Assembly (NCBI GenBank): GCA_022361255.1
Contig: JAKSBG010000451.1
Location: 1-41,012, forward strand
DNA from: Verrucomicrobiales bacterium
Lineage (GTDB): Bacteria; Verrucomicrobiota; Verrucomicrobiia; Verrucomicrobiales; DEV007
Length of the DNA stretch: 41,012 nt
Reading direction: 5' to 3'
Of the stretch, positions 1-41,012 are shown in pieces. Numbering within the stretch: the stretch's first letter is position 1; each line of letters starts with the position of its first letter. Both the position numbers and the translations under genes were made by a program. The notes beneath the pieces were generated by a model, which saw only the letters and a program-made list of their open reading frames with translations, did not search any database and was not told the DNA's origin.

Positions 1-1
1 C

Positions 2-196
2 AAAATTGGAAATTTTTCAACGATCCTACTGCCGGGGAATGATCGCGAAGGTGCTTTTCACGAGCGAGTTAGGTTTGGAAGGAGTGGGGCGTTGTATGTG
101 GCTGCGACTGCATCTTTACATAATTTAGAGGGCGGTTTTCCTGAAATTGCACAGCCGAACACGGTTAAACGGAAAAAAATTAATGTTTTTCATTAA
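2..196 (+). CDS. C-terminal end of an unknown protein (partial)
   Basis: One frame stays open from the left edge for 64 codons and ends in TAA at 194-196. The translation has a mixed, protein-like composition: a hydrophobic stretch near STILLPGND, a basic middle, and a basic tail ending KRKKINVFH. I do not recognise a family. The start lies outside the window, so no function is offered. The stop is 28 bases before the next gene on the same strand. A chance open frame of this length is possible. Confidence 0.35.
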   Translation, partial: KIGNFSTILLPGNDREGAFHERVRFGRSGALYVAATASLHNLEGGFPEIAQPNTVKRKKINVFH

Positions 197-224
197 AAAT
201 TAACTTGTAAACAACGGTTATTGA

Positions 225-932
225 ATGAAAAATGGAATCATGGACAGAAACCGGATAACGCATCGTAAAAAAGTAAAACTCATGGGCACGATCTTGATCG
301 TGGTTGCGATTCTATCAGTGATCGGCTCATTGATCGGACTCACCGTGACCGGAATTGCTCACCGGAAATACGGAGACGAAATGAGCTTCAAAGAGTGGTT
401 CTCCAGCTTCGAAATCGAAGGCGAACCGGTCAATATTCAGGAGGCTATTGACAACCTCAGGGAAGAACTCGGTGCCGACAGTCCCGAAGTGAAAGAGTTT
501 GAGAAAATCATCGAATACGCCAAGCGAGCCGATCAGGACATGGACGAGTTCATTGAAGCGATGTCTTCAGAGTCATTCAATTTGAAGGCTCTATTTCAAG
601 CTGCGTTCATTGCAACGATCCTGGCTCTAATCATTGCAGTCTTTCTGGTGATGATTGGTCGCTCCTGGCGGAAGGTTGATCCGTTCTCACGGAAAGTCGT
701 CATGGGATTGCGGGGACTCGGAATTGTTTTTCTTATCCAAACAGTGATTCTCAATCTCATGCCCAATCCTTCGGTTGAAAATGGTAGCGCAATCAGCGAA
801 CTGACGAGTATCGCTCCCTTCACGGTTGCCGGAACAGCGCCCTTGCTTTCCCTTGGGTTGTTGCTTCTCGCTCTGAGCTGGGTAATTGAACATGGCCAAA
901 AGCTCACGGAAGACACCGAGCTCACCATCTAG
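225..932 (+). CDS. DUF2975-like four-helix membrane protein
   Basis: Integral inner-membrane protein of 235 residues with unknown biochemical role. Predicted helices lie at about residues 17-43, 119-146, 158-178 and 197-220. Family-like signatures are a PF motif just before helix 3 (KVDPFSRKVV) and a C-terminus of the form GQKLTEDTELTI. The immediate downstream partner is a YozG-type HTH regulator, the usual companion of DUF2975 proteins, which supports the assignment. An acidic soluble insert of about 75 residues (44-118) between helices 1 and 2 looks longer than in typical members. The start could also be the ATG at 240; no Shine-Dalgarno sequence decides between them. Confidence 0.72.
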   Translation: MKNGIMDRNRITHRKKVKLMGTILIVVAILSVIGSLIGLTVTGIAHRKYGDEMSFKEWFSSFEIEGEPVNIQEAIDNLREELGADSPEVKEFEKIIEYAKRADQDMDEFIEAMSSESFNLKALFQAAFIATILALIIAVFLVMIGRSWRKVDPFSRKVVMGLRGLGIVFLIQTVILNLMPNPSVENGSAISELTSIAPFTVAGTAPLLSLGLLLLALSWVIEHGQKLTEDTELTI

Positions 933-955
933 GTCAACTCATCACCCAAAATACC

Positions 956-1174
956 ATGGCCATAATTGTGAACCTGGATGTGATGCTTGCGAAGCGCAAA
1001 ATGAAGCTTAATGACCTTGCTGAAGCGGTCGGAATCACTCCACAGAATCTCTCAATCCTCAAAACCGGCAAGGCCAAGGCAATCCGGTTTTCAACACTGG
1101 GCGCGATCTGCGATCACCTCGACTGCCAGCCGGGAGACTTGCTGGAATTCGAGAGCGAATCTGAGGAAACCTAA
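956..1174 (+). CDS. YozG-like Cro/CI-family HTH regulator
   Basis: A 72-residue DNA-binding protein that is essentially one Cro/CI helix-turn-helix. The segment LNDLAEAVGITPQNLSILKT holds the turn and recognition helix, followed by GKAKAIRFSTL and the signature DCQPGDLLE near the C-terminus. This pattern is characteristic of the YozG-type regulators that sit directly beside DUF2975 membrane proteins. Here the gene begins 23 bases after that membrane protein and is probably co-transcribed. By family analogy it likely represses its own operon, with the membrane partner modulating it; that part is inference. Confidence 0.9.
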   Translation: MAIIVNLDVMLAKRKMKLNDLAEAVGITPQNLSILKTGKAKAIRFSTLGAICDHLDCQPGDLLEFESESEET

Positions 1175-1203
1175 GCTCCTGGAACGCTGACTTAAATATG
1201 CAG

Positions 1204-1232
1204 CAGCAGCCTCATCAAGGGGCTGTTGTTTG
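1204..1232 (+). terminator. weak terminator-like hairpin after the HTH gene
   Basis: CAGCAGCC (1204-1211) pairs with GGCTGTTG (1221-1228) with one G-T pair and a 9-base loop. A short T-rich run follows. It lies 30 bases past the HTH stop and could end that operon; the tail is poor. Confidence 0.3.
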
Positions 1233-1280
1233 GGTTATGCCCTTCGCTGGATATTCCGCTATCGGCTGAACAGAGTTCCT

Positions 1281-1715
1281 TCAAGTGAGTCTCTCACCAT
1301 CGGGCGAGGCAGGAAGAGTCGGCACACCTTCGAGATACCCAGGCTTTTTCATAAACCGGTCGGCGGCGGTGGGGGGATGTCCGCCCAGGGGTGGTCCTCG
1401 AAAAAGCCGTGGCCCTGGCATTCAGCTATCTGGAAGTCCACCTTGTCGTTTCCTATGGACTTGACCTATGGACTTGAGTTTTTCGCAGGCCGAGTTCCAT
1501 CCCGCGAGCCACTCGTTTTTGCTGCCGAAGAAGGCGATGGCGGGGGAAAGGCCGCCTTGAGAGGCTGGATCACGTCGATCTCGGGATCGCTGGTAATCGC
1601 CCTTGGACAGGAAGGGGGAAAGAGGAGGCAGGCGGCGACCGAGGCGTCGAAGTCCTTGGAATCCTGCGGGTCGTTCAGTCCGGGACGGGGCAGGCGAACG
1701 GGAAAGCCGGCGCTT
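1281..1715 (-). pseudogene. decayed alpha/beta-hydrolase (esterase-like) gene, C-terminal part
   Basis: Read on the minus strand, protein-like segments appear in different frames in collinear order: NDPQDSKDFDASVAACLLF, then ITSDPEIDVIQPLKAAFP, then AIAFFGSKNEWLAGWNSA, then IAECQGHGFFEDHPW, then AADRFMKKPGYLEG and PTLPASPDGERLT with a TGA at 1281-1283. The FFGSKNEW region followed by a G-H-G-F-F histidine block resembles the C-terminal half of esterase/lipase-type alpha/beta hydrolases. Two lesions are visible: a 13-base tandem duplication around 1453-1478 (removing one copy restores KLKSIGNDKVDFQIAEC) and a frame slip at a run of six G (plus strand) near 1373-1378. The catalytic Ser part is missing. 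Family assignment is from memory of similar sequences. Confidence 0.55.
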
Positions 1716-1743
1716 CTCGTCCCAACGAGTAGCAACAAAGTAA

Positions 1744-1767
1744 CAAAAAAACCGCCACAAGTGGCGG
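1744..1767 (-). terminator. minus-strand terminator after the tRNA-Glu remnant
   Basis: A perfect stem CCGCCAC-AA-GTGGCGG (1752-1767) is preceded on the plus strand by a run of A (1744-1751), so the minus-strand transcript ends in a hairpin plus a U-run. It copies the arrangement downstream of the intact tRNA-Glu. Confidence 0.6.
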
Positions 1768-1769
1768 TG

Positions 1770-1791
1770 TATTTTGGCGACCCGTACGGGA
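1770..1791 (-). repeat. partial second copy of the tRNA-Glu 3' end
   Basis: These 22 bases are identical to 2007-2028, which contains the CCA end and acceptor 3' strand of the intact tRNA-Glu. The identity stops inside the T-arm; no tRNA body follows. It could be a tRNA remnant or an att-like duplicate, 237 bases from the intact copy. Confidence 0.7.
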
Positions 1792-1981
1792 AAGTGGGGC
1801 TGCGGATGATTCGAAACGCTATAAGGAAAGGACATCTGAGAGTGGCTCGAACGGCTGCACGGGATTATCTTTCGCTTCGCTCCAGATCTGCAGATTGGTT
1901 CGCTTTGCTCACAGATGCCTGAACCACTTCGCGGTCATAAGCAGTCGAACTTCGTTCTCGTCCCGCACGGGTCGCAGAAAC

Positions 1982-2005
1982 AAAAAAGCCACCATAAATG
2001 GTGGC
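1982..2005 (-). terminator. intrinsic terminator of tRNA-Glu
   Basis: GCCACCAT-AA-ATGGTGGC (1988-2005) is a perfect 8-bp stem. On the minus strand it is followed by six U residues (A-run 1982-1987 on the plus strand). It starts 7 bases past the tRNA CCA end. Confidence 0.8.
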
Positions 2006-2011
2006 ATATTT

Positions 2012-2086
2012 TGGCGACCCGTACGGGACTCGAACCCGTGTTGCCGCCGTGAAAGGGCGGAGTCCTAACCGCTAGACGAACGGGTC
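2012..2086 (-). tRNA. tRNA-Glu (anticodon TTC)
   Basis: The minus strand folds as a 75-base tRNA. The acceptor stem is GACCCGT/ACGGGTC, the discriminator is G, and CCA is encoded (2012-2014). The anticodon stem CCGCC/GGCGG encloses the loop CTTTCAC, giving anticodon TTC, and the T-loop is the canonical TTCGAGT. The D-arm begins GTCTAGCGGTTAGGAC as in bacterial tRNA-Glu. A partial copy of its 3' end lies 237 bases away. Confidence 0.96.
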
Positions 2087-2217
2087 GCGTTCGATTCTTG
2101 CGGGCGATGATGCCCGGAAGAGCGGGGCGGCAATATGCGAATAAAGCACGCCAGCGCAAGTCGAAATTACGAAAGATTTTCCTCTGGCAGTCGGGGCGCT
2201 TGCTGCAACAGTGGGCC

Positions 2218-3210
2218 ATGCCTGTTCTCATTGACCTTCTCTGGCTTGTCGCCGGCCTCGTTGCCCTCTATTTCGGGGCGGAATGGCTTGTCGGCGGGGC
2301 CGCCAAGCTGGCGGTTCGCTTCGGTATTTCCCCGTTGGTGGTGGGTTTGACGGTGGTGGCGTTTGGCACGAGTGCGCCGGAGTTGTTCGTGTCGATCGGG
2401 TTTAATGCGAATAATCTGCCTGACATGTCGCTCGGCAATGTGATCGGGTCCAATATCTGCAACATCGGATTGGTTCTCGGGGTGAGCGCATTCATTTGCA
2501 TGATGAGGGTGAAAAGCGAACTTTTGCTGCGCGATGTTCCGGTTTTGCTGATCGCGACCCTGGCATTCTGCTGGATGCTATCGAACGGGGTGGTTTCGCA
2601 GGCAGAGGGAGCGATTCTTTTCGCGGCGGTGCTGGGATACACGGTCTATCAGCTCGTTCTCGCGAAGAAGGTGAAGAATCCGGAGGTGGTCAGCGAATTC
2701 GAAGAGGAATTCGGTGGAGAGGATGCGGCGAAGCAGAGCCCGGTTCTGCTGTTGGTGGGTCTGATTATTGCCGGTCTCGTTGGATTGTATTTCGGGGCGG
2801 ACTGGCTGGAGCGGGGCGGAGTGAGCCTCGCGAAAAGACTGGGGGTCCCGGAGGCGGTGATTGCCCTGACGCTGATCGCTTTCAGTACCTCTGTTCCGGA
2901 GCTTGCCACGTCCGTCGTTGCTTCCCTGAAGCGGGAAGGGGACATCATTATCGGGAACGTGATTGGTTCCTGCATTTTTAATCTCCTCTGCGTGATCGGG
3001 GTGACAGCGATGATCAAGCCGGTTGTGAGCTCCGGAATCGAGATGGTGGATCTCTACGTGATGATCGGATTTACGGTCCTTCTCATCCCTGTTCTATGGA
3101 AAGGGAGCAGGATCACCCGCTGGGAAGGTGCGGTTCTTCTGGCGGGGTATTTTGGCTACTGCGGGTTTCTCTATTTTGACCGGGTGGCAGGGGCCGGCGG
3201 AGCCGCGTGA
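2218..3210 (+). CDS. calcium/sodium antiporter (CaCA family, YrbG-like)
   Basis: Inner-membrane cation exchanger of 330 residues made of two homologous Na_Ca_ex halves. Each half carries the alpha-repeat signature: AFGTSAPELFVS with GNVIGSNICNIGLVLG in the first, and AFSTSVPELATS with GNVIGSCIFNLLCVIG in the second. The glutamates of the two PEL motifs are the expected ion ligands. An acidic loop (EFEEEFGGED) joins the halves. About ten hydrophobic helices are apparent. I chose the ATG at 2218 because family members start directly with the first helix (MPVLIDLLWLVAGLVALYFG); an upstream in-frame ATG at 2098 would add a basic, unrelated leader overlapping the tRNA promoter region. Whether Ca2+ or K+ is the substrate cannot be seen. 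Confidence 0.93.
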   Translation: MPVLIDLLWLVAGLVALYFGAEWLVGGAAKLAVRFGISPLVVGLTVVAFGTSAPELFVSIGFNANNLPDMSLGNVIGSNICNIGLVLGVSAFICMMRVKSELLLRDVPVLLIATLAFCWMLSNGVVSQAEGAILFAAVLGYTVYQLVLAKKVKNPEVVSEFEEEFGGEDAAKQSPVLLLVGLIIAGLVGLYFGADWLERGGVSLAKRLGVPEAVIALTLIAFSTSVPELATSVVASLKREGDIIIGNVIGSCIFNLLCVIGVTAMIKPVVSSGIEMVDLYVMIGFTVLLIPVLWKGSRITRWEGAVLLAGYFGYCGFLYFDRVAGAGGAA

Positions 3211-3213
3211 AAA

Positions 3214-3256
3214 GTGAAAGGGAAAAGTAACCTGTTGCGAGCAGGAGACCTTTCAC
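3214..3256. terminator. hairpin between convergent antiporter and sufT genes
   Basis: GTGAAAGG (3214-3221) pairs with CCTTTCAC (3249-3256), with an inner CCTG/CAGG pair in the loop. It lies between two convergent genes and may terminate both; there is no long U-run. Confidence 0.3.
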
Positions 3257-3302
3257 GTTCCACTTTCCCACCTTTAGCCGATCTGATTGTTGCCCGCAAA
3301 TA

Positions 3303-3851
3303 TCAGATCATTCCCAGCTTCATCTTCCCTTCTTCGGAAATCATGTCCTGGTTCCAGACGGGGTCCCAGACCAGGTCTACCTGGGCGTTGTCGATGCCCT
3401 CGAGCATGAGAATTTTGGACTGGGCGTCAGCTGCAATGGTCGGGCCCATGCCACAACCCGGTGCGGTCAGAGTCATTTTGATTTCGACATTTTTCTGGCC
3501 TTCCTCCTCTTTGATGGTGCAGTCGTAGACAAGACCGAGGTCGACGATGTTCACGGGGATTTCCGGATCGAAGACAAGCTTGAGCTGCTCCCAGATGGCA
3601 CCCTGGAGATCCCCGTCAGAAACCATTTGAGCGGCGGCTGACTGCTTTTCTTTCTCGGCTTCGAGATCGATTCCAAGAGCGTCGGCATTTTCAGATTTGA
3701 TTCGGGCCAGACCTGACTGGGTGGCGACGGTGTAGGTGCCTCCGAGTGCCTGGGTGATCATGACCTTGGTGCCCTGAGGCAGCTGGACCAGATCACCGCT
3801 GGGAATTTGAATGGCTTCGACTTCGCGGGTGAGTTCGATTTCTTCGTGCAT
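3303..3851 (-). CDS. sufT: SufT-type Fe-S assembly protein (MIP18/DUF59 domain)
   Basis: Cytoplasmic Fe-S cluster maturation factor of 182 residues. The N-terminal third (residues 1-50) is the beta-rich SufT extension with LPQGTKVMITQALGGTYTV. The C-terminal MIP18/DUF59 domain carries DPEIPVNIVDLGLVY (95-109) and the signature TAPGCGMG with the conserved cysteine at residue 133. It is the last gene of a minus-strand cluster with a rhodanese-like protein and an IscU/NifU scaffold, which supports a role in carrying clusters to apo-proteins. The gap of 150 bases from the scaffold gene holds an inverted repeat, so it may have separate control. Confidence 0.93.
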   Translation of the reverse strand: MHEEIELTREVEAIQIPSGDLVQLPQGTKVMITQALGGTYTVATQSGLARIKSENADALGIDLEAEKEKQSAAAQMVSDGDLQGAIWEQLKLVFDPEIPVNIVDLGLVYDCTIKEEEGQKNVEIKMTLTAPGCGMGPTIAADAQSKILMLEGIDNAQVDLVWDPVWNQDMISEEGKMKLGMI

Positions 3852-3872
3852 GATTTTTTGAGGAGTTAAGAA

Positions 3873-3998
3873 GCGGAGTAGTAGAGAAGTAAAGAATAGC
3901 AGTATGCGTTAGTCGGCGTAGGAAAAAAATTTGGAGACGTTAGGGATTCGGCATTCGAGTGCAAATATTCTCAGCTTCTTTACGACTCTACTCCTTCC
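3873..3998. repeat. imperfect inverted repeat between sufT and the scaffold gene
   Basis: Left arm GGAGTAG...GTAAAGAA (about 3875-3896) is mirrored by TTCTTTAC...CTACTCC (about 3976-3995), with different bases between the conserved blocks and roughly 80 bases between arms. It could form a long hairpin inside the minus-strand operon or be a small palindromic dispersed element. Nothing coding is seen here. Confidence 0.45.
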
Positions 3999-4001
3999 CT
4001 G

Positions 4002-4505
4002 CTACAAGACCTGCTCCTCGCCTTCTTCAAGAGTAACCACTTTCAGCTTCCCGGACGACTCAACCCTGTTGTTCATATCACCTAACAGGGTATTGCCGGC
4101 GACGGGAGAGGGTTCTTCATTCGCCGAGGCTTCGGAGTCGCCGTTTAGGGCGTCTCTCAGGGCTCCTTCGACCATTTCCCCACAGTGGATTTTCATCGGG
4201 GGAAGGGGGCCGAGCGGGGCGGAAAGATCTTTGGAATCGAGGGCCTGAGCTTCTTCAACGGTTTTGCCTTTCAGCATCTCGGTTGCCATACTGGCAACGG
4301 CAATGGCGGTCTGGCAGCCGAAGCTCTGGAAGGAGGCCTTATCGATGACTTTTTTCCCGTCTTTTTCGTCAAACTTGAGCCACATGCGAACCATGTCGCC
4401 GCATTCGGGATTGCCAACGGTTCCTACTGAGTCGGCATCGGACATTTCCCCCATATTCTGCGGGTTGGCGATGGCTTCCTGGATTTTGGTGTCGGTGTCG
4501 CTCAT
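4002..4505 (-). CDS. IscU/NifU-like Fe-S cluster scaffold
   Basis: Cytoplasmic scaffold on which Fe-S clusters are built before transfer. The NifU N-terminal fold is recognised by three cluster-ligand cysteines in their usual contexts: GNPECGD (Cys35, with Asp37), SFGCQTAIA (Cys64) and MKIHCGE (Cys108). The first 120 residues are the family core. The last 45 residues are an acidic, low-conservation tail ending EEGEEQVL, longer than in IscU. It lies between the rhodanese-like gene upstream (68 bases) and sufT downstream. No cysteine desulfurase is in the window, so the sulfur donor must be elsewhere. Confidence 0.9.
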   Translation of the reverse strand: MSDTDTKIQEAIANPQNMGEMSDADSVGTVGNPECGDMVRMWLKFDEKDGKKVIDKASFQSFGCQTAIAVASMATEMLKGKTVEEAQALDSKDLSAPLGPLPPMKIHCGEMVEGALRDALNGDSEASANEEPSPVAGNTLLGDMNNRVESSGKLKVVTLEEGEEQVL

Positions 4506-4573
4506 GTGGGGAGTCGCGCTGCGCGCCGAAAGGTGAAAGGTTTTGGATCAGGTGGGCCGGCGGCCTCTTTTTG

Positions 4574-5137
4574 TTATTCAAACTCGAGTTTGTACCTCGG
4601 GATTTTGTTGTCGACCTCTTTGGCGTAGGCGTCGATTCCTCCGCGGAGGGCGCGGGTGTTTTTGAATCCGTGGCCGATGAGATACGCGGCGGGGTCGAGA
4701 ACTTTGTCTCCGGTATGGTCGTAGAGAATGATGGTCCGCTCTTTGTTTTCGGTTCCGAAAATTTCCTGAAGCAGGTCGTTGCTGAAGAGCTCGGATCCCG
4801 GAAGGGCGACAGCTTCAAATTCCTCGCGGGTGCGCATGTCGAGAAGTCTTGGCGCGGGATCGGAATCGAGTAGCGCGGGGAGCTCGTCCGGTTCGAGAAG
4901 GATCTTTTTGTCGTTCTCGTGAGCGGTGAGAATGTGCTGAATGACTTCGTCGACGGGAAGGTTTTCGTTCCGTTCGCAGACTTCGGCGAGGGTTTCGTCA
5001 TCGCCGTAGCTGCAGCTCTGGCACCCCCCGATGTGGTATTCGGCAAAGAGGGCCCGTTTCGCGCCGGGAAAGGTTGCGAGGACTTCGGCCATGGTGATGC
5101 TGCCGTCGATGGAGGGAGTTTCTGCCAGTTGACTCAT
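4574..5137 (-). CDS. rhodanese-like protein with DUF1858-like CxxC domain; catalytic Cys replaced
   Basis: Cytoplasmic protein of 187 residues with two parts. Residues 15-70 resemble the small DUF1858/ScdA-N type domain: YHIGGCQSCSYGDDETLAEVC, with a Cys39-x-x-Cys42 pair. Residues 80-187 form a rhodanese fold (LLDMRTREEFEAVALPGS; then GFKNTRALRGGIDAY). The loop that normally holds the sulfur-carrying cysteine reads ILYDHTGDKVLD, so Asp140 occupies the catalytic Cys position. It is therefore probably not a sulfurtransferase through that site; the N-terminal CxxC could carry a thiol or metal function instead. It is first in the Fe-S cluster and divergent from pssA. Confidence 0.8.
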   Translation of the reverse strand: MSQLAETPSIDGSITMAEVLATFPGAKRALFAEYHIGGCQSCSYGDDETLAEVCERNENLPVDEVIQHILTAHENDKKILLEPDELPALLDSDPAPRLLDMRTREEFEAVALPGSELFSNDLLQEIFGTENKERTIILYDHTGDKVLDPAAYLIGHGFKNTRALRGGIDAYAKEVDNKIPRYKLEFE

Positions 5138-5223
5138 TTGTTGGGGAAGGTAGACCGATCAGGGCGGATTTACATGAGAAAATTGCATTTTGAAAATCAT
5201 AAAGCGGAACGATCTTGGCGACT

Positions 5224-6084
5224 ATGAAACGCCACGTGCCCGGTCCCTGGAGCAATCCGCAAGTCTATCTTCTGCCGAACCTGATGACGGCGGGCAACCT
5301 GGCCTGCGGTTTCAGTGCGGTACTGACAATTTTTCAGGGAATGGGCGATGACGCGGGTGGGGCGAAAGACTTCCATCTGGCGATTTTTCTGATTCTGGGG
5401 GCGTGTTTCTTTGATGCTCTGGACGGACGGCTCGCCCGGATCAAAGGGCAGGAGTCCATGTTTGGACGTGAGTTTGACTCTCTGGCTGACATTGTTTCTT
5501 TCGGAATCGCGCCGGCTCTGCTGGTGATGGATATTGTTCTGAGTGCTTTTGATTACCGGCTCGGGTGGACGATTGCATTTGTGTATCTGCTCTGCGGGGC
5601 GATGCGACTGGCGCGATTTAACTGCCTGGCCCAAGCGGAGTCGGAACACCCTGACGAGCCGAAAAGTCGGGAGTTCGTCGGATTCCCGATTCCGGCTGCT
5701 GCGGGATTGATTGCTTCTCTGACGATTTTTATTCTCTGGCTGAACGAGGGAAATCTCGAAATCGGAGGCTGGCGATATGTTCTTCTGGCATTGATGATTC
5801 TGTTGTCGTTCATGATGCTGAGCGAGTTCAATTACCCCAGTTTCAAAGCGATGAACTGGAAGGCCCGGCGTTCGCTGGTATGGCTGTTCGCAGCGATTCT
5901 GATTCTCGTCTGCGCCGTCAATTTTGTTGAGTTTGTTCCTCTGATTATCTTTCTGAGCTATTTTGTTTACGGGCTGATCCGGCCCTGGGTTTCGCGGAAG
6001 TGGCGCAGGGAAATTGAGGAGGGCCTCGACGGGGACGAGGAGTTCGAGCCGGAATTGGTCAAAGAAGAAGACGAGGTTGCGTAA
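5224..6084 (+). CDS. pssA: CDP-diacylglycerol-serine O-phosphatidyltransferase
   Basis: Inner-membrane enzyme that makes phosphatidylserine from CDP-diacylglycerol and L-serine, feeding phosphatidylethanolamine synthesis. The CDP-alcohol phosphotransferase motif is complete: D67-G68-x2-A71-R72-x8-G81-x3-D85-x3-D89, within DALDGRLARIKG and EFDSLADIVSFG. Six to eight hydrophobic helices follow, and the tail is acidic (EEGLDGDEEFEPE). The length (286 residues) fits the membrane (type II) PssA class. The ATG at 5224 is preferred; an in-frame TTG lies at 5215. It is divergent from the rhodanese-like gene, and the downstream cytochrome-like gene follows after 19 bases. Confidence 0.92.
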   Translation: MKRHVPGPWSNPQVYLLPNLMTAGNLACGFSAVLTIFQGMGDDAGGAKDFHLAIFLILGACFFDALDGRLARIKGQESMFGREFDSLADIVSFGIAPALLVMDIVLSAFDYRLGWTIAFVYLLCGAMRLARFNCLAQAESEHPDEPKSREFVGFPIPAAAGLIASLTIFILWLNEGNLEIGGWRYVLLALMILLSFMMLSEFNYPSFKAMNWKARRSLVWLFAAILILVCAVNFVEFVPLIIFLSYFVYGLIRPWVSRKWRREIEEGLDGDEEFEPELVKEEDEVA

Positions 6085-6103
6085 TTTACCCGGGTCAAAT
6101 TCG

Positions 6104-8458
6104 ATGATTGTTCGCGCGATTTTTTGCTTTCTGCTGGCGGTTCCGGCGGCTGCTCAGGACGTGATTCCCCGCGCGGTTCCGATGGAACGACAGCCCTTTC
6201 CGGTGGCGGAGGGAATCGGGATTACGCGGTTTGCGGATTCTTCACTGATCAAGCATCCGACGGGGATCGCGGTGACAAAATCGGGAAAACTGCTGGCGAT
6301 CCAGTCGAACACCCATTTCCGACCGGACGACTATGAAGGAGCGGAGACGGATCAGATCTTCTGGATTCGTGATACCGATGGGGACGGGGTTGCGGACACG
6401 AGATCCCTGTTTTTTGACGGGAATCTGGTCGCGACGATGGATATCGCGGTGCACCCGGAGTCGGGGGCGATCTACGTGGCGACGAGAAACGAAATCATTC
6501 GTCTGTGGGATGACAACCGTGACGGCGTCGCTGACGAGGACCGGACGGAGCGGCGAATTGTCTTTCTCGAGACGGAGGGAAACTACCCTCACAATGGAAT
6601 TTCGGGTCTCGCTTTTGATGACCTCGGAAATTTGATTTTCGGTGTCGGGGAAAATCTGGGTGCCGCCTACACGATTATCGGAGGGCGAAAAACGAAAATC
6701 TCCGACGAAGGCGAGGGTGGAAATATCTGGTGGGCGGAAGCGGACGGAGGATCCCTGCGGCGTTTCGCGACCGGATTCTGGAATCCATTCGGTGTCTGTC
6801 ATGCACCCGGCGGGTTCATTTTCGCGACAGACAACGATCCCAGTTCCCGTCCGCCCAGCCGGCTCCATTTCGTTGTCTACGGGGGGGACTATGGCTATCA
6901 GTATCGCTACGGGCGCAGCGGGCATCATCCGTTTATCGCCTGGGACGGAGAGCTGCCGGGGACGATGCCGATGCTGCATGGCACCGGCGAGGCACCGTGT
7001 GATGTCTTTTACGCCAACGGCGCGCTCTACGTTGCCGCCTGGGCGGATCGCCGGATCGAGCGTTATCGCCTGCAATGGAACGGTTGCGGATTTTCGACGG
7101 AGCAGGAAATCCTTGTGCGCAGCGAAGGTGATTTTCGCCCCGTTGCTTTTGCGGCGGCGGATGATGGCAGTCTCTACTGCAGTGACTGGGTGAAAAGCGA
7201 CTACCAGCTGCACGGCGAAGGGGCGATCTGGAAAATTACGGGCTGGGCGGCGACGCATTCCCCGATGCCGGAGGCGGAAGCTCGGATTCCGCTGATGAAA
7301 GCTGATTCGTCGCAGGAGGTGTACTGGGAAAATCCGTGGCTGGCTCCGGCCCTGATTCGTGCTCTGGGGGAAGCGGACCGTGATGCTGCCGCGATTGAAG
7401 CGGAGCCGGATCCCCATCGCAGAACATTGCGTTTGCTGGCGGCGAGAAAGGAGGATCCCGAAGATCTCGAGGGTATCGCAGGTGTGGCTTTGAAAGACCG
7501 GGATCCCACGGTGCAGCTCCTGGGGCTGAAATGGATCAGTGATTTGAAGTTGAGCGATCATCGTGATGCCGTTGAAGCGATGGCAGCGGACCCGCCCTCT
7601 CCGAAACTTTTCCTCGCAGCGATCACTGCTCTCGCACGGATCGATGGAAAACCGGTTGGGGACAAAGAGGTGCAGAAGCTCGTCGCGGAGCAACTGAGGC
7701 AGGCGGATGCCGGACCGGCGGTTCGTGCTGCGGCGTTCGAGGTTCTCGCGGAAAGGGAGAAATATCTTTCCCCCGGTGATTTGCGAGAACTGTATAAAAC
7801 CGGTGACGAGGAGCTGCAGATCAAAGTCATGCTGACGCTCCTGAGTCACCCGGAAAGGGAGGCATCCCTCGCTTTTGCCAACGAGGTATTAGAAAATTCG
7901 GAGAGCCCGGAGCGCGTGAAGCGCTATGCGCGCGAAGTGATTGGGTCGGGCGCAATGGTAGTCGAAAACAGCGGGGATCGCCCTGCGGTCGATGACGTCA
8001 CCGGTTGGATCGAATACATTGGCGCAATTGCCGAACCTGATGGAGATGTCGTCGCACGACAGGATCACGGACGCCTCGTGTTTCATCGACACTGCGCTTC
8101 CTGCCATCAATCCGGCGGCTTTGGAAAGCAGGGAGGGCCCGACCTTTCAACGATTTACGAACGGGGACGGGCGCATATTGTTTCGTCCATTGTCGATCCC
8201 GGTTCGGAGGTCGCTCCGCAGTTTGAACCATGGAAAATTGTTCTGACTGACGGCACAGAGAAAGTGGGCTTTCTTCACGGGCAGAAGGGAAAGACCAGCT
8301 TTTTCACTGATATTTCCGGGAACGAGTTTCAGGCAAACTACGATGAAATCGTGGACCGGTCCCGCATTCCGGTTTCGTTGATGCCGCCCGGGCTTTTCCT
8401 TCAGATGTCAGACGGGGAAATTTCGGATCTGCTCTTTTGGTTGAGTGGAAGCGAATAG
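6104..8458 (+). CDS. PVC-type secreted heme-binding (CxxCH) protein with propeller and HEAT-like repeats
   Basis: Exported protein of 784 residues. Residues 1-17 form a signal peptide (MIVRAIFCFLLAVPAAA). Residues of about 20-410 form a glucose/sorbosone-dehydrogenase-like beta-propeller with Ca-binding style loops (RDTDGDGVADT, DNRDGVADED) and GFWNPFGVCHAPGGFIFATD. Residues of about 430-640 are helical and HEAT-like. The C-terminal domain has one c-type heme site, CASCH at 664-668, and ends with SLMPPGLFLQMSDGEISDLL, typical of large Planctomycete/Verrucomicrobial cytochrome-like proteins. The role is probably periplasmic oxidation of a sugar or related substrate; the substrate is unknown. 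The start at 6104 is chosen for the signal peptide; an open frame continues 5' into pssA. Confidence 0.9.
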   Translation: MIVRAIFCFLLAVPAAAQDVIPRAVPMERQPFPVAEGIGITRFADSSLIKHPTGIAVTKSGKLLAIQSNTHFRPDDYEGAETDQIFWIRDTDGDGVADTRSLFFDGNLVATMDIAVHPESGAIYVATRNEIIRLWDDNRDGVADEDRTERRIVFLETEGNYPHNGISGLAFDDLGNLIFGVGENLGAAYTIIGGRKTKISDEGEGGNIWWAEADGGSLRRFATGFWNPFGVCHAPGGFIFATDNDPSSRPPSRLHFVVYGGDYGYQYRYGRSGHHPFIAWDGELPGTMPMLHGTGEAPCDVFYANGALYVAAWADRRIERYRLQWNGCGFSTEQEILVRSEGDFRPVAFAAADDGSLYCSDWVKSDYQLHGEGAIWKITGWAATHSPMPEAEARIPLMKADSSQEVYWENPWLAPALIRALGEADRDAAAIEAEPDPHRRTLRLLAARKEDPEDLEGIAGVALKDRDPTVQLLGLKWISDLKLSDHRDAVEAMAADPPSPKLFLAAITALARIDGKPVGDKEVQKLVAEQLRQADAGPAVRAAAFEVLAEREKYLSPGDLRELYKTGDEELQIKVMLTLLSHPEREASLAFANEVLENSESPERVKRYAREVIGSGAMVVENSGDRPAVDDVTGWIEYIGAIAEPDGDVVARQDHGRLVFHRHCASCHQSGGFGKQGGPDLSTIYERGRAHIVSSIVDPGSEVAPQFEPWKIVLTDGTEKVGFLHGQKGKTSFFTDISGNEFQANYDEIVDRSRIPVSLMPPGLFLQMSDGEISDLLFWLSGSE

Positions 8459-8518
8459 GAACTCCGCAGGGGTGCGGTCAAAACTCCTGCATAACTTTCG
8501 GGATCTGCGCGTCTACCT

Positions 8519-8550
8519 GTTATCCCGCCGTTGCAATGATGGCGGATAAC
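8519..8550. promoter_or_regulatory. palindrome upstream of the small secreted protein
   Basis: GTTATCCCGCC and GGCGGATAAC are complementary apart from one bulged C, separated by about 11 bases. The element ends 20 bases before the start codon at 8571 and 60 bases after the preceding stop. It could be an operator, a 5' UTR hairpin or a terminator without a U-run. Confidence 0.4.
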
Positions 8551-8570
8551 CTCAATCCCCCCTTATTGCC

Positions 8571-8942
8571 ATGAAGAAAACTATTCTCACCCTCGCGATC
8601 ACTGCAGGTGCCTTGATTGGACTCACATCCGAAGCCGAAGCCGGCCCGCGTTTCTCCATCAGTATTGGATCCGGACACAGCGGTCACTACAGTCCGCATT
8701 CCTACAATCGCAGCCGCTCTCACATCAACAACTATGTGGGGCACAATTTCCGCGGACGCAGCAGCCACAGCCACTGCTCGACACCCCGCAAGATCAGCAC
8801 TCAGGTGATCGGTCGTCGCAGAATCTGCAAAACCGCCTACACGAGCTGCGGACGTCCCTACACCTATCACGTGACGGTGGTTACCTACCGGGACATCTAC
8901 TCCAACGGCACCAGCCGCACCTACACGAGGACACTTTCCTAG
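8571..8942 (+). CDS. small secreted His/Ser/Arg/Tyr-rich protein
   Basis: A 123-residue protein with a clear signal peptide (MKKTILTLAITAGALIGLTS, cleavage likely after EAEA). The mature part is rich in His, Ser, Arg and Tyr in the first half (GSGHSGHYSPHSYNRSRSH) and has three cysteines (SHC, RIC, TSC) in the second, ending in beta-like TYHVTVVTYRDIY. I do not recognise a family. It has its own upstream palindrome and a strong downstream terminator, so it is probably monocistronic. Export to the periplasm or cell surface is inferred from the signal peptide only; metal binding by histidines is a possibility. Confidence 0.75.
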   Translation: MKKTILTLAITAGALIGLTSEAEAGPRFSISIGSGHSGHYSPHSYNRSRSHINNYVGHNFRGRSSHSHCSTPRKISTQVIGRRRICKTAYTSCGRPYTYHVTVVTYRDIYSNGTSRTYTRTLS

Positions 8943-8979
8943 TTTTACGGGCTCTCCTCCAAACCAACAGCAACAACCG

Positions 8980-9012
8980 AAAAAAGGGTGGTCGAAAGAC
9001 CACCCTTTTTTT
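8980..9012. terminator. strong bidirectional intrinsic terminator
   Basis: A perfect 14-bp stem AAAAAAGGGTGGTC / GACCACCCTTTTTT closes a GAAA tetraloop (8994-8997). A T-run follows on the plus strand and the A-run gives the same on the minus strand. It ends the small secreted-protein transcript 38 bases past the stop. Confidence 0.92.
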
Positions 9013-9024
9013 GTGAAATTGAAC

Positions 9025-9057
9025 GTGACATTTCCGTCACATTTGCTGTGGTGTCAT
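9025..9057 (+). promoter_or_regulatory. Pho-box-like half-sites upstream of the Na/Pi transporter
   Basis: Two related 7-mers, GTGACAT (9025-9031) and GTCACAT (9036-9042), lie 11 bases apart start to start, and GTGTCAT follows at 9051-9057. The 7-4-7 spacing is that of a Pho box, but identity to CTGTCAT is only partial. The first pair also reads as the palindrome GTGAC-N6-GTCAC. It sits just before the start codon at 9072. Confidence 0.3.
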
Positions 9058-9071
9058 CCGAACCCCGCACT

Positions 9072-10826
9072 ATGGACACCATCACTTTCATTCTCAAAAT
9101 TCTCGGCTCTCTCGGAGTTTTCCTCTTCGGCATGAAAGTCATGAGTGAGGGGATTCAACGCACCGCCGGTGATCGCATGAGAAAGATCATGGCGACGATG
9201 ACGCACAACCGGCTTGCGGGGGTCACGACCGGACTGGTTACGACGGGACTGATTCAGTCTTCATCGGCGACTACGGTGATGGTTGTCAGTTTCGTGAATG
9301 CGGGCCTTCTCACGCTGGTCGAATCGATTGGGGTGATTATGGGGGCGAATCTCGGCACAACACTGACAGCCTGGATCATTGCCTCGATCGGGAAATTCTC
9401 TCTCTCCAAAATTGCGCTTCCGATCATCGGGATCGGCCTTCCGTTCTTTTTCGTGGGTAAGAACAAATGGAAAAACATCGGAGAAGTTCTCATCGGGTTC
9501 GGCCTGTTGTTCTACGGGCTTTCCCTCCTGAAGGACTCGGTTCCGGACGTGAAAAGCATGCTGGCAAGCACGGACCCGCTGATTCAGGCTCGCGCCATGG
9601 AGATTCGAGATTTCATCGAAAGCATTTCCGGGAAGGGGCACCTCTCCATCATCATGTTCCTGATCATCGGAGTTGTCCTGACGCTGGTCGTGCAGTCCTC
9701 ATCCGCTGCCATGGCAATCACGGTGACACTGGCGATTCAGGGGTGGATTGGTTTCCATGAATCGGCGGCCATTGTCCTCGGGGAGAATATCGGAACGACT
9801 GTGACGGCGTGGTTGGCGTCGATAGGAACCTCGACCAATGCAAAACGGGCCGCGAGGGCGCATTTTCTGTTCAACATGTTGGGAGTGTTGTGGGTCCTGA
9901 TCCTGTTCTTCCCGTTTTCCAGTCTCGCGTCGGGCCTGAGCGAGGCTCTGCCGGAATCGTTCCGAACAGAAAAACACGATACTCCGATCGGCTTCACGCT
10001 CGCGATTTTCCATTCCCTTTTCAATCTGTGCAATATCTGCATTCTCATCGGGTTTGTGCCTTTGATCGCGAAGATCGTTACCAAATGGGTTCCTGAACGA
10101 TCTGCCGGTGCAGATGCCAAACCGCGCTTGCAATTCATTTCCCGGGGGATGGTCGATATTGGCGAATTGAATATTCCGGAGGCCGAAAAAGCCACCATGC
10201 AGCTGGCAGAGATCACCCACGACATGTTCAGCGGGTATCTGCACGTTTTCCAAAACCACGAGAGCGATCTCGGGGCGGAGGTGATTCGATTGAAGGAACT
10301 TGAGGACGACGCCGATCTTCTCACTCACGACATAACAGAGTATCTCGTCCGGACTTCGGCAGCGGAATTGAACCAGGAAAATGCCCGTTCCGTAAGCCGG
10401 ATGTTGCGCATTGTCGCAGAGCTGGAGGAGGTTTCCGACGCGATCTATCGACTCATTCAAATCACCAACCGGAAATACAAGAAAGATCGAATGGTGACTG
10501 GAGAGGTGGCACGGGACATTATCTCTTTCGCCGAGAAGGTTCTCGCCCTGATTGATCTCTACATGGATGTGCTGGAGAACGGAGCTGATGAAGAGAAGCT
10601 CAATCGGGCTCAGGAACTTGAGGACGAAACGGACAAGCTGAGAAAGCAGCACAACAAAGCGGCGATGGCCCGCATGAGTGCCGATCCCGGTTCCGTGAAG
10701 GCGGAGATGGTTGTCATTGAGATGAACAATCAGTTCGAGTTGATCGCTAACTACGGTCTCAACGTGGTTCAGACCGCGTATTACCTCGAACACCACGACG
10801 AGGTTCCCGATAAATACGAGCATTGA
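9072..10826 (+). CDS. Na+/phosphate cotransporter family protein with PhoU-like C-terminus
   Basis: Inner-membrane protein of 584 residues. The transporter half (about 1-340) has the two inverted Na/Pi repeats with signatures QSSSATT (62-68) and QSSSAA (from 208), plus GANLGTT and GENIGTT. The C-terminal part (about 370-560) is a cytoplasmic helical PhoU-like bundle, as in YjbB/NptA-type two-domain members. It is expected to move phosphate with sodium, in either direction. The ATG at 9072 is chosen because the first helix starts there (ITFILKILGSLGVFLFGMKV) and earlier in-frame starts fall inside the terminator. Pho-box-like half-sites lie just upstream. Confidence 0.92.
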   Translation: MDTITFILKILGSLGVFLFGMKVMSEGIQRTAGDRMRKIMATMTHNRLAGVTTGLVTTGLIQSSSATTVMVVSFVNAGLLTLVESIGVIMGANLGTTLTAWIIASIGKFSLSKIALPIIGIGLPFFFVGKNKWKNIGEVLIGFGLLFYGLSLLKDSVPDVKSMLASTDPLIQARAMEIRDFIESISGKGHLSIIMFLIIGVVLTLVVQSSSAAMAITVTLAIQGWIGFHESAAIVLGENIGTTVTAWLASIGTSTNAKRAARAHFLFNMLGVLWVLILFFPFSSLASGLSEALPESFRTEKHDTPIGFTLAIFHSLFNLCNICILIGFVPLIAKIVTKWVPERSAGADAKPRLQFISRGMVDIGELNIPEAEKATMQLAEITHDMFSGYLHVFQNHESDLGAEVIRLKELEDDADLLTHDITEYLVRTSAAELNQENARSVSRMLRIVAELEEVSDAIYRLIQITNRKYKKDRMVTGEVARDIISFAEKVLALIDLYMDVLENGADEEKLNRAQELEDETDKLRKQHNKAAMARMSADPGSVKAEMVVIEMNNQFELIANYGLNVVQTAYYLEHHDEVPDKYEH

Positions 10827-10868
10827 TTCAGAGCTTGTCAGGAACTCCGGCTTCGGGCAAAAAGAGGC

Positions 10869-12419
10869 ATGTGGAAAATTCTCCCGTCTCTGCTGTTCGC
10901 AATTTCGACCCTCGCTTTTTCTGCTGAAGAGAGGCCGAATATTCTGTTTCTCTACACTGACGACCACTCCTACCGGACGGTTTCGAGTTATCCCGAATCA
11001 TACGACTGGGTGGAGACACCGAACATCGATGCCCTGGCCGAAAGCGGGATTCGGTTTCATCACGCCACCATTGGAACCTGGTGCATGCCGTCGCGAGCGA
11101 CCCTGCTGACCGGGCACCACAGTTTCGGCATTGAATCGATGCGGATGGAGGGAGCGTATCCGGGCAGCACCTACGATCCGGAAAAATGTCCGTTCTGGCC
11201 TGCCGAGTTTCGCAAAGAGGGGTATCAGACCGCGCAGATTGGAAAGTGGCACACGGGGACAGACACGGGATTCGGGCGTGACTGGGACTACCAGCTGGTC
11301 TGGAACCGACCGCGTTATCCGGAAAACTCCGGAGCCTACTACTACAACCAACTGATCGAAAAGAACGGAGGGGAGCCTGTGATGACCCCCGGCTACTCCA
11401 CGGACAACTACACGGACTGGGCTGTGGACTATCTCCGGGGAAAAGAAGGACGGGAAGAGGGGAAACCCTGGTATTTATGGCTTTGTTATGGAGGCGTTCA
11501 TGGACCGTTTACACCGGCGGACCGCCATCTCGATTTTTACGCAGACGCAATAGTCGAGGATCCCGCCGACATATACCCGCCTCGCGCCGGGAAGCCCACC
11601 TACTCCCGCCTTGTGGAGCAGTGGGTGAAGGGACCTGAAGAGGAACCGGTTCTTGCCCGGGGGAAAACAAAAGGAGGCATCAAAGCGAACGGGAAGAAAA
11701 CCCTGTCCGACTGGGTTCGGCAGGTCAATCAGGCCGTTCGTTCACTCGATGACGGAGTCGGAAGAGTCGTCGAGGCACTGAAGGAGACCGGACAATACGA
11801 GAACACGCTGATTGTCCTCACGTCCGATCAGGGATTTGCCTGGGGGCAGCACGGCTTTCAGGTGAAGAAAGCTCCCTACGACGCCAACATTCGGTCTCCA
11901 CTGATTGTTTCGATGCCTTCGCGCTTTCCGTCCGGGAAAGTGTGTCGCCACCCGGTAGGAGGAGTTGATATTGTCCCGACGATTTTTTCTGTGGCAGGCG
12001 TCAAACTCCCCTGGGATATGCACGGCAATGACCTCACGCCCTTGTTGGAAAAGCCGGAACGGGATGACTGGAATGAACCCGTCCTCACCGTTTTCACCGG
12101 AGACAGCTACGGCTCTGCCAGCGACGAAGTTCCCATCGCCGTTGATGAAGCTTCAAAGATGAAACTCTACATGCGTGGCGCCGTTCCCTGGTGGGTTTCT
12201 CTTGTCGACGGAGAATGGAAGTATATCCGAACGCTGGTCCCGGATGAACCCGAAGAGCTCTATCATTTAGAAAGTGACCCGGACGAACTGGAAAACCTGG
12301 CCATGTCATCCGCCCACGGGGAGCGAGTCAGGAAGATGCGAAAGCAGACGGTCGACAAGCTCCGCAAGCATGGAGCAGGAATGGTAGCGACGCTTCCGGA
12401 GGTTAAACCTCTGCCTTGA
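10869..12419 (+). CDS. secreted sulfatase (formylglycine type)
   Basis: Exported arylsulfatase-like hydrolase of 516 residues. The signal peptide is residues 1-19 (MWKILPSLLFAISTLAFSA). The N-terminal metal site is LYTDDHS (Asp31, Asp32). The activation motif CMPSRATLLTG has Cys72 in the C-x-P-S-R context that is converted to formylglycine. GKWHTGTDTGFGRDW and LTSDQGFAWGQHGFQVKK give the other metal and sulfate ligands. The C-terminus has the usual SDPDELENLA segment. The substrate is probably a sulfated polysaccharide, by analogy with the many sulfatases of Verrucomicrobia and Planctomycetes. No formylglycine-generating enzyme is in the window. It is convergent with an SDR gene 16 bases downstream. 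Confidence 0.93.
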   Translation: MWKILPSLLFAISTLAFSAEERPNILFLYTDDHSYRTVSSYPESYDWVETPNIDALAESGIRFHHATIGTWCMPSRATLLTGHHSFGIESMRMEGAYPGSTYDPEKCPFWPAEFRKEGYQTAQIGKWHTGTDTGFGRDWDYQLVWNRPRYPENSGAYYYNQLIEKNGGEPVMTPGYSTDNYTDWAVDYLRGKEGREEGKPWYLWLCYGGVHGPFTPADRHLDFYADAIVEDPADIYPPRAGKPTYSRLVEQWVKGPEEEPVLARGKTKGGIKANGKKTLSDWVRQVNQAVRSLDDGVGRVVEALKETGQYENTLIVLTSDQGFAWGQHGFQVKKAPYDANIRSPLIVSMPSRFPSGKVCRHPVGGVDIVPTIFSVAGVKLPWDMHGNDLTPLLEKPERDDWNEPVLTVFTGDSYGSASDEVPIAVDEASKMKLYMRGAVPWWVSLVDGEWKYIRTLVPDEPEELYHLESDPDELENLAMSSAHGERVRKMRKQTVDKLRKHGAGMVATLPEVKPLP

Positions 12420-12435
12420 CTGGATCGAAGGGGCC

Positions 12436-13194
12436 TCAATAGACCGCTCTGCCACCTGTGAGGTCAAAGGTGAACGCAGTGCAGAAAGATGCCTCCGGTG
12501 AAACGACCCAGCAACTCAGTGCCGCGATTTCGTCGAGCGTTCCGCAACGTTTCATCGGAATCTTATCGGTCATGTATTTGACCTGATCAGGGTGCACGCC
12601 CTCCACCATCGGAGTCCGGATAACAGCCGGGGCAACCGCGTTCACCGTGATTCCGGTTTCGGCATATTCCTTCCCGGCAGATTTCACGAGGCCGATGACG
12701 CCGGCTTTCGTTGCGGAGTAGGGACTCATACCGGCGTTGCCTTCCTTGCCGGCAATCGAAGCGAAATTGAGAATTCGCCCGTAGTCGTTTTTCTCCATCG
12801 CGAGAAGGGCGAACTTTGTCATCAGGAAGGTGCCCCGCAGGTTGATGGCAGTTTCGAGATCAAACTCCGCTGTCGTCACTTCGGTGATTTTCGTCGCAGT
12901 CGGGCCGACAATCGCCGCGCAGTTTACCATGATATCGAGTTTTCCGTGTTGATCCGTGACCGACTCAATACCGGAGCGAACCGCGTCTTCATCGGCAATG
13001 TCGACGATCTCGACGCCGACCCGAAGCCCTGATTCGGCGAGTTCGCCAGCGGTCGCCTCCGCATTGGCTACACTGACATCAAAAATCGTCACCCTGGCAC
13101 CTTCTTCCGCGAGACGACGGACAATTGCTTTTCCAATACCATCGGCACCTCCGGTGACAATGGCGACCTGATCTGCAAAACGAGCTTCTTCCAT
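12436..13194 (-). CDS. SDR-family oxidoreductase
   Basis: Classical short-chain dehydrogenase/reductase of 252 residues, cytoplasmic. The Rossmann motif TGGADGIG is at 14-21. The NNAG position reads NCAA (91-94). The catalytic triad is Ser146, Tyr159 and Lys163 (FASIAG, YSATK). Asp39 at the end of beta-2 (IFDV) suggests NAD(H) preference. The C-terminal FDLTGGRAVY is typical. The substrate cannot be told. The gene is monocistronic, convergent with the sulfatase and divergent from the SRPBCC-like gene. Confidence 0.88.
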   Translation of the reverse strand: MEEARFADQVAIVTGGADGIGKAIVRRLAEEGARVTIFDVSVANAEATAGELAESGLRVGVEIVDIADEDAVRSGIESVTDQHGKLDIMVNCAAIVGPTATKITEVTTAEFDLETAINLRGTFLMTKFALLAMEKNDYGRILNFASIAGKEGNAGMSPYSATKAGVIGLVKSAGKEYAETGITVNAVAPAVIRTPMVEGVHPDQVKYMTDKIPMKRCGTLDEIAALSCWVVSPEASFCTAFTFDLTGGRAVY

Positions 13195-13263
13195 AGAGGC
13201 ACACTATGCAGAGCAGAGGGTGGGAAAACAGAAAATTATTCGACGGGATTCGGGCGGCATTGC

Positions 13264-13292
13264 ACCCTGTTGCGTCGACGATTGAACAGGGT
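13264..13292. repeat. short inverted repeat ACCCTGTT...AACAGGGT
   Basis: ACCCTGTT (13264-13271) is the perfect complement of AACAGGGT (13285-13292), and a further CACCCTGTC follows near 13308. It lies between divergent genes. A related sequence, ACCCTGTTGCCTCG, occurs at 29478-29491. Confidence 0.45.
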
Positions 13293-13378
13293 TGGAACCA
13301 TGACCACACCCTGTCAGGTCGGCTATTTTGACAGTTTGTTGGCTTGCGAAACGCAGTCGGGCTTTGCAGAGTAAAGGC

Positions 13379-14299
13379 ATGCCTGCGATTTCTGTTTCCA
13401 AGTCGATTGCGATTGATGCCCCGCCCGAACGGGTCTTTGAAGTGGTTCGGGATTTCAGGCAATGGAAAAAATGGTCGCCCTGGTTGATTGCAGAACCGGA
13501 CTGTTCACTGGAATTTGCCGAAGACGGAAGCGCCTACTCGTGGGACGGAAGGGTTATAGGAAGCGGTGGAATAGCAGTGGTTTCGGAAAAGGAAAGCAGC
13601 CGTATCGAATATGATCTGCGTTTTTACAAGCCGTGGAAATCGCAGGCGGATGTCGCTTTTTCGTTTCAGGATGAAGGAGGAAAAACGCTGGTGAGCTGGA
13701 CGATGGAAAGTTCGTTGCCGTTCTTCATGTTCTTTATGAAGGACATGATGACCGCGATGATTGGATGCGATTACGAACGCGGGTTGCTGATGTTGAAGGA
13801 CTATGTCGAAACGGGATCAGTTCCGTCGAAACTGGAATTTGGCGAGCAGTCCTGCGAAGAGATGCAGGTCGTTGGTATCAGGACGGAATGCGCTCTTTCC
13901 GATGTGGGTGAAAAGATGGGGGAAGACATGACCCGGCTTGGTGCCTGGATGGCGGAAGCGGATTGTGAACCTGCCGGAAATCCCCTCTCGATCTACCACA
14001 ACTGGGATCCGGTAAAAGAAACGACGGAATACACGATCGGTTTTCCGGTGAAGACGGTTCCGGAAAACCGGGGAGAGGGTATCGTCGGGACCACTATCCC
14101 CCCGCTGCAGACTTACACCGTGACCCACACAGGTCCCTATCATCATCTGTCGAATGCCTGGTCCGCCGGAATGATGCGTGGCCGTTCAAAGGTGTTCAAG
14201 CAGAGCAAAGCGTTTCCGCCGTTTGAATTTTATCAGAATGACCCCGAATCGACACCGCCGGAAGAGCTGGTGACGGTGGTGAACCTTCCGATGAAGTAG
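13379..14299 (+). CDS. SRPBCC/START-like plus GyrI-like effector-binding protein
   Basis: Probably cytoplasmic, 306 residues, no signal peptide. Residues 1-145 look like an SRPBCC polyketide-cyclase/START-type domain: ISVSKSIAIDAPPERVFEVV opens it and FRQWKKWSPW is the classic first-helix motif. Residues of about 155-306 resemble the GyrI-like/AraC effector-binding domain (VGIRTECALSDVGEKMGEDM; later TYTVTHTGPYHHLSNAW). Both are ligand-binding folds, so binding of a small hydrophobic compound is likely; no enzyme activity can be claimed. Start ATG 13379 is chosen since the domain begins there; an upstream extension to 13328 is non-conserved-looking. Divergent from the SDR gene. Confidence 0.8.
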   Translation: MPAISVSKSIAIDAPPERVFEVVRDFRQWKKWSPWLIAEPDCSLEFAEDGSAYSWDGRVIGSGGIAVVSEKESSRIEYDLRFYKPWKSQADVAFSFQDEGGKTLVSWTMESSLPFFMFFMKDMMTAMIGCDYERGLLMLKDYVETGSVPSKLEFGEQSCEEMQVVGIRTECALSDVGEKMGEDMTRLGAWMAEADCEPAGNPLSIYHNWDPVKETTEYTIGFPVKTVPENRGEGIVGTTIPPLQTYTVTHTGPYHHLSNAWSAGMMRGRSKVFKQSKAFPPFEFYQNDPESTPPEELVTVVNLPMK

Positions 14300-14333
14300 T
14301 CCCGGTTTGCGGAATCAAATCGATTCGAGGGGG

Positions 14334-15197
14334 CTACAGCTGGTTGGTATTGAAAGTGTCGCCGCCCGCAGGATCCCCGGACTTCAGACCTTTCAGAAAC
14401 CAGCGCTGGCGCTGTTCGGAGGTCCCGTGAGTAAAGGAATCGGGGACCACATGGCCGCGGGATCGTTTTTGCAACGTGTCGTCACCGATGGCGTTGGCAG
14501 CATTCATCGCTTCCTCGATATCGCCCTGCTCGAGAATCTGCTTGGTGCGGTGGGCGTGATGGGCCCAGACTCCGGCAAAGTAGTCCGCCTGCAATTCAAG
14601 CCTGACGGAAAGTTTGTTGTAATCCTCTTTGCTGATTCTTCCCCGCATCGACTGAACCTGACGCGAGGTGCCTAAGAGATTCTGGACGTGGTGTCCGACT
14701 TCGTGGGCGACGACATAAGCCTGTGCAAAATCGCCGGGAGCGCCGAATTTCCGCTTCAGTTCTTCGTAAAAGACGAGGTCGATATAAACCTTGCGATCGG
14801 CGGGGCAGTAAAAGGGACCGGAAGCGGCGGAGGCGTATCCACAGGCGGATTGAACGGCACCTGTGAAAAGAACCAGTTTCGGCTCCTCGTAGCGTTTCCC
14901 CATGCGGCGAAAGAGGTCGTTCCAGACATCCTCGGTGTCGGCGAGAACGACGGAGGTGAAGGCAGCGAGTTCCTGCTGCTCCGGACTGAGTTCGACCTGT
15001 TGACCGCCCGACTGGGAAACGGAAGCGCCCGTGTCGATTTGCTGCAAAAAGCTCATCGGGTCGCCGCCGAGAAGAGCGATGACGATGACGATAATAATCA
15101 TCCCGAGCCCGCCGCCCATCGCAACGCCCCGGCGTCCGCCGCGCTGCCCGCGCCTGTCCTCTACATTCGTGCTTTGTCTACGACCTCTCCATTTCAT
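14334..15197 (-). CDS. neutral zinc metallopeptidase (YpfJ/KPN_02809 family)
   Basis: Membrane-anchored peptidase of 287 residues. A short basic, Arg/Gly-rich cytoplasmic N-terminus is followed by one helix at about 31-44 (LGMIIIVIVIALLGG) and a periplasmic domain. The zinc-binding HExxH motif is HEVGH at 165-169 within AYVVAHEVGHHVQNLLG. Other family landmarks are QSACGYASAASGPFYCPAD and the downstream LQADYFAGVWAH, whose ELQADY context supplies the third ligand. The C-terminus matches the family (DSFTHGTSEQRQRWFLKG). Its biological substrate is unknown. It follows the autotransporter-like gene by 74 bases on the same strand. Confidence 0.93.
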   Translation of the reverse strand: MKWRGRRQSTNVEDRRGQRGGRRGVAMGGGLGMIIIVIVIALLGGDPMSFLQQIDTGASVSQSGGQQVELSPEQQELAAFTSVVLADTEDVWNDLFRRMGKRYEEPKLVLFTGAVQSACGYASAASGPFYCPADRKVYIDLVFYEELKRKFGAPGDFAQAYVVAHEVGHHVQNLLGTSRQVQSMRGRISKEDYNKLSVRLELQADYFAGVWAHHAHRTKQILEQGDIEEAMNAANAIGDDTLQKRSRGHVVPDSFTHGTSEQRQRWFLKGLKSGDPAGGDTFNTNQL

Positions 15198-15271
15198 GCC
15201 AGGGTATGTTGATGCCGGACCCCGCAGAGCACCAGCAAATTTTCCGTTTGAAGCGGTCTCTGAAATCTCCG

Positions 15272-17335
15272 TCAGGGACTGGAGAAACCGGTAGAGCCAA
15301 AAGGCACAAAGGGGAGGATGGTAGGATCGAGGATGAATGTCGCTCCACCCGACAGCGTGTTGGTGTTGAGAGTGTCTTCGAGCAGGAATGACGATGCGAG
15401 CTGTTCGCGGAAAAGAGCGTCGTTCCCGAGCGTGTTCCCGAAAAACTGGAGCTGGAATTGAGAAGTGTCGTCCGAATCAATTTCAATGATGTCCCCTCCA
15501 CTGTCTCCGAAAAGTTCGTTGTGAGCGACTTGATACAATCCTACCGAATTGTCAGTTACATCAATATCGAGCGGGTCATCATCGGTGTTTCTGAAGACAT
15601 TTCTGAGGATTCGGAGTCGGGCGAAGGAATTGTCATCCTGATCAATCTCGAGGCCTTCCCCGAACTCTGTTCCATTCACCCGGTTGTCTGAGATCTTTCC
15701 CCGAATACTGGAGTTGTCTTCCAATTCGATTTGGATGCCATCGTCTCCGGGCCGGTTCAAAATGTTGTCTGTGATGCGAACGCGAACATCGGCAGTTCCG
15801 GTCAGGTCGAAATCGATTCCATCGTCGAGTGAACTGCGAATCCGGTTGCCCTGAATGACGACATTCATTTTCCTGCCCCCGTCGCTTTCGATATCGATGG
15901 CGTCCTGGGATGCATTGATGATACGGTTTCCGATCAGAGAAACGTCAGCGACATTCGCAGCGAAAATTGCGTCGGGATTCACGAAGCTGGCAGCTCCATT
16001 GATGACGCGAAAGTTTTCCATGGAGAAGGTATCCACATCGATAACGGCGATTCCACCATCTATGGTCGGCCGGTTGCCATAGTGAAATATTCCTCCGCCG
16101 GCTACCGGAATTCTTCCACCAAACAGTCGAACGCTTTTTCCGGCATCGACAATATCTTCGCGGTAGACCCGTTTCGAGCCTGCCACAACAATGTTTCCAT
16201 TATTCCCGAATTTCGCTGCGGAGCGGTTTACGCCGCGCTGAATCGTATTGGCTGGATTTTCAAGCGTTCCCCGGCCGCGGCCGCGCGGGCCAGGAACACT
16301 CCCGGCTCCGCCGTTGTTTACGAAAATCACATCATCGAGGAGAAGGTTGAGTTTTTGTTCAGTCAGGAAGGGATCAGATATTTCTGTAAGCACCCACTCC
16401 CTCCGGTCAACGGCGGCGGAGAGGAAATGGCGCATGTTTTCCCTTTCATCATTTTCTGATTTCGGACGAAAGGCGTTGGCGATTCCGTCAACCCAGCTGC
16501 CGGGATGAAAGAGGTTACTGAACTCGAACGGGGCGGAAACACCGGCCACAAAAACCCAGTGGTCGCCATAGAAGTCCTCATCGCCGTAATATTCGGCCCC
16601 GAACGTGGCTCCTTCAAAAGGTTGAATGGTAAGTCCGGCCTGAATGCCGCTCAGATCTTCGCGCGAGTGTCCGGAAAATTGGTAGGCTCCGACATGACCT
16701 CGCGCCGGCAGAATTTCATTCAGGACGGGAAGGTCGAATGCGAGTTTCACATCCGCTCCGCGGCGTCCGCGCTCGTAGATAGAGAACAGGCTTTCCGTTT
16801 GAAGTATGGAGTGGCCTCTTCCGAAGGCGGGACCAAATGTGGAGAATTCTCCTGCAAGATGTGGACCTGTCTCAGGCAGGTAGAGGTTGGCGTGAATGTC
16901 AAAACCGGTATGGGTGAAGAGATCCAGACCAAAACCAAGCTGGGCAATCTGATGATCCAGTTCAGTTTCTGTGACATCGCCATGAATGTGAAACCCGAGG
17001 ACAGAGTCCATCTCCGGCAGATATTTTCTGAGTCCCAATCCTCCACTGAACGACTGACTCCCTTCATCCCGAAAATTGAGATTTACCTTCGCAAAGACAA
17101 GGGAGCCCGGACTTGTTACCAGGGGGATGAAGGAACGAAAGTCCTGCTGAATCCTTTCGTTACTGATTCGCGAAAGGGATGTGAAGTCAATTCTGCGGAC
17201 GGATTGATCCGGGGCACTCACTGATGACATCGGGTCATCGTCATCGAGTGTCAGCGGTGCCGCGACAACGAACGGACCGGCAGTGGCAAAAAGAACAGGG
17301 AGCGCCAACCTGTAGCAGGTGCGGATCAGGTGCAT
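15272..17335 (-). CDS. inverse-autotransporter-like barrel with beta-helix passenger
   Basis: Predicted outer-membrane protein of 687 residues. A signal peptide (MHLIRTCYRLALPVLFATAG...) is followed at about 60-300 by a beta-barrel resembling the inverse autotransporter (intimin/invasin, type Ve) domain: GGLGLRKYLPEMDSVLGFHI, then FGLDLFTHTGFDIHANLYLP, then ARGHVGAYQFSG and GAEYYGDEDFYGDHW. The C-terminal 300 residues are a right-handed parallel beta-helix, with repeated N-R-I/D-G-I turns (IGNRIINASQDAIDIES, ITDNILNRPGDDGIQIE, ISDNRVNGTEFGEGLEID). The passenger being C-terminal fits type Ve topology. I chose the ATG at 17335 for its signal peptide rather than an in-frame TTG at 17377. A cluster of TTACAG repeats lies upstream. 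Confidence 0.78.
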   Translation of the reverse strand: MHLIRTCYRLALPVLFATAGPFVVAAPLTLDDDDPMSSVSAPDQSVRRIDFTSLSRISNERIQQDFRSFIPLVTSPGSLVFAKVNLNFRDEGSQSFSGGLGLRKYLPEMDSVLGFHIHGDVTETELDHQIAQLGFGLDLFTHTGFDIHANLYLPETGPHLAGEFSTFGPAFGRGHSILQTESLFSIYERGRRGADVKLAFDLPVLNEILPARGHVGAYQFSGHSREDLSGIQAGLTIQPFEGATFGAEYYGDEDFYGDHWVFVAGVSAPFEFSNLFHPGSWVDGIANAFRPKSENDERENMRHFLSAAVDRREWVLTEISDPFLTEQKLNLLLDDVIFVNNGGAGSVPGPRGRGRGTLENPANTIQRGVNRSAAKFGNNGNIVVAGSKRVYREDIVDAGKSVRLFGGRIPVAGGGIFHYGNRPTIDGGIAVIDVDTFSMENFRVINGAASFVNPDAIFAANVADVSLIGNRIINASQDAIDIESDGGRKMNVVIQGNRIRSSLDDGIDFDLTGTADVRVRITDNILNRPGDDGIQIELEDNSSIRGKISDNRVNGTEFGEGLEIDQDDNSFARLRILRNVFRNTDDDPLDIDVTDNSVGLYQVAHNELFGDSGGDIIEIDSDDTSQFQLQFFGNTLGNDALFREQLASSFLLEDTLNTNTLSGGATFILDPTILPFVPFGSTGFSSP

Positions 17336-17385
17336 GGGTAGCACACTATGTGATCGCGGTACCTGCGCAATCGGCAAATGTGAAC

Positions 17386-17423
17386 ATTACAGAAAATTAA
17401 TGTGACTGTAATGAACCTGTAAT
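17386..17423 (-). promoter_or_regulatory. operator-like cluster of ATTACAG/CTGTAAT half-sites
   Basis: ATTACAG (17386-17392), CTGTAAT (17406-17412) and CTGTAAT (17417-17423) form one inverted and one direct pair. The direct pair has 7-4-7 spacing, as in Pho-box-type OmpR-family operators. CATTACAG/CTGTAATG also makes a perfect 8-bp palindrome around a 12-base centre. The cluster is 51-88 bases upstream of the autotransporter-like start and just past the metG stop. Confidence 0.5.
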
Positions 17424-17426
17424 CTT

Positions 17427-19460
17427 TCACCCGACCCGTTGACCGGGAACAGCTCCTTCGTCAGGAGAAAGAATAAAGATATCTTCGCCTCCCGGGCCGG
17501 CGGCAACAATCATGCCCTCGGAGACTCCAAATTTCATTTTTCGCGGAGCGAGGTTGGCGACCATGACGACGAGGCGTCCGGTGAGCTCTTCGAGTTCGTA
17601 GGCGGATTTGATTCCGGCAAATACGTTGCGGGTCTCGTCTCCACCGAGACTCAGAGTCAGTTGGACGAGCTTTCGCGCTTCGGGGACTTCCTTTGCTTCG
17701 ATGATTCGTGCGACGCGAAGATCGGTTTTGAAAAAGTCATCGATCGTGATTTCATCGGCGATGGGGTCAGCAGCGAGCGCATCGCCGGAGTCGTTCCATT
17801 CGCCGGAAGGCACGGGCGCAGCTGCCGCTGCGAGTTCTTTTGATTCTTCGATCATGGCTTCGATTTTCTTCGGGTCGACCCGTTGCATCATGTGCTTGAA
17901 CTTGTTGATCTCGCGACCGGTGACCGGGGCTTTTGACTGCTCCCACGAGGTAAGTTCTTCGCCGAAAAGTTCTCCTGCTTTCTGCGCGAGTCCGGGAAGA
18001 ACGGGTGCGAGATAAATGGTGAGAGTGCGAAAGAGGTTCAAAGCGACGGTGCAGACGTCCTGAAGTTCCTGTGCTTTGGTTTCGTCTTTGCGCAATTCCC
18101 ACGGAGCGTTGTTTTCTACGAAGGGGTTTGCCTGATCGGCGAGCTCCATAATCATACGAGTCGCTTTCCCGAAATCACCGGCTTCATAGGCTGCTGCAAT
18201 TTCGTCACCGCGAGCGGCAAAGGTATCAAAGAGCCCTCCGTCTTCGGGATAGGTTTCGGAGAGTCCGACGCCCTGGATGAATTTTGCGGTACGGCTGGCG
18301 AGATTCACGACCTTGCCGACGAGATCGCTGTTGATCTTGCTCACGAATTCCTCCGGATTGAGATCGAGGTCTTCCACCCGGGACGAAAGTCGCGTCGCGT
18401 AGTAGTAGCGGAGGTAGGACGGGTCGAGGTGCTTGAGGTAAGTGGCCGCCTCGATGAAGGTGCCGCGGCTCTTCGACATCTTTTCCCCGTCGACAGTGAG
18501 AAAGCCGTGGATGTGGACTTTGTCCGGGAGAGAGAACCCGGCCGTTTTCAGCATCGCGGGCCAGAAAAGGGTGTGGAAATACTGAATGTCTTTGCCGATG
18601 AAATGGTGGATCTCGGTGGAATCGCTCTTCCACCAGTCCTCGAGTTTTTCGCCGTTGGCGCTGCACCACTGTTGCGTTGTTCCGATGTACCCGATCGGCG
18701 CATCGAACCAGACATACCAGTAGTTCCCGGGGGAATCCGGAATTTCGAATCCGAAGTAGGGACCGGGACGGGAGATGTCCCAGTCGCGCAAGGGTTCATT
18801 GAGAAAGAAATTCTTCAGGTAGTTGGCGCTTTCGGAGGGGAGGGTGCCGGACTGAGTCCACTCATCGAGGAATCCGTGAAGTTTTTCGATTTGAACAAAG
18901 AGGTGCTTTGCCGATCGAATTTCCGGTTGGGTCCCGGACAGTGTGCTGACGGGATCAACAAGTTCAGCCGGGGTGTAGGTCGTTCCACATGAGCCGCAGT
19001 TGTCGCCCGGCTGATCTTTTGAGCCGCAGTTCGGGCAGGTCCCGCGGACGAAGCGGTCGGCGAGAAATACGCCTTTTTCGGTATCGTAGAGTTGGTCGAT
19101 TTCCTCCTCGACTACCATGTCGGCATCGCGAAGAGACTGCCAGATTTCGTGACAGACGACGCGGTTTTCCTCGCTGTTGGTGGAACCGTAATGATCGAAC
19201 TCGATGTGAAACCCGGAGAAGTCGCGCTGATGTTCCTCACTGACCTGGGCTATCAGTTCCTCTTCGGTTCGGTTTTCCGCGTTGGCGCGGATCGTGATGG
19301 CGGTCCCGTGCGTATCGTCGGCGCAAATGTAAATGCAGCGGTTGCCCATCATTTTCTGAAACCGCACCCAGATGTCGGTTTGCAGATATTCCACGAGATG
19401 TCCGATGTGAATCGGACCATTTGCGTAGGGGAGAGCTGACGTGACGAGGATTTGCCGCAT
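17427..19460 (-). CDS. metG: methionine-tRNA ligase
   Basis: Cytoplasmic class I aminoacyl-tRNA synthetase of 677 residues that charges tRNA-Met. The HIGH motif is at 18-21 ([10 protein letters not shown]), the zinc knuckle is [19 protein letters not shown], and KMSKS is at 327-331. The anticodon-binding helical region follows, and the last ~100 residues are the C-terminal tRNA-binding/dimerisation OB domain ([20 protein letters not shown]). Two zinc-type CxxC pairs place it with the E. coli-like class. The start at 19460 fits the family N-terminus [15 protein letters not shown]. It follows the YnbE-YdbL-like gene by 82 bases and may share its transcript. Confidence 0.97.
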
Positions 19461-19542
19461 GGGGGAGTGTAGAGGGCAAGTTTTCAGTTTCAAGAACTAC
19501 CTCGGGCAGGATTCCTGAAATGAATTTCGCCAACACCTGTGT

Positions 19543-20058
19543 TTACTCGCCCGCTTTCTTTTTCTGCTCCCACTTGTAGCCACCGGTCTCGTTTTCCACC
19601 TCGATCCATTCACCGGGAAAGGATTTTCTCTGCCAATGTTTCCATTGTTCCGCGCGGATCTGATCGAGAGTGACGTTTTTCTCCCCGGCCTCTTTTTTCA
19701 TGAGAGTAACCCGGTCGCGATTCTCGTCGGAAACGGTTTTGACGACATAGTCGCCGTATTCACCGGCAGGCTTGGTCCGAACCGATAACTCGCCCAGGTG
19801 ATTTTCCCCGACAAGGCGGTTGTTCTTCAGTTCCTGTACTTCCTCCATCCGGGTTCGACGAGAATCCATCGCGGAGCGGAAAGTTTCCTGCTCTTCGGAG
19901 GTTTTCTTGTCGACCTTCCCGTGTTGATAGACATGGACATCCATGTCGAGATCGACCTTGATCGGTTCGGGAGTGGCAACGTTTACGTCGAAAGGTTTGC
20001 ACGACGCAAGCAGCGTGAGCATTGTCAGAAATGGTAAAAACTGTCGCGAAATCGACAT
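19543..20058 (-). CDS. lipoprotein resembling a YnbE-YdbL fusion
   Basis: Predicted outer-membrane lipoprotein of 171 residues. The signal peptide ends in the lipobox LLASC (Cys20). Residues 21-50 (FDVNVATPEPIKVDLDMDVH) match the short YnbE lipoprotein pattern of a Cys-linked strand with V-A-x-P-x-x-P-I. Residues of about 78-168 match YdbL (DUF1318): LKNNRLVGENHLGELSVR, DENRDRVTLMKKEAGEKNVT, and PGEWIEVENETGGYKWEQK near the end. In E. coli these are separate proteins acting with YdbH in lipid transport between membranes. Here the gene begins 3 bases after the YdbH-like stop, so coupled expression is expected. The fusion interpretation is my reading of the motifs. Confidence 0.75.
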   Translation of the reverse strand: MSISRQFLPFLTMLTLLASCKPFDVNVATPEPIKVDLDMDVHVYQHGKVDKKTSEEQETFRSAMDSRRTRMEEVQELKNNRLVGENHLGELSVRTKPAGEYGDYVVKTVSDENRDRVTLMKKEAGEKNVTLDQIRAEQWKHWQRKSFPGEWIEVENETGGYKWEQKKKAGE

Positions 20059-20061
20059 GGG

Positions 20062-23000
20062 TTACTGCCCGCGCGAGGCAACGGGGCGTGCGCTGGCTTC
20101 TGGAGTCAGTTGATTGTCTGCCCGGGGAGGATCTGCAGCTGCATTACCTTCGGGTTGTGTTTCTGTTTCGTTAGCGGGGCCGGCCGCCGCCACCGTCGTG
20201 TCGGGCGCCCGGTCATCGTGAAGGTGAAAGGTCAGTTCGCGAGACCCATAGGGGCCGGTGAAGCGAAGATCGAGTTCTCCATCACGTCCGAGAAGGTAGA
20301 GGCTACCGGAGCCTTTGTCATAATCAAATCGTTTCACTGCGATGAGACCCAGCTCGGCGAGGCTCTTTTTCAGATTTGTCCAGTCCGCGGGAAGTTTGTC
20401 GAGAATGGCGTCGAATTTCTTGATATCGAACCACCCCGGGGCACTGGTCTGAAACTCCCCGGTGGTTTCCCCGAGCGCCTTTTTCCTGCCCCCTGAGACG
20501 ATTTTCAAAGAGATCGGCCCGTCCATCTGGAAGTTTTCGGGAGCGAGTGCGTTGGTGATCGGCATTGCCTCCATGTTGGTGCCGGCAACCCATGCGTCCC
20601 ATTTCCCGTCTTCATTCAGGTAGAAGTTAAATCCGCCCTCGGCATAGCCACCGTAGGCATCTCCCCCGAGCGCACCGTAGATTCCGTTTTCGTCAAAGGT
20701 GACAGTAAGGAAAAGGTTTTCCGCTTCGTATTTTTTCCAGACCAGTTTATCGAGAGCGAATGTCTGTACGAGGTTGTTGTTCACTTCCTCGACGGGAACG
20801 TTGAACTCGACGTCTCCGGTCAGTCCGTAGAGATCAACCTTGTAGTCGGGAAAGCGGTAGACGTAATCCTCGTCGGGTATAGAAAGCTTCAGCTCGGTTT
20901 TCCCGTCTGCCATACTGGTTGTCGCATTGAAAGGAAAAGGAACCATGCCGATCGGGATTCCGGTCGGGGCGATGACGATTTTCCCCGCAGTTGCATTGAT
21001 TGTTTTCACGACCCAGTCCGGACTGGCGGTGGCTTCTTCGGGAAGGGAATCTTCCTCCAGTCCGATGCTGGCACCTTCATTCTGCTCCCGGAAATTTCGC
21101 TGGTAGTCGATCCACCAGAAAAGTCCCTGTCCGACGTGCAGCGACGGACCGATCAGGTCGATCTTCTCCACCTCCTGACTGGCGAGCCCGGCGAGGGAAA
21201 ATTCGACGAAAATGGTGGGGAGGGTCGCAACGGTGATGAATGAATCGTAGGGGTCTTTGATCTCGATACCGGCCAACTCGATCTTTTGCAGCTTGTCCTG
21301 GGCGAGCAGTTCGTCGGGAGAAAGAGGGACGTCCGTAAGTATGGTCTCGACGTCGAATTCCAGCCCCTCAACCTGGGGCACCAGCGCTTCGAAGAAAACA
21401 CGGCTTCTCGTAATTTGCACCTCTTCGAGACTCCAGGTCGGGAGTTCATTTGCTGCGAGCTGCCGGGGTTCGGTTGGTTCGGGCGCGGAAGTCTCATCAG
21501 CCTCACTCTCTGTCTTTCCGCTGTCGACAATCGCTTTGAGCCCTTCACCGATTTTCATTTCCGCGCCGTCGATAGTTACCGTGCCAATCCGGCGGGTTCG
21601 CTGCAACTGGTCTGCCGTGGCGGTCACCTGGATATTCTTAATGGAGAGAACTTCCTCCTCGGCGATAGGAGAGGGAGCTGCCGTTTCATCAGGTTGATCG
21701 GGAAAAAGGGTGGGGGAACGCGGAGCAGGTGGACCTTCAAACTCAATGGAGACGGCATGGTTTCTCAGTTCAAAATTTTCGAGGTCGATTTCATAGGTAA
21801 AGGGGGCGGCCTCTTCGGCATCGTTGGTCCGGATACTGAAGTCGGAGTAAATTTTGGGAACCCGCCCCGCAGCGAACTGGGAATCGGCTTCGAGCTGACC
21901 GCCCGTCACCTGAAGCTTTTGAACTTTGTAGACAGGGCGATTGATCGGTCCAACGACCTCTTCTTTTTCATCCGGATTGAGCCACGCGCCCAACGCTTCG
22001 TCTGTGAACGTGATTTTGGGATTATCCAGCGTCAGCGTTTCGATCGTGTTGTTGAACGTGAAATCAGACCAGCGCAGGACCAGTTCTCCGGATTCGAAAG
22101 ATACCAGCGGATCATTTCCCGCCTGCACTTCCGGGCTGCGAAGGGTGGTCGCACCGAGTGAAAGCTTCTGAAGCGCCTGAGAAGAAAAACCGTCTTCGCC
22201 TCCCACCCGCAGATCGAAAAATTCACCGGAAAGAGAGGTTTCCACGCGAGGGGCAGGCTGACCGCCAAAGGTGGCTCCCTGGAGCAGGAAGGTTCCATCT
22301 GTTATTTTCAGCGATTCGAGGATCCACGGAGCTGAATCGGATGCAGATGATGCAGTCGTTGTCGTTTCCGTCTCTTTTCGCAAACGCTCGATCGATTTGT
22401 CGGAAATCAGGACATCAATGCCGTCGATCGTCAGGCCGGATATCGTCCGGTCATGGATCAGCTTCCCGGGATTCTCCAGCATGACGGAGATTCGGTCGAT
22501 CGACGCCAACTGAGAAGTCGGTTCGCCGATTGCGATAGCGGAGAAATCGACCCGAAGAGGGGCCGGGCTTTTCCATCGCCCGTCGGAATAGCTGACATCG
22601 AGAAACTCGATTTCCGTTTCGAAAGACACATCAGGGAGAGAGGGGCTTCCCTCACTGCCATCAAAGCCGGTCAAAGAGAACTCTGACTGGCCGATACGGA
22701 TCTTTTCAAAGAACATCTCCGGAAAATCAGAAGCATTGTTCCTCTCTGGAGTGCTTTTGCCGGCGACGGGGGCATTCTCCTCCGGCTTGCTGAACCAGTT
22801 CGGAGTGACTTCTGCCGCGATGCCGGAAAGATCGAGAATCGGCACATCGATTCGTGAAAGATCACGATAGACGAGAATTTCGGCAGTAGCGGTATCGATG
22901 TTACCGGCTTTATCTTCTTCCCCGACTGAAATGTCAGTCAGTTCGACGGAAACGGAGTTATCCGGGGCGCCGGAATCCCCGTAGGTCAGCGGCCCGGTGT

Positions 23001-23574
23001 TTAAATTCCAGGTTGTGGAAATTTCCGGGATGCCGGGAAGTTGCAGCGTCATCTGCCCACCGCGTATTTCGAGTGATTCGGTGAAATAGGAAAAATCAGC
23101 GAGATCGACCGACGCGGAGGAATCTTCTGACCCCGGACTTGATTCCGGCATATTCCCGAGAAAGTGATCGGTCACGAGGATTTCCGGTTTCTCAATGACG
23201 ATCGTCTTTACTTCCCCGTTTTGTCTGAGGCGGTCAAAGTCATAGGTGAGGTGCAATTCCGGAATCCGGATCATGGAAACCTCGCTTGTCGTTCCTCTGG
23301 GGGAAAGGTGGAGATCCTCGACCTTGACCTTCCCGATATCCCTGACATGAATGGCCCCGACGGAAACTTCGAAAGGCTCAACGAAGCGGGCGAGTGCTTC
23401 GTTGACCACCCTCTCGCGATTCGCGTAAAGAATGACAGCGAGAATGGCGACCAGCACGACTGCTGCAAGGACGGCCAGAAATGACCATCCGAGAAAGCGA
23501 AGCAGCCATCGAAAGATGATCCGAGGCGTCCGGAGATACCATCGCTCCCCGGGAGAATGTGTGTGTTTCGGCAC
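20062..23574 (-). CDS. YdbH-like AsmA-type intermembrane lipid-transport protein
   Basis: Very long (1170 residues) inner-membrane-anchored periplasmic protein. One N-terminal helix (about 24-50, LGWSFLAVLAAVVLVAILAV) precedes a beta-rich repetitive body of AsmA-like/DUF3971-type blocks (repeated 'L-x-I-x-x-V/I-x-I' strands such as KTIVIEKPEILVTDHFL, KLQVTGGQLEADS). The last 300 residues resemble the YdbH domain, including VPVEEVNNNLVQTFAL and GELDLRFTGPYGSRELTF. In E. coli YdbH spans the periplasm with YnbE to move phospholipids. The GTG at 23574 is the likely start; no ATG precedes the helix. A serine protease gene lies 53 bases upstream and the YnbE-YdbL-like gene 3 bases downstream. Confidence 0.8.
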   Translation of the reverse strand: MPKHTHSPGERWYLRTPRIIFRWLLRFLGWSFLAVLAAVVLVAILAVILYANRERVVNEALARFVEPFEVSVGAIHVRDIGKVKVEDLHLSPRGTTSEVSMIRIPELHLTYDFDRLRQNGEVKTIVIEKPEILVTDHFLGNMPESSPGSEDSSASVDLADFSYFTESLEIRGGQMTLQLPGIPEISTTWNLNTGPLTYGDSGAPDNSVSVELTDISVGEEDKAGNIDTATAEILVYRDLSRIDVPILDLSGIAAEVTPNWFSKPEENAPVAGKSTPERNNASDFPEMFFEKIRIGQSEFSLTGFDGSEGSPSLPDVSFETEIEFLDVSYSDGRWKSPAPLRVDFSAIAIGEPTSQLASIDRISVMLENPGKLIHDRTISGLTIDGIDVLISDKSIERLRKETETTTTASSASDSAPWILESLKITDGTFLLQGATFGGQPAPRVETSLSGEFFDLRVGGEDGFSSQALQKLSLGATTLRSPEVQAGNDPLVSFESGELVLRWSDFTFNNTIETLTLDNPKITFTDEALGAWLNPDEKEEVVGPINRPVYKVQKLQVTGGQLEADSQFAAGRVPKIYSDFSIRTNDAEEAAPFTYEIDLENFELRNHAVSIEFEGPPAPRSPTLFPDQPDETAAPSPIAEEEVLSIKNIQVTATADQLQRTRRIGTVTIDGAEMKIGEGLKAIVDSGKTESEADETSAPEPTEPRQLAANELPTWSLEEVQITRSRVFFEALVPQVEGLEFDVETILTDVPLSPDELLAQDKLQKIELAGIEIKDPYDSFITVATLPTIFVEFSLAGLASQEVEKIDLIGPSLHVGQGLFWWIDYQRNFREQNEGASIGLEEDSLPEEATASPDWVVKTINATAGKIVIAPTGIPIGMVPFPFNATTSMADGKTELKLSIPDEDYVYRFPDYKVDLYGLTGDVEFNVPVEEVNNNLVQTFALDKLVWKKYEAENLFLTVTFDENGIYGALGGDAYGGYAEGGFNFYLNEDGKWDAWVAGTNMEAMPITNALAPENFQMDGPISLKIVSGGRKKALGETTGEFQTSAPGWFDIKKFDAILDKLPADWTNLKKSLAELGLIAVKRFDYDKGSGSLYLLGRDGELDLRFTGPYGSRELTFHLHDDRAPDTTVAAAGPANETETQPEGNAAADPPRADNQLTPEASARPVASRGQ

Positions 23575-23627
23575 TCTGCGATTATACCCGTGAGCAGGGA
23601 AAATGCGAGAGTCTCTGACGGCACTTT

Positions 23628-24701
23628 TTAGCGCGAAATTGCCTGTTCCTGAGCTGCGATGAGCTGGAGGTTGGCGATTTCAACAGGGGTGAGCTGATCT
23701 TGAACCTGTTCTACGGATGCGGTTCTGGGGCGGTAGGCAGCTCCGTACTCACTGGCAAAGTGTTGCCCTTCCGGTGTCGTGAATTGAAAGCCGCGTCGCA
23801 GATAAATCTCGTTTCTGGCCCGCCAAAGCGCGTGGGGCTGCAGGGTTCTCACCTCGGAAGCGGAGAGCGCTCTCGCATGGGAATCCGGGAAAACCCAGGG
23901 AATTCTCCGTGGAGGTAGTGCCACCTGAGCGAAGGCCGGGGCAGTTGCCGCCGGTTGTCGCACCGGCATTGGTCTGACCTGTGTGGGAGCGTGATGCGGT
24001 ATCGGAACCATTGTTTCCCCTTTCGCCATGCTTTCAATCAGCACGATCGAGTTCAAAGTCCGTGCGATCTGTTTCTGGCGATCTTTTGTGCGGGTGGAAA
24101 ACCTGGGGATTTTCACATCGCAGTGTTCCAGGAGAGGGACAATGAGCTCCGTTTTCACGGCAAAATTCACTGACTGGGGCAGGTATCCCCCACGCTTCAT
24201 TCGATCGAGCGAGTTGAGGCCGGAGACCACGACCCCGACAACTCGTCCTGACTGGGCGATAACCGGCCCCCCTGAATTTCCGGGTTGGACAGGGGCAGAG
24301 AATTGCAGGAGGCGGGGGTCGTCGCGAACGCCGGATAAAGCGTTCACCGTACCGGTGGAGATCTTCGGGTTTTTCCCAAGAATCTTGGGGTCGGGAAAAC
24401 CGGCGGCGATGATGTTGGATGTCAGGTGCACTTCGGAGATGTTGCCCAGACCCAGATGGCGTCCGCTCCATTCATTGATTTTCAAAACAGCTAAATCGTT
24501 TGCAGGATCGAGAGCAACGATAATGGCAGGCATATGTCCTCCCGGAGTGTGAACAATCACGCGCTCCGCGTCCCTTACTACATGAAAGCATGTAATAATG
24601 AATCCCTTCGGACTGACGGCGAAGCCGGTTCCGAACTGTCCTGCTTTCAGGCTCGCGCAGAAGAGCGTGCCGACAGCAAGAATGGCTGCAAAGAGCTTCA
24701 T
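23628..24701 (-). CDS. secreted trypsin-like serine protease (S1C/DegP-type core)
   Basis: Exported protease of 357 residues with signal peptide MKLFAAILAVGTLFCASLKA. The S1C catalytic triad is His40 (TCFHVV), Asp69 (NDLAVL) and Ser143 (QPGNSGGPV). The oxyanion and specificity loops look intact. The C-terminal ~130 residues lack a recognisable PDZ domain and are instead Pro/Ala-rich (HHAPTQVRPMPVRQPAATAP) followed by a short helical tail, so this is not a canonical DegP. It probably acts in the periplasm in protein quality control or processing. It is the first gene of a likely minus-strand unit with the YdbH-like gene, and an AT-rich promoter-like region (24840-24900) precedes it. Confidence 0.85.
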   Translation of the reverse strand: MKLFAAILAVGTLFCASLKAGQFGTGFAVSPKGFIITCFHVVRDAERVIVHTPGGHMPAIIVALDPANDLAVLKINEWSGRHLGLGNISEVHLTSNIIAAGFPDPKILGKNPKISTGTVNALSGVRDDPRLLQFSAPVQPGNSGGPVIAQSGRVVGVVVSGLNSLDRMKRGGYLPQSVNFAVKTELIVPLLEHCDVKIPRFSTRTKDRQKQIARTLNSIVLIESMAKGETMVPIPHHAPTQVRPMPVRQPAATAPAFAQVALPPRRIPWVFPDSHARALSASEVRTLQPHALWRARNEIYLRRGFQFTTPEGQHFASEYGAAYRPRTASVEQVQDQLTPVEIANLQLIAAQEQAISR

Positions 24702-25056
24702 TGTGGCTATTTCTCGGTCTCCGGGCGATCCACAGAATGGCTGCGTTCTGCTCCGGTTTTGTGTGCTTCAGGATTGGGGCCTTCAGCGGGATTGGATGTG
24801 TTTCAAGCACCCAAACTGTTTGTGTTCTGGAAAAGGTAACCCGAATAAGACAATCTCGCAAAGAAAAAATATAAAAATCATAATTACCATAATATGCGAA
24901 CAGGTCAGATAAGCGAATGAAGTGCTTTTTTTACCGGGAGGGAAGTGGACCGCTTGCTGGAGCAAATGCCCGTGAAATACCTGCTTGATTTCCCCGGAAT
25001 CTCATGGATTTTAGCGCCCCCATTCGCTCCGGCGGAGAGGGAAAATGGTCGAATAA
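24702..25056. other. intergenic region between protease and tRNA-Pro
   Basis: No coding frame is convincing here. An AT-rich tract (about 24850-24898) lies roughly 150 bases upstream of the protease start on the minus strand and could hold its promoter. The last 100 bases should hold the tRNA-Pro promoter: TTGATT occurs at about 24987 but no good -10 is evident. Confidence 0.5.
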
Positions 25057-25133
25057 CGGGACGTGGCGCAGTTTGGTAGCGCACCACAATGGGGTTGTGG
25101 GGGTCGCTGGTTCGAATCCAGTCGTCCCGACCA
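25057..25133 (+). tRNA. tRNA-Pro (anticodon GGG)
   Basis: A 77-base tRNA. The acceptor stem is CGGGACG/CGTCCCG with discriminator A and an encoded CCA (25131-25133). The D-arm GCGCAGTTTGGTAGCGC is that of bacterial tRNA-Pro. The anticodon stem CCACA/TGTGG encloses ATGGGGT, giving GGG. The T-arm has the loop TTCGAAT. A perfect 59-bp repeat of its 3' end and flank lies 174 bases downstream. Confidence 0.96.
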
Positions 25134-25184
25134 TTTTTGCGAAGCAAAAGAAGAGGAGGGGCGAGTGGGTTCGAACCAGCGAAG
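25126..25184 (+). repeat. 59-bp direct repeat, copy 1 (tRNA-Pro 3' end and flank)
   Basis: These 59 bases are identical to 25300-25358. The copy begins inside the tRNA-Pro acceptor strand (CCCGACCA) and continues through TTTTTGCGAAGCAAAAG, which is a small hairpin (TTTTGC GAA GCAAAA), and on to GGGTTCGAACC, a T-loop-like palindrome. Confidence 0.95.
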
Positions 25185-25299
25185 CGGTTCGCGTGCCCCG
25201 TCCCGACAGGGATCGCAAAATTCAGCCGCAACGCGGCTGCGTAAAGCACGACCGGCGTTCGAAGAATGCCGATCAATCCAGTCGTCCGGGGGCGCCTCG

Positions 25300-25358
25300 C
25301 CCGACCATTTTTGCGAAGCAAAAGAAGAGGAGGGGCGAGTGGGTTCGAACCAGCGAAG
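25300..25358 (+). repeat. 59-bp direct repeat, copy 2
   Basis: It is a perfect match to copy 1, with 174 bases between start points. Just upstream, AATCCAGTCGTCC (25275-25288) also repeats tRNA-Pro sequence but is separated from this copy by 11-12 extra bases (GGGGGCGCCTCG). A partial tRNA duplication is the simplest reading. It ends 13 bases before the SDR stop codon. Confidence 0.93.
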
Positions 25359-25371
25359 GTCCCCTCGATTC

Positions 25372-26019
25372 CTAGGCCCGCGAATCCAACTGAAAGACCT
25401 GGCCGGAAATGTGCTCAGATCGGGCGAGGAAAACGATGAAACCTGCTGCGGCTTCTACGGTATTGAACCGGCCGAGCGCATGCCGTGTGAGGGCAGCCTC
25501 TCTGGTCGCTTCCGAAACGCCGGCAGTCATCTTCGTTTCCAGGAAACCGGGGAGAATGCAATTGCACCGAATGTTTCTTTTCCCGAGCTCCTTTGCATAG
25601 CTCTTTGTCAGGCCAATGAGTCCGGCTTTGGACGCGGCATAGGCAGTCTGGCCAACCGGTGGGTGCAGGGCCGAGTAAGAGCCGATATTCAAGATGTGTC
25701 CGTCGCGCTGCCGCATCATGGCGACCGCTGCGTGCTGAGAGCAGAGCTGAGTACCCTTCAGATTTGTGTCGATCACGTCTGCCCAGTCATCCGGACTCTG
25801 GCGGGCAAGAAGGCCGTCACCGGTGATCCCGGCATTGTTGATGAGAAGATCAATTCTTTCGCAACACGAAAACCAGTTCTCCACGGTCTCCGCATCGCGG
25901 ACATCGAGCTCGTCACGCCCCGGCGTTTCCACAATATATCCGTCGGCGCGGAGAAGTTCCGCTACTGCTGTAGCCAGATCTCCCCGTCCTCCGGTAATGA
26001 CTGCGACTGGACCGCTCAA
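25372..26019 (-). CDS. SDR-family oxidoreductase (FabG-like)
   Basis: Cytoplasmic short-chain dehydrogenase/reductase of 215 residues, shorter than FabG (about 245). The nucleotide motif TGGRGDLA (9-16) is a variant of TGxxxGIG in which Asp-Leu replaces Gly-Ile. NNAG is at 61-64. The catalytic residues are Ser114, Tyr127 and Lys131 (QTAYAASKAG). The segment between the first strand and the NNAG motif is short, which accounts for the reduced size. The substrate is unknown. The C-terminus QVFQLDSRA ends close to the 59-bp repeat. Confidence 0.85.
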   Translation of the reverse strand: MSGPVAVITGGRGDLATAVAELLRADGYIVETPGRDELDVRDAETVENWFSCCERIDLLINNAGITGDGLLARQSPDDWADVIDTNLKGTQLCSQHAAVAMMRQRDGHILNIGSYSALHPPVGQTAYAASKAGLIGLTKSYAKELGKRNIRCNCILPGFLETKMTAGVSEATREAALTRHALGRFNTVEAAAGFIVFLARSEHISGQVFQLDSRA

Positions 26020-26070
26020 CGAAAGTTGTTCCGGGAGGAAGGGAAAGGTTCGGGCAAAGGGAGGTCTTCC

Positions 26071-26724
26071 TTACTCGAAGGGGTTGGTGCTTTTTGGCTT
26101 CTCCTGCTGCAGAAACGGGTTTTTACGCCCCGCCTGCTCCTGGGCTTTCTTCAGAAGAAGCTCTTCATTCGAAATCGTGGTTGAAGCAGATCCGTTTGGA
26201 TCGATCACGACAGCGTGCTCTTCGTAGCGAAGGCGGGACCGGCTCAGTTGGCTCACGTATTTGACGACTTCTGTCATCGGAACGGAGCGAAGGCTCAGGG
26301 AAATCGTAGTGCTTTCCCGCTGCTCCGGTGTTCCGCGATAGATGAAATTCGTGACAAGCTTGCCGCCGGTCAGTTCCTCTGTTTTGTCAGCGAGGAAATC
26401 GAGAACGTCTCCGATGGGGGCATCCTTCAGTTCAATTTGCGGGACGATTACCTTGGAGAGCTGTCCTTCGAGGTCATTTTTCTTTCCGATACCGGCAGCG
26501 AGAGCGGTTTTGCATTTGGCGGCGTAGCTGCGGGCATAAACATGGGAGGCTTTGACCTGCAGAATTCGTTCGAAATTTCGGAGGGCTTCTTCGTATTTCT
26601 GCTGGTTGTAAAGACGGACTCCGTCGTTAAACACCGCCTGAACAGATTGCTGGGAGTGAGCCAGCTGAAAGCCGAGGCTGCAGACAATGGCGAGGAGGGA
26701 ACAGAGAATGGGTCGGGTATTCAT
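26071..26724 (-). CDS. secreted TPR plus STN-like (secretin short N-domain) protein
   Basis: Exported protein of 217 residues with signal peptide MNTRPILCSLLAIVCSLGFQ. Residues 30-80 contain a TPR-like pair of helices (NDGVRLYNQQKYEEALRNFE). Residues of about 90-180 resemble the STN/secretin N-domain: IELKDAPIGDVLDFLADKTE, with TISLSLRSVPMTEVVKYVSQ. The tail is Lys/Pro-rich (NPFLQQEKPKSTNPFE). This is the layout of periplasmic parts of secretins but no pore domain is present. A role in a pilus or secretion assembly is possible; the prepilin-like genes further along are consistent with that but not adjacent. Confidence 0.72.
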   Translation of the reverse strand: MNTRPILCSLLAIVCSLGFQLAHSQQSVQAVFNDGVRLYNQQKYEEALRNFERILQVKASHVYARSYAAKCKTALAAGIGKKNDLEGQLSKVIVPQIELKDAPIGDVLDFLADKTEELTGGKLVTNFIYRGTPEQRESTTISLSLRSVPMTEVVKYVSQLSRSRLRYEEHAVVIDPNGSASTTISNEELLLKKAQEQAGRKNPFLQQEKPKSTNPFE

Positions 26725-27049
26725 TTTCGAGGCTTCAGGGTTGGGTTTTCTATCGTGCCCGGGCGATTCCCCGGGGGAGGCGAGCGGAGCAGCCGTTTGC
26801 GCCTGAATTTCCGGAAATCCGGCGGTAAGACGCTACTCCTTTCTGTCTTTCCCCGAGAATATCAAATTCTCTAATTTGTGTAAACGCAAATGCGTTAGAG
26901 ATACAGATGAAGTCTCGAGCAGGGCTTCGGAGACCGCCGATTGTGTATTTCCATAAAATTCATAATCATTAATCAAAAATTTATTCTCTTGATGGACGAA
27001 ACCCTTTGCTGGGGTTAAAATTCAAAAAAGATTTTCAACTTCGATAATC
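26725..27049. other. divergent intergenic region
   Basis: This region separates divergent secreted-protein genes and should hold both promoters. The half nearest the plus-strand gene is AT-rich. A perfect small palindrome AACGCA-AA-TGCGTT lies at about 26883-26896 and could be an operator. GTCTC and GAGAC (about 26912-26935) form a short stem. No coding frame or RNA gene is evident. Confidence 0.45.
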
Positions 27050-28705
27050 ATGACTGACAAAGTCCGCAGGATTAACCCGGCCATTTTCGGGAATCTATCT
27101 TTCCCATCCATCACCGTACATCTATTGCCCCTTGTCTCTGTCCTGCTTCTGGCAGAACGGGCAGCTGCGCAGGCTCCAGCGGCCGCCGCCTATCCCGCAA
27201 ATGCTGCGGCATCCGCCGGCATGTCGACGAGCTCGACAAATGCGACGACGGCCCGCCAGTTCCAGATGATGGAAATCCGCTCAAGTGCGCAGGCAGCGCA
27301 GGGAGAAGCCGTGGCGGCTTCGATGGCGCGAACTGCTGATCGCACGATCGATGAACAGAATCAGGATCGAGTCCTGCAGCAGGCGCGGGAGGAAAAGGCC
27401 ATCAAACGGCAGATGGCGGAACGAATGAAGTGGGAAAGGACTTCCGCGCAGGTTCGAAAAGTTTCCGCCAACGACATGTCGAGCTGGAGTCAGAACGGCG
27501 GTGTCCGGGTCGAAAGAAATGTGCCGGATCCGTTTATCACGTCGCTTATCGAAGAGGAACGTCAGTTGGCTGCACAGGAACAGGCGGTGAAGGAACCCGG
27601 CTTTGGCCCCTTTGGAAAAGTGAAATTGAATCCCTTTAAGAAAGAAAAATTCGAGACACACGTTCCCGGACTGATGGAAGCAATGATGGATGCGGAACCC
27701 CAGCCCTCGCAGCAGGCTTCGGCGCCGGGCTATGTGGATCCCAATATGGCTGTTGCCTCGGAACCGGGCAGCAGTGGTGGAGGAGGCTTTTTCAGCAAGC
27801 TGCGCCCGCCGAAGATTGGAAGAAGCCGTCCGGAGGAGCCGATCGATGCGTCGTCAGCGGAACCCCAGTTTGCGCAGGGAAATTCGTCTGCGCCCGCTCC
27901 CGCTGCGCAGACTTCGCAGGCGAAACCCGGGGTGATTCCGCGGATTTCAGGAGCGGCGCTGGTTGACGGGAACTCGCCCGTAAATTCCGGAGCACAGGCA
28001 GCTGCGCCCTCGTCTCCTCCGCCGGCAAACACTTCACAGGTGCAGCAGGTTTCGTTTTCCGATAACCTTCCCGATACCAACAATCAGAATTCCGGAGGCG
28101 GATTTTTCTCGAAGTTGAAATCGAGTGGCAGCCGGGCTTCAGGAAGTGCCGGAGGTTCGGGGGGAGGACTTTTCAGCTTCGGAAAGAAAAAAGAAGCAGC
28201 GCCAGCCCCCGGTATCGATGCGAGCCTTTTTCCTGCCGGCTCGACTTCACAGACACCTACCGGAGGAAGCTTGAGTGGCTCCTATACCGCAGCTGATGTG
28301 GCGAGCGATTCTCAGATGACCCCGTCTTCGACCGGTTCGGTTCAGCTTCCGGGAATGGAAGCGGAGAAACCTTCCCGCGGTTTCTCTTTCCCGCGTCCTG
28401 CTGCGAGATCACGGGACAAGGGAAGCGGCGGCGGGGTTTCCGTTCCTGCGACGACAACAGTCAACAGTTCCGGGAACAGTTATTACGTCACCACCGGCAC
28501 CGCTCAAATGATGGTATACGGGGAAAACCAGATGCAGTCCGAGATTCGGGCGATCCCGGCGGGAATGGTGGTCCAGATGACCAAACCCGGTGAAAACTGG
28601 GTCGGCGTTCGTCTCTCCAACGGAACCGAGGGAATTGTTCAGAAAAAGTTTCTTCGTGCCGCTTCCGCTTCCGAGGCCGGCGGGCAGTTTGCGCCGTCGA
28701 ACTGA
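27050..28705 (+). CDS. secreted low-complexity protein with C-terminal SH3-like domain
   Basis: A 551-residue protein with a hydrophobic N-terminal segment (ITVHLLPLVSVLLLAERAAA) that is a probable signal peptide. The next part is Ala/Gln/Arg-rich and possibly coiled-coil (DRVLQQAREEKAIKRQMAER). A long Ser/Gly/Pro/Ala-rich linker holds a repeated motif: GGGGFFSKLRPPK, GGGFFSKLKSSG and GGGLFSFGKKK, with a related FGPFGKVKLNPFKKEK earlier. The last ~70 residues (TGTAQMMVYGENQMQSEIRA...VQMTKPGENWVGVRLSNGTEG) resemble a bacterial SH3 domain. It is probably an envelope-associated protein. It is 17 bases upstream of the SHD1-like gene and probably co-transcribed with it. Confidence 0.75.
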   Translation: MTDKVRRINPAIFGNLSFPSITVHLLPLVSVLLLAERAAAQAPAAAAYPANAAASAGMSTSSTNATTARQFQMMEIRSSAQAAQGEAVAASMARTADRTIDEQNQDRVLQQAREEKAIKRQMAERMKWERTSAQVRKVSANDMSSWSQNGGVRVERNVPDPFITSLIEEERQLAAQEQAVKEPGFGPFGKVKLNPFKKEKFETHVPGLMEAMMDAEPQPSQQASAPGYVDPNMAVASEPGSSGGGGFFSKLRPPKIGRSRPEEPIDASSAEPQFAQGNSSAPAPAAQTSQAKPGVIPRISGAALVDGNSPVNSGAQAAAPSSPPPANTSQVQQVSFSDNLPDTNNQNSGGGFFSKLKSSGSRASGSAGGSGGGLFSFGKKKEAAPAPGIDASLFPAGSTSQTPTGGSLSGSYTAADVASDSQMTPSSTGSVQLPGMEAEKPSRGFSFPRPAARSRDKGSGGGVSVPATTTVNSSGNSYYVTTGTAQMMVYGENQMQSEIRAIPAGMVVQMTKPGENWVGVRLSNGTEGIVQKKFLRAASASEAGGQFAPSN

Positions 28706-28722
28706 TTTCCTTTTCTTCCGAT

Positions 28723-29454
28723 ATGATTTTCCTTCGGTGGAGTTTCTGCGCCGGCATTTTTCTGGCCCTCAGTTCTACCGGTCCGTTCGCACACGCGGGG
28801 GAGACCATTACCGTCGCCGGGAAAACCTACGTGAACGCAGAGATGGTGGATGCTGCGCCCGGGGGAGCAGCTTTCAAGACGGAGGAAGGGGAGATTGTCA
28901 TTCTACCCTGGGCTGAGTTAAGTGCCGGACAGCTTTCCGCGATCAAAGCGAAGTTCCCGCTCGCGATTCAGAATGCCAAATACGAAGCCTATCTGGTAAA
29001 GGGATCGATCTTCCACGTCGTGGAGGAGGGTGGGCACATCGTGCAGATCAGCCTCGGCGATGAAGAGATCCCCTATGAATTCAAAGAGGGCGCCGTCGTT
29101 CCGAAATCCGGACTCGTTTTCATCCGCGACATTCCCACTTCGGTTCCGCAGGCTGTCGGTGCGGAAATCGAAATCGTCGCGCATCGACGTCAGACTTACA
29201 CCTTCAATATGGGGATCGCGGTAAAAGAGATCCCTTATCTCACCGTCGCAAAGCCACTCTGGGGAATGGAGCAGGAGTGGATCAATGCCGACGGGAAAAA
29301 GATGTATGCCCGCCTCGTTGCGGTGAAAGACGGCAAAGGTCTCTTTGAAAAGGGCGGAAAGACTTTCGTGTATCCGCTCACGGACCTCGATGAAGAGGGC
29401 CAAAAGCGTGCCGGGGAAATTGCCGAAAAGCTGGCAAAGTTTCCGATGGAGTAG
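28723..29454 (+). CDS. secreted protein with SHD1-like C-terminus
   Basis: Exported protein of 243 residues; the signal peptide is MIFLRWSFCAGIFLALSS... with likely cleavage after FAHA. Residues 26-70 contain ITVAGKTYVNAEMVDAAPGG, a pattern seen in small verrucomicrobial secreted domains. The C-terminal part (about 185-235, WINADGKKMYARLVAVKDGK) resembles an SHD1 (SLA1 homology) domain, which in PVC bacteria marks secreted proteins of unknown function. It follows the SH3-like gene by 17 bases, so the two may act together in the envelope. The enzyme or ligand function is unknown. Confidence 0.72.
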   Translation: MIFLRWSFCAGIFLALSSTGPFAHAGETITVAGKTYVNAEMVDAAPGGAAFKTEEGEIVILPWAELSAGQLSAIKAKFPLAIQNAKYEAYLVKGSIFHVVEEGGHIVQISLGDEEIPYEFKEGAVVPKSGLVFIRDIPTSVPQAVGAEIEIVAHRRQTYTFNMGIAVKEIPYLTVAKPLWGMEQEWINADGKKMYARLVAVKDGKGLFEKGGKTFVYPLTDLDEEGQKRAGEIAEKLAKFPME

Positions 29455-29502
29455 GGTAGGCGCGGAAAGCGGACTGAACCCTGTTGCCTCGCAGACCTGA
29501 CC

Positions 29503-29525
29503 CTGTTGGATCCGACACCCAACAG
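29503..29525. terminator. hairpin between convergent genes
   Basis: CTGTTGG (29503-29509) and CCAACAG (29519-29525) form a perfect 7-bp stem with a 9-base loop, between the SHD1-like gene and ridA, which converge. A short AGTTTG tail follows. It overlaps a copy of the CCCTGTT motif also found near 13264. Confidence 0.5.
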
Positions 29526-29541
29526 AGTTTGATTGCTTCTA

Positions 29542-30003
29542 TCACGATTCCACTTCGACGATCACTTCGATTTCGACGGGGATATTGCCGGGGAGAACGT
29601 TTGTTCCCAGCGCGCTGCGGGCCCCGATTCCGGCGTCTCCGAAAACTTCGGCGAACAGTTCGCTGTATCCGTTGATGGTTTGTGGTTGCTCCGCAAAGTC
29701 ATCCGTGCTGTTTACGAGCGCGAGAGTCTTGATCACCCGCTTGACCCGGTCGAGTGATCCAAGCTCGGCTTTCATCGTCGCGAGAAGAGCCAGTCCGGTC
29801 TGCCGGGCGGCAGCCTGCCCCTGCTCGAGGGTGAGGTCTTCGCCGAGCCGACCTGTCAGGTAGGTTCCGTTGCTCTGGTAGGGGCCGTGTCCCGAGAGAT
29901 AGGCGAGATTGTTCACGATAACGACTGGTTTGTAGACACCACCTTTTGGTGGTGCCGGTGGTAGTTCGAGACCGAGTTCTGTGATTTTTGCTTCTGCACT
30001 CAT
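29542..30003 (-). CDS. ridA: RidA-family (YjgF) enamine/imine deaminase-like protein
   Basis: Cytoplasmic trimeric-type protein of 153 residues. Family signatures are LAYLSGHGPYQSNGTYLTGR, the helix QAAARQTGLALLATMKAELG, and the C-terminal GARSALGTNVLPGNIPVEIE with the arginine that contacts the substrate carboxylate (GARSALG). RidA proteins hydrolyse reactive 2-aminoacrylate/imine intermediates. The length of 153 is longer than the ~128 of RidA proper and closer to the YjgF-like subfamilies that keep the Arg but may have other substrates. ATG 30003 is the likely start, since the upstream extension is not family-like. Convergent with the SHD1-like gene. Confidence 0.88.
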   Translation of the reverse strand: MSAEAKITELGLELPPAPPKGGVYKPVVIVNNLAYLSGHGPYQSNGTYLTGRLGEDLTLEQGQAAARQTGLALLATMKAELGSLDRVKRVIKTLALVNSTDDFAEQPQTINGYSELFAEVFGDAGIGARSALGTNVLPGNIPVEIEVIVEVES

Positions 30004-30134
30004 GTTGCGGGTTTGATAGCACGGTTGGGCGGAATTCGAAACGGAAAAGCCATTGCGAAGATGCGTAGTGGTTCCCCGATTCCGTGATCCGGTTTTCATT
30101 GATAGATATTGCCTGACCGATTTTACTCTGAGTC

Positions 30135-31409
30135 ATGAAGCAACTGTTCCTGTCCTTCGTCCTGGTTTTCGCCATCTGCATCAGTGCATCAGCCAATTCC
30201 TGGCCTGCGTGGAGGGGGGACGTTCTCGGTTCCGGAAAGTCGGATGCAAGTGGGTTGCCGACGGAATGGGACAAGGAGAAAAACGTGGTCTGGCGTGCCG
30301 AACTTCCCGAGCCGGGAAACTCGACACCGGTTGTCTTCGGGGACCGGATTTTTGTCACTCAGCCTGACAGCTCTACCAAAAGCAGAAATCTGTTCTGCTT
30401 CGACCGGAAGTCCGGAGACCTGATCTGGGAGAAGGGGCTTGTTTATGAAAAAGAGGAGCGCTCGCACCGGACCAATCACTTCTGTTCTGCTTCTCCGGCA
30501 GTCGAAGAGGGGAGGGTTGTTGTCTCTTTCGGCTCCGCCGGTTTGGTCTGCTATGACCATGATGGAAACGAGCTATGGAAGCGTGACCTGGGAGCGATAG
30601 ATCACACCTGGGGAAATTCGAGCTCACCGGTATTGATTGATGATCTGGTGATTCACTACCACGGACCGTCGAAAAATGCGGTCCTCTACGGGATCGATAA
30701 AGCTACCGGTGAAACCGTTTGGAAATGGGATGAGCCGGTCTGGAAACCTGCGGAGAGGACCGACGGCTTTCGAGAACGCCCCGCGGAGGGTGTCATCGGG
30801 ACGTTCAGCACGCCAATCCTGGTTGATACCGGAGAACGCCGCGAGCTGATCATGAGTTTTCCGCTGGAGATGAAAGCCTTTGATCCGGCGACAGGCGAAG
30901 TGCTTTGGACGGCGGGCGGGCTCAATCCTCTCGTTTACACCTCACCTGTCTACGATGACGGCGTCGTCGTCGCGATGGGGGGCTACTACGGGAACTCCAT
31001 CGGGGTGAAGGTCGGAGGCAACGGAGATGTTACGGAAACGCACCGGCTCTGGCAGGAGGTCCGTCACAACGGGGGCATCGGAAGTGGAGTGGCGAAGGAT
31101 GGAAAGCTCTACTACCAGAACTCGGGCGGCGTGGTTTACTGCGACGACATGAAAACGGGAAAAACAATCTGGAAAGACCGGCTTCCCGGAGCGGGAAAAT
31201 CGTGGGGATCATTCATCCTTGTAGGAGATCTGATTTATTCTTTGAGCCAGGCCGGTGATACGGTGATTTTTAAAGCAAACCCGGAAAAGTTCGAGGTTGT
31301 CGGGCAGGCTGACCTCCGGGAAGAAACGAATTCTTCTATCGCCGTCGCAGGCAGAGATCTCTATATTCGGACTCATGAAGCTCTCTGGTGCATCCGCAAA
31401 CAGGACTGA
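30135..31409 (+). CDS. secreted PQQ-like beta-propeller protein
   Basis: Exported protein of 424 residues. The signal peptide is MKQLFLSFVLVFAICISASA. The body is a PQQ-type beta-propeller: WPAWRGDVLGSGKSDASGLP is the usual N-terminal entry of verrucomicrobial/planctomycete PQQ-like proteins, and blades carry A-x-x-G-x-x-x-W patterns such as DKATGETVWKWD and DPATGEVLWTAGG. There is no obvious cytochrome domain or PQQ-dehydrogenase active-site signature, so it is likely a binding or scaffold protein. It overlaps the start of the pectate-lyase-like gene and probably shares its transcript. Confidence 0.85.
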   Translation: MKQLFLSFVLVFAICISASANSWPAWRGDVLGSGKSDASGLPTEWDKEKNVVWRAELPEPGNSTPVVFGDRIFVTQPDSSTKSRNLFCFDRKSGDLIWEKGLVYEKEERSHRTNHFCSASPAVEEGRVVVSFGSAGLVCYDHDGNELWKRDLGAIDHTWGNSSSPVLIDDLVIHYHGPSKNAVLYGIDKATGETVWKWDEPVWKPAERTDGFRERPAEGVIGTFSTPILVDTGERRELIMSFPLEMKAFDPATGEVLWTAGGLNPLVYTSPVYDDGVVVAMGGYYGNSIGVKVGGNGDVTETHRLWQEVRHNGGIGSGVAKDGKLYYQNSGGVVYCDDMKTGKTIWKDRLPGAGKSWGSFILVGDLIYSLSQAGDTVIFKANPEKFEVVGQADLREETNSSIAVAGRDLYIRTHEALWCIRKQD

Positions 31410-32838
31410 ATTGACTTTAAACCGGGGCAGAGATCTGGCGTTTGCTGCCGCGGGTGTGTTGCTTTTCTCCGATATTGCATTTTCGGCTCCGACGAAAACG
31501 GAAGTGGAGTCGGCCTTGCAAAAGGCGGTGACGTTTTTCTCTCAGACCGTCGCCCGGCACGGAGGATACGTGTATTTTTATTCTCCGGACCTCGCGCGTC
31601 GACTTGGTGAGGGGGAGGCCCGTGCCACGGAAATTTGGGTGCAGCCTCCCGGGACGCCCACGGTGGGGCTGGCCTTTCTGGAGGCGTGGCGGACGACGGG
31701 GGATCAGTTGCATCTCGATGCGGCTGTTGCAGCAGGAGAGGCGCTTGCATATGGCCAACTCGAATCGGGAGGGTGGAGAAATCAGATCGAATTTGATCCC
31801 GCGGGCCCCCGGGTTGATCAATATCGAAACGGGAAAGGGCGGGGAAAAAATCAATCGACTCTCGACGATCAGATTTCGCAGGATGCGTTGCGTTTTCTGA
31901 TCCGGCTCGATGAGGCGCTTCAGCAAAAAAACGCGGCGATACACGATGCCGTCGAGCATGGTCTGGCCGGCATTCTGGATGCGCAGTTTTCCAACGGGGC
32001 CTTCCCCCAGATCTGGACTGGAAAGGTTCCGCCGGTTCAGGCGAAAAAGGCAGCCTTCCCTGACTACGATTGGAGAACGGAGGGTAGGATCAAGGAATAC
32101 TGGGATCAGTTTACGCTGAATGACGGCGTCGCCGGATCAGTGACAGAGTTGCTCATCACGGCGCACGAAGTTTATGGCGATGACAGATATAAAGAAGCGC
32201 TCAAAAAGCTCGGTGGTTTTCTCATGCTCGCTCAGTTGCCCGAACCGCAGCCGGCGTGGGCGCAGCAATATGGCCCTGACATGTATCCCATCTGGGCACG
32301 GAAATTCGAGCCTCCGGCGATCAGTGGACGGGAGTCGGAGGACGTCATGCTGTCGCTTCTCCGCATTGCCGAATACACCGGTGATAAGAAGTTTCTCGAG
32401 CCGATTGTTCCCGCAGTGAAATACCTGGAGTCTTCTTTGTTGCCCGATGGCCGAATGGCACGCTACTACGAGCTGGAGAACAACAAACCTCTCTACATGG
32501 AGAGAAGGGGGGATGTCTATACGCTCACCAATGACGATTCGAATTTGCCAAAACACTACGGTTGGCAAAATGAGTCCCGCCTCGACTTGATTAAGAACGC
32601 CTACCGCGCCGTCGTGGCGGGGAAACCGCTCGAGCCACTTCTCGATCCGTTGGACCTGAGTGAAGCCAATGTGGAATCGATTCTGAAAGGTCTCGATGCA
32701 ACCGGACGTTGGGTTTCCGTTTATGACGGGGAGCTGCTGGTTGGTCAGGCAAAATTCCAGCCCGGGGACCAGTATCTCAGCAGCGAAGAGTTTTCGAAGA
32801 ATGTAACCGTATTGTCCCGGTGGCTCGGGGGGAGGTGA
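31375..32838 (+). CDS. PL10-like pectate lyase, secreted
   Basis: Exported polysaccharide lyase-like protein of 487 residues. The hydrophobic segment DLAFAAAGVLLFSDIAFSA is the signal peptide core. The all-helical body has PL10-type landmarks: PGTPTVGLAFLEAWRTTGD, GGWRNQIEFDP, STLDDQISQDALRFLIRLDE, QFSNGAFPQIW, and FTLNDGVAGSVTELL. PL10 enzymes cleave polygalacturonate by beta-elimination. The ATG at 31375 overlaps the preceding gene by 35 bases; a TTG at 31411, two bases past its stop, gives a shorter and more typical signal peptide and is a serious alternative. It is followed by a convergent lipoprotein gene. Confidence 0.82.
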   Translation: MKLSGASANRTELTLNRGRDLAFAAAGVLLFSDIAFSAPTKTEVESALQKAVTFFSQTVARHGGYVYFYSPDLARRLGEGEARATEIWVQPPGTPTVGLAFLEAWRTTGDQLHLDAAVAAGEALAYGQLESGGWRNQIEFDPAGPRVDQYRNGKGRGKNQSTLDDQISQDALRFLIRLDEALQQKNAAIHDAVEHGLAGILDAQFSNGAFPQIWTGKVPPVQAKKAAFPDYDWRTEGRIKEYWDQFTLNDGVAGSVTELLITAHEVYGDDRYKEALKKLGGFLMLAQLPEPQPAWAQQYGPDMYPIWARKFEPPAISGRESEDVMLSLLRIAEYTGDKKFLEPIVPAVKYLESSLLPDGRMARYYELENNKPLYMERRGDVYTLTNDDSNLPKHYGWQNESRLDLIKNAYRAVVAGKPLEPLLDPLDLSEANVESILKGLDATGRWVSVYDGELLVGQAKFQPGDQYLSSEEFSKNVTVLSRWLGGR

Positions 32839-32883
32839 GATGGCAGCGAGAGGATCGCCGCAAGCCGGAATTGATTCGACAAT

Positions 32884-33456
32884 TCACTCTGTTTCCCGAA
32901 CCGGCCTGGACCAGAAATACAGATTGGATCCGTTTTCGGCAGTGCCACGCAACTGTCGTCCGCCGCAATCGTCGAATGTGAGCACCGCAGTGCCGTCGCG
33001 ATCGAGCAGGTCATTGATGTGATAACCATCAACTTGTTCCAGTTCGGTTCCGGTCCCGGCGATTCCGGTGATGGTAAACTTCCTGCCGTCGTCTCCGACC
33101 GCTCCGCGGTAGACTTTCGGTTCCGAATCCACATCGGGAGAGGTCAGCTCGACAGAAATGGTTCGTTTGTCAGGCTCGACGGATGTCACCTTCATTTTGA
33201 TGCTGAAGTTTCTCCGGTCGTAGTTCCACATGCCCTGGTAACTTTCGCCCGGGTGGTAGTTGATTGCCGGTTTTGCAGGAGGTTCTTTCTTCAGCGCCAC
33301 TTCTTCATCAACGATGACGAGTTTTGGTTTCGCCCTTTTGGGCGGCGGAGGAGGTGGAGCCGGTTCCGGGACTTTCTCCTGCCTGGCACAGGACGCAAAA
33401 CAGGAGCCTGCAATGAAGAGACCTGTCACTGTTATTTTCGGAAATTTCCCCTTCAC
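32884..33456 (-). CDS. proline-rich lipoprotein
   Basis: Predicted lipoprotein of 190 residues. The signal peptide ends in the lipobox FASC (Cys23). A short Pro/Lys-rich linker (PEPAPPPPPPKRAKPK) leads to a beta-rich domain (about 65-190) with NYHPGESYQGMWNYDRRNFS and many charged strands (KMKVTSVEPDKRTISVEL). I do not recognise the domain. The linker suggests it reaches from a membrane into the periplasm or to the surface. Its start codon overlaps the stop of the FG-GAP gene by 4 bases (ATGA), so the two are translationally coupled. Confidence 0.75.
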   Translation of the reverse strand: MKGKFPKITVTGLFIAGSCFASCARQEKVPEPAPPPPPPKRAKPKLVIVDEEVALKKEPPAKPAINYHPGESYQGMWNYDRRNFSIKMKVTSVEPDKRTISVELTSPDVDSEPKVYRGAVGDDGRKFTITGIAGTGTELEQVDGYHINDLLDRDGTAVLTFDDCGGRQLRGTAENGSNLYFWSRPVRETE

Positions 33457-34625
33457 GATTCGTTGAAAAAGATTCGCAGGTTTTTCGTCTGCCGCGCCGC
33501 TGCGACGATGTCGATCTTTCCGTCGCCATTGAGGTCGGCGACTTTGATATCCTCAACGGCGACTTCATCTCCGGAGATCTGTTTCTCGTGCCATTCAGTC
33601 CCGTCGTCGTTCGCGGGGGTGAAGAGTTTGATTCCGGGCCCTCCGGGCACGTCTTTCGGGTGCATTGCACGCCAGCCGACGATGATTTGATCCGATCCTG
33701 TTCCCAGAAAATCAGCGACCGCTACGGCGTGACCGTCTTTGATGGCGTCGTCGAGCACGGAGAGCCGCTTCCACAGTCCTGTTTCGGTTTCTGCATGGGC
33801 GGCGCAGGATGAGCCATGCATCGGCTCCACGGTGGCGATAAATCGTTTTCCATTCGGAAGTTTTCCGTCGCGCACTTCACCGGCGAAGTCTTTGGTGAGC
33901 TGGCGGGTTTCCCACTTTCCATCGACCCTGTCATGATGCCAGACGCCCTCTTTGGCAGCGACGATGAGTTCCTCTTCGGGATCTTCGTCCCAGTTTACCG
34001 GATGAAAATTGTGGGAGAGGTGGAGAAAGTCGCTGATTACTTCGGTTTCCCACTCGTCAGCAGGATCCTCCGGCATGAGGTAGTTGAGAATGCGGAGTCC
34101 CGGACCGATGCCGTCGACAGAACCTTTTCCGCGGAGCGGTTTAACGGCGAGGGAGAATGTGTTGTCCGGTCCTGCGATCCAGTGCATGCGATGGGTGCTG
34201 GGATCGTTGTAGAGCTTCACCGGCTTCCATTTCTGCTTCCGGTCTTTCGGAGCGACGAGGTAGTGCACGGCTCCGTCCTTCAGAGTTTCGCGGAAGTTCC
34301 ACTGTCCTCCGACCGCGATTTCGCATTTTCCATCCCCGTCAATATCGCGGGCGGCGATGCAGACATTGTCGCGCAGGGTCAGTTTTTCAGCGATGACGTG
34401 TTTCTCCCAGGTCGGATTTTCGTACCATTGAACGGTGCTCTTGTCGGCGAGAAGAATATCGATGTCTTTGTCCCCGTCGACATCAGTGAGAGCGAGCCCG
34501 TATCCGATTTCGATCTGGTCGATTTCTTTTTCACTCCATTGAAATTCCGGGGGAGCAGCGAACAGGGAGCTGAATAAGAAGGTTGCAGCGATGCAACTGA
34601 GTGAGCACGTCAGGCGTTTCATCAT
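33453..34625 (-). CDS. secreted FG-GAP/VCBS repeat protein
   Basis: Exported protein of 390 residues with signal peptide MMKRLTCSLSCIAATFLFSS. The body is a beta-propeller of FG-GAP/VCBS repeats with Ca-binding loops: TDVDGDKDIDILLADKSTVQ, DIDGDGKCEIAVGGQW and ADLNGDGKIDIVAAARQ. Such proteins in Verrucomicrobia and Planctomycetes are secreted and often sit in polysaccharide loci; the role is unclear. The gene overlaps the downstream lipoprotein gene by 4 bases. A second ATG follows directly at 34622. Confidence 0.85.
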   Translation of the reverse strand: MMKRLTCSLSCIAATFLFSSLFAAPPEFQWSEKEIDQIEIGYGLALTDVDGDKDIDILLADKSTVQWYENPTWEKHVIAEKLTLRDNVCIAARDIDGDGKCEIAVGGQWNFRETLKDGAVHYLVAPKDRKQKWKPVKLYNDPSTHRMHWIAGPDNTFSLAVKPLRGKGSVDGIGPGLRILNYLMPEDPADEWETEVISDFLHLSHNFHPVNWDEDPEEELIVAAKEGVWHHDRVDGKWETRQLTKDFAGEVRDGKLPNGKRFIATVEPMHGSSCAAHAETETGLWKRLSVLDDAIKDGHAVAVADFLGTGSDQIIVGWRAMHPKDVPGGPGIKLFTPANDDGTEWHEKQISGDEVAVEDIKVADLNGDGKIDIVAAARQTKNLRIFFNES

Positions 34626-34696
34626 GCCTGACGAAATACCAAGTCAACCGGTGGCGGGCAAGGTTGGAATGATCCGCGAAGGCGGTTGTCGGGTCA

Positions 34697-35311
34697 CTAC
34701 CAGGTCTTCACGTTGTCATTGCCTTTTGCGGATTCCTTATCCGGACCCGGGCTCCAAACGATGATCGGATCGGTGATTTCGGCGGAGTCTGTCTTTTCAT
34801 CCCAGGACGGTTTCTTGAGACGGCTATTTCCATCACCATCGAGCACGACGTAATAATTCTGGCCCCAGGGATCGTAGAGTTCTGCACTGCCGTCTGAGTC
34901 AATGCGGACGCCACTGTGGTATTTTCCATTTCCCATCGGACGGGCAGTCCTGTCAGTAAAGAAAACGATTTTCCGGGTGTTCAATCCGTTTTTCCCGGTT
35001 TCAGCAGGGGAGGCGCAGAGCACATCCATCAGTTCGCGGTTGGACACGAGGTGAATTTCTTTTTCTGCAGCGAGCGAGGGGCTGACGGGGAGTCTCCGGT
35101 ATTCGGTGTGGTAGGTGTGAATCGCATTTTTCAAATTCATCGCGGTGTGGTGAGCGCGATTTTTTTTCACGTTCTCCATCACTTTGCGGGATCCGGGAAT
35201 CATGAGCGCGGTGAGGATTGCGATGATCGCCATGACGACGAGCAGCTCCATGAGGGTGAAAGCGGAGCGGGAAGGAACGGGGGCTGACGATAAAGGGCTG
35301 CGATTTTTCAT
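34697..35311 (-). CDS. prepilin-like protein (GspG-type pseudopilin)
   Basis: A 204-residue prepilin with a basic leader. The cleavage/methylation site is SA/FTLMELLVVMAIIAIL, with the +5 glutamate (F1-T-L-M-E5) and a long N-terminal helix. The C-terminal half has DPWGQNYYVVLDGDGN and WSPGPDKESAKGNDNV, which resemble the C-terminal loops of GspG-like major pseudopilins. It may be part of a pilus or type II secretion system whose other parts are elsewhere. No prepilin peptidase, ATPase or secretin lies in the window. Confidence 0.85.
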   Translation of the reverse strand: MKNRSPLSSAPVPSRSAFTLMELLVVMAIIAILTALMIPGSRKVMENVKKNRAHHTAMNLKNAIHTYHTEYRRLPVSPSLAAEKEIHLVSNRELMDVLCASPAETGKNGLNTRKIVFFTDRTARPMGNGKYHSGVRIDSDGSAELYDPWGQNYYVVLDGDGNSRLKKPSWDEKTDSAEITDPIIVWSPGPDKESAKGNDNVKTW

Positions 35312-35423
35312 GAAATCCCTTTTAGCAGATTTGATTTACTATGTAAACACTTTGTAAAACAAATTTCCGTGAGTGGGAATTTTCCGGAATGAAATGATCT
35401 CCACGGTTCCCCCTCGAATTCAC

Positions 35424-35975
35424 TCACTTGCGATCCGCATCCAGCTTGAGAAGGGCGATCACGGAAACCGAGTCAGTAATGATGCCTTTGTGAACCATCT
35501 CGATTGCTTCCACGAGCGGTAGCTTGCGGACTTCCAGTTTCTCACATTCTTCCGGGGAGGCCTCCGCCTGGGTGAGGCCGGTGGCGACGAAAATGGTTGC
35601 CCGCTCGTCGGTCACGGAATTGGAAAGGGCCAGATTGTCCATCAGGACTTCGCATCTTTCGGCGACGAGACCGGTTTCCTCTTTGAGCTCGCGAAGGGCT
35701 GCCTCGACCGGCTCTTCCCCCTGTGGACAGCCGCCCTCGATGATTTCCCATTCATAGTTGCTGAGAGCGTAGCGATACTGCCCGACAAGCCAGGTGTTGC
35801 CCTCTTCATCGAGAGGCACGACGCCGATCGCGCGCGTTTTGAAGTGAACGACGCCATAGATCCCTTCTCCGCCTCCCGGATTTGTGACGTCGCTTTCACT
35901 CACGGAAATCCAGGGATTGTCGTAGGTGGTTCGGGTCCGGTGCGTGGTCCACGGGGATTCTTCCGGATTTTTCAT
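35424..35975 (-). CDS. Nudix hydrolase (ADP-ribose pyrophosphatase-like)
   Basis: Cytoplasmic Nudix protein of 183 residues. The Nudix box is complete: GGCPQGEEPVEAALRELKEE then TGL, fitting G-x5-E-x7-R-E-U-x-E-E-x-G-U. Preceding strands (AIGVVPLDEEGNTWLVGQYR) resemble ADP-ribose/NDP-sugar hydrolases, which clear nucleotide-sugar by-products. The start at 35975 (MKNPEESPW) is chosen because the preceding in-frame residues are not family-like and would overlap the divergent prepilin-like region. Divergent from the next gene. Confidence 0.88.
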   Translation of the reverse strand: MKNPEESPWTTHRTRTTYDNPWISVSESDVTNPGGGEGIYGVVHFKTRAIGVVPLDEEGNTWLVGQYRYALSNYEWEIIEGGCPQGEEPVEAALRELKEETGLVAERCEVLMDNLALSNSVTDERATIFVATGLTQAEASPEECEKLEVRKLPLVEAIEMVHKGIITDSVSVIALLKLDADRK

Positions 35976-36079
35976 AAGGTCGGAACGGAACGGTAACAAA
36001 TCGGTAACAAACGCTTCCGAGGATCGTGAGCGATGTCGGCAGGAGGTCGGCATCGAAGAAATTCGAACCCAACCTTACA

Positions 36080-36763
36080 ATGATCCTTAGAAGAAGATAT
36101 AGCAAACCGGTCCGCGCCTTCACGCTGATCGAAATGATGACAGTCGTCGCCATCATGGCGGTCTTGACCACGGTAGCCTTTCCCGGCATCAAGATGGCGA
36201 TGGTGAATGCCCAGATGGCGCGCTCGACGGCGGATGCCCGCAGCATCGCGATGGGGCTCCGATCGTGGGCAACTGACAACGACGGCAATTTCCCGGTCGG
36301 GGAAACCTTCGAAGGTGAGCCGATCAGTTCTTCGAACGACGCTTTCCGCGACCTCGTCCCGGATTACATCGATACGGAGTCTATTTTCGTGGTGGGCCGG
36401 TCCAATCACGGGAGTCGGGCCGACAACCGGATTGATGAGGTGGATGATATTCTCCAGCCGGGGGAAAATCACTTTGCCTACGTTGCCGGTTTAACTGACA
36501 CGAGTCGCTCCAACTGGCCGCTCGTTGTCGATGGCACTGACGGATCCGGAAAATATGTCGTCGAGCCCGGAGAGAAAGGGGGCTGCTGGGAGGGCAGAAA
36601 AGCAATTGTCGCCTACGTCGGCGGAAGTGCCGCGGCGGTTCGCTTGCGGGGTGATCGGAAAGGGCCGAAATACATTCCCCGCGAAGGCTACCCCGAGGAA
36701 AATGCACTCGATGTCGAATACATGGGGGAGGATGTGGAGCTGCTCGAACCCGACAGTGAGTAG
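36080..36763 (+). CDS. prepilin-like protein (orphan pseudopilin)
   Basis: A 227-residue prepilin with a basic leader (MILRRRYSKPVRA) and processing site A/FTLIEMMTVVAIMAVL, with the +5 glutamate. The hydrophobic helix is about residues 14-36. The globular part (about 40-227) has no motif I recognise beyond the helical MARSTADARSIAMGLRSWAT stretch common in verrucomicrobial type II secretion-type pilins. ATG 36080 is preferred over an earlier in-frame start at 36026. Divergent from the Nudix gene and 55 bases upstream of the histidine kinase. Confidence 0.82.
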   Translation: MILRRRYSKPVRAFTLIEMMTVVAIMAVLTTVAFPGIKMAMVNAQMARSTADARSIAMGLRSWATDNDGNFPVGETFEGEPISSSNDAFRDLVPDYIDTESIFVVGRSNHGSRADNRIDEVDDILQPGENHFAYVAGLTDTSRSNWPLVVDGTDGSGKYVVEPGEKGGCWEGRKAIVAYVGGSAAAVRLRGDRKGPKYIPREGYPEENALDVEYMGEDVELLEPDSE

Positions 36764-36818
36764 ATCGTTTTATTTGTAGTGTGTTGTTTTCTGTTCATCG
36801 GAAATTTGATAGTCTGTC

Positions 36819-38033
36819 ATGGTGAAAAGCGGGTTATGGCTCAGTCGGCGACAGGTGAGGTGGCTCATCGTGTTGCTGGCTTTGCTTCCGCTCATACCCA
36901 GTGGCCTCTTGATTCAAATGATGATCCAGAACGCGATTCGCGATCGCGCTTTTGTTGCGGCTGAAATGGGAAACACCTATCGCAGTCAGCTGGCGCGCAT
37001 CGCGGACCGTTATTCAACCGGGCAGGAGAAAGTAAACGCACGGAATTTGACGGAACATTTGGACCGCGTTTTCGGCTCGGAAGTCGAACTGATAGTCAAA
37101 TCTCCGGAGGAGGCAGCTGCGATGAAAGTGAATCCGCTTGCGATATATCCCGTTGTTCACCGCATTGACGGAGGAGCCTTTCGTGACTGGATGATTTTTA
37201 TCAAAGAAGTGCCGGGTCTCCCTGACCAGCGTGATGAACAGCGCAAACTGACGGTCGGTCACGTCATCGGAATTCTCGCCGGCGTGTTGCTGGTCGCGGG
37301 TGGTGTCTGGTTTACGGTTCACCGGAGACTGCGCGTGGATGAGCTGCGCAGCGATTTGCTCACGACGATTTCGCACGAGATCAAGACCCCGGTTGCTGCT
37401 TCGCGAGTCCTCATCGAGACCTTGGAGGACGGCATGGTCGACCGGGAGACCTCCCTTGATTACCTCCGCCTGATCGGAAAAGAAAATGAGAGAATGACAG
37501 AGCTGGCGGATCAGTTTCTGACATACAGCCGGCTGGAACAGGGGCAGGTGAGTATCGCGCGGAAGAGCTTTTCTCTTTCACGCCTGCTGCGTGAACAGGT
37601 GTCTTTATTAGAGCCGCGATTTGCGGCGGAAGGGGGAAGCCTCACGATGGATTGTGAAAATGACCTGCGGGTCGAAACAGATCCACAGGCGGTGAAACTG
37701 GTTCTCGAGAATCTCATTGAGAACGCGCTGAAATATGGTGGTGAACCGCCGGGCTGCCACGTTCAGGTGAATGATGCCGGCGGAAGAATTGAGATCGCCG
37801 TGACCGATTCGGGGCAGGGCGTGGAGCGATCGGAAAGAAAAGCAATCTTCCGGAAGTTTTATCAGGGCGATGCCGAGTTGAGCCGGGGCAAAAGCGGAGT
37901 CGGACTCGGATTGGCCATTTGCCGTCAGTTTGCACGATTGCTCCGGGGCAGTATTTCCGTGGAAGAGGCTGCGGAAGGTGGCGGAGCGAAATTTGTGTTT
38001 TCCATTCCCTGTGCCGGGAAGAGAGGAGTTTGA
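36819..38033 (+). CDS. membrane sensor histidine kinase
   Basis: Inner-membrane sensor kinase of 404 residues. Two helices (about 14-37 and 147-167) flank a small periplasmic domain of about 110 residues. There is no HAMP or PAS domain that I can see. The HisKA domain follows directly (TISHEIKTPVAASRVLI, phosphorylated His186), then the HATPase: NLIENALKYG (N box), DSGQGV (G1) and GVGLGLAICRQ (G2). The response regulator follows after 3 bases, so this is a co-transcribed two-component system. The signal is unknown. Confidence 0.93.
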   Translation: MVKSGLWLSRRQVRWLIVLLALLPLIPSGLLIQMMIQNAIRDRAFVAAEMGNTYRSQLARIADRYSTGQEKVNARNLTEHLDRVFGSEVELIVKSPEEAAAMKVNPLAIYPVVHRIDGGAFRDWMIFIKEVPGLPDQRDEQRKLTVGHVIGILAGVLLVAGGVWFTVHRRLRVDELRSDLLTTISHEIKTPVAASRVLIETLEDGMVDRETSLDYLRLIGKENERMTELADQFLTYSRLEQGQVSIARKSFSLSRLLREQVSLLEPRFAAEGGSLTMDCENDLRVETDPQAVKLVLENLIENALKYGGEPPGCHVQVNDAGGRIEIAVTDSGQGVERSERKAIFRKFYQGDAELSRGKSGVGLGLAICRQFARLLRGSISVEEAAEGGGAKFVFSIPCAGKRGV

Positions 38034-38036
38034 AAA

Positions 38037-38735
38037 ATGAAAAACGGACATCGAATTCTCCTGGTCGAAGATGATCCCACGCTCCTGCGCGGGGTTTCGG
38101 ATAACTTCCGAAATCGCGGATATCGAGTCGAAACCGCAATGGACGGGGAACGCGCTTCTGACCTCGCTTTGCGGGAGGAATTCGATCTCATCGTGCTCGA
38201 TGTTATGATCCCGAAGGTCAACGGATACGAGGTCTGTCGCTACCTGAGAGGTGAGAATTGCCGGACACCGATTATTTTCCTGACTGCCAGAAACGAGGAA
38301 TCTGATCTCCTCCTCGGTTTGGGGCTCGGGGCGGACGACTACATGACCAAGCCCTTCAGCATTCGTGAGCTGCTCGCGAGAATTGAGGCAGTCCTGAGGC
38401 GGGCCGCGAACGAGAGATCCGCCACGGCCGGGGATAGCAACCGCTTCGGGCGGTTTTTTCTCGATACCGCTTCTAGAAAACTGCGGGATGAGGAGACGGG
38501 ACCGGTCAAGCTTTCCCCGAAGGAGTATGAGCTTCTGTCTTTTCTCCTCGAAAAAAGAGGGACCGCCCTGAGTCGTGAACGAATCATGGACGAAGTCTGG
38601 GGACATGACTGCCGCGTCACGATGAGAAGCATCGATCGATTCGTGACGCAATTGCGAAAGGTAATCGAAACCCGTCACGGCGAGTGGATCGAAACAATCC
38701 GCGAGTATGGCTATCGTTTCCGCCCGGAGCTGTGA
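38037..38735 (+). CDS. OmpR/PhoB-family response regulator
   Basis: Cytoplasmic DNA-binding response regulator of 232 residues. The receiver domain has acidic Glu11/Asp12/Asp13, the phospho-acceptor Asp55 (LIVLDVMIP), Thr83 (FLTAR) and Lys105 (TKPFS). The C-terminal winged helix (about 140-232) has LSPKEYELLSFLLEKRG, SRERIMDEVWG and the recognition helix RSIDRFVTQLRKVIE. It is directly downstream of the histidine kinase. OmpR-family proteins bind direct repeats with about 11-bp spacing; two such candidates exist in this window (near 9025 and 17406), but a link is speculative. Confidence 0.94.
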   Translation: MKNGHRILLVEDDPTLLRGVSDNFRNRGYRVETAMDGERASDLALREEFDLIVLDVMIPKVNGYEVCRYLRGENCRTPIIFLTARNEESDLLLGLGLGADDYMTKPFSIRELLARIEAVLRRAANERSATAGDSNRFGRFFLDTASRKLRDEETGPVKLSPKEYELLSFLLEKRGTALSRERIMDEVWGHDCRVTMRSIDRFVTQLRKVIETRHGEWIETIREYGYRFRPEL

Positions 38736-38778
38736 TTTTTCCTGATTCGGGAAGCCGTGTGAATGCCCGGATTTCCAC

Positions 38779-38807
38779 TTGCCACCGGGGAAATGTGCCT
38801 CTTATTT
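38779..38807 (+). promoter_or_regulatory. weak promoter-like sequence before the H1-like gene
   Basis: TTGCCA (38779-38784) is a good -35, and TTATTT (38802-38807) is 17 bases downstream but is a poor -10. It is placed 33 bases before the start codon of the H1-like gene. Confidence 0.25.
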
Positions 38808-38812
38808 ACCCG

Positions 38813-38829
38813 CCCTGCCCGAAGCAGGG
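38813..38829 (+). promoter_or_regulatory. 5' UTR hairpin of the H1-like gene
   Basis: CCCTGC-CCGAA-GCAGGG is a perfect 6-bp stem with a 5-base loop, ending 10 bases before the start codon at 38840. It may affect translation initiation. Confidence 0.45.
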
Positions 38830-38839
38830 ATTACACATT

Positions 38840-39181
38840 ATGGGTAAGCAGCATAACAAAGTCGAAAAGCGCCGTCGCCGCGAACGTTACATCAAGCGGA
38901 AGAAGGAAGCCGTGAAGGCTCGTATTGCCTTGAGCAAGAAAGCGCCGAAGAAGACAGCTCCGAAAAAGGAAGCCAAGCCTGAGAAGGAAGAGCCGGTCGA
39001 GGAAGAAGTGAAAACCGACGCCGAAGCAGCCGCTCCCGAAGAGGAGGCTCCCAAAAAGAAAGCTGCTCCGAAGAAGAAGGCTGCAGCTAAGAAAAAGGCA
39101 GCGAAAAAGAAAGCAGCCACCAAGAAAGCAGCGAGTAAAAAAGCTGCGGAAAAGAAGGCTGATTCCGACGAAGAGGAGTAA
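38840..39181 (+). CDS. histone-H1-like Lys/Ala-rich protein
   Basis: Probable nucleoid protein of 113 residues. The N-terminus is extremely basic (MGKQHNKVEKRRRRERYIKR), followed by a mixed acidic region (PEKEEPVEEEVKTDAEAAAP) and a C-terminal tail of repeated K-K-A-A blocks (PKKKAAPKKKAAAKKKAAKK), ending in an acidic SDEEE. The tail matches eukaryotic-type linker-histone C-terminal tails and the Hc1-like proteins of Chlamydiae and relatives. It would be expected to bind DNA non-specifically. ATG 38840 is chosen; an earlier in-frame extension overlaps the response regulator. It ends at a strong terminator 40 bases downstream. Confidence 0.78.
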   Translation: MGKQHNKVEKRRRRERYIKRKKEAVKARIALSKKAPKKTAPKKEAKPEKEEPVEEEVKTDAEAAAPEEEAPKKKAAPKKKAAAKKKAAKKKAATKKAASKKAAEKKADSDEEE

Positions 39182-39221
39182 TCCTTTGTCAGTGGGGACG
39201 TTTGTTCCTGATAACTTTTTG

Positions 39222-39261
39222 ATGACGGTTGGAGATGGATACATCCCAACCGTCATTTTTG
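39222..39261 (+). terminator. terminator of the H1-like gene overlapping the next start codon
   Basis: ATGACGGTTGG (39222-39232) and CCAACCGTCAT (39246-39256) form a perfect 11-bp stem, with TTTTTG following. The 13-base loop holds the ATG (39235) of the NYN gene. On its own it would end the H1-like transcript 40 bases past the stop. Confidence 0.85.
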
Positions 39262-39681
39262 TTGGTGGATGGAAACAATATCATCCACGCCTGGGATGAT
39301 CTCCTTGCCCTGCACCGAAAGCGCAGGGGGAGTGCCCACGCAGAACTGATTTCGCGCTTGGAATCGTATCGGGATTTCAGCGGCGACCGCGTCGTGATCG
39401 TTTTTGACGGACGGGGAGCGACCACTCAGGAGGAACGTCGCGAGAGCGGTCTGCAGATTTTCTATACCGGCGATGCGAACACGGCCGATGATATAATCGA
39501 GCGCCTCGCAATTCGGTATGCGAAAGAATACGACATCACCGTGGCAACCGACGATCGGGCCGAGCAGGATATCGTGATTGGGGCCGGCGGTTCAGTTTTG
39601 TCACCGTTTGCCCTTCGGGAAAAGCTGGATGCGACAGAGCGTGCCATGCGGGACTGGATTGACCGGCACCGGAAGCGCTGA
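39235..39681 (+). CDS. YacP-like NYN-domain protein (putative RNase)
   Basis: Cytoplasmic protein of 148 residues with a NYN/PIN-like nuclease fold of the YacP type. Landmarks are FLLVDGNNIIHAWDD (first acidic cluster), DRVVIVFDGRG, and the helix DIIERLAIRYAKEYDITVAT with DDRAEQDIV. The N- and C-terminal acidic residues (Asp12, Asp69-like, Asp104-like) fit a metal-dependent RNase site. The ATG at 39235 sits in the loop of a terminator hairpin. Alternative in-frame starts are TTG 39229 and a TTG/GTG just upstream of VDGNN; all lie within or beside the hairpin. Confidence 0.82.
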   Translation: MDTSQPSFLLVDGNNIIHAWDDLLALHRKRRGSAHAELISRLESYRDFSGDRVVIVFDGRGATTQEERRESGLQIFYTGDANTADDIIERLAIRYAKEYDITVATDDRAEQDIVIGAGGSVLSPFALREKLDATERAMRDWIDRHRKR

Positions 39682-39726
39682 GGATTTCTGCTTGCGAATC
39701 CGGAGAAGAGGTTGAGTCTAAGGCAC

Positions 39727-39819
39727 ATGTTTCTCCAGAAATATCGCCTACTGATCGAAAACCGTCCGGCCTCCAGCTGGAAGGGTTTCATGGTTGTGGC
39801 GTCGCGCGGGGAAATGTAA
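39727..39819 (+). CDS. possible 30-residue leader ORF before the MFS gene
   Basis: An ATG at 39727 opens a 30-codon frame (MFLQKYRLLIENRPASSWKG then FMVVASRGEM) ending in TAA at 39817-39819. AAGG lies about 4 bases upstream of the ATG. The peptide is amphipathic-looking and resembles nothing I know. It lies in the leader between the NYN gene and a terminator that ends 4 bases before the MFS start. It may be a regulatory leader peptide or a chance frame. Confidence 0.35.
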   Translation: MFLQKYRLLIENRPASSWKGFMVVASRGEM

Positions 39820-39853
39820 CGGGATAGAAAATTTTTTACCATCCAACCATTCG

Positions 39854-39889
39854 GCCCCACATGCGATTTCGCTTGTGGGGCTTTTTTTT
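39854..39889 (+). terminator. intrinsic terminator directly upstream of the MFS gene
   Basis: GCCCCACA (39854-39861) pairs with TGTGGGGC (39874-39881), extended by GC/GC around a T-T mismatch, with a GATTTC loop, and followed by eight T (39882-39889). The MFS ATG is at 39894. Because no promoter fits between, the hairpin probably acts as an attenuator or the MFS start is read through it. Confidence 0.9.
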
Positions 39890-39893
39890 GCCC

Positions 39894-41012
39894 ATGAAGA
39901 CAACTTCCGATACCAATTCGATTGCGAACGAGTCGCTGCTGGAACAGCTGCGGGCACTTCCCCGTGTCGTGTGGATTCTCTTCGCCGGACTCTTCATCCA
40001 CCGCTTCGGAACGTTCGTGGTTCCGTTTCTTACTCTCTACCTCAAAGACCTCGGGTATTCTGCATGGGATACCGCTGTCGTTTTTGCGTCGATGGCTGTC
40101 GGCGGCGTAGGGGCAATGGTGCTCGGTGGCAGACTGTCTGATCACATTGGCAGAAAAAATACGATGGGCCTCGCCCTTTTCGGTGGAGCTGTGTCCATGC
40201 TGCTGATGTGGCAGGCCGGTGACATACCCGAATACGTGGTTTCGGCGTTTCTCGTCGGAATTACGCAGGGCATGTATCATCCCGCATCGAATTCACTCCT
40301 CGTCGATGTCGTTCCGGAAGAGCGCCGGATCACAGCCTTCGCCGTTGTCAGGTGGGCGGTAAATCTCGGATTTGCCGGGGGAATGGCCGCCGGTGGCGTT
40401 CTCGCGGAAAAGAACTTCGCCTACCTTTTTGTCGGTGATGCCGTGACGTCGGCAGCGTTTGCCGTCATTGCCGTTCTGATGCTGCCGCACGGAGTGAAAA
40501 CCAGCCGGGAACAGAGCCGCTGGTCTGTTGCGCTGCGCGACATGGCAGGTAATCGACATTTCGTAGCGTTTTTCTTCGCCAATTTTCTCACGACCGCTCT
40601 TTTCTTCCAGTGGGGGAGCAGCGTGACGCGGTTGCTGAGTGATCTCGGATATGGAAAGTCCGTCTATGGATGGCTGATGGCGATGAACGGCTTGATCATT
40701 GCGTTCTGCGAAATCCCGATCAGCCAATTGACCCGCCGGAGATTTCCTCCCCCGGTGATTGCTCTGGGATTTCTTCTTTGCGGTGTCGGGATGGGCATCA
40801 ATGCATTTGCGGTTCCCGGAGTGGAGTCAGCTCTTCTCATTGTCGGCGCAGCCCTCATCGTTTTCACCCTCGGGGAAATGATCAGTCTTCCCATCGCCGG
40901 AGCGTGGGTAGCCTCACTCGCTCCCGAAAAAATGCGGGGACGCTACAGTGCCGGAGTCGGTCTCACTTGGAATCTCGGGCATGCGGTGGCTCCGGGAGCG
41001 GGGTTGTTATTG
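39894..41012 (+). CDS. MFS transporter (partial, cut by window end)
   Basis: Major facilitator superfamily membrane protein; the first 373 residues are present with no stop. After a short hydrophilic start (MKTTSDTNSIANESLLEQLR) the first helix begins at VVWILFAGLFIHRFG. The motif-A loop between helices 2 and 3 reads GGRLSDHIGRK. About ten helices are visible up to the edge. The HPASNSLLVDVVPEERR region and the MRGRYSAGVGLTWNLGH stretch resemble drug/metabolite efflux-type MFS proteins (DHA-like); the substrate is unknown. The start is 4 bases after a terminator U-run and no Shine-Dalgarno is seen. Confidence 0.9.
   Translation, partial: MKTTSDTNSIANESLLEQLRALPRVVWILFAGLFIHRFGTFVVPFLTLYLKDLGYSAWDTAVVFASMAVGGVGAMVLGGRLSDHIGRKNTMGLALFGGAVSMLLMWQAGDIPEYVVSAFLVGITQGMYHPASNSLLVDVVPEERRITAFAVVRWAVNLGFAGGMAAGGVLAEKNFAYLFVGDAVTSAAFAVIAVLMLPHGVKTSREQSRWSVALRDMAGNRHFVAFFFANFLTTALFFQWGSSVTRLLSDLGYGKSVYGWLMAMNGLIIAFCEIPISQLTRRRFPPPVIALGFLLCGVGMGINAFAVPGVESALLIVGAALIVFTLGEMISLPIAGAWVASLAPEKMRGRYSAGVGLTWNLGHAVAPGAGLLL

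What the first reader, a model, noticed from the sequence alone, without database searches (positions are those of the whole stretch)
19543..23574. Two-gene YdbH system with YnbE and YdbL fused into one lipoprotein
Escherichia coli ydbH, ynbE and ydbL are three genes acting in phospholipid transport across the periplasm. Here a 1170-residue YdbH-like protein is followed 3 bases later by a lipoprotein whose N-terminus reads like YnbE and whose C-terminus reads like YdbL. The fusion would tie the modulator to the bridge partner in fixed 1:1 ratio. I know of no description of such a fusion, though I cannot search.
Basis: partly seen in the sequence, partly recalled or inferred. Interest (0 to 1): 0.7.

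Follow-up and report, generated by a model that had tools for sequence, protein, structure and literature searches.

The report
YdbH bridge with fused YnbE-YdbL lipoprotein
In Verrucomicrobiota two partners of a predicted lipid bridge between the cell's two membranes, a strand that docks on the bridge and the chaperone thought to stop that strand from clumping, are built as one lipid-anchored protein, so the chaperone would travel with its client.

Summary
On the minus strand a 1170-aa AsmA-like protein (20062-23574) is followed 3 bases later by a 171-aa lipoprotein (19543-20058) that joins a YnbE-type segment to a YdbL (DUF1318) domain. The YdbL half is certain: Pfam E=3e-8, and its AlphaFold model overlays the E. 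coli YdbL crystal structure 28oj (Z 12.9, 1.4 A over 87/87 residues). The YnbE half is strongly supported: a lipobox Cys in 50/50 sequences, a strand with near-perfect hydrophobic/polar alternation, a profile match to YnbE (P=1e-5), and relatives in the same phylum that keep canonical ydbH-ynbE-ydbL genes. The large protein misses the Pfam YdbH model, but its C-terminus (the reported YnbE docking end) matches the YdbH family and no other E. coli AsmA-like protein. The fusion is not peculiar to this genome: 64 named loci, and 27 of about 66 DUF1318 genomes examined in the phylum, while 38 have split genes. Likely mechanism: an inter-membrane phospholipid bridge whose outer-membrane end carries its anti-aggregation chaperone in cis. 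Docking and chaperoning are inferred from E. coli; the one AlphaFold test of docking was inconclusive. New variant of a known kind.

The parts
20062..23574 (-). YdbH-type AsmA-like protein, 1170 aa, one N-terminal transmembrane helix, beta-groove body
   Evidence: ORF; 36 orthologues aligned; C-terminal profile match to Proteobacterial YdbH; no Pfam PF11739 hit
23425..23487 (-). predicted inner-membrane helix of the YdbH-like protein (residues about 30-50)
   Evidence: sequence, hydrophobic run WSFLAVLAAVVLVAILAVILY
20200..20595 (-). C-terminal domain of the YdbH-like protein (residues 994-1125), collinear with E. coli YdbH 713-842, the end reported to dock YnbE
   Evidence: hhalign E=2.4e-5, or 3.4e-6 with the C-terminal region alone; other E. 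coli AsmA-like proteins 0.059 or worse
20059..20061 (-). 3-base spacer; relatives have -4 overlaps or short gaps
   Evidence: sequence; gap table of 59 loci
19543..20058 (-). YnbE-YdbL fusion lipoprotein, 171 aa
20002..20058 (-). lipoprotein signal peptide (residues 1-19), lipobox LAS-C
   Evidence: sequence; Cys20 invariant in 50 of 50; lipobox and +2/+3 residue tally
19921..20001 (-). YnbE-type segment (residues 20-46) with alternating amphipathic strand PIKVDLDMDVHV
   Evidence: hhalign to YnbE P=1e-5; alternation at residues 33-43 in 50 sequences
19852..19920 (-). linker and start of the first long helix (residues 47-69); tether length 18-49 residues across relatives, usually 24
19558..19851 (-). 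YdbL/DUF1318 domain (residues 70-167)
   Evidence: Pfam; hhalign P=2.5e-10; VIA-align Z 12.9 to PDB 28oj
23628..24701 (-). neighbour: exported trypsin-like protease with YARHG domain, conserved upstream in close relatives only
   Evidence: Pfam; synteny in about 15 loci
17427..19493 (-). neighbour: methionyl-tRNA synthetase, conserved downstream in close relatives only
   Evidence: Pfam; 19 loci

Best explanation
The pair is a YdbH-type inter-membrane phospholipid bridge with a composite outer-membrane partner. The 1170-aa protein is held in the inner membrane by one N-terminal helix and crosses the periplasm as a beta-groove. The 171-aa lipoprotein is anchored by its lipidated Cys20, most likely in the outer membrane. 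Its amphipathic strand (residues 33-43) adds to the open C-terminal edge of the groove and so connects bridge and outer membrane. Its C-terminal YdbL domain, tethered by about 24 residues, keeps the free strand from stacking onto other copies until it docks; in E. coli this is the work of a separate, soluble YdbL. Fusion makes the chaperone available at 1:1 and at the membrane. Shown here: architecture, conservation, YdbL fold, YnbE-type strand, split-gene relatives, close gene spacing. Inferred from E. coli: docking, chaperoning, lipid cargo, outer-membrane destination.
For: YdbL half: Pfam DUF1318, hhalign P=2.5e-10, 28oj overlay at Z 12.9 and rmsd 1.4 A over all 87 residues, next best Z 4.6. 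YnbE half: profile match beyond 300 shuffles, Cys20 in 50/50, hydrophobic at residues 33, 35, 37, 39 and 41 in every sequence and 43 in 98%, polar at the even positions in at least 92%. Canonical order YdbH-like, separate YnbE lipoprotein, separate secreted YdbL in 38 genomes of the phylum. The YdbH-like C-terminus matches the YdbH family and not TamB, YhdP, AsmA or YicH. The two genes abut or overlap (-60 to +40 bases) in 51 of 59 loci, 13 of them with a -4 overlap; ydbH/ynbE of E. coli are translationally coupled (PMC6728339). The only DUF1318 in this genome is the fused one. YdbH C-terminus with YnbE by strand augmentation: PMC12045153; YnbE working with YdbH: PMC11784454. PDB names YdbL 'Probable chaperone-like protein'.
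Against: Pfam YdbH (PF11739) and YnbE (PF13617) models find nothing here. The N-terminal half of the large protein matches AsmA and YicH better than YdbH. AlphaFold of the YdbH C-terminus joined to the fusion left the YnbE strand undocked at pLDDT 32-43, although most rows were unpaired and the signal peptide was left in as linker. No protein of this pair has been tested in any verrucomicrobium. The genome also has TamB, so the bridge need not be essential.
Confidence: 0.66

Rival explanations
1. The fusion is only a way of making both partners together: after export a periplasmic protease, perhaps the conserved upstream trypsin-YARHG enzyme, cuts the linker and frees a YnbE-like lipopeptide and a soluble YdbL, as in E. 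coli.
For: A secreted trypsin-like protease is encoded just upstream in about 15 close relatives; the linker is variable in length and composition in some relatives (18-49 residues).
Against: The protease is not next to the fusion in more distant lineages that keep the fusion; the linker runs into a confident continuous helix, residues 51-79, and is a constant 24-25 residues in most sequences.
Confidence: 0.1
2. The N-terminal segment is merely a lipid anchor and spacer; the YdbL domain acts on the YdbH-like protein or other envelope proteins, and no strand is added to the groove.
For: The segment is short, is extended in the model, and fails Pfam PF13617.
Against: Near-perfect alternation over 11 residues in 50 diverged sequences is not expected of a mere spacer; split relatives encode the segment as a free-standing lipoprotein.
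Confidence: 0.13
3. The large protein is another kind of AsmA-like protein (YicH/AsmA/DUF748-like) and the pair serves something other than phospholipid supply, for instance outer-membrane protein or lipoprotein assembly.
For: 8 of 36 orthologues hit DUF748, best 6.8e-12, and none hits PF11739; the N-terminal region matches YicH (E=5.8e-5) and AsmA.
Against: The C-terminal domain matches only the YdbH family, and adjacency to both YnbE and YdbL is a YdbH trait.
Confidence: 0.1
4. Artefact: two genes joined by sequencing or assembly error, or a chance resemblance.
For: The genome is a fragmented assembly (548 contigs).
Against: Unbroken in 50 aligned orthologues from many independent assemblies.
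Confidence: 0.01

Closest known systems
E. coli YdbH-YnbE-YdbL system (ydbH b1381, ynbE b1382, ydbL b1383)
   Same: Same gene order; inner-membrane AsmA-like protein abutting or overlapping a lipoprotein with the same alternating strand motif (PITINMNVKIE against PIKVDLDMDVHV), followed by a YdbL fold.
   Different: YnbE and YdbL are one polypeptide; YdbL has lost its own signal peptide and is membrane-tethered; the YdbH-like protein is about a third longer (1170 against 879 aa) and outside the Pfam YdbH model.
Split ydbH-ynbE-ydbL loci of other Verrucomicrobiota (for example L167-L178, L192)
   Same: Same phylum and gene order; YnbE and YdbL are recognisable relatives of the two halves.
   Different: Two separate genes; free-standing YnbE ends in a conserved LDDFFGDLD-like tail that the window's fusion lacks.
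E. coli YdbL crystal structure, PDB 28oj
   Same: Residues 72-167 of the fusion overlay all 87 residues, Z 12.9, 1.4 A.
   Different: Soluble stand-alone protein.
TamA/TamB and TamL/TamB bridges
   Same: AsmA-like inner-membrane protein joined by strand augmentation to an outer-membrane partner; TamL is likewise a lipoprotein variant of a known partner (PMC12045153).
   Different: The outer-membrane partner there is a beta-barrel.

Membership tests
YdbL / DUF1318 (PF07027) | Curated Pfam score | tested here: met
   34.5 bits against cut-off 27; all 23 relatives match
YdbL / DUF1318 (PF07027) | Fold of E. coli YdbL | tested here: met
   28oj, Z 12.9, rmsd 1.4 A, 87/87 residues
YdbL / DUF1318 (PF07027) | Stand-alone soluble periplasmic protein with its own signal peptide | tested here: not met
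   C-terminal part of a lipoprotein; no second DUF1318 in the genome. So: a YdbL domain, not a YdbL protein
YnbE (PF13617) | Curated Pfam score | tested here: not met
   No hit in the fusion; a free-standing verrucomicrobial YnbE also fails (protein 2)
YnbE (PF13617) | Lipobox followed by P-I and an alternating amphipathic strand | tested here: met
YnbE (PF13617) | Encoded directly after ydbH and before ydbL | tested here: met
YnbE (PF13617) | Binds the YdbH C-terminus by strand augmentation | tested here: inconclusive
   Joined-chain AlphaFold left the strand undocked with low confidence
YdbH (PF11739) | Curated Pfam score | tested here: not met
   No hit in genome, protein or 36 orthologues; hence called YdbH-type, not filed as a PF11739 member
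YdbH (PF11739) | YdbH-specific C-terminal domain | tested here: met
   120 columns against the family profile, E=3.4e-6; TamB, YhdP, AsmA and YicH at 0.059 or worse, single sequences as controls; single E. coli YdbH 0.025 at the same place
YdbH (PF11739) | N-terminal membrane helix and beta-groove body | tested here: met
   Sequence; beta-rich model of the C-terminal part, mostly pLDDT over 90 from model residue 250 to 420
YdbH (PF11739) | Phospholipid transport in cells | not testable with these tools
   needs genetics

The most novel reading that the evidence does not exclude
A natural client-chaperone fusion: the strand that completes a lipid-transfer bridge carries its own anti-amyloid domain in cis and at the outer membrane, so the bridge takes exactly one YnbE strand instead of a run of stacked YnbE copies, and the longer YdbH-type protein makes up the missing length.
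Probability: 0.35. Interest if true: 0.7.

Novelty: new variant of a known kind. Interest (0 to 1): 0.55.

Why it matters
How bulk phospholipid reaches the outer membrane is a young and open field, and what YdbL does is its least settled part. A fusion kept across a large part of a phylum, beside relatives with split genes, is good comparative evidence that YdbL acts on YnbE directly and that the two can stay joined while working. It gives ready material for tests: one chain in which linker, strand and chaperone domain can be cut or separated. It also extends the YdbH bridge to Verrucomicrobiota, where the curated YdbH and YnbE models found nothing in this genome, so surveys built on them may have missed it.

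Tried and rejected
Pfam and NCBIfam searches for the large protein and the YnbE part: empty, so replaced by profile-profile comparison with controls. Joined-chain AlphaFold of the YdbH C-terminus and the fusion (TAA stop read as Q under NCBI table 6; the two frames are in phase) gave a good groove and a good YdbL domain but no docking: inconclusive. Foldseek on that model found weak kinship only to Atg2 (prob 0.82) and TamAB for the groove, neither significant. Count of fusion events: the YdbL-domain tree needs 3-5 changes between fused and split, but an AU test does not reject a single fused clade (p 0.57), so repeated origin is not claimed, although coded families f26, f31 and f42 each contain both forms. 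Search for a stand-alone YnbE elsewhere in the genome found none, but the profile had no positive control. Fusion search in plasmids: none. A natural three-in-one protein was suspected in L027/L051 because the fusion's frame is open upstream; the YdbH frame there overlaps by 4 bases in another frame, so rejected. Phyla outside Verrucomicrobiota could not be surveyed; the one hit named Deltaproteobacteria (L112) groups inside Verrucomicrobiota and is probably a misbinned contig.
Full report
CHECK OF THE OBSERVATION. On the minus strand the window holds an ORF of 1170 codons (20062-23574, GTG start, TAA stop), three bases, and an ORF of 171 codons (19543-20058, ATG start). The second begins with a signal peptide ending LAS-C (Cys20). 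Residues 70-156 match Pfam DUF1318, the YdbL family, above the curated cut-off (34.5 bits, E=3e-8). The curated YnbE and YdbH models do not ring.

THE FUSION IS REAL AND CONSERVED. A match is found in 36 of 57 related genomes, 57-80% identical in most members of the same coded genus, and in 64 named loci, all Verrucomicrobiota but one probably misbinned contig. In 50 aligned sequences Cys20 is invariant. All 23 members of the first alignment hit DUF1318.

YdbL HALF. Profile-profile comparison with nine Proteobacterial YdbL sequences gives P=2.5e-10 over 85 columns, score 58.5 against at most 21.8 in 200 shuffles. AlphaFold of the fusion is confident (mean pLDDT 89.7). Foldseek's only significant PDB match is 28oj, E. 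coli YdbL; VIA-align overlays all 87 of its residues at 1.4 A, Z 12.9, the next chain having Z 4.6. The PDB sequence search names it 'Probable chaperone-like protein YdbL'.

YnbE HALF. The segment after Cys20 aligns with the YnbE core over 20 columns, P=1e-5, score 26.7 against at most 19.6 in 300 column shuffles. Residues 33, 35, 37, 39 and 41 are hydrophobic in 50 of 50 sequences and residue 43 in 98%, while 34, 36, 38, 40 and 42 are polar in 92-100%: a strand with one greasy face, in register with PITINMNVKIE of E. coli YnbE. The model leaves it extended at pLDDT near 75, as expected of a strand without its partner.

GENE-ORDER EVIDENCE. A phylum survey found 78 of 388 genomes with a match, falling into two kinds: matches over the whole fusion, and matches to the YdbL part alone. 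Reading about 66 of these loci showed, by my count, 27 genomes with a fusion and 38 with a separate small lipoprotein of YnbE type (for example C-LNVKTEPIEVKPIHITVDVNVRVERALDDFFGDLD) just before a YdbL with its own signal peptide, mostly after a large protein. That is the order of E. coli. The two halves of the fusion are thus separate genes elsewhere in the same phylum.

THE LARGE PROTEIN. It has one N-terminal hydrophobic helix. The profile of 36 orthologues aligns with Proteobacterial YdbH at the C-terminus, residues 994-1125 against 713-842 of E. coli YdbH, E=2.4e-5; with the C-terminal region alone E=3.4e-6. E. coli YhdP, TamB, AsmA and YicH give 0.059 or worse for that region, with the caveat that they were single sequences; single E. 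coli YdbH gives 0.025 at the same place. The N-terminal region matches YicH and AsmA instead, a general AsmA-like trait, and 8 of 36 orthologues hit DUF748. I call it YdbH-type and do not file it under PF11739, whose cut-off is not met.

MECHANISM. From the literature: YdbH is one of three redundant AsmA-like proteins essential for outer-membrane lipid homeostasis (PMC8593681), and its C-terminus is proposed to bind the outer-membrane lipoprotein YnbE by strand augmentation (PMC12045153; see also PMC11784454). That YdbL restrains runaway YnbE multimerization is from Kumar, Davis and Ruiz 2024 (PNAS, doi 10.1073/pnas.2321512121), which is not held here; I state it from memory. Applied to the fusion: Cys20 anchors, residues 33-43 extend the groove, the tether of about 24 residues carries the chaperone. 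Outer-membrane destination is inferred from the +2 residue (Lys here; Asp in 2 of 50) by the E. coli Lol rule, whose validity in Verrucomicrobiota is unproven. Translational coupling is likely: 51 of 59 pairs lie within -60 to +40 bases and 13 overlap by 4, and the E. coli ydbH/ynbE pair is strongly coupled (PMC6728339).

WHAT WAS NOT SHOWN. A joined-chain AlphaFold model gave a confident groove and YdbL domain but left the YnbE strand undocked at low confidence. Most alignment rows were unpaired, so this neither supports nor refutes. Phospholipid as cargo is untested. TamB is also encoded.

EVOLUTION. The YdbL-domain tree has a supported clade of 41 fused Verrucomicrobiota sequences (SH-aLRT 98) and a second of fused f26 sequences (95). 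Parsimony asks for 3-5 changes, but a single fused clade is not rejected (p 0.57). The outgroup and most families are split, so split is probably ancestral; this is inference.

NOVELTY. No paper found in the library mentions a YnbE-YdbL fusion, within the limit that subscription papers are absent. It is a new variant of a known bridge; the surprise is moderate, the experimental use good.

Noticed in passing
window 23628-24701 (-): Exported trypsin-like protease with a C-terminal YARHG domain directly upstream of the YdbH-type gene, kept there in about 15 close relatives; metG follows the fusion in 19.
   Followed up: partly
window 15272-17377 (-): Protein with an inverse-autotransporter beta-domain match and a right-handed beta-helix region.
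   Followed up: no
window 25126-25184 and 25300-25358: Exact 59-base direct repeat 174 bases apart, starting at the 3' end of a tRNA-Pro gene (25057-25133), as if the tRNA end had been duplicated by an insertion.
   Followed up: no
L130-L135 (coded family f8, Methylacidiphilales-like): Several of these genomes carry two fusion-type matches each, so two paralogous bridges may exist.
   Followed up: no
L146, L180 (G180): Three YdbL-only matches in one genome, two of them 3.5 kb apart, with no YnbE seen upstream.
   Followed up: no
L112: Contig filed as Deltaproteobacteria carries a fusion that groups inside Verrucomicrobiota; probably misbinned.
   Followed up: partly
coded genus g4 of the same order (G036, G043 and others): This genus shows neither fused nor split matches, an apparent loss of the whole system.
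   Followed up: no

Follow-up and report, generated by a model that had tools for sequence, protein, structure and literature searches.

A candidate translation-sensing transcription attenuator in front of an MFS transporter gene in Verrucomicrobiota

INTRODUCTION

At the whiB7/wblC attenuator of Actinobacteria, full translation of an upstream ORF (uORF) leads to a Rho-independent terminator, and disturbed translation leads to an antiterminator and readthrough. This attenuator is reported to respond to several inhibitor classes and to amino acid starvation (PMC11550727, PMC12121999). The ilvB1 leader of M. tuberculosis is described as folding into two exclusive structures; a ribosome that has reached the stop codon hides about 26 nt, which blocks the antiterminator, the uORF is rich in branched-chain codons, and the target is biosynthetic (PMC13236596). 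In B. subtilis, bmrB is a leader ORF that, together with a terminator, precedes the multidrug ABC transporter genes bmrCD, which are induced by ribosome-targeted antibiotics; the cited account gives three alternative stem-loops, a terminator within the ORF, and a requirement for bmrB translation in induction (PMC4191407). At B. subtilis vmlR, stalling on a uORF of three codons turns off the terminator before a resistance gene, with an anti-antiterminator and polymerase pausing reported to take part and uORF initiation needed for induction (PMC9226507). The uORF of an S. meliloti DUF1127 gene is reported to monitor translation in another way (PMC12218461). In the openly licensed PMC literature that we searched, no attenuator of Verrucomicrobiota was described as sensing translation.

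Here we analyze a leader located before an MFS transporter gene of a Verrucomicrobiales bacterium. The window, meaning the whole stretch of DNA analyzed (41,012 nt), is one entire contig. As a set, this leader and its relatives have the elements of a two-state uORF attenuator: an ORF near the antiterminator strand, a terminator before the gene, and a competing antiterminator (the window alone gives p = 0.57). The uORF, terminator and antiterminator logic is like that of whiB7/wblC, although the response of the Verrucomicrobiota leader is a prediction. A transporter gene (MFS_1) lies directly behind the switch, whereas whiB7/wblC controls a transcription factor gene; the likeness that we draw is one of mechanistic class, not of descent. 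We propose the same geometry as at ilvB1, but there is no branched-chain run, only an over-represented Trp. Nor does the locus resemble an amino acid biosynthesis attenuator, as it has no regulatory codon run, a single Trp is usual, and the target is an MFS gene. The layout is like that of bmrB-bmrCD, except that the transporter is of the MFS type and no anti-antiterminator was found in the leaders tested (see below). As at vmlR, stalling on the uORF would switch off the terminator. Unlike bmrB and vmlR, the model proposed here would not need leader translation for induction.

RESULTS

The NYN and MFS genes are separated by 212 nt (NYN stop codon, 39679-39681; MFS ATG, 39894). The features of the locus are as follows.

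39229-39681, + strand: upstream gene for a YacP-like NYN domain protein (PF05991, E = 1.4e-32), outside the switch
39692-39719, + strand: candidate promoter TTGCGA-16-GAGTCT, tentative and weak, picked by eye alone and absent from the promoter scan
39727-39819, + strand: leader ORF of 30 codons (ATG, 39727-39729; TAA, 39817-39819) with one Trp codon (W18)
39796-39816, + strand: predicted antiterminator 5' strand (GUGG, GUCGCG, GGGG, AAUG), formed by the 3'-terminal codons of the leader ORF; from the nascent-RNA minimum free energy (MFE) fold and comparative complementarity
39848-39872, + strand: predicted antiterminator 3' strand (CAUU, CCCC, UGCGAU, UCGC), overlapping the left arm and loop of the terminator; from the nascent-RNA MFE fold
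39854-39881, + strand: intrinsic terminator hairpin, core dG of -13.9 kcal/mol
39882-39889, + strand: terminator U-run, followed by GCCC and, after this 4-nt gap, the MFS ATG
39894-41012, + strand: MFS transporter gene (PF07690, MFS_1, E = 1.3e-40), the putative regulated gene, running off the contig end

The original prediction for this DNA, made from its letters, had described a 30-codon frame in the NYN-MFS gap and a terminator U-run ending 4 bases from the MFS ATG, and both are present. The candidate -10 element ends 7 nt 5' of the small ORF's ATG, and the nearest relative, L009, carries a similar TTGCAG-16-GACTCT. A promoter scan found nothing on the + strand, and the transcript of the NYN gene may run into the switch region.

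Upstream of the NYN gene, 38840-39181 encodes a Lys/Ala-rich, histone-H1-like protein without a Pfam match. The terminator hairpin of this gene (GATGACGGTTGG...CCAACCGTCATTTTTG, 39222-39265) leads directly into the first codons of the NYN gene (TTG TTG GTG); hence, the NYN gene also has a terminator at its start. A histone-H1-like gene likewise stands beside a response regulator gene and the MFS gene in two other genomes (G022 and G026; loci L004 and L012).

We folded the window's leader with and without the right arm of the terminator. When the right arm was left out, the antiterminator was the MFE structure (nascent folds of 39722-39872 and 39790-39872); once it was included (39722-39889), the terminator beat the antiterminator. 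The sequence GCGGGG (39806-39811) is complementary to CCCC (39855-39858) in the left arm of the terminator, and the competition between the two that had been predicted earlier is borne out by these folds. A second pairing, of ATGGTTG (39790-39796) with CAACCAT (39844-39850), had also been proposed. Both motifs are in the sequence, but the pair is missing from the predicted folds and CAACCAT is missing from the L009 leader; we therefore dropped this hairpin and give it no role. Compared with shuffled sequences, the nascent-RNA fold of the window was no better (z = -0.54; second fold, +0.36). Taken by itself, the window showed no significant complementarity to the arm (p = 0.49; p = 0.57 in a second test). 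The evidence for the antiterminator is comparative; the window taken alone proves little.

MFS homologues were present in 20 of 74 genomes of the family (E <= 1e-60) and in 85 of 386 genomes of the order (E <= 1e-50). From a contig-database search we used the best 80 of 404 relatives, 22 of which duplicated earlier loci. Named records among these best 80 of 404 came from Verrucomicrobiales, Opitutaceae, Pedosphaera, Chthoniobacter, Haloferula, Rubritalea and others and, outside the phylum, from Acidobacteria, Chloroflexi and others. The oriented loci numbered 145 (87 plus 58, the latter being the best 80 of 404 minus the 22 duplicates), from which loci with less than 200 nt upstream were then dropped. 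One MFS homologue (G082:C31:14040-15113) contains a single in-frame TAG, for which a pseudogene or a sequencing error is a possible explanation.

We scored a terminator where a hairpin shorter than 32 nt with a dG of -8 or lower had its U-run end between -110 and +45 of the MFS start anchor. Of the 21 family loci, 20 have such a terminator before the MFS gene. It also stands there in 67 of 85 usable loci from the genome search (18 lack it) and in 28 of 39 usable Verrucomicrobiota loci among the best 80 of 404 contig-database relatives (11 lack it). The same rule found none before the 16 MFS homologues from outside the phylum among those best 80 of 404. The 95 loci with a terminator fell into 62 sequence clusters, and removal of two gapA-type clusters (17 loci) left 60. 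In one group of loci (L056, L058-L060, L062-L064, L067, L068, L070, L077, L083, L085, L089-L093), the MFS gene lies directly behind gapA, and a strong palindromic terminator stands just before the MFS gene without a leader ORF of its own.

Does a metabolite riboswitch or a bound protein govern this terminator, the small ORF being there by chance? A terminator/antiterminator layout is indeed common to riboswitches. However, 62 sequence clusters in 95 leaders offer no conserved aptamer, and the ORF recurs with its stop codon at the antiterminator strand. At the gathering threshold, Rfam matched only two tRNAs in the window, nothing in its leader, and nothing in 20 loci; we accordingly rejected a riboswitch, a T-box or any other known Rfam RNA family. 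The original prediction could match the leader to no known class; the riboswitch that it had offered as one option is not supported, given so many sequence clusters. We regard a riboswitch or protein-bound leader as very improbable.

A leader ORF was called where an ATG frame of at least 18 codons had its stop codon 15 to 75 nt before the left arm of the terminator. Fifty-four of the 60 leader clusters have one, compared with 17.3 +- 3.4 in dinucleotide shuffles and 6 of 58 when the rule was applied 400 nt upstream as a control. The median ORF has 43.5 codons, and the median distance from its stop codon to the left arm is 34 nt. A terminator without a rule-passing ORF occurs at L018, L048, L076, L162, L164 and L168 and at 17 gapA-type loci. 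By the same rule, L018 (G061) has a terminator and no leader ORF, and the related L019 (G060) has both; L018 thus looks like a natural loss of the sensor.

The GC content of the leader ORFs is 0.572, 0.514 and 0.642 at codon positions 1, 2 and 3, and the excess of GC3 over GC2 is 0.128, against 0.013 +- 0.015 in shuffles. This codon structure is coding-like, and the ORFs are presumably translated. Is the encoded peptide then a conserved small protein? Among 16 comparable close pairs (18 listed), changes numbered 100, 109 and 111 at codon positions 1, 2 and 3 (about 466 each), with no sign of purifying selection on the peptide. The equal change across codon positions led us to reject a conserved small protein. 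We conclude that the reading frame is kept and the peptide sequence is not.

Taken as a set, the regions before the small ORFs carry a promoter signal (Stouffer 6.8; control region, -0.8). The signal often lies just 7 to 18 nt before the ATG, and at L066, L081, L096, L107, L124 and L129 the -10 element ends 7 to 24 nt before the leader ORF's ATG. With the promoter-like signal so near the ATG, the 5' UTR may be nearly absent, and the leader ORFs may be translated in a nearly leaderless manner.

To measure antiterminator potential, we compared the segment 18 to 100 nt before the left arm with the arm and its preceding 15 nt. Over the 54 leaders, the end of the ORF is far more complementary to the left arm than in shuffles (Stouffer z = -17.4), and a control region 218 to 300 nt upstream gave 0.27. 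Individually, p was below 0.05 in 31 leaders and below 0.01 in 19, and 0.05 or above in 23. Foreign arms did as well as the native arm in 18% of swaps and foreign leaders in 20% (50% expected); since so few swaps match the native pairing, this pairing is locus-specific. An unbroken Watson-Crick run of at least 6 with the left arm is found in 35 of 54 leaders; shuffling gives 7.3 +- 2.5 and exchange of the arms 10.8 +- 2.9; 43 different arm heptamers are represented in this test.

The antiterminator 5' strand has a median position of -27 to -4 from the end of the stop codon, and in 49 of 54 leaders it overlaps the stop codon or the 30 nt preceding it, the position at which a terminating ribosome would hide it. 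We simulated this effect; a leader that masking made too short was scored as none. When no ribosome is present, 48 of 54 leaders have the left arm paired with an upstream partner. A ribosome at the stop codon gives the terminator hairpin in all 54, with the upstream partner still free in 5; when the ribosome sits just 12 codons ahead of the stop codon, 37 of 54 leaders, not 48, form the antiterminator. A segment further upstream that pairs with the 5' strand was not found (Stouffer 0.11) in the 39 leaders, out of 54, that had p <= 0.1, a strand of 35 nt or less and enough upstream sequence, and an anti-antiterminator of the bmrB/vmlR type was rejected. The anatomy, its conservation and the locus-specific complementarity are computational observations. 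Comparative evidence of this kind argues that the Verrucomicrobiota attenuator is real. In several Verrucomicrobiota groups, the ORF, antiterminator and terminator recur in the same order and spacing before MFS homologues; the original prediction had named a lack of conservation before MFS homologues as grounds for refutation, and this check did not refute it. Its proposal of transcription attenuation with leader-peptide control is supported.

The ORF and terminator rules were fixed after the family leaders had been read, and later loci (from the contig database and from another order) and a genome scan are therefore fairer tests. The yield of further loci was low (16 of 387 in the phylum, 11 of 303 in another order). 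Of the 11 from another order, which are outside the main statistics and two of which are near L172 and L174, relatives among the earlier loci, 8 have both terminator and ORF; L208, L209 and L212 have neither. We also scanned 1.24 Mb (three genomes and the window) for the full layout, defined as a terminator, a downstream ORF starting within 110 nt, a small ORF and a run of at least 6. Three places matched, two of them at this MFS gene (in G026 and G161) and the third inside a gene that is sulfatase-like by eye; the rule, with its run of at least 6 and 110-nt limit, misses the copies in the window and in G027. Since the matches fall mostly at the MFS gene, the layout goes with that gene and is not a general trait of these genomes.

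Might the hairpin be an ordinary terminator that ends the transcript coming from upstream, or that of a gene for a small protein, while the MFS gene is transcribed from a separate start? It is not unusual for a terminator to lie near a gene start: this was so for 45 of 294 ORFs, a background taken with a crude ORF caller whose output leaves out the G026 MFS gene and for which the 1.24-Mb scan is the better substitute. In the 17 gapA-type loci, moreover, the terminator simply follows gapA. However, only 4 nt lie between the U-run and the ATG in the window, and at two loci, L004 and L012, a separate terminator ahead of the leader already serves the upstream gene. The locus-specific complementarity is likewise at odds with an ordinary terminator, and the peptides, being unrelated and unconstrained, argue against a protein gene. 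We think an ordinary terminator improbable.

Trp occurs in 47 of 54 leader peptides. Shuffles give 27.5 +- 3.5 (stop-free shuffles, 29.1 +- 3.2), and the two alternative frames give 34 and 25. The median distance from the Trp to the stop codon is 21 codons, and a ribosome paused at that point would not cover the antiterminator strand. Met, Lys and Tyr likewise exceed their shuffled values, and Pro, Cys and Ser fall below theirs; the choice of the longest ATG ORF inflates Met and may pick the wrong start or frame, as seems by eye to be the case in L028 and L146.

Could the switch instead answer to Trp specifically, through a stall at the Trp codon caused by a shortage of charged tRNA-Trp or by a Trp arrest peptide, with the MFS protein serving Trp or aromatic metabolism and not general drug efflux? 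Besides the excess of Trp over shuffles and other frames, all 8 ORFs of the further loci contain Trp, though two of those loci are near relatives of earlier ones. A sub-threshold match to the Rfam trpB motif (23.8 bits; threshold, 59) we count as chance. Against a Trp-specific response, the Trp is usually single, not tandem, and is lost between close relatives (L012 versus L004, L021 versus L020, L120 versus L116). In L180, the one neighborhood read by eye, no trp gene was seen next to the MFS gene, the weak similarity of the MFS protein is to drug exporters, and a rare single codon would equally suit a general sensor as the place where ribosomes slow down. A Trp-specific response is therefore unlikely in our judgment. 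We read Trp as a favored slow codon, which is no proof of Trp sensing.

The nearest solved structures to the MFS protein are NorA (E = 1.2e-12) and LmrP (3.9e-7), and its matches to NCBIfam drug and tetracycline exporters are weak, all below cut-off. Its resemblance to NorA, LmrP and Tet proteins is thus weak, and on that basis we consider it a probable efflux pump.

DISCUSSION

We propose that the leader is a ribosome-mediated two-state transcription attenuator that is on when leader translation fails, and we put the probability of this reading at roughly 0.85. From the sequence comparisons we infer translation of the leader, the on/off logic, the inducing signal and the efflux function. Transcription would begin just upstream of the leader ORF. 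A ribosome reaching the stop codon would cover the last codons of the ORF, which are the antiterminator 5' strand; with that strand covered, the terminator arms would pair and transcription would stop 4 nt short of the MFS gene (off). With a ribosome stalled or slow in the ORF, or not loaded at all, the 5' strand would be free to capture the left arm of the terminator, and RNA polymerase would continue into the MFS gene (on). As the on state would arise only if translation of the ORF were incomplete, the signal would be failure to finish the leader. Ribosome-targeting inhibitors are the most likely inducers; a shortage of charged tRNA at the usual Trp codon is possibly another.

A broader reading, which we offer as tentative and somewhat doubtful, is of a family spanning the phylum Verrucomicrobiota in which the peptide drifts and a Trp usually lies about 20 codons before a stop codon borne by the antiterminator. 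Such leaders would act as general translation meters with Trp decoding as the slow step, placing an efflux pump directly under translation status.

Because the peptide drifts and the stop codon and antiterminator stay together, the attenuator would be a clean natural case for asking which leader features general translation sensing requires. Named carriers of the MFS gene among the best 80 of 404 relatives include Chthoniobacter flavus Ellin428, Haloferula and a Prosthecobacter debontii MAG, and the proposal can therefore be tested in culture. If it is true, a phylum known mostly from metagenomes has a widely conserved built-in switch, and a NorA/LmrP-like transporter would switch on upon ribosome inhibition.
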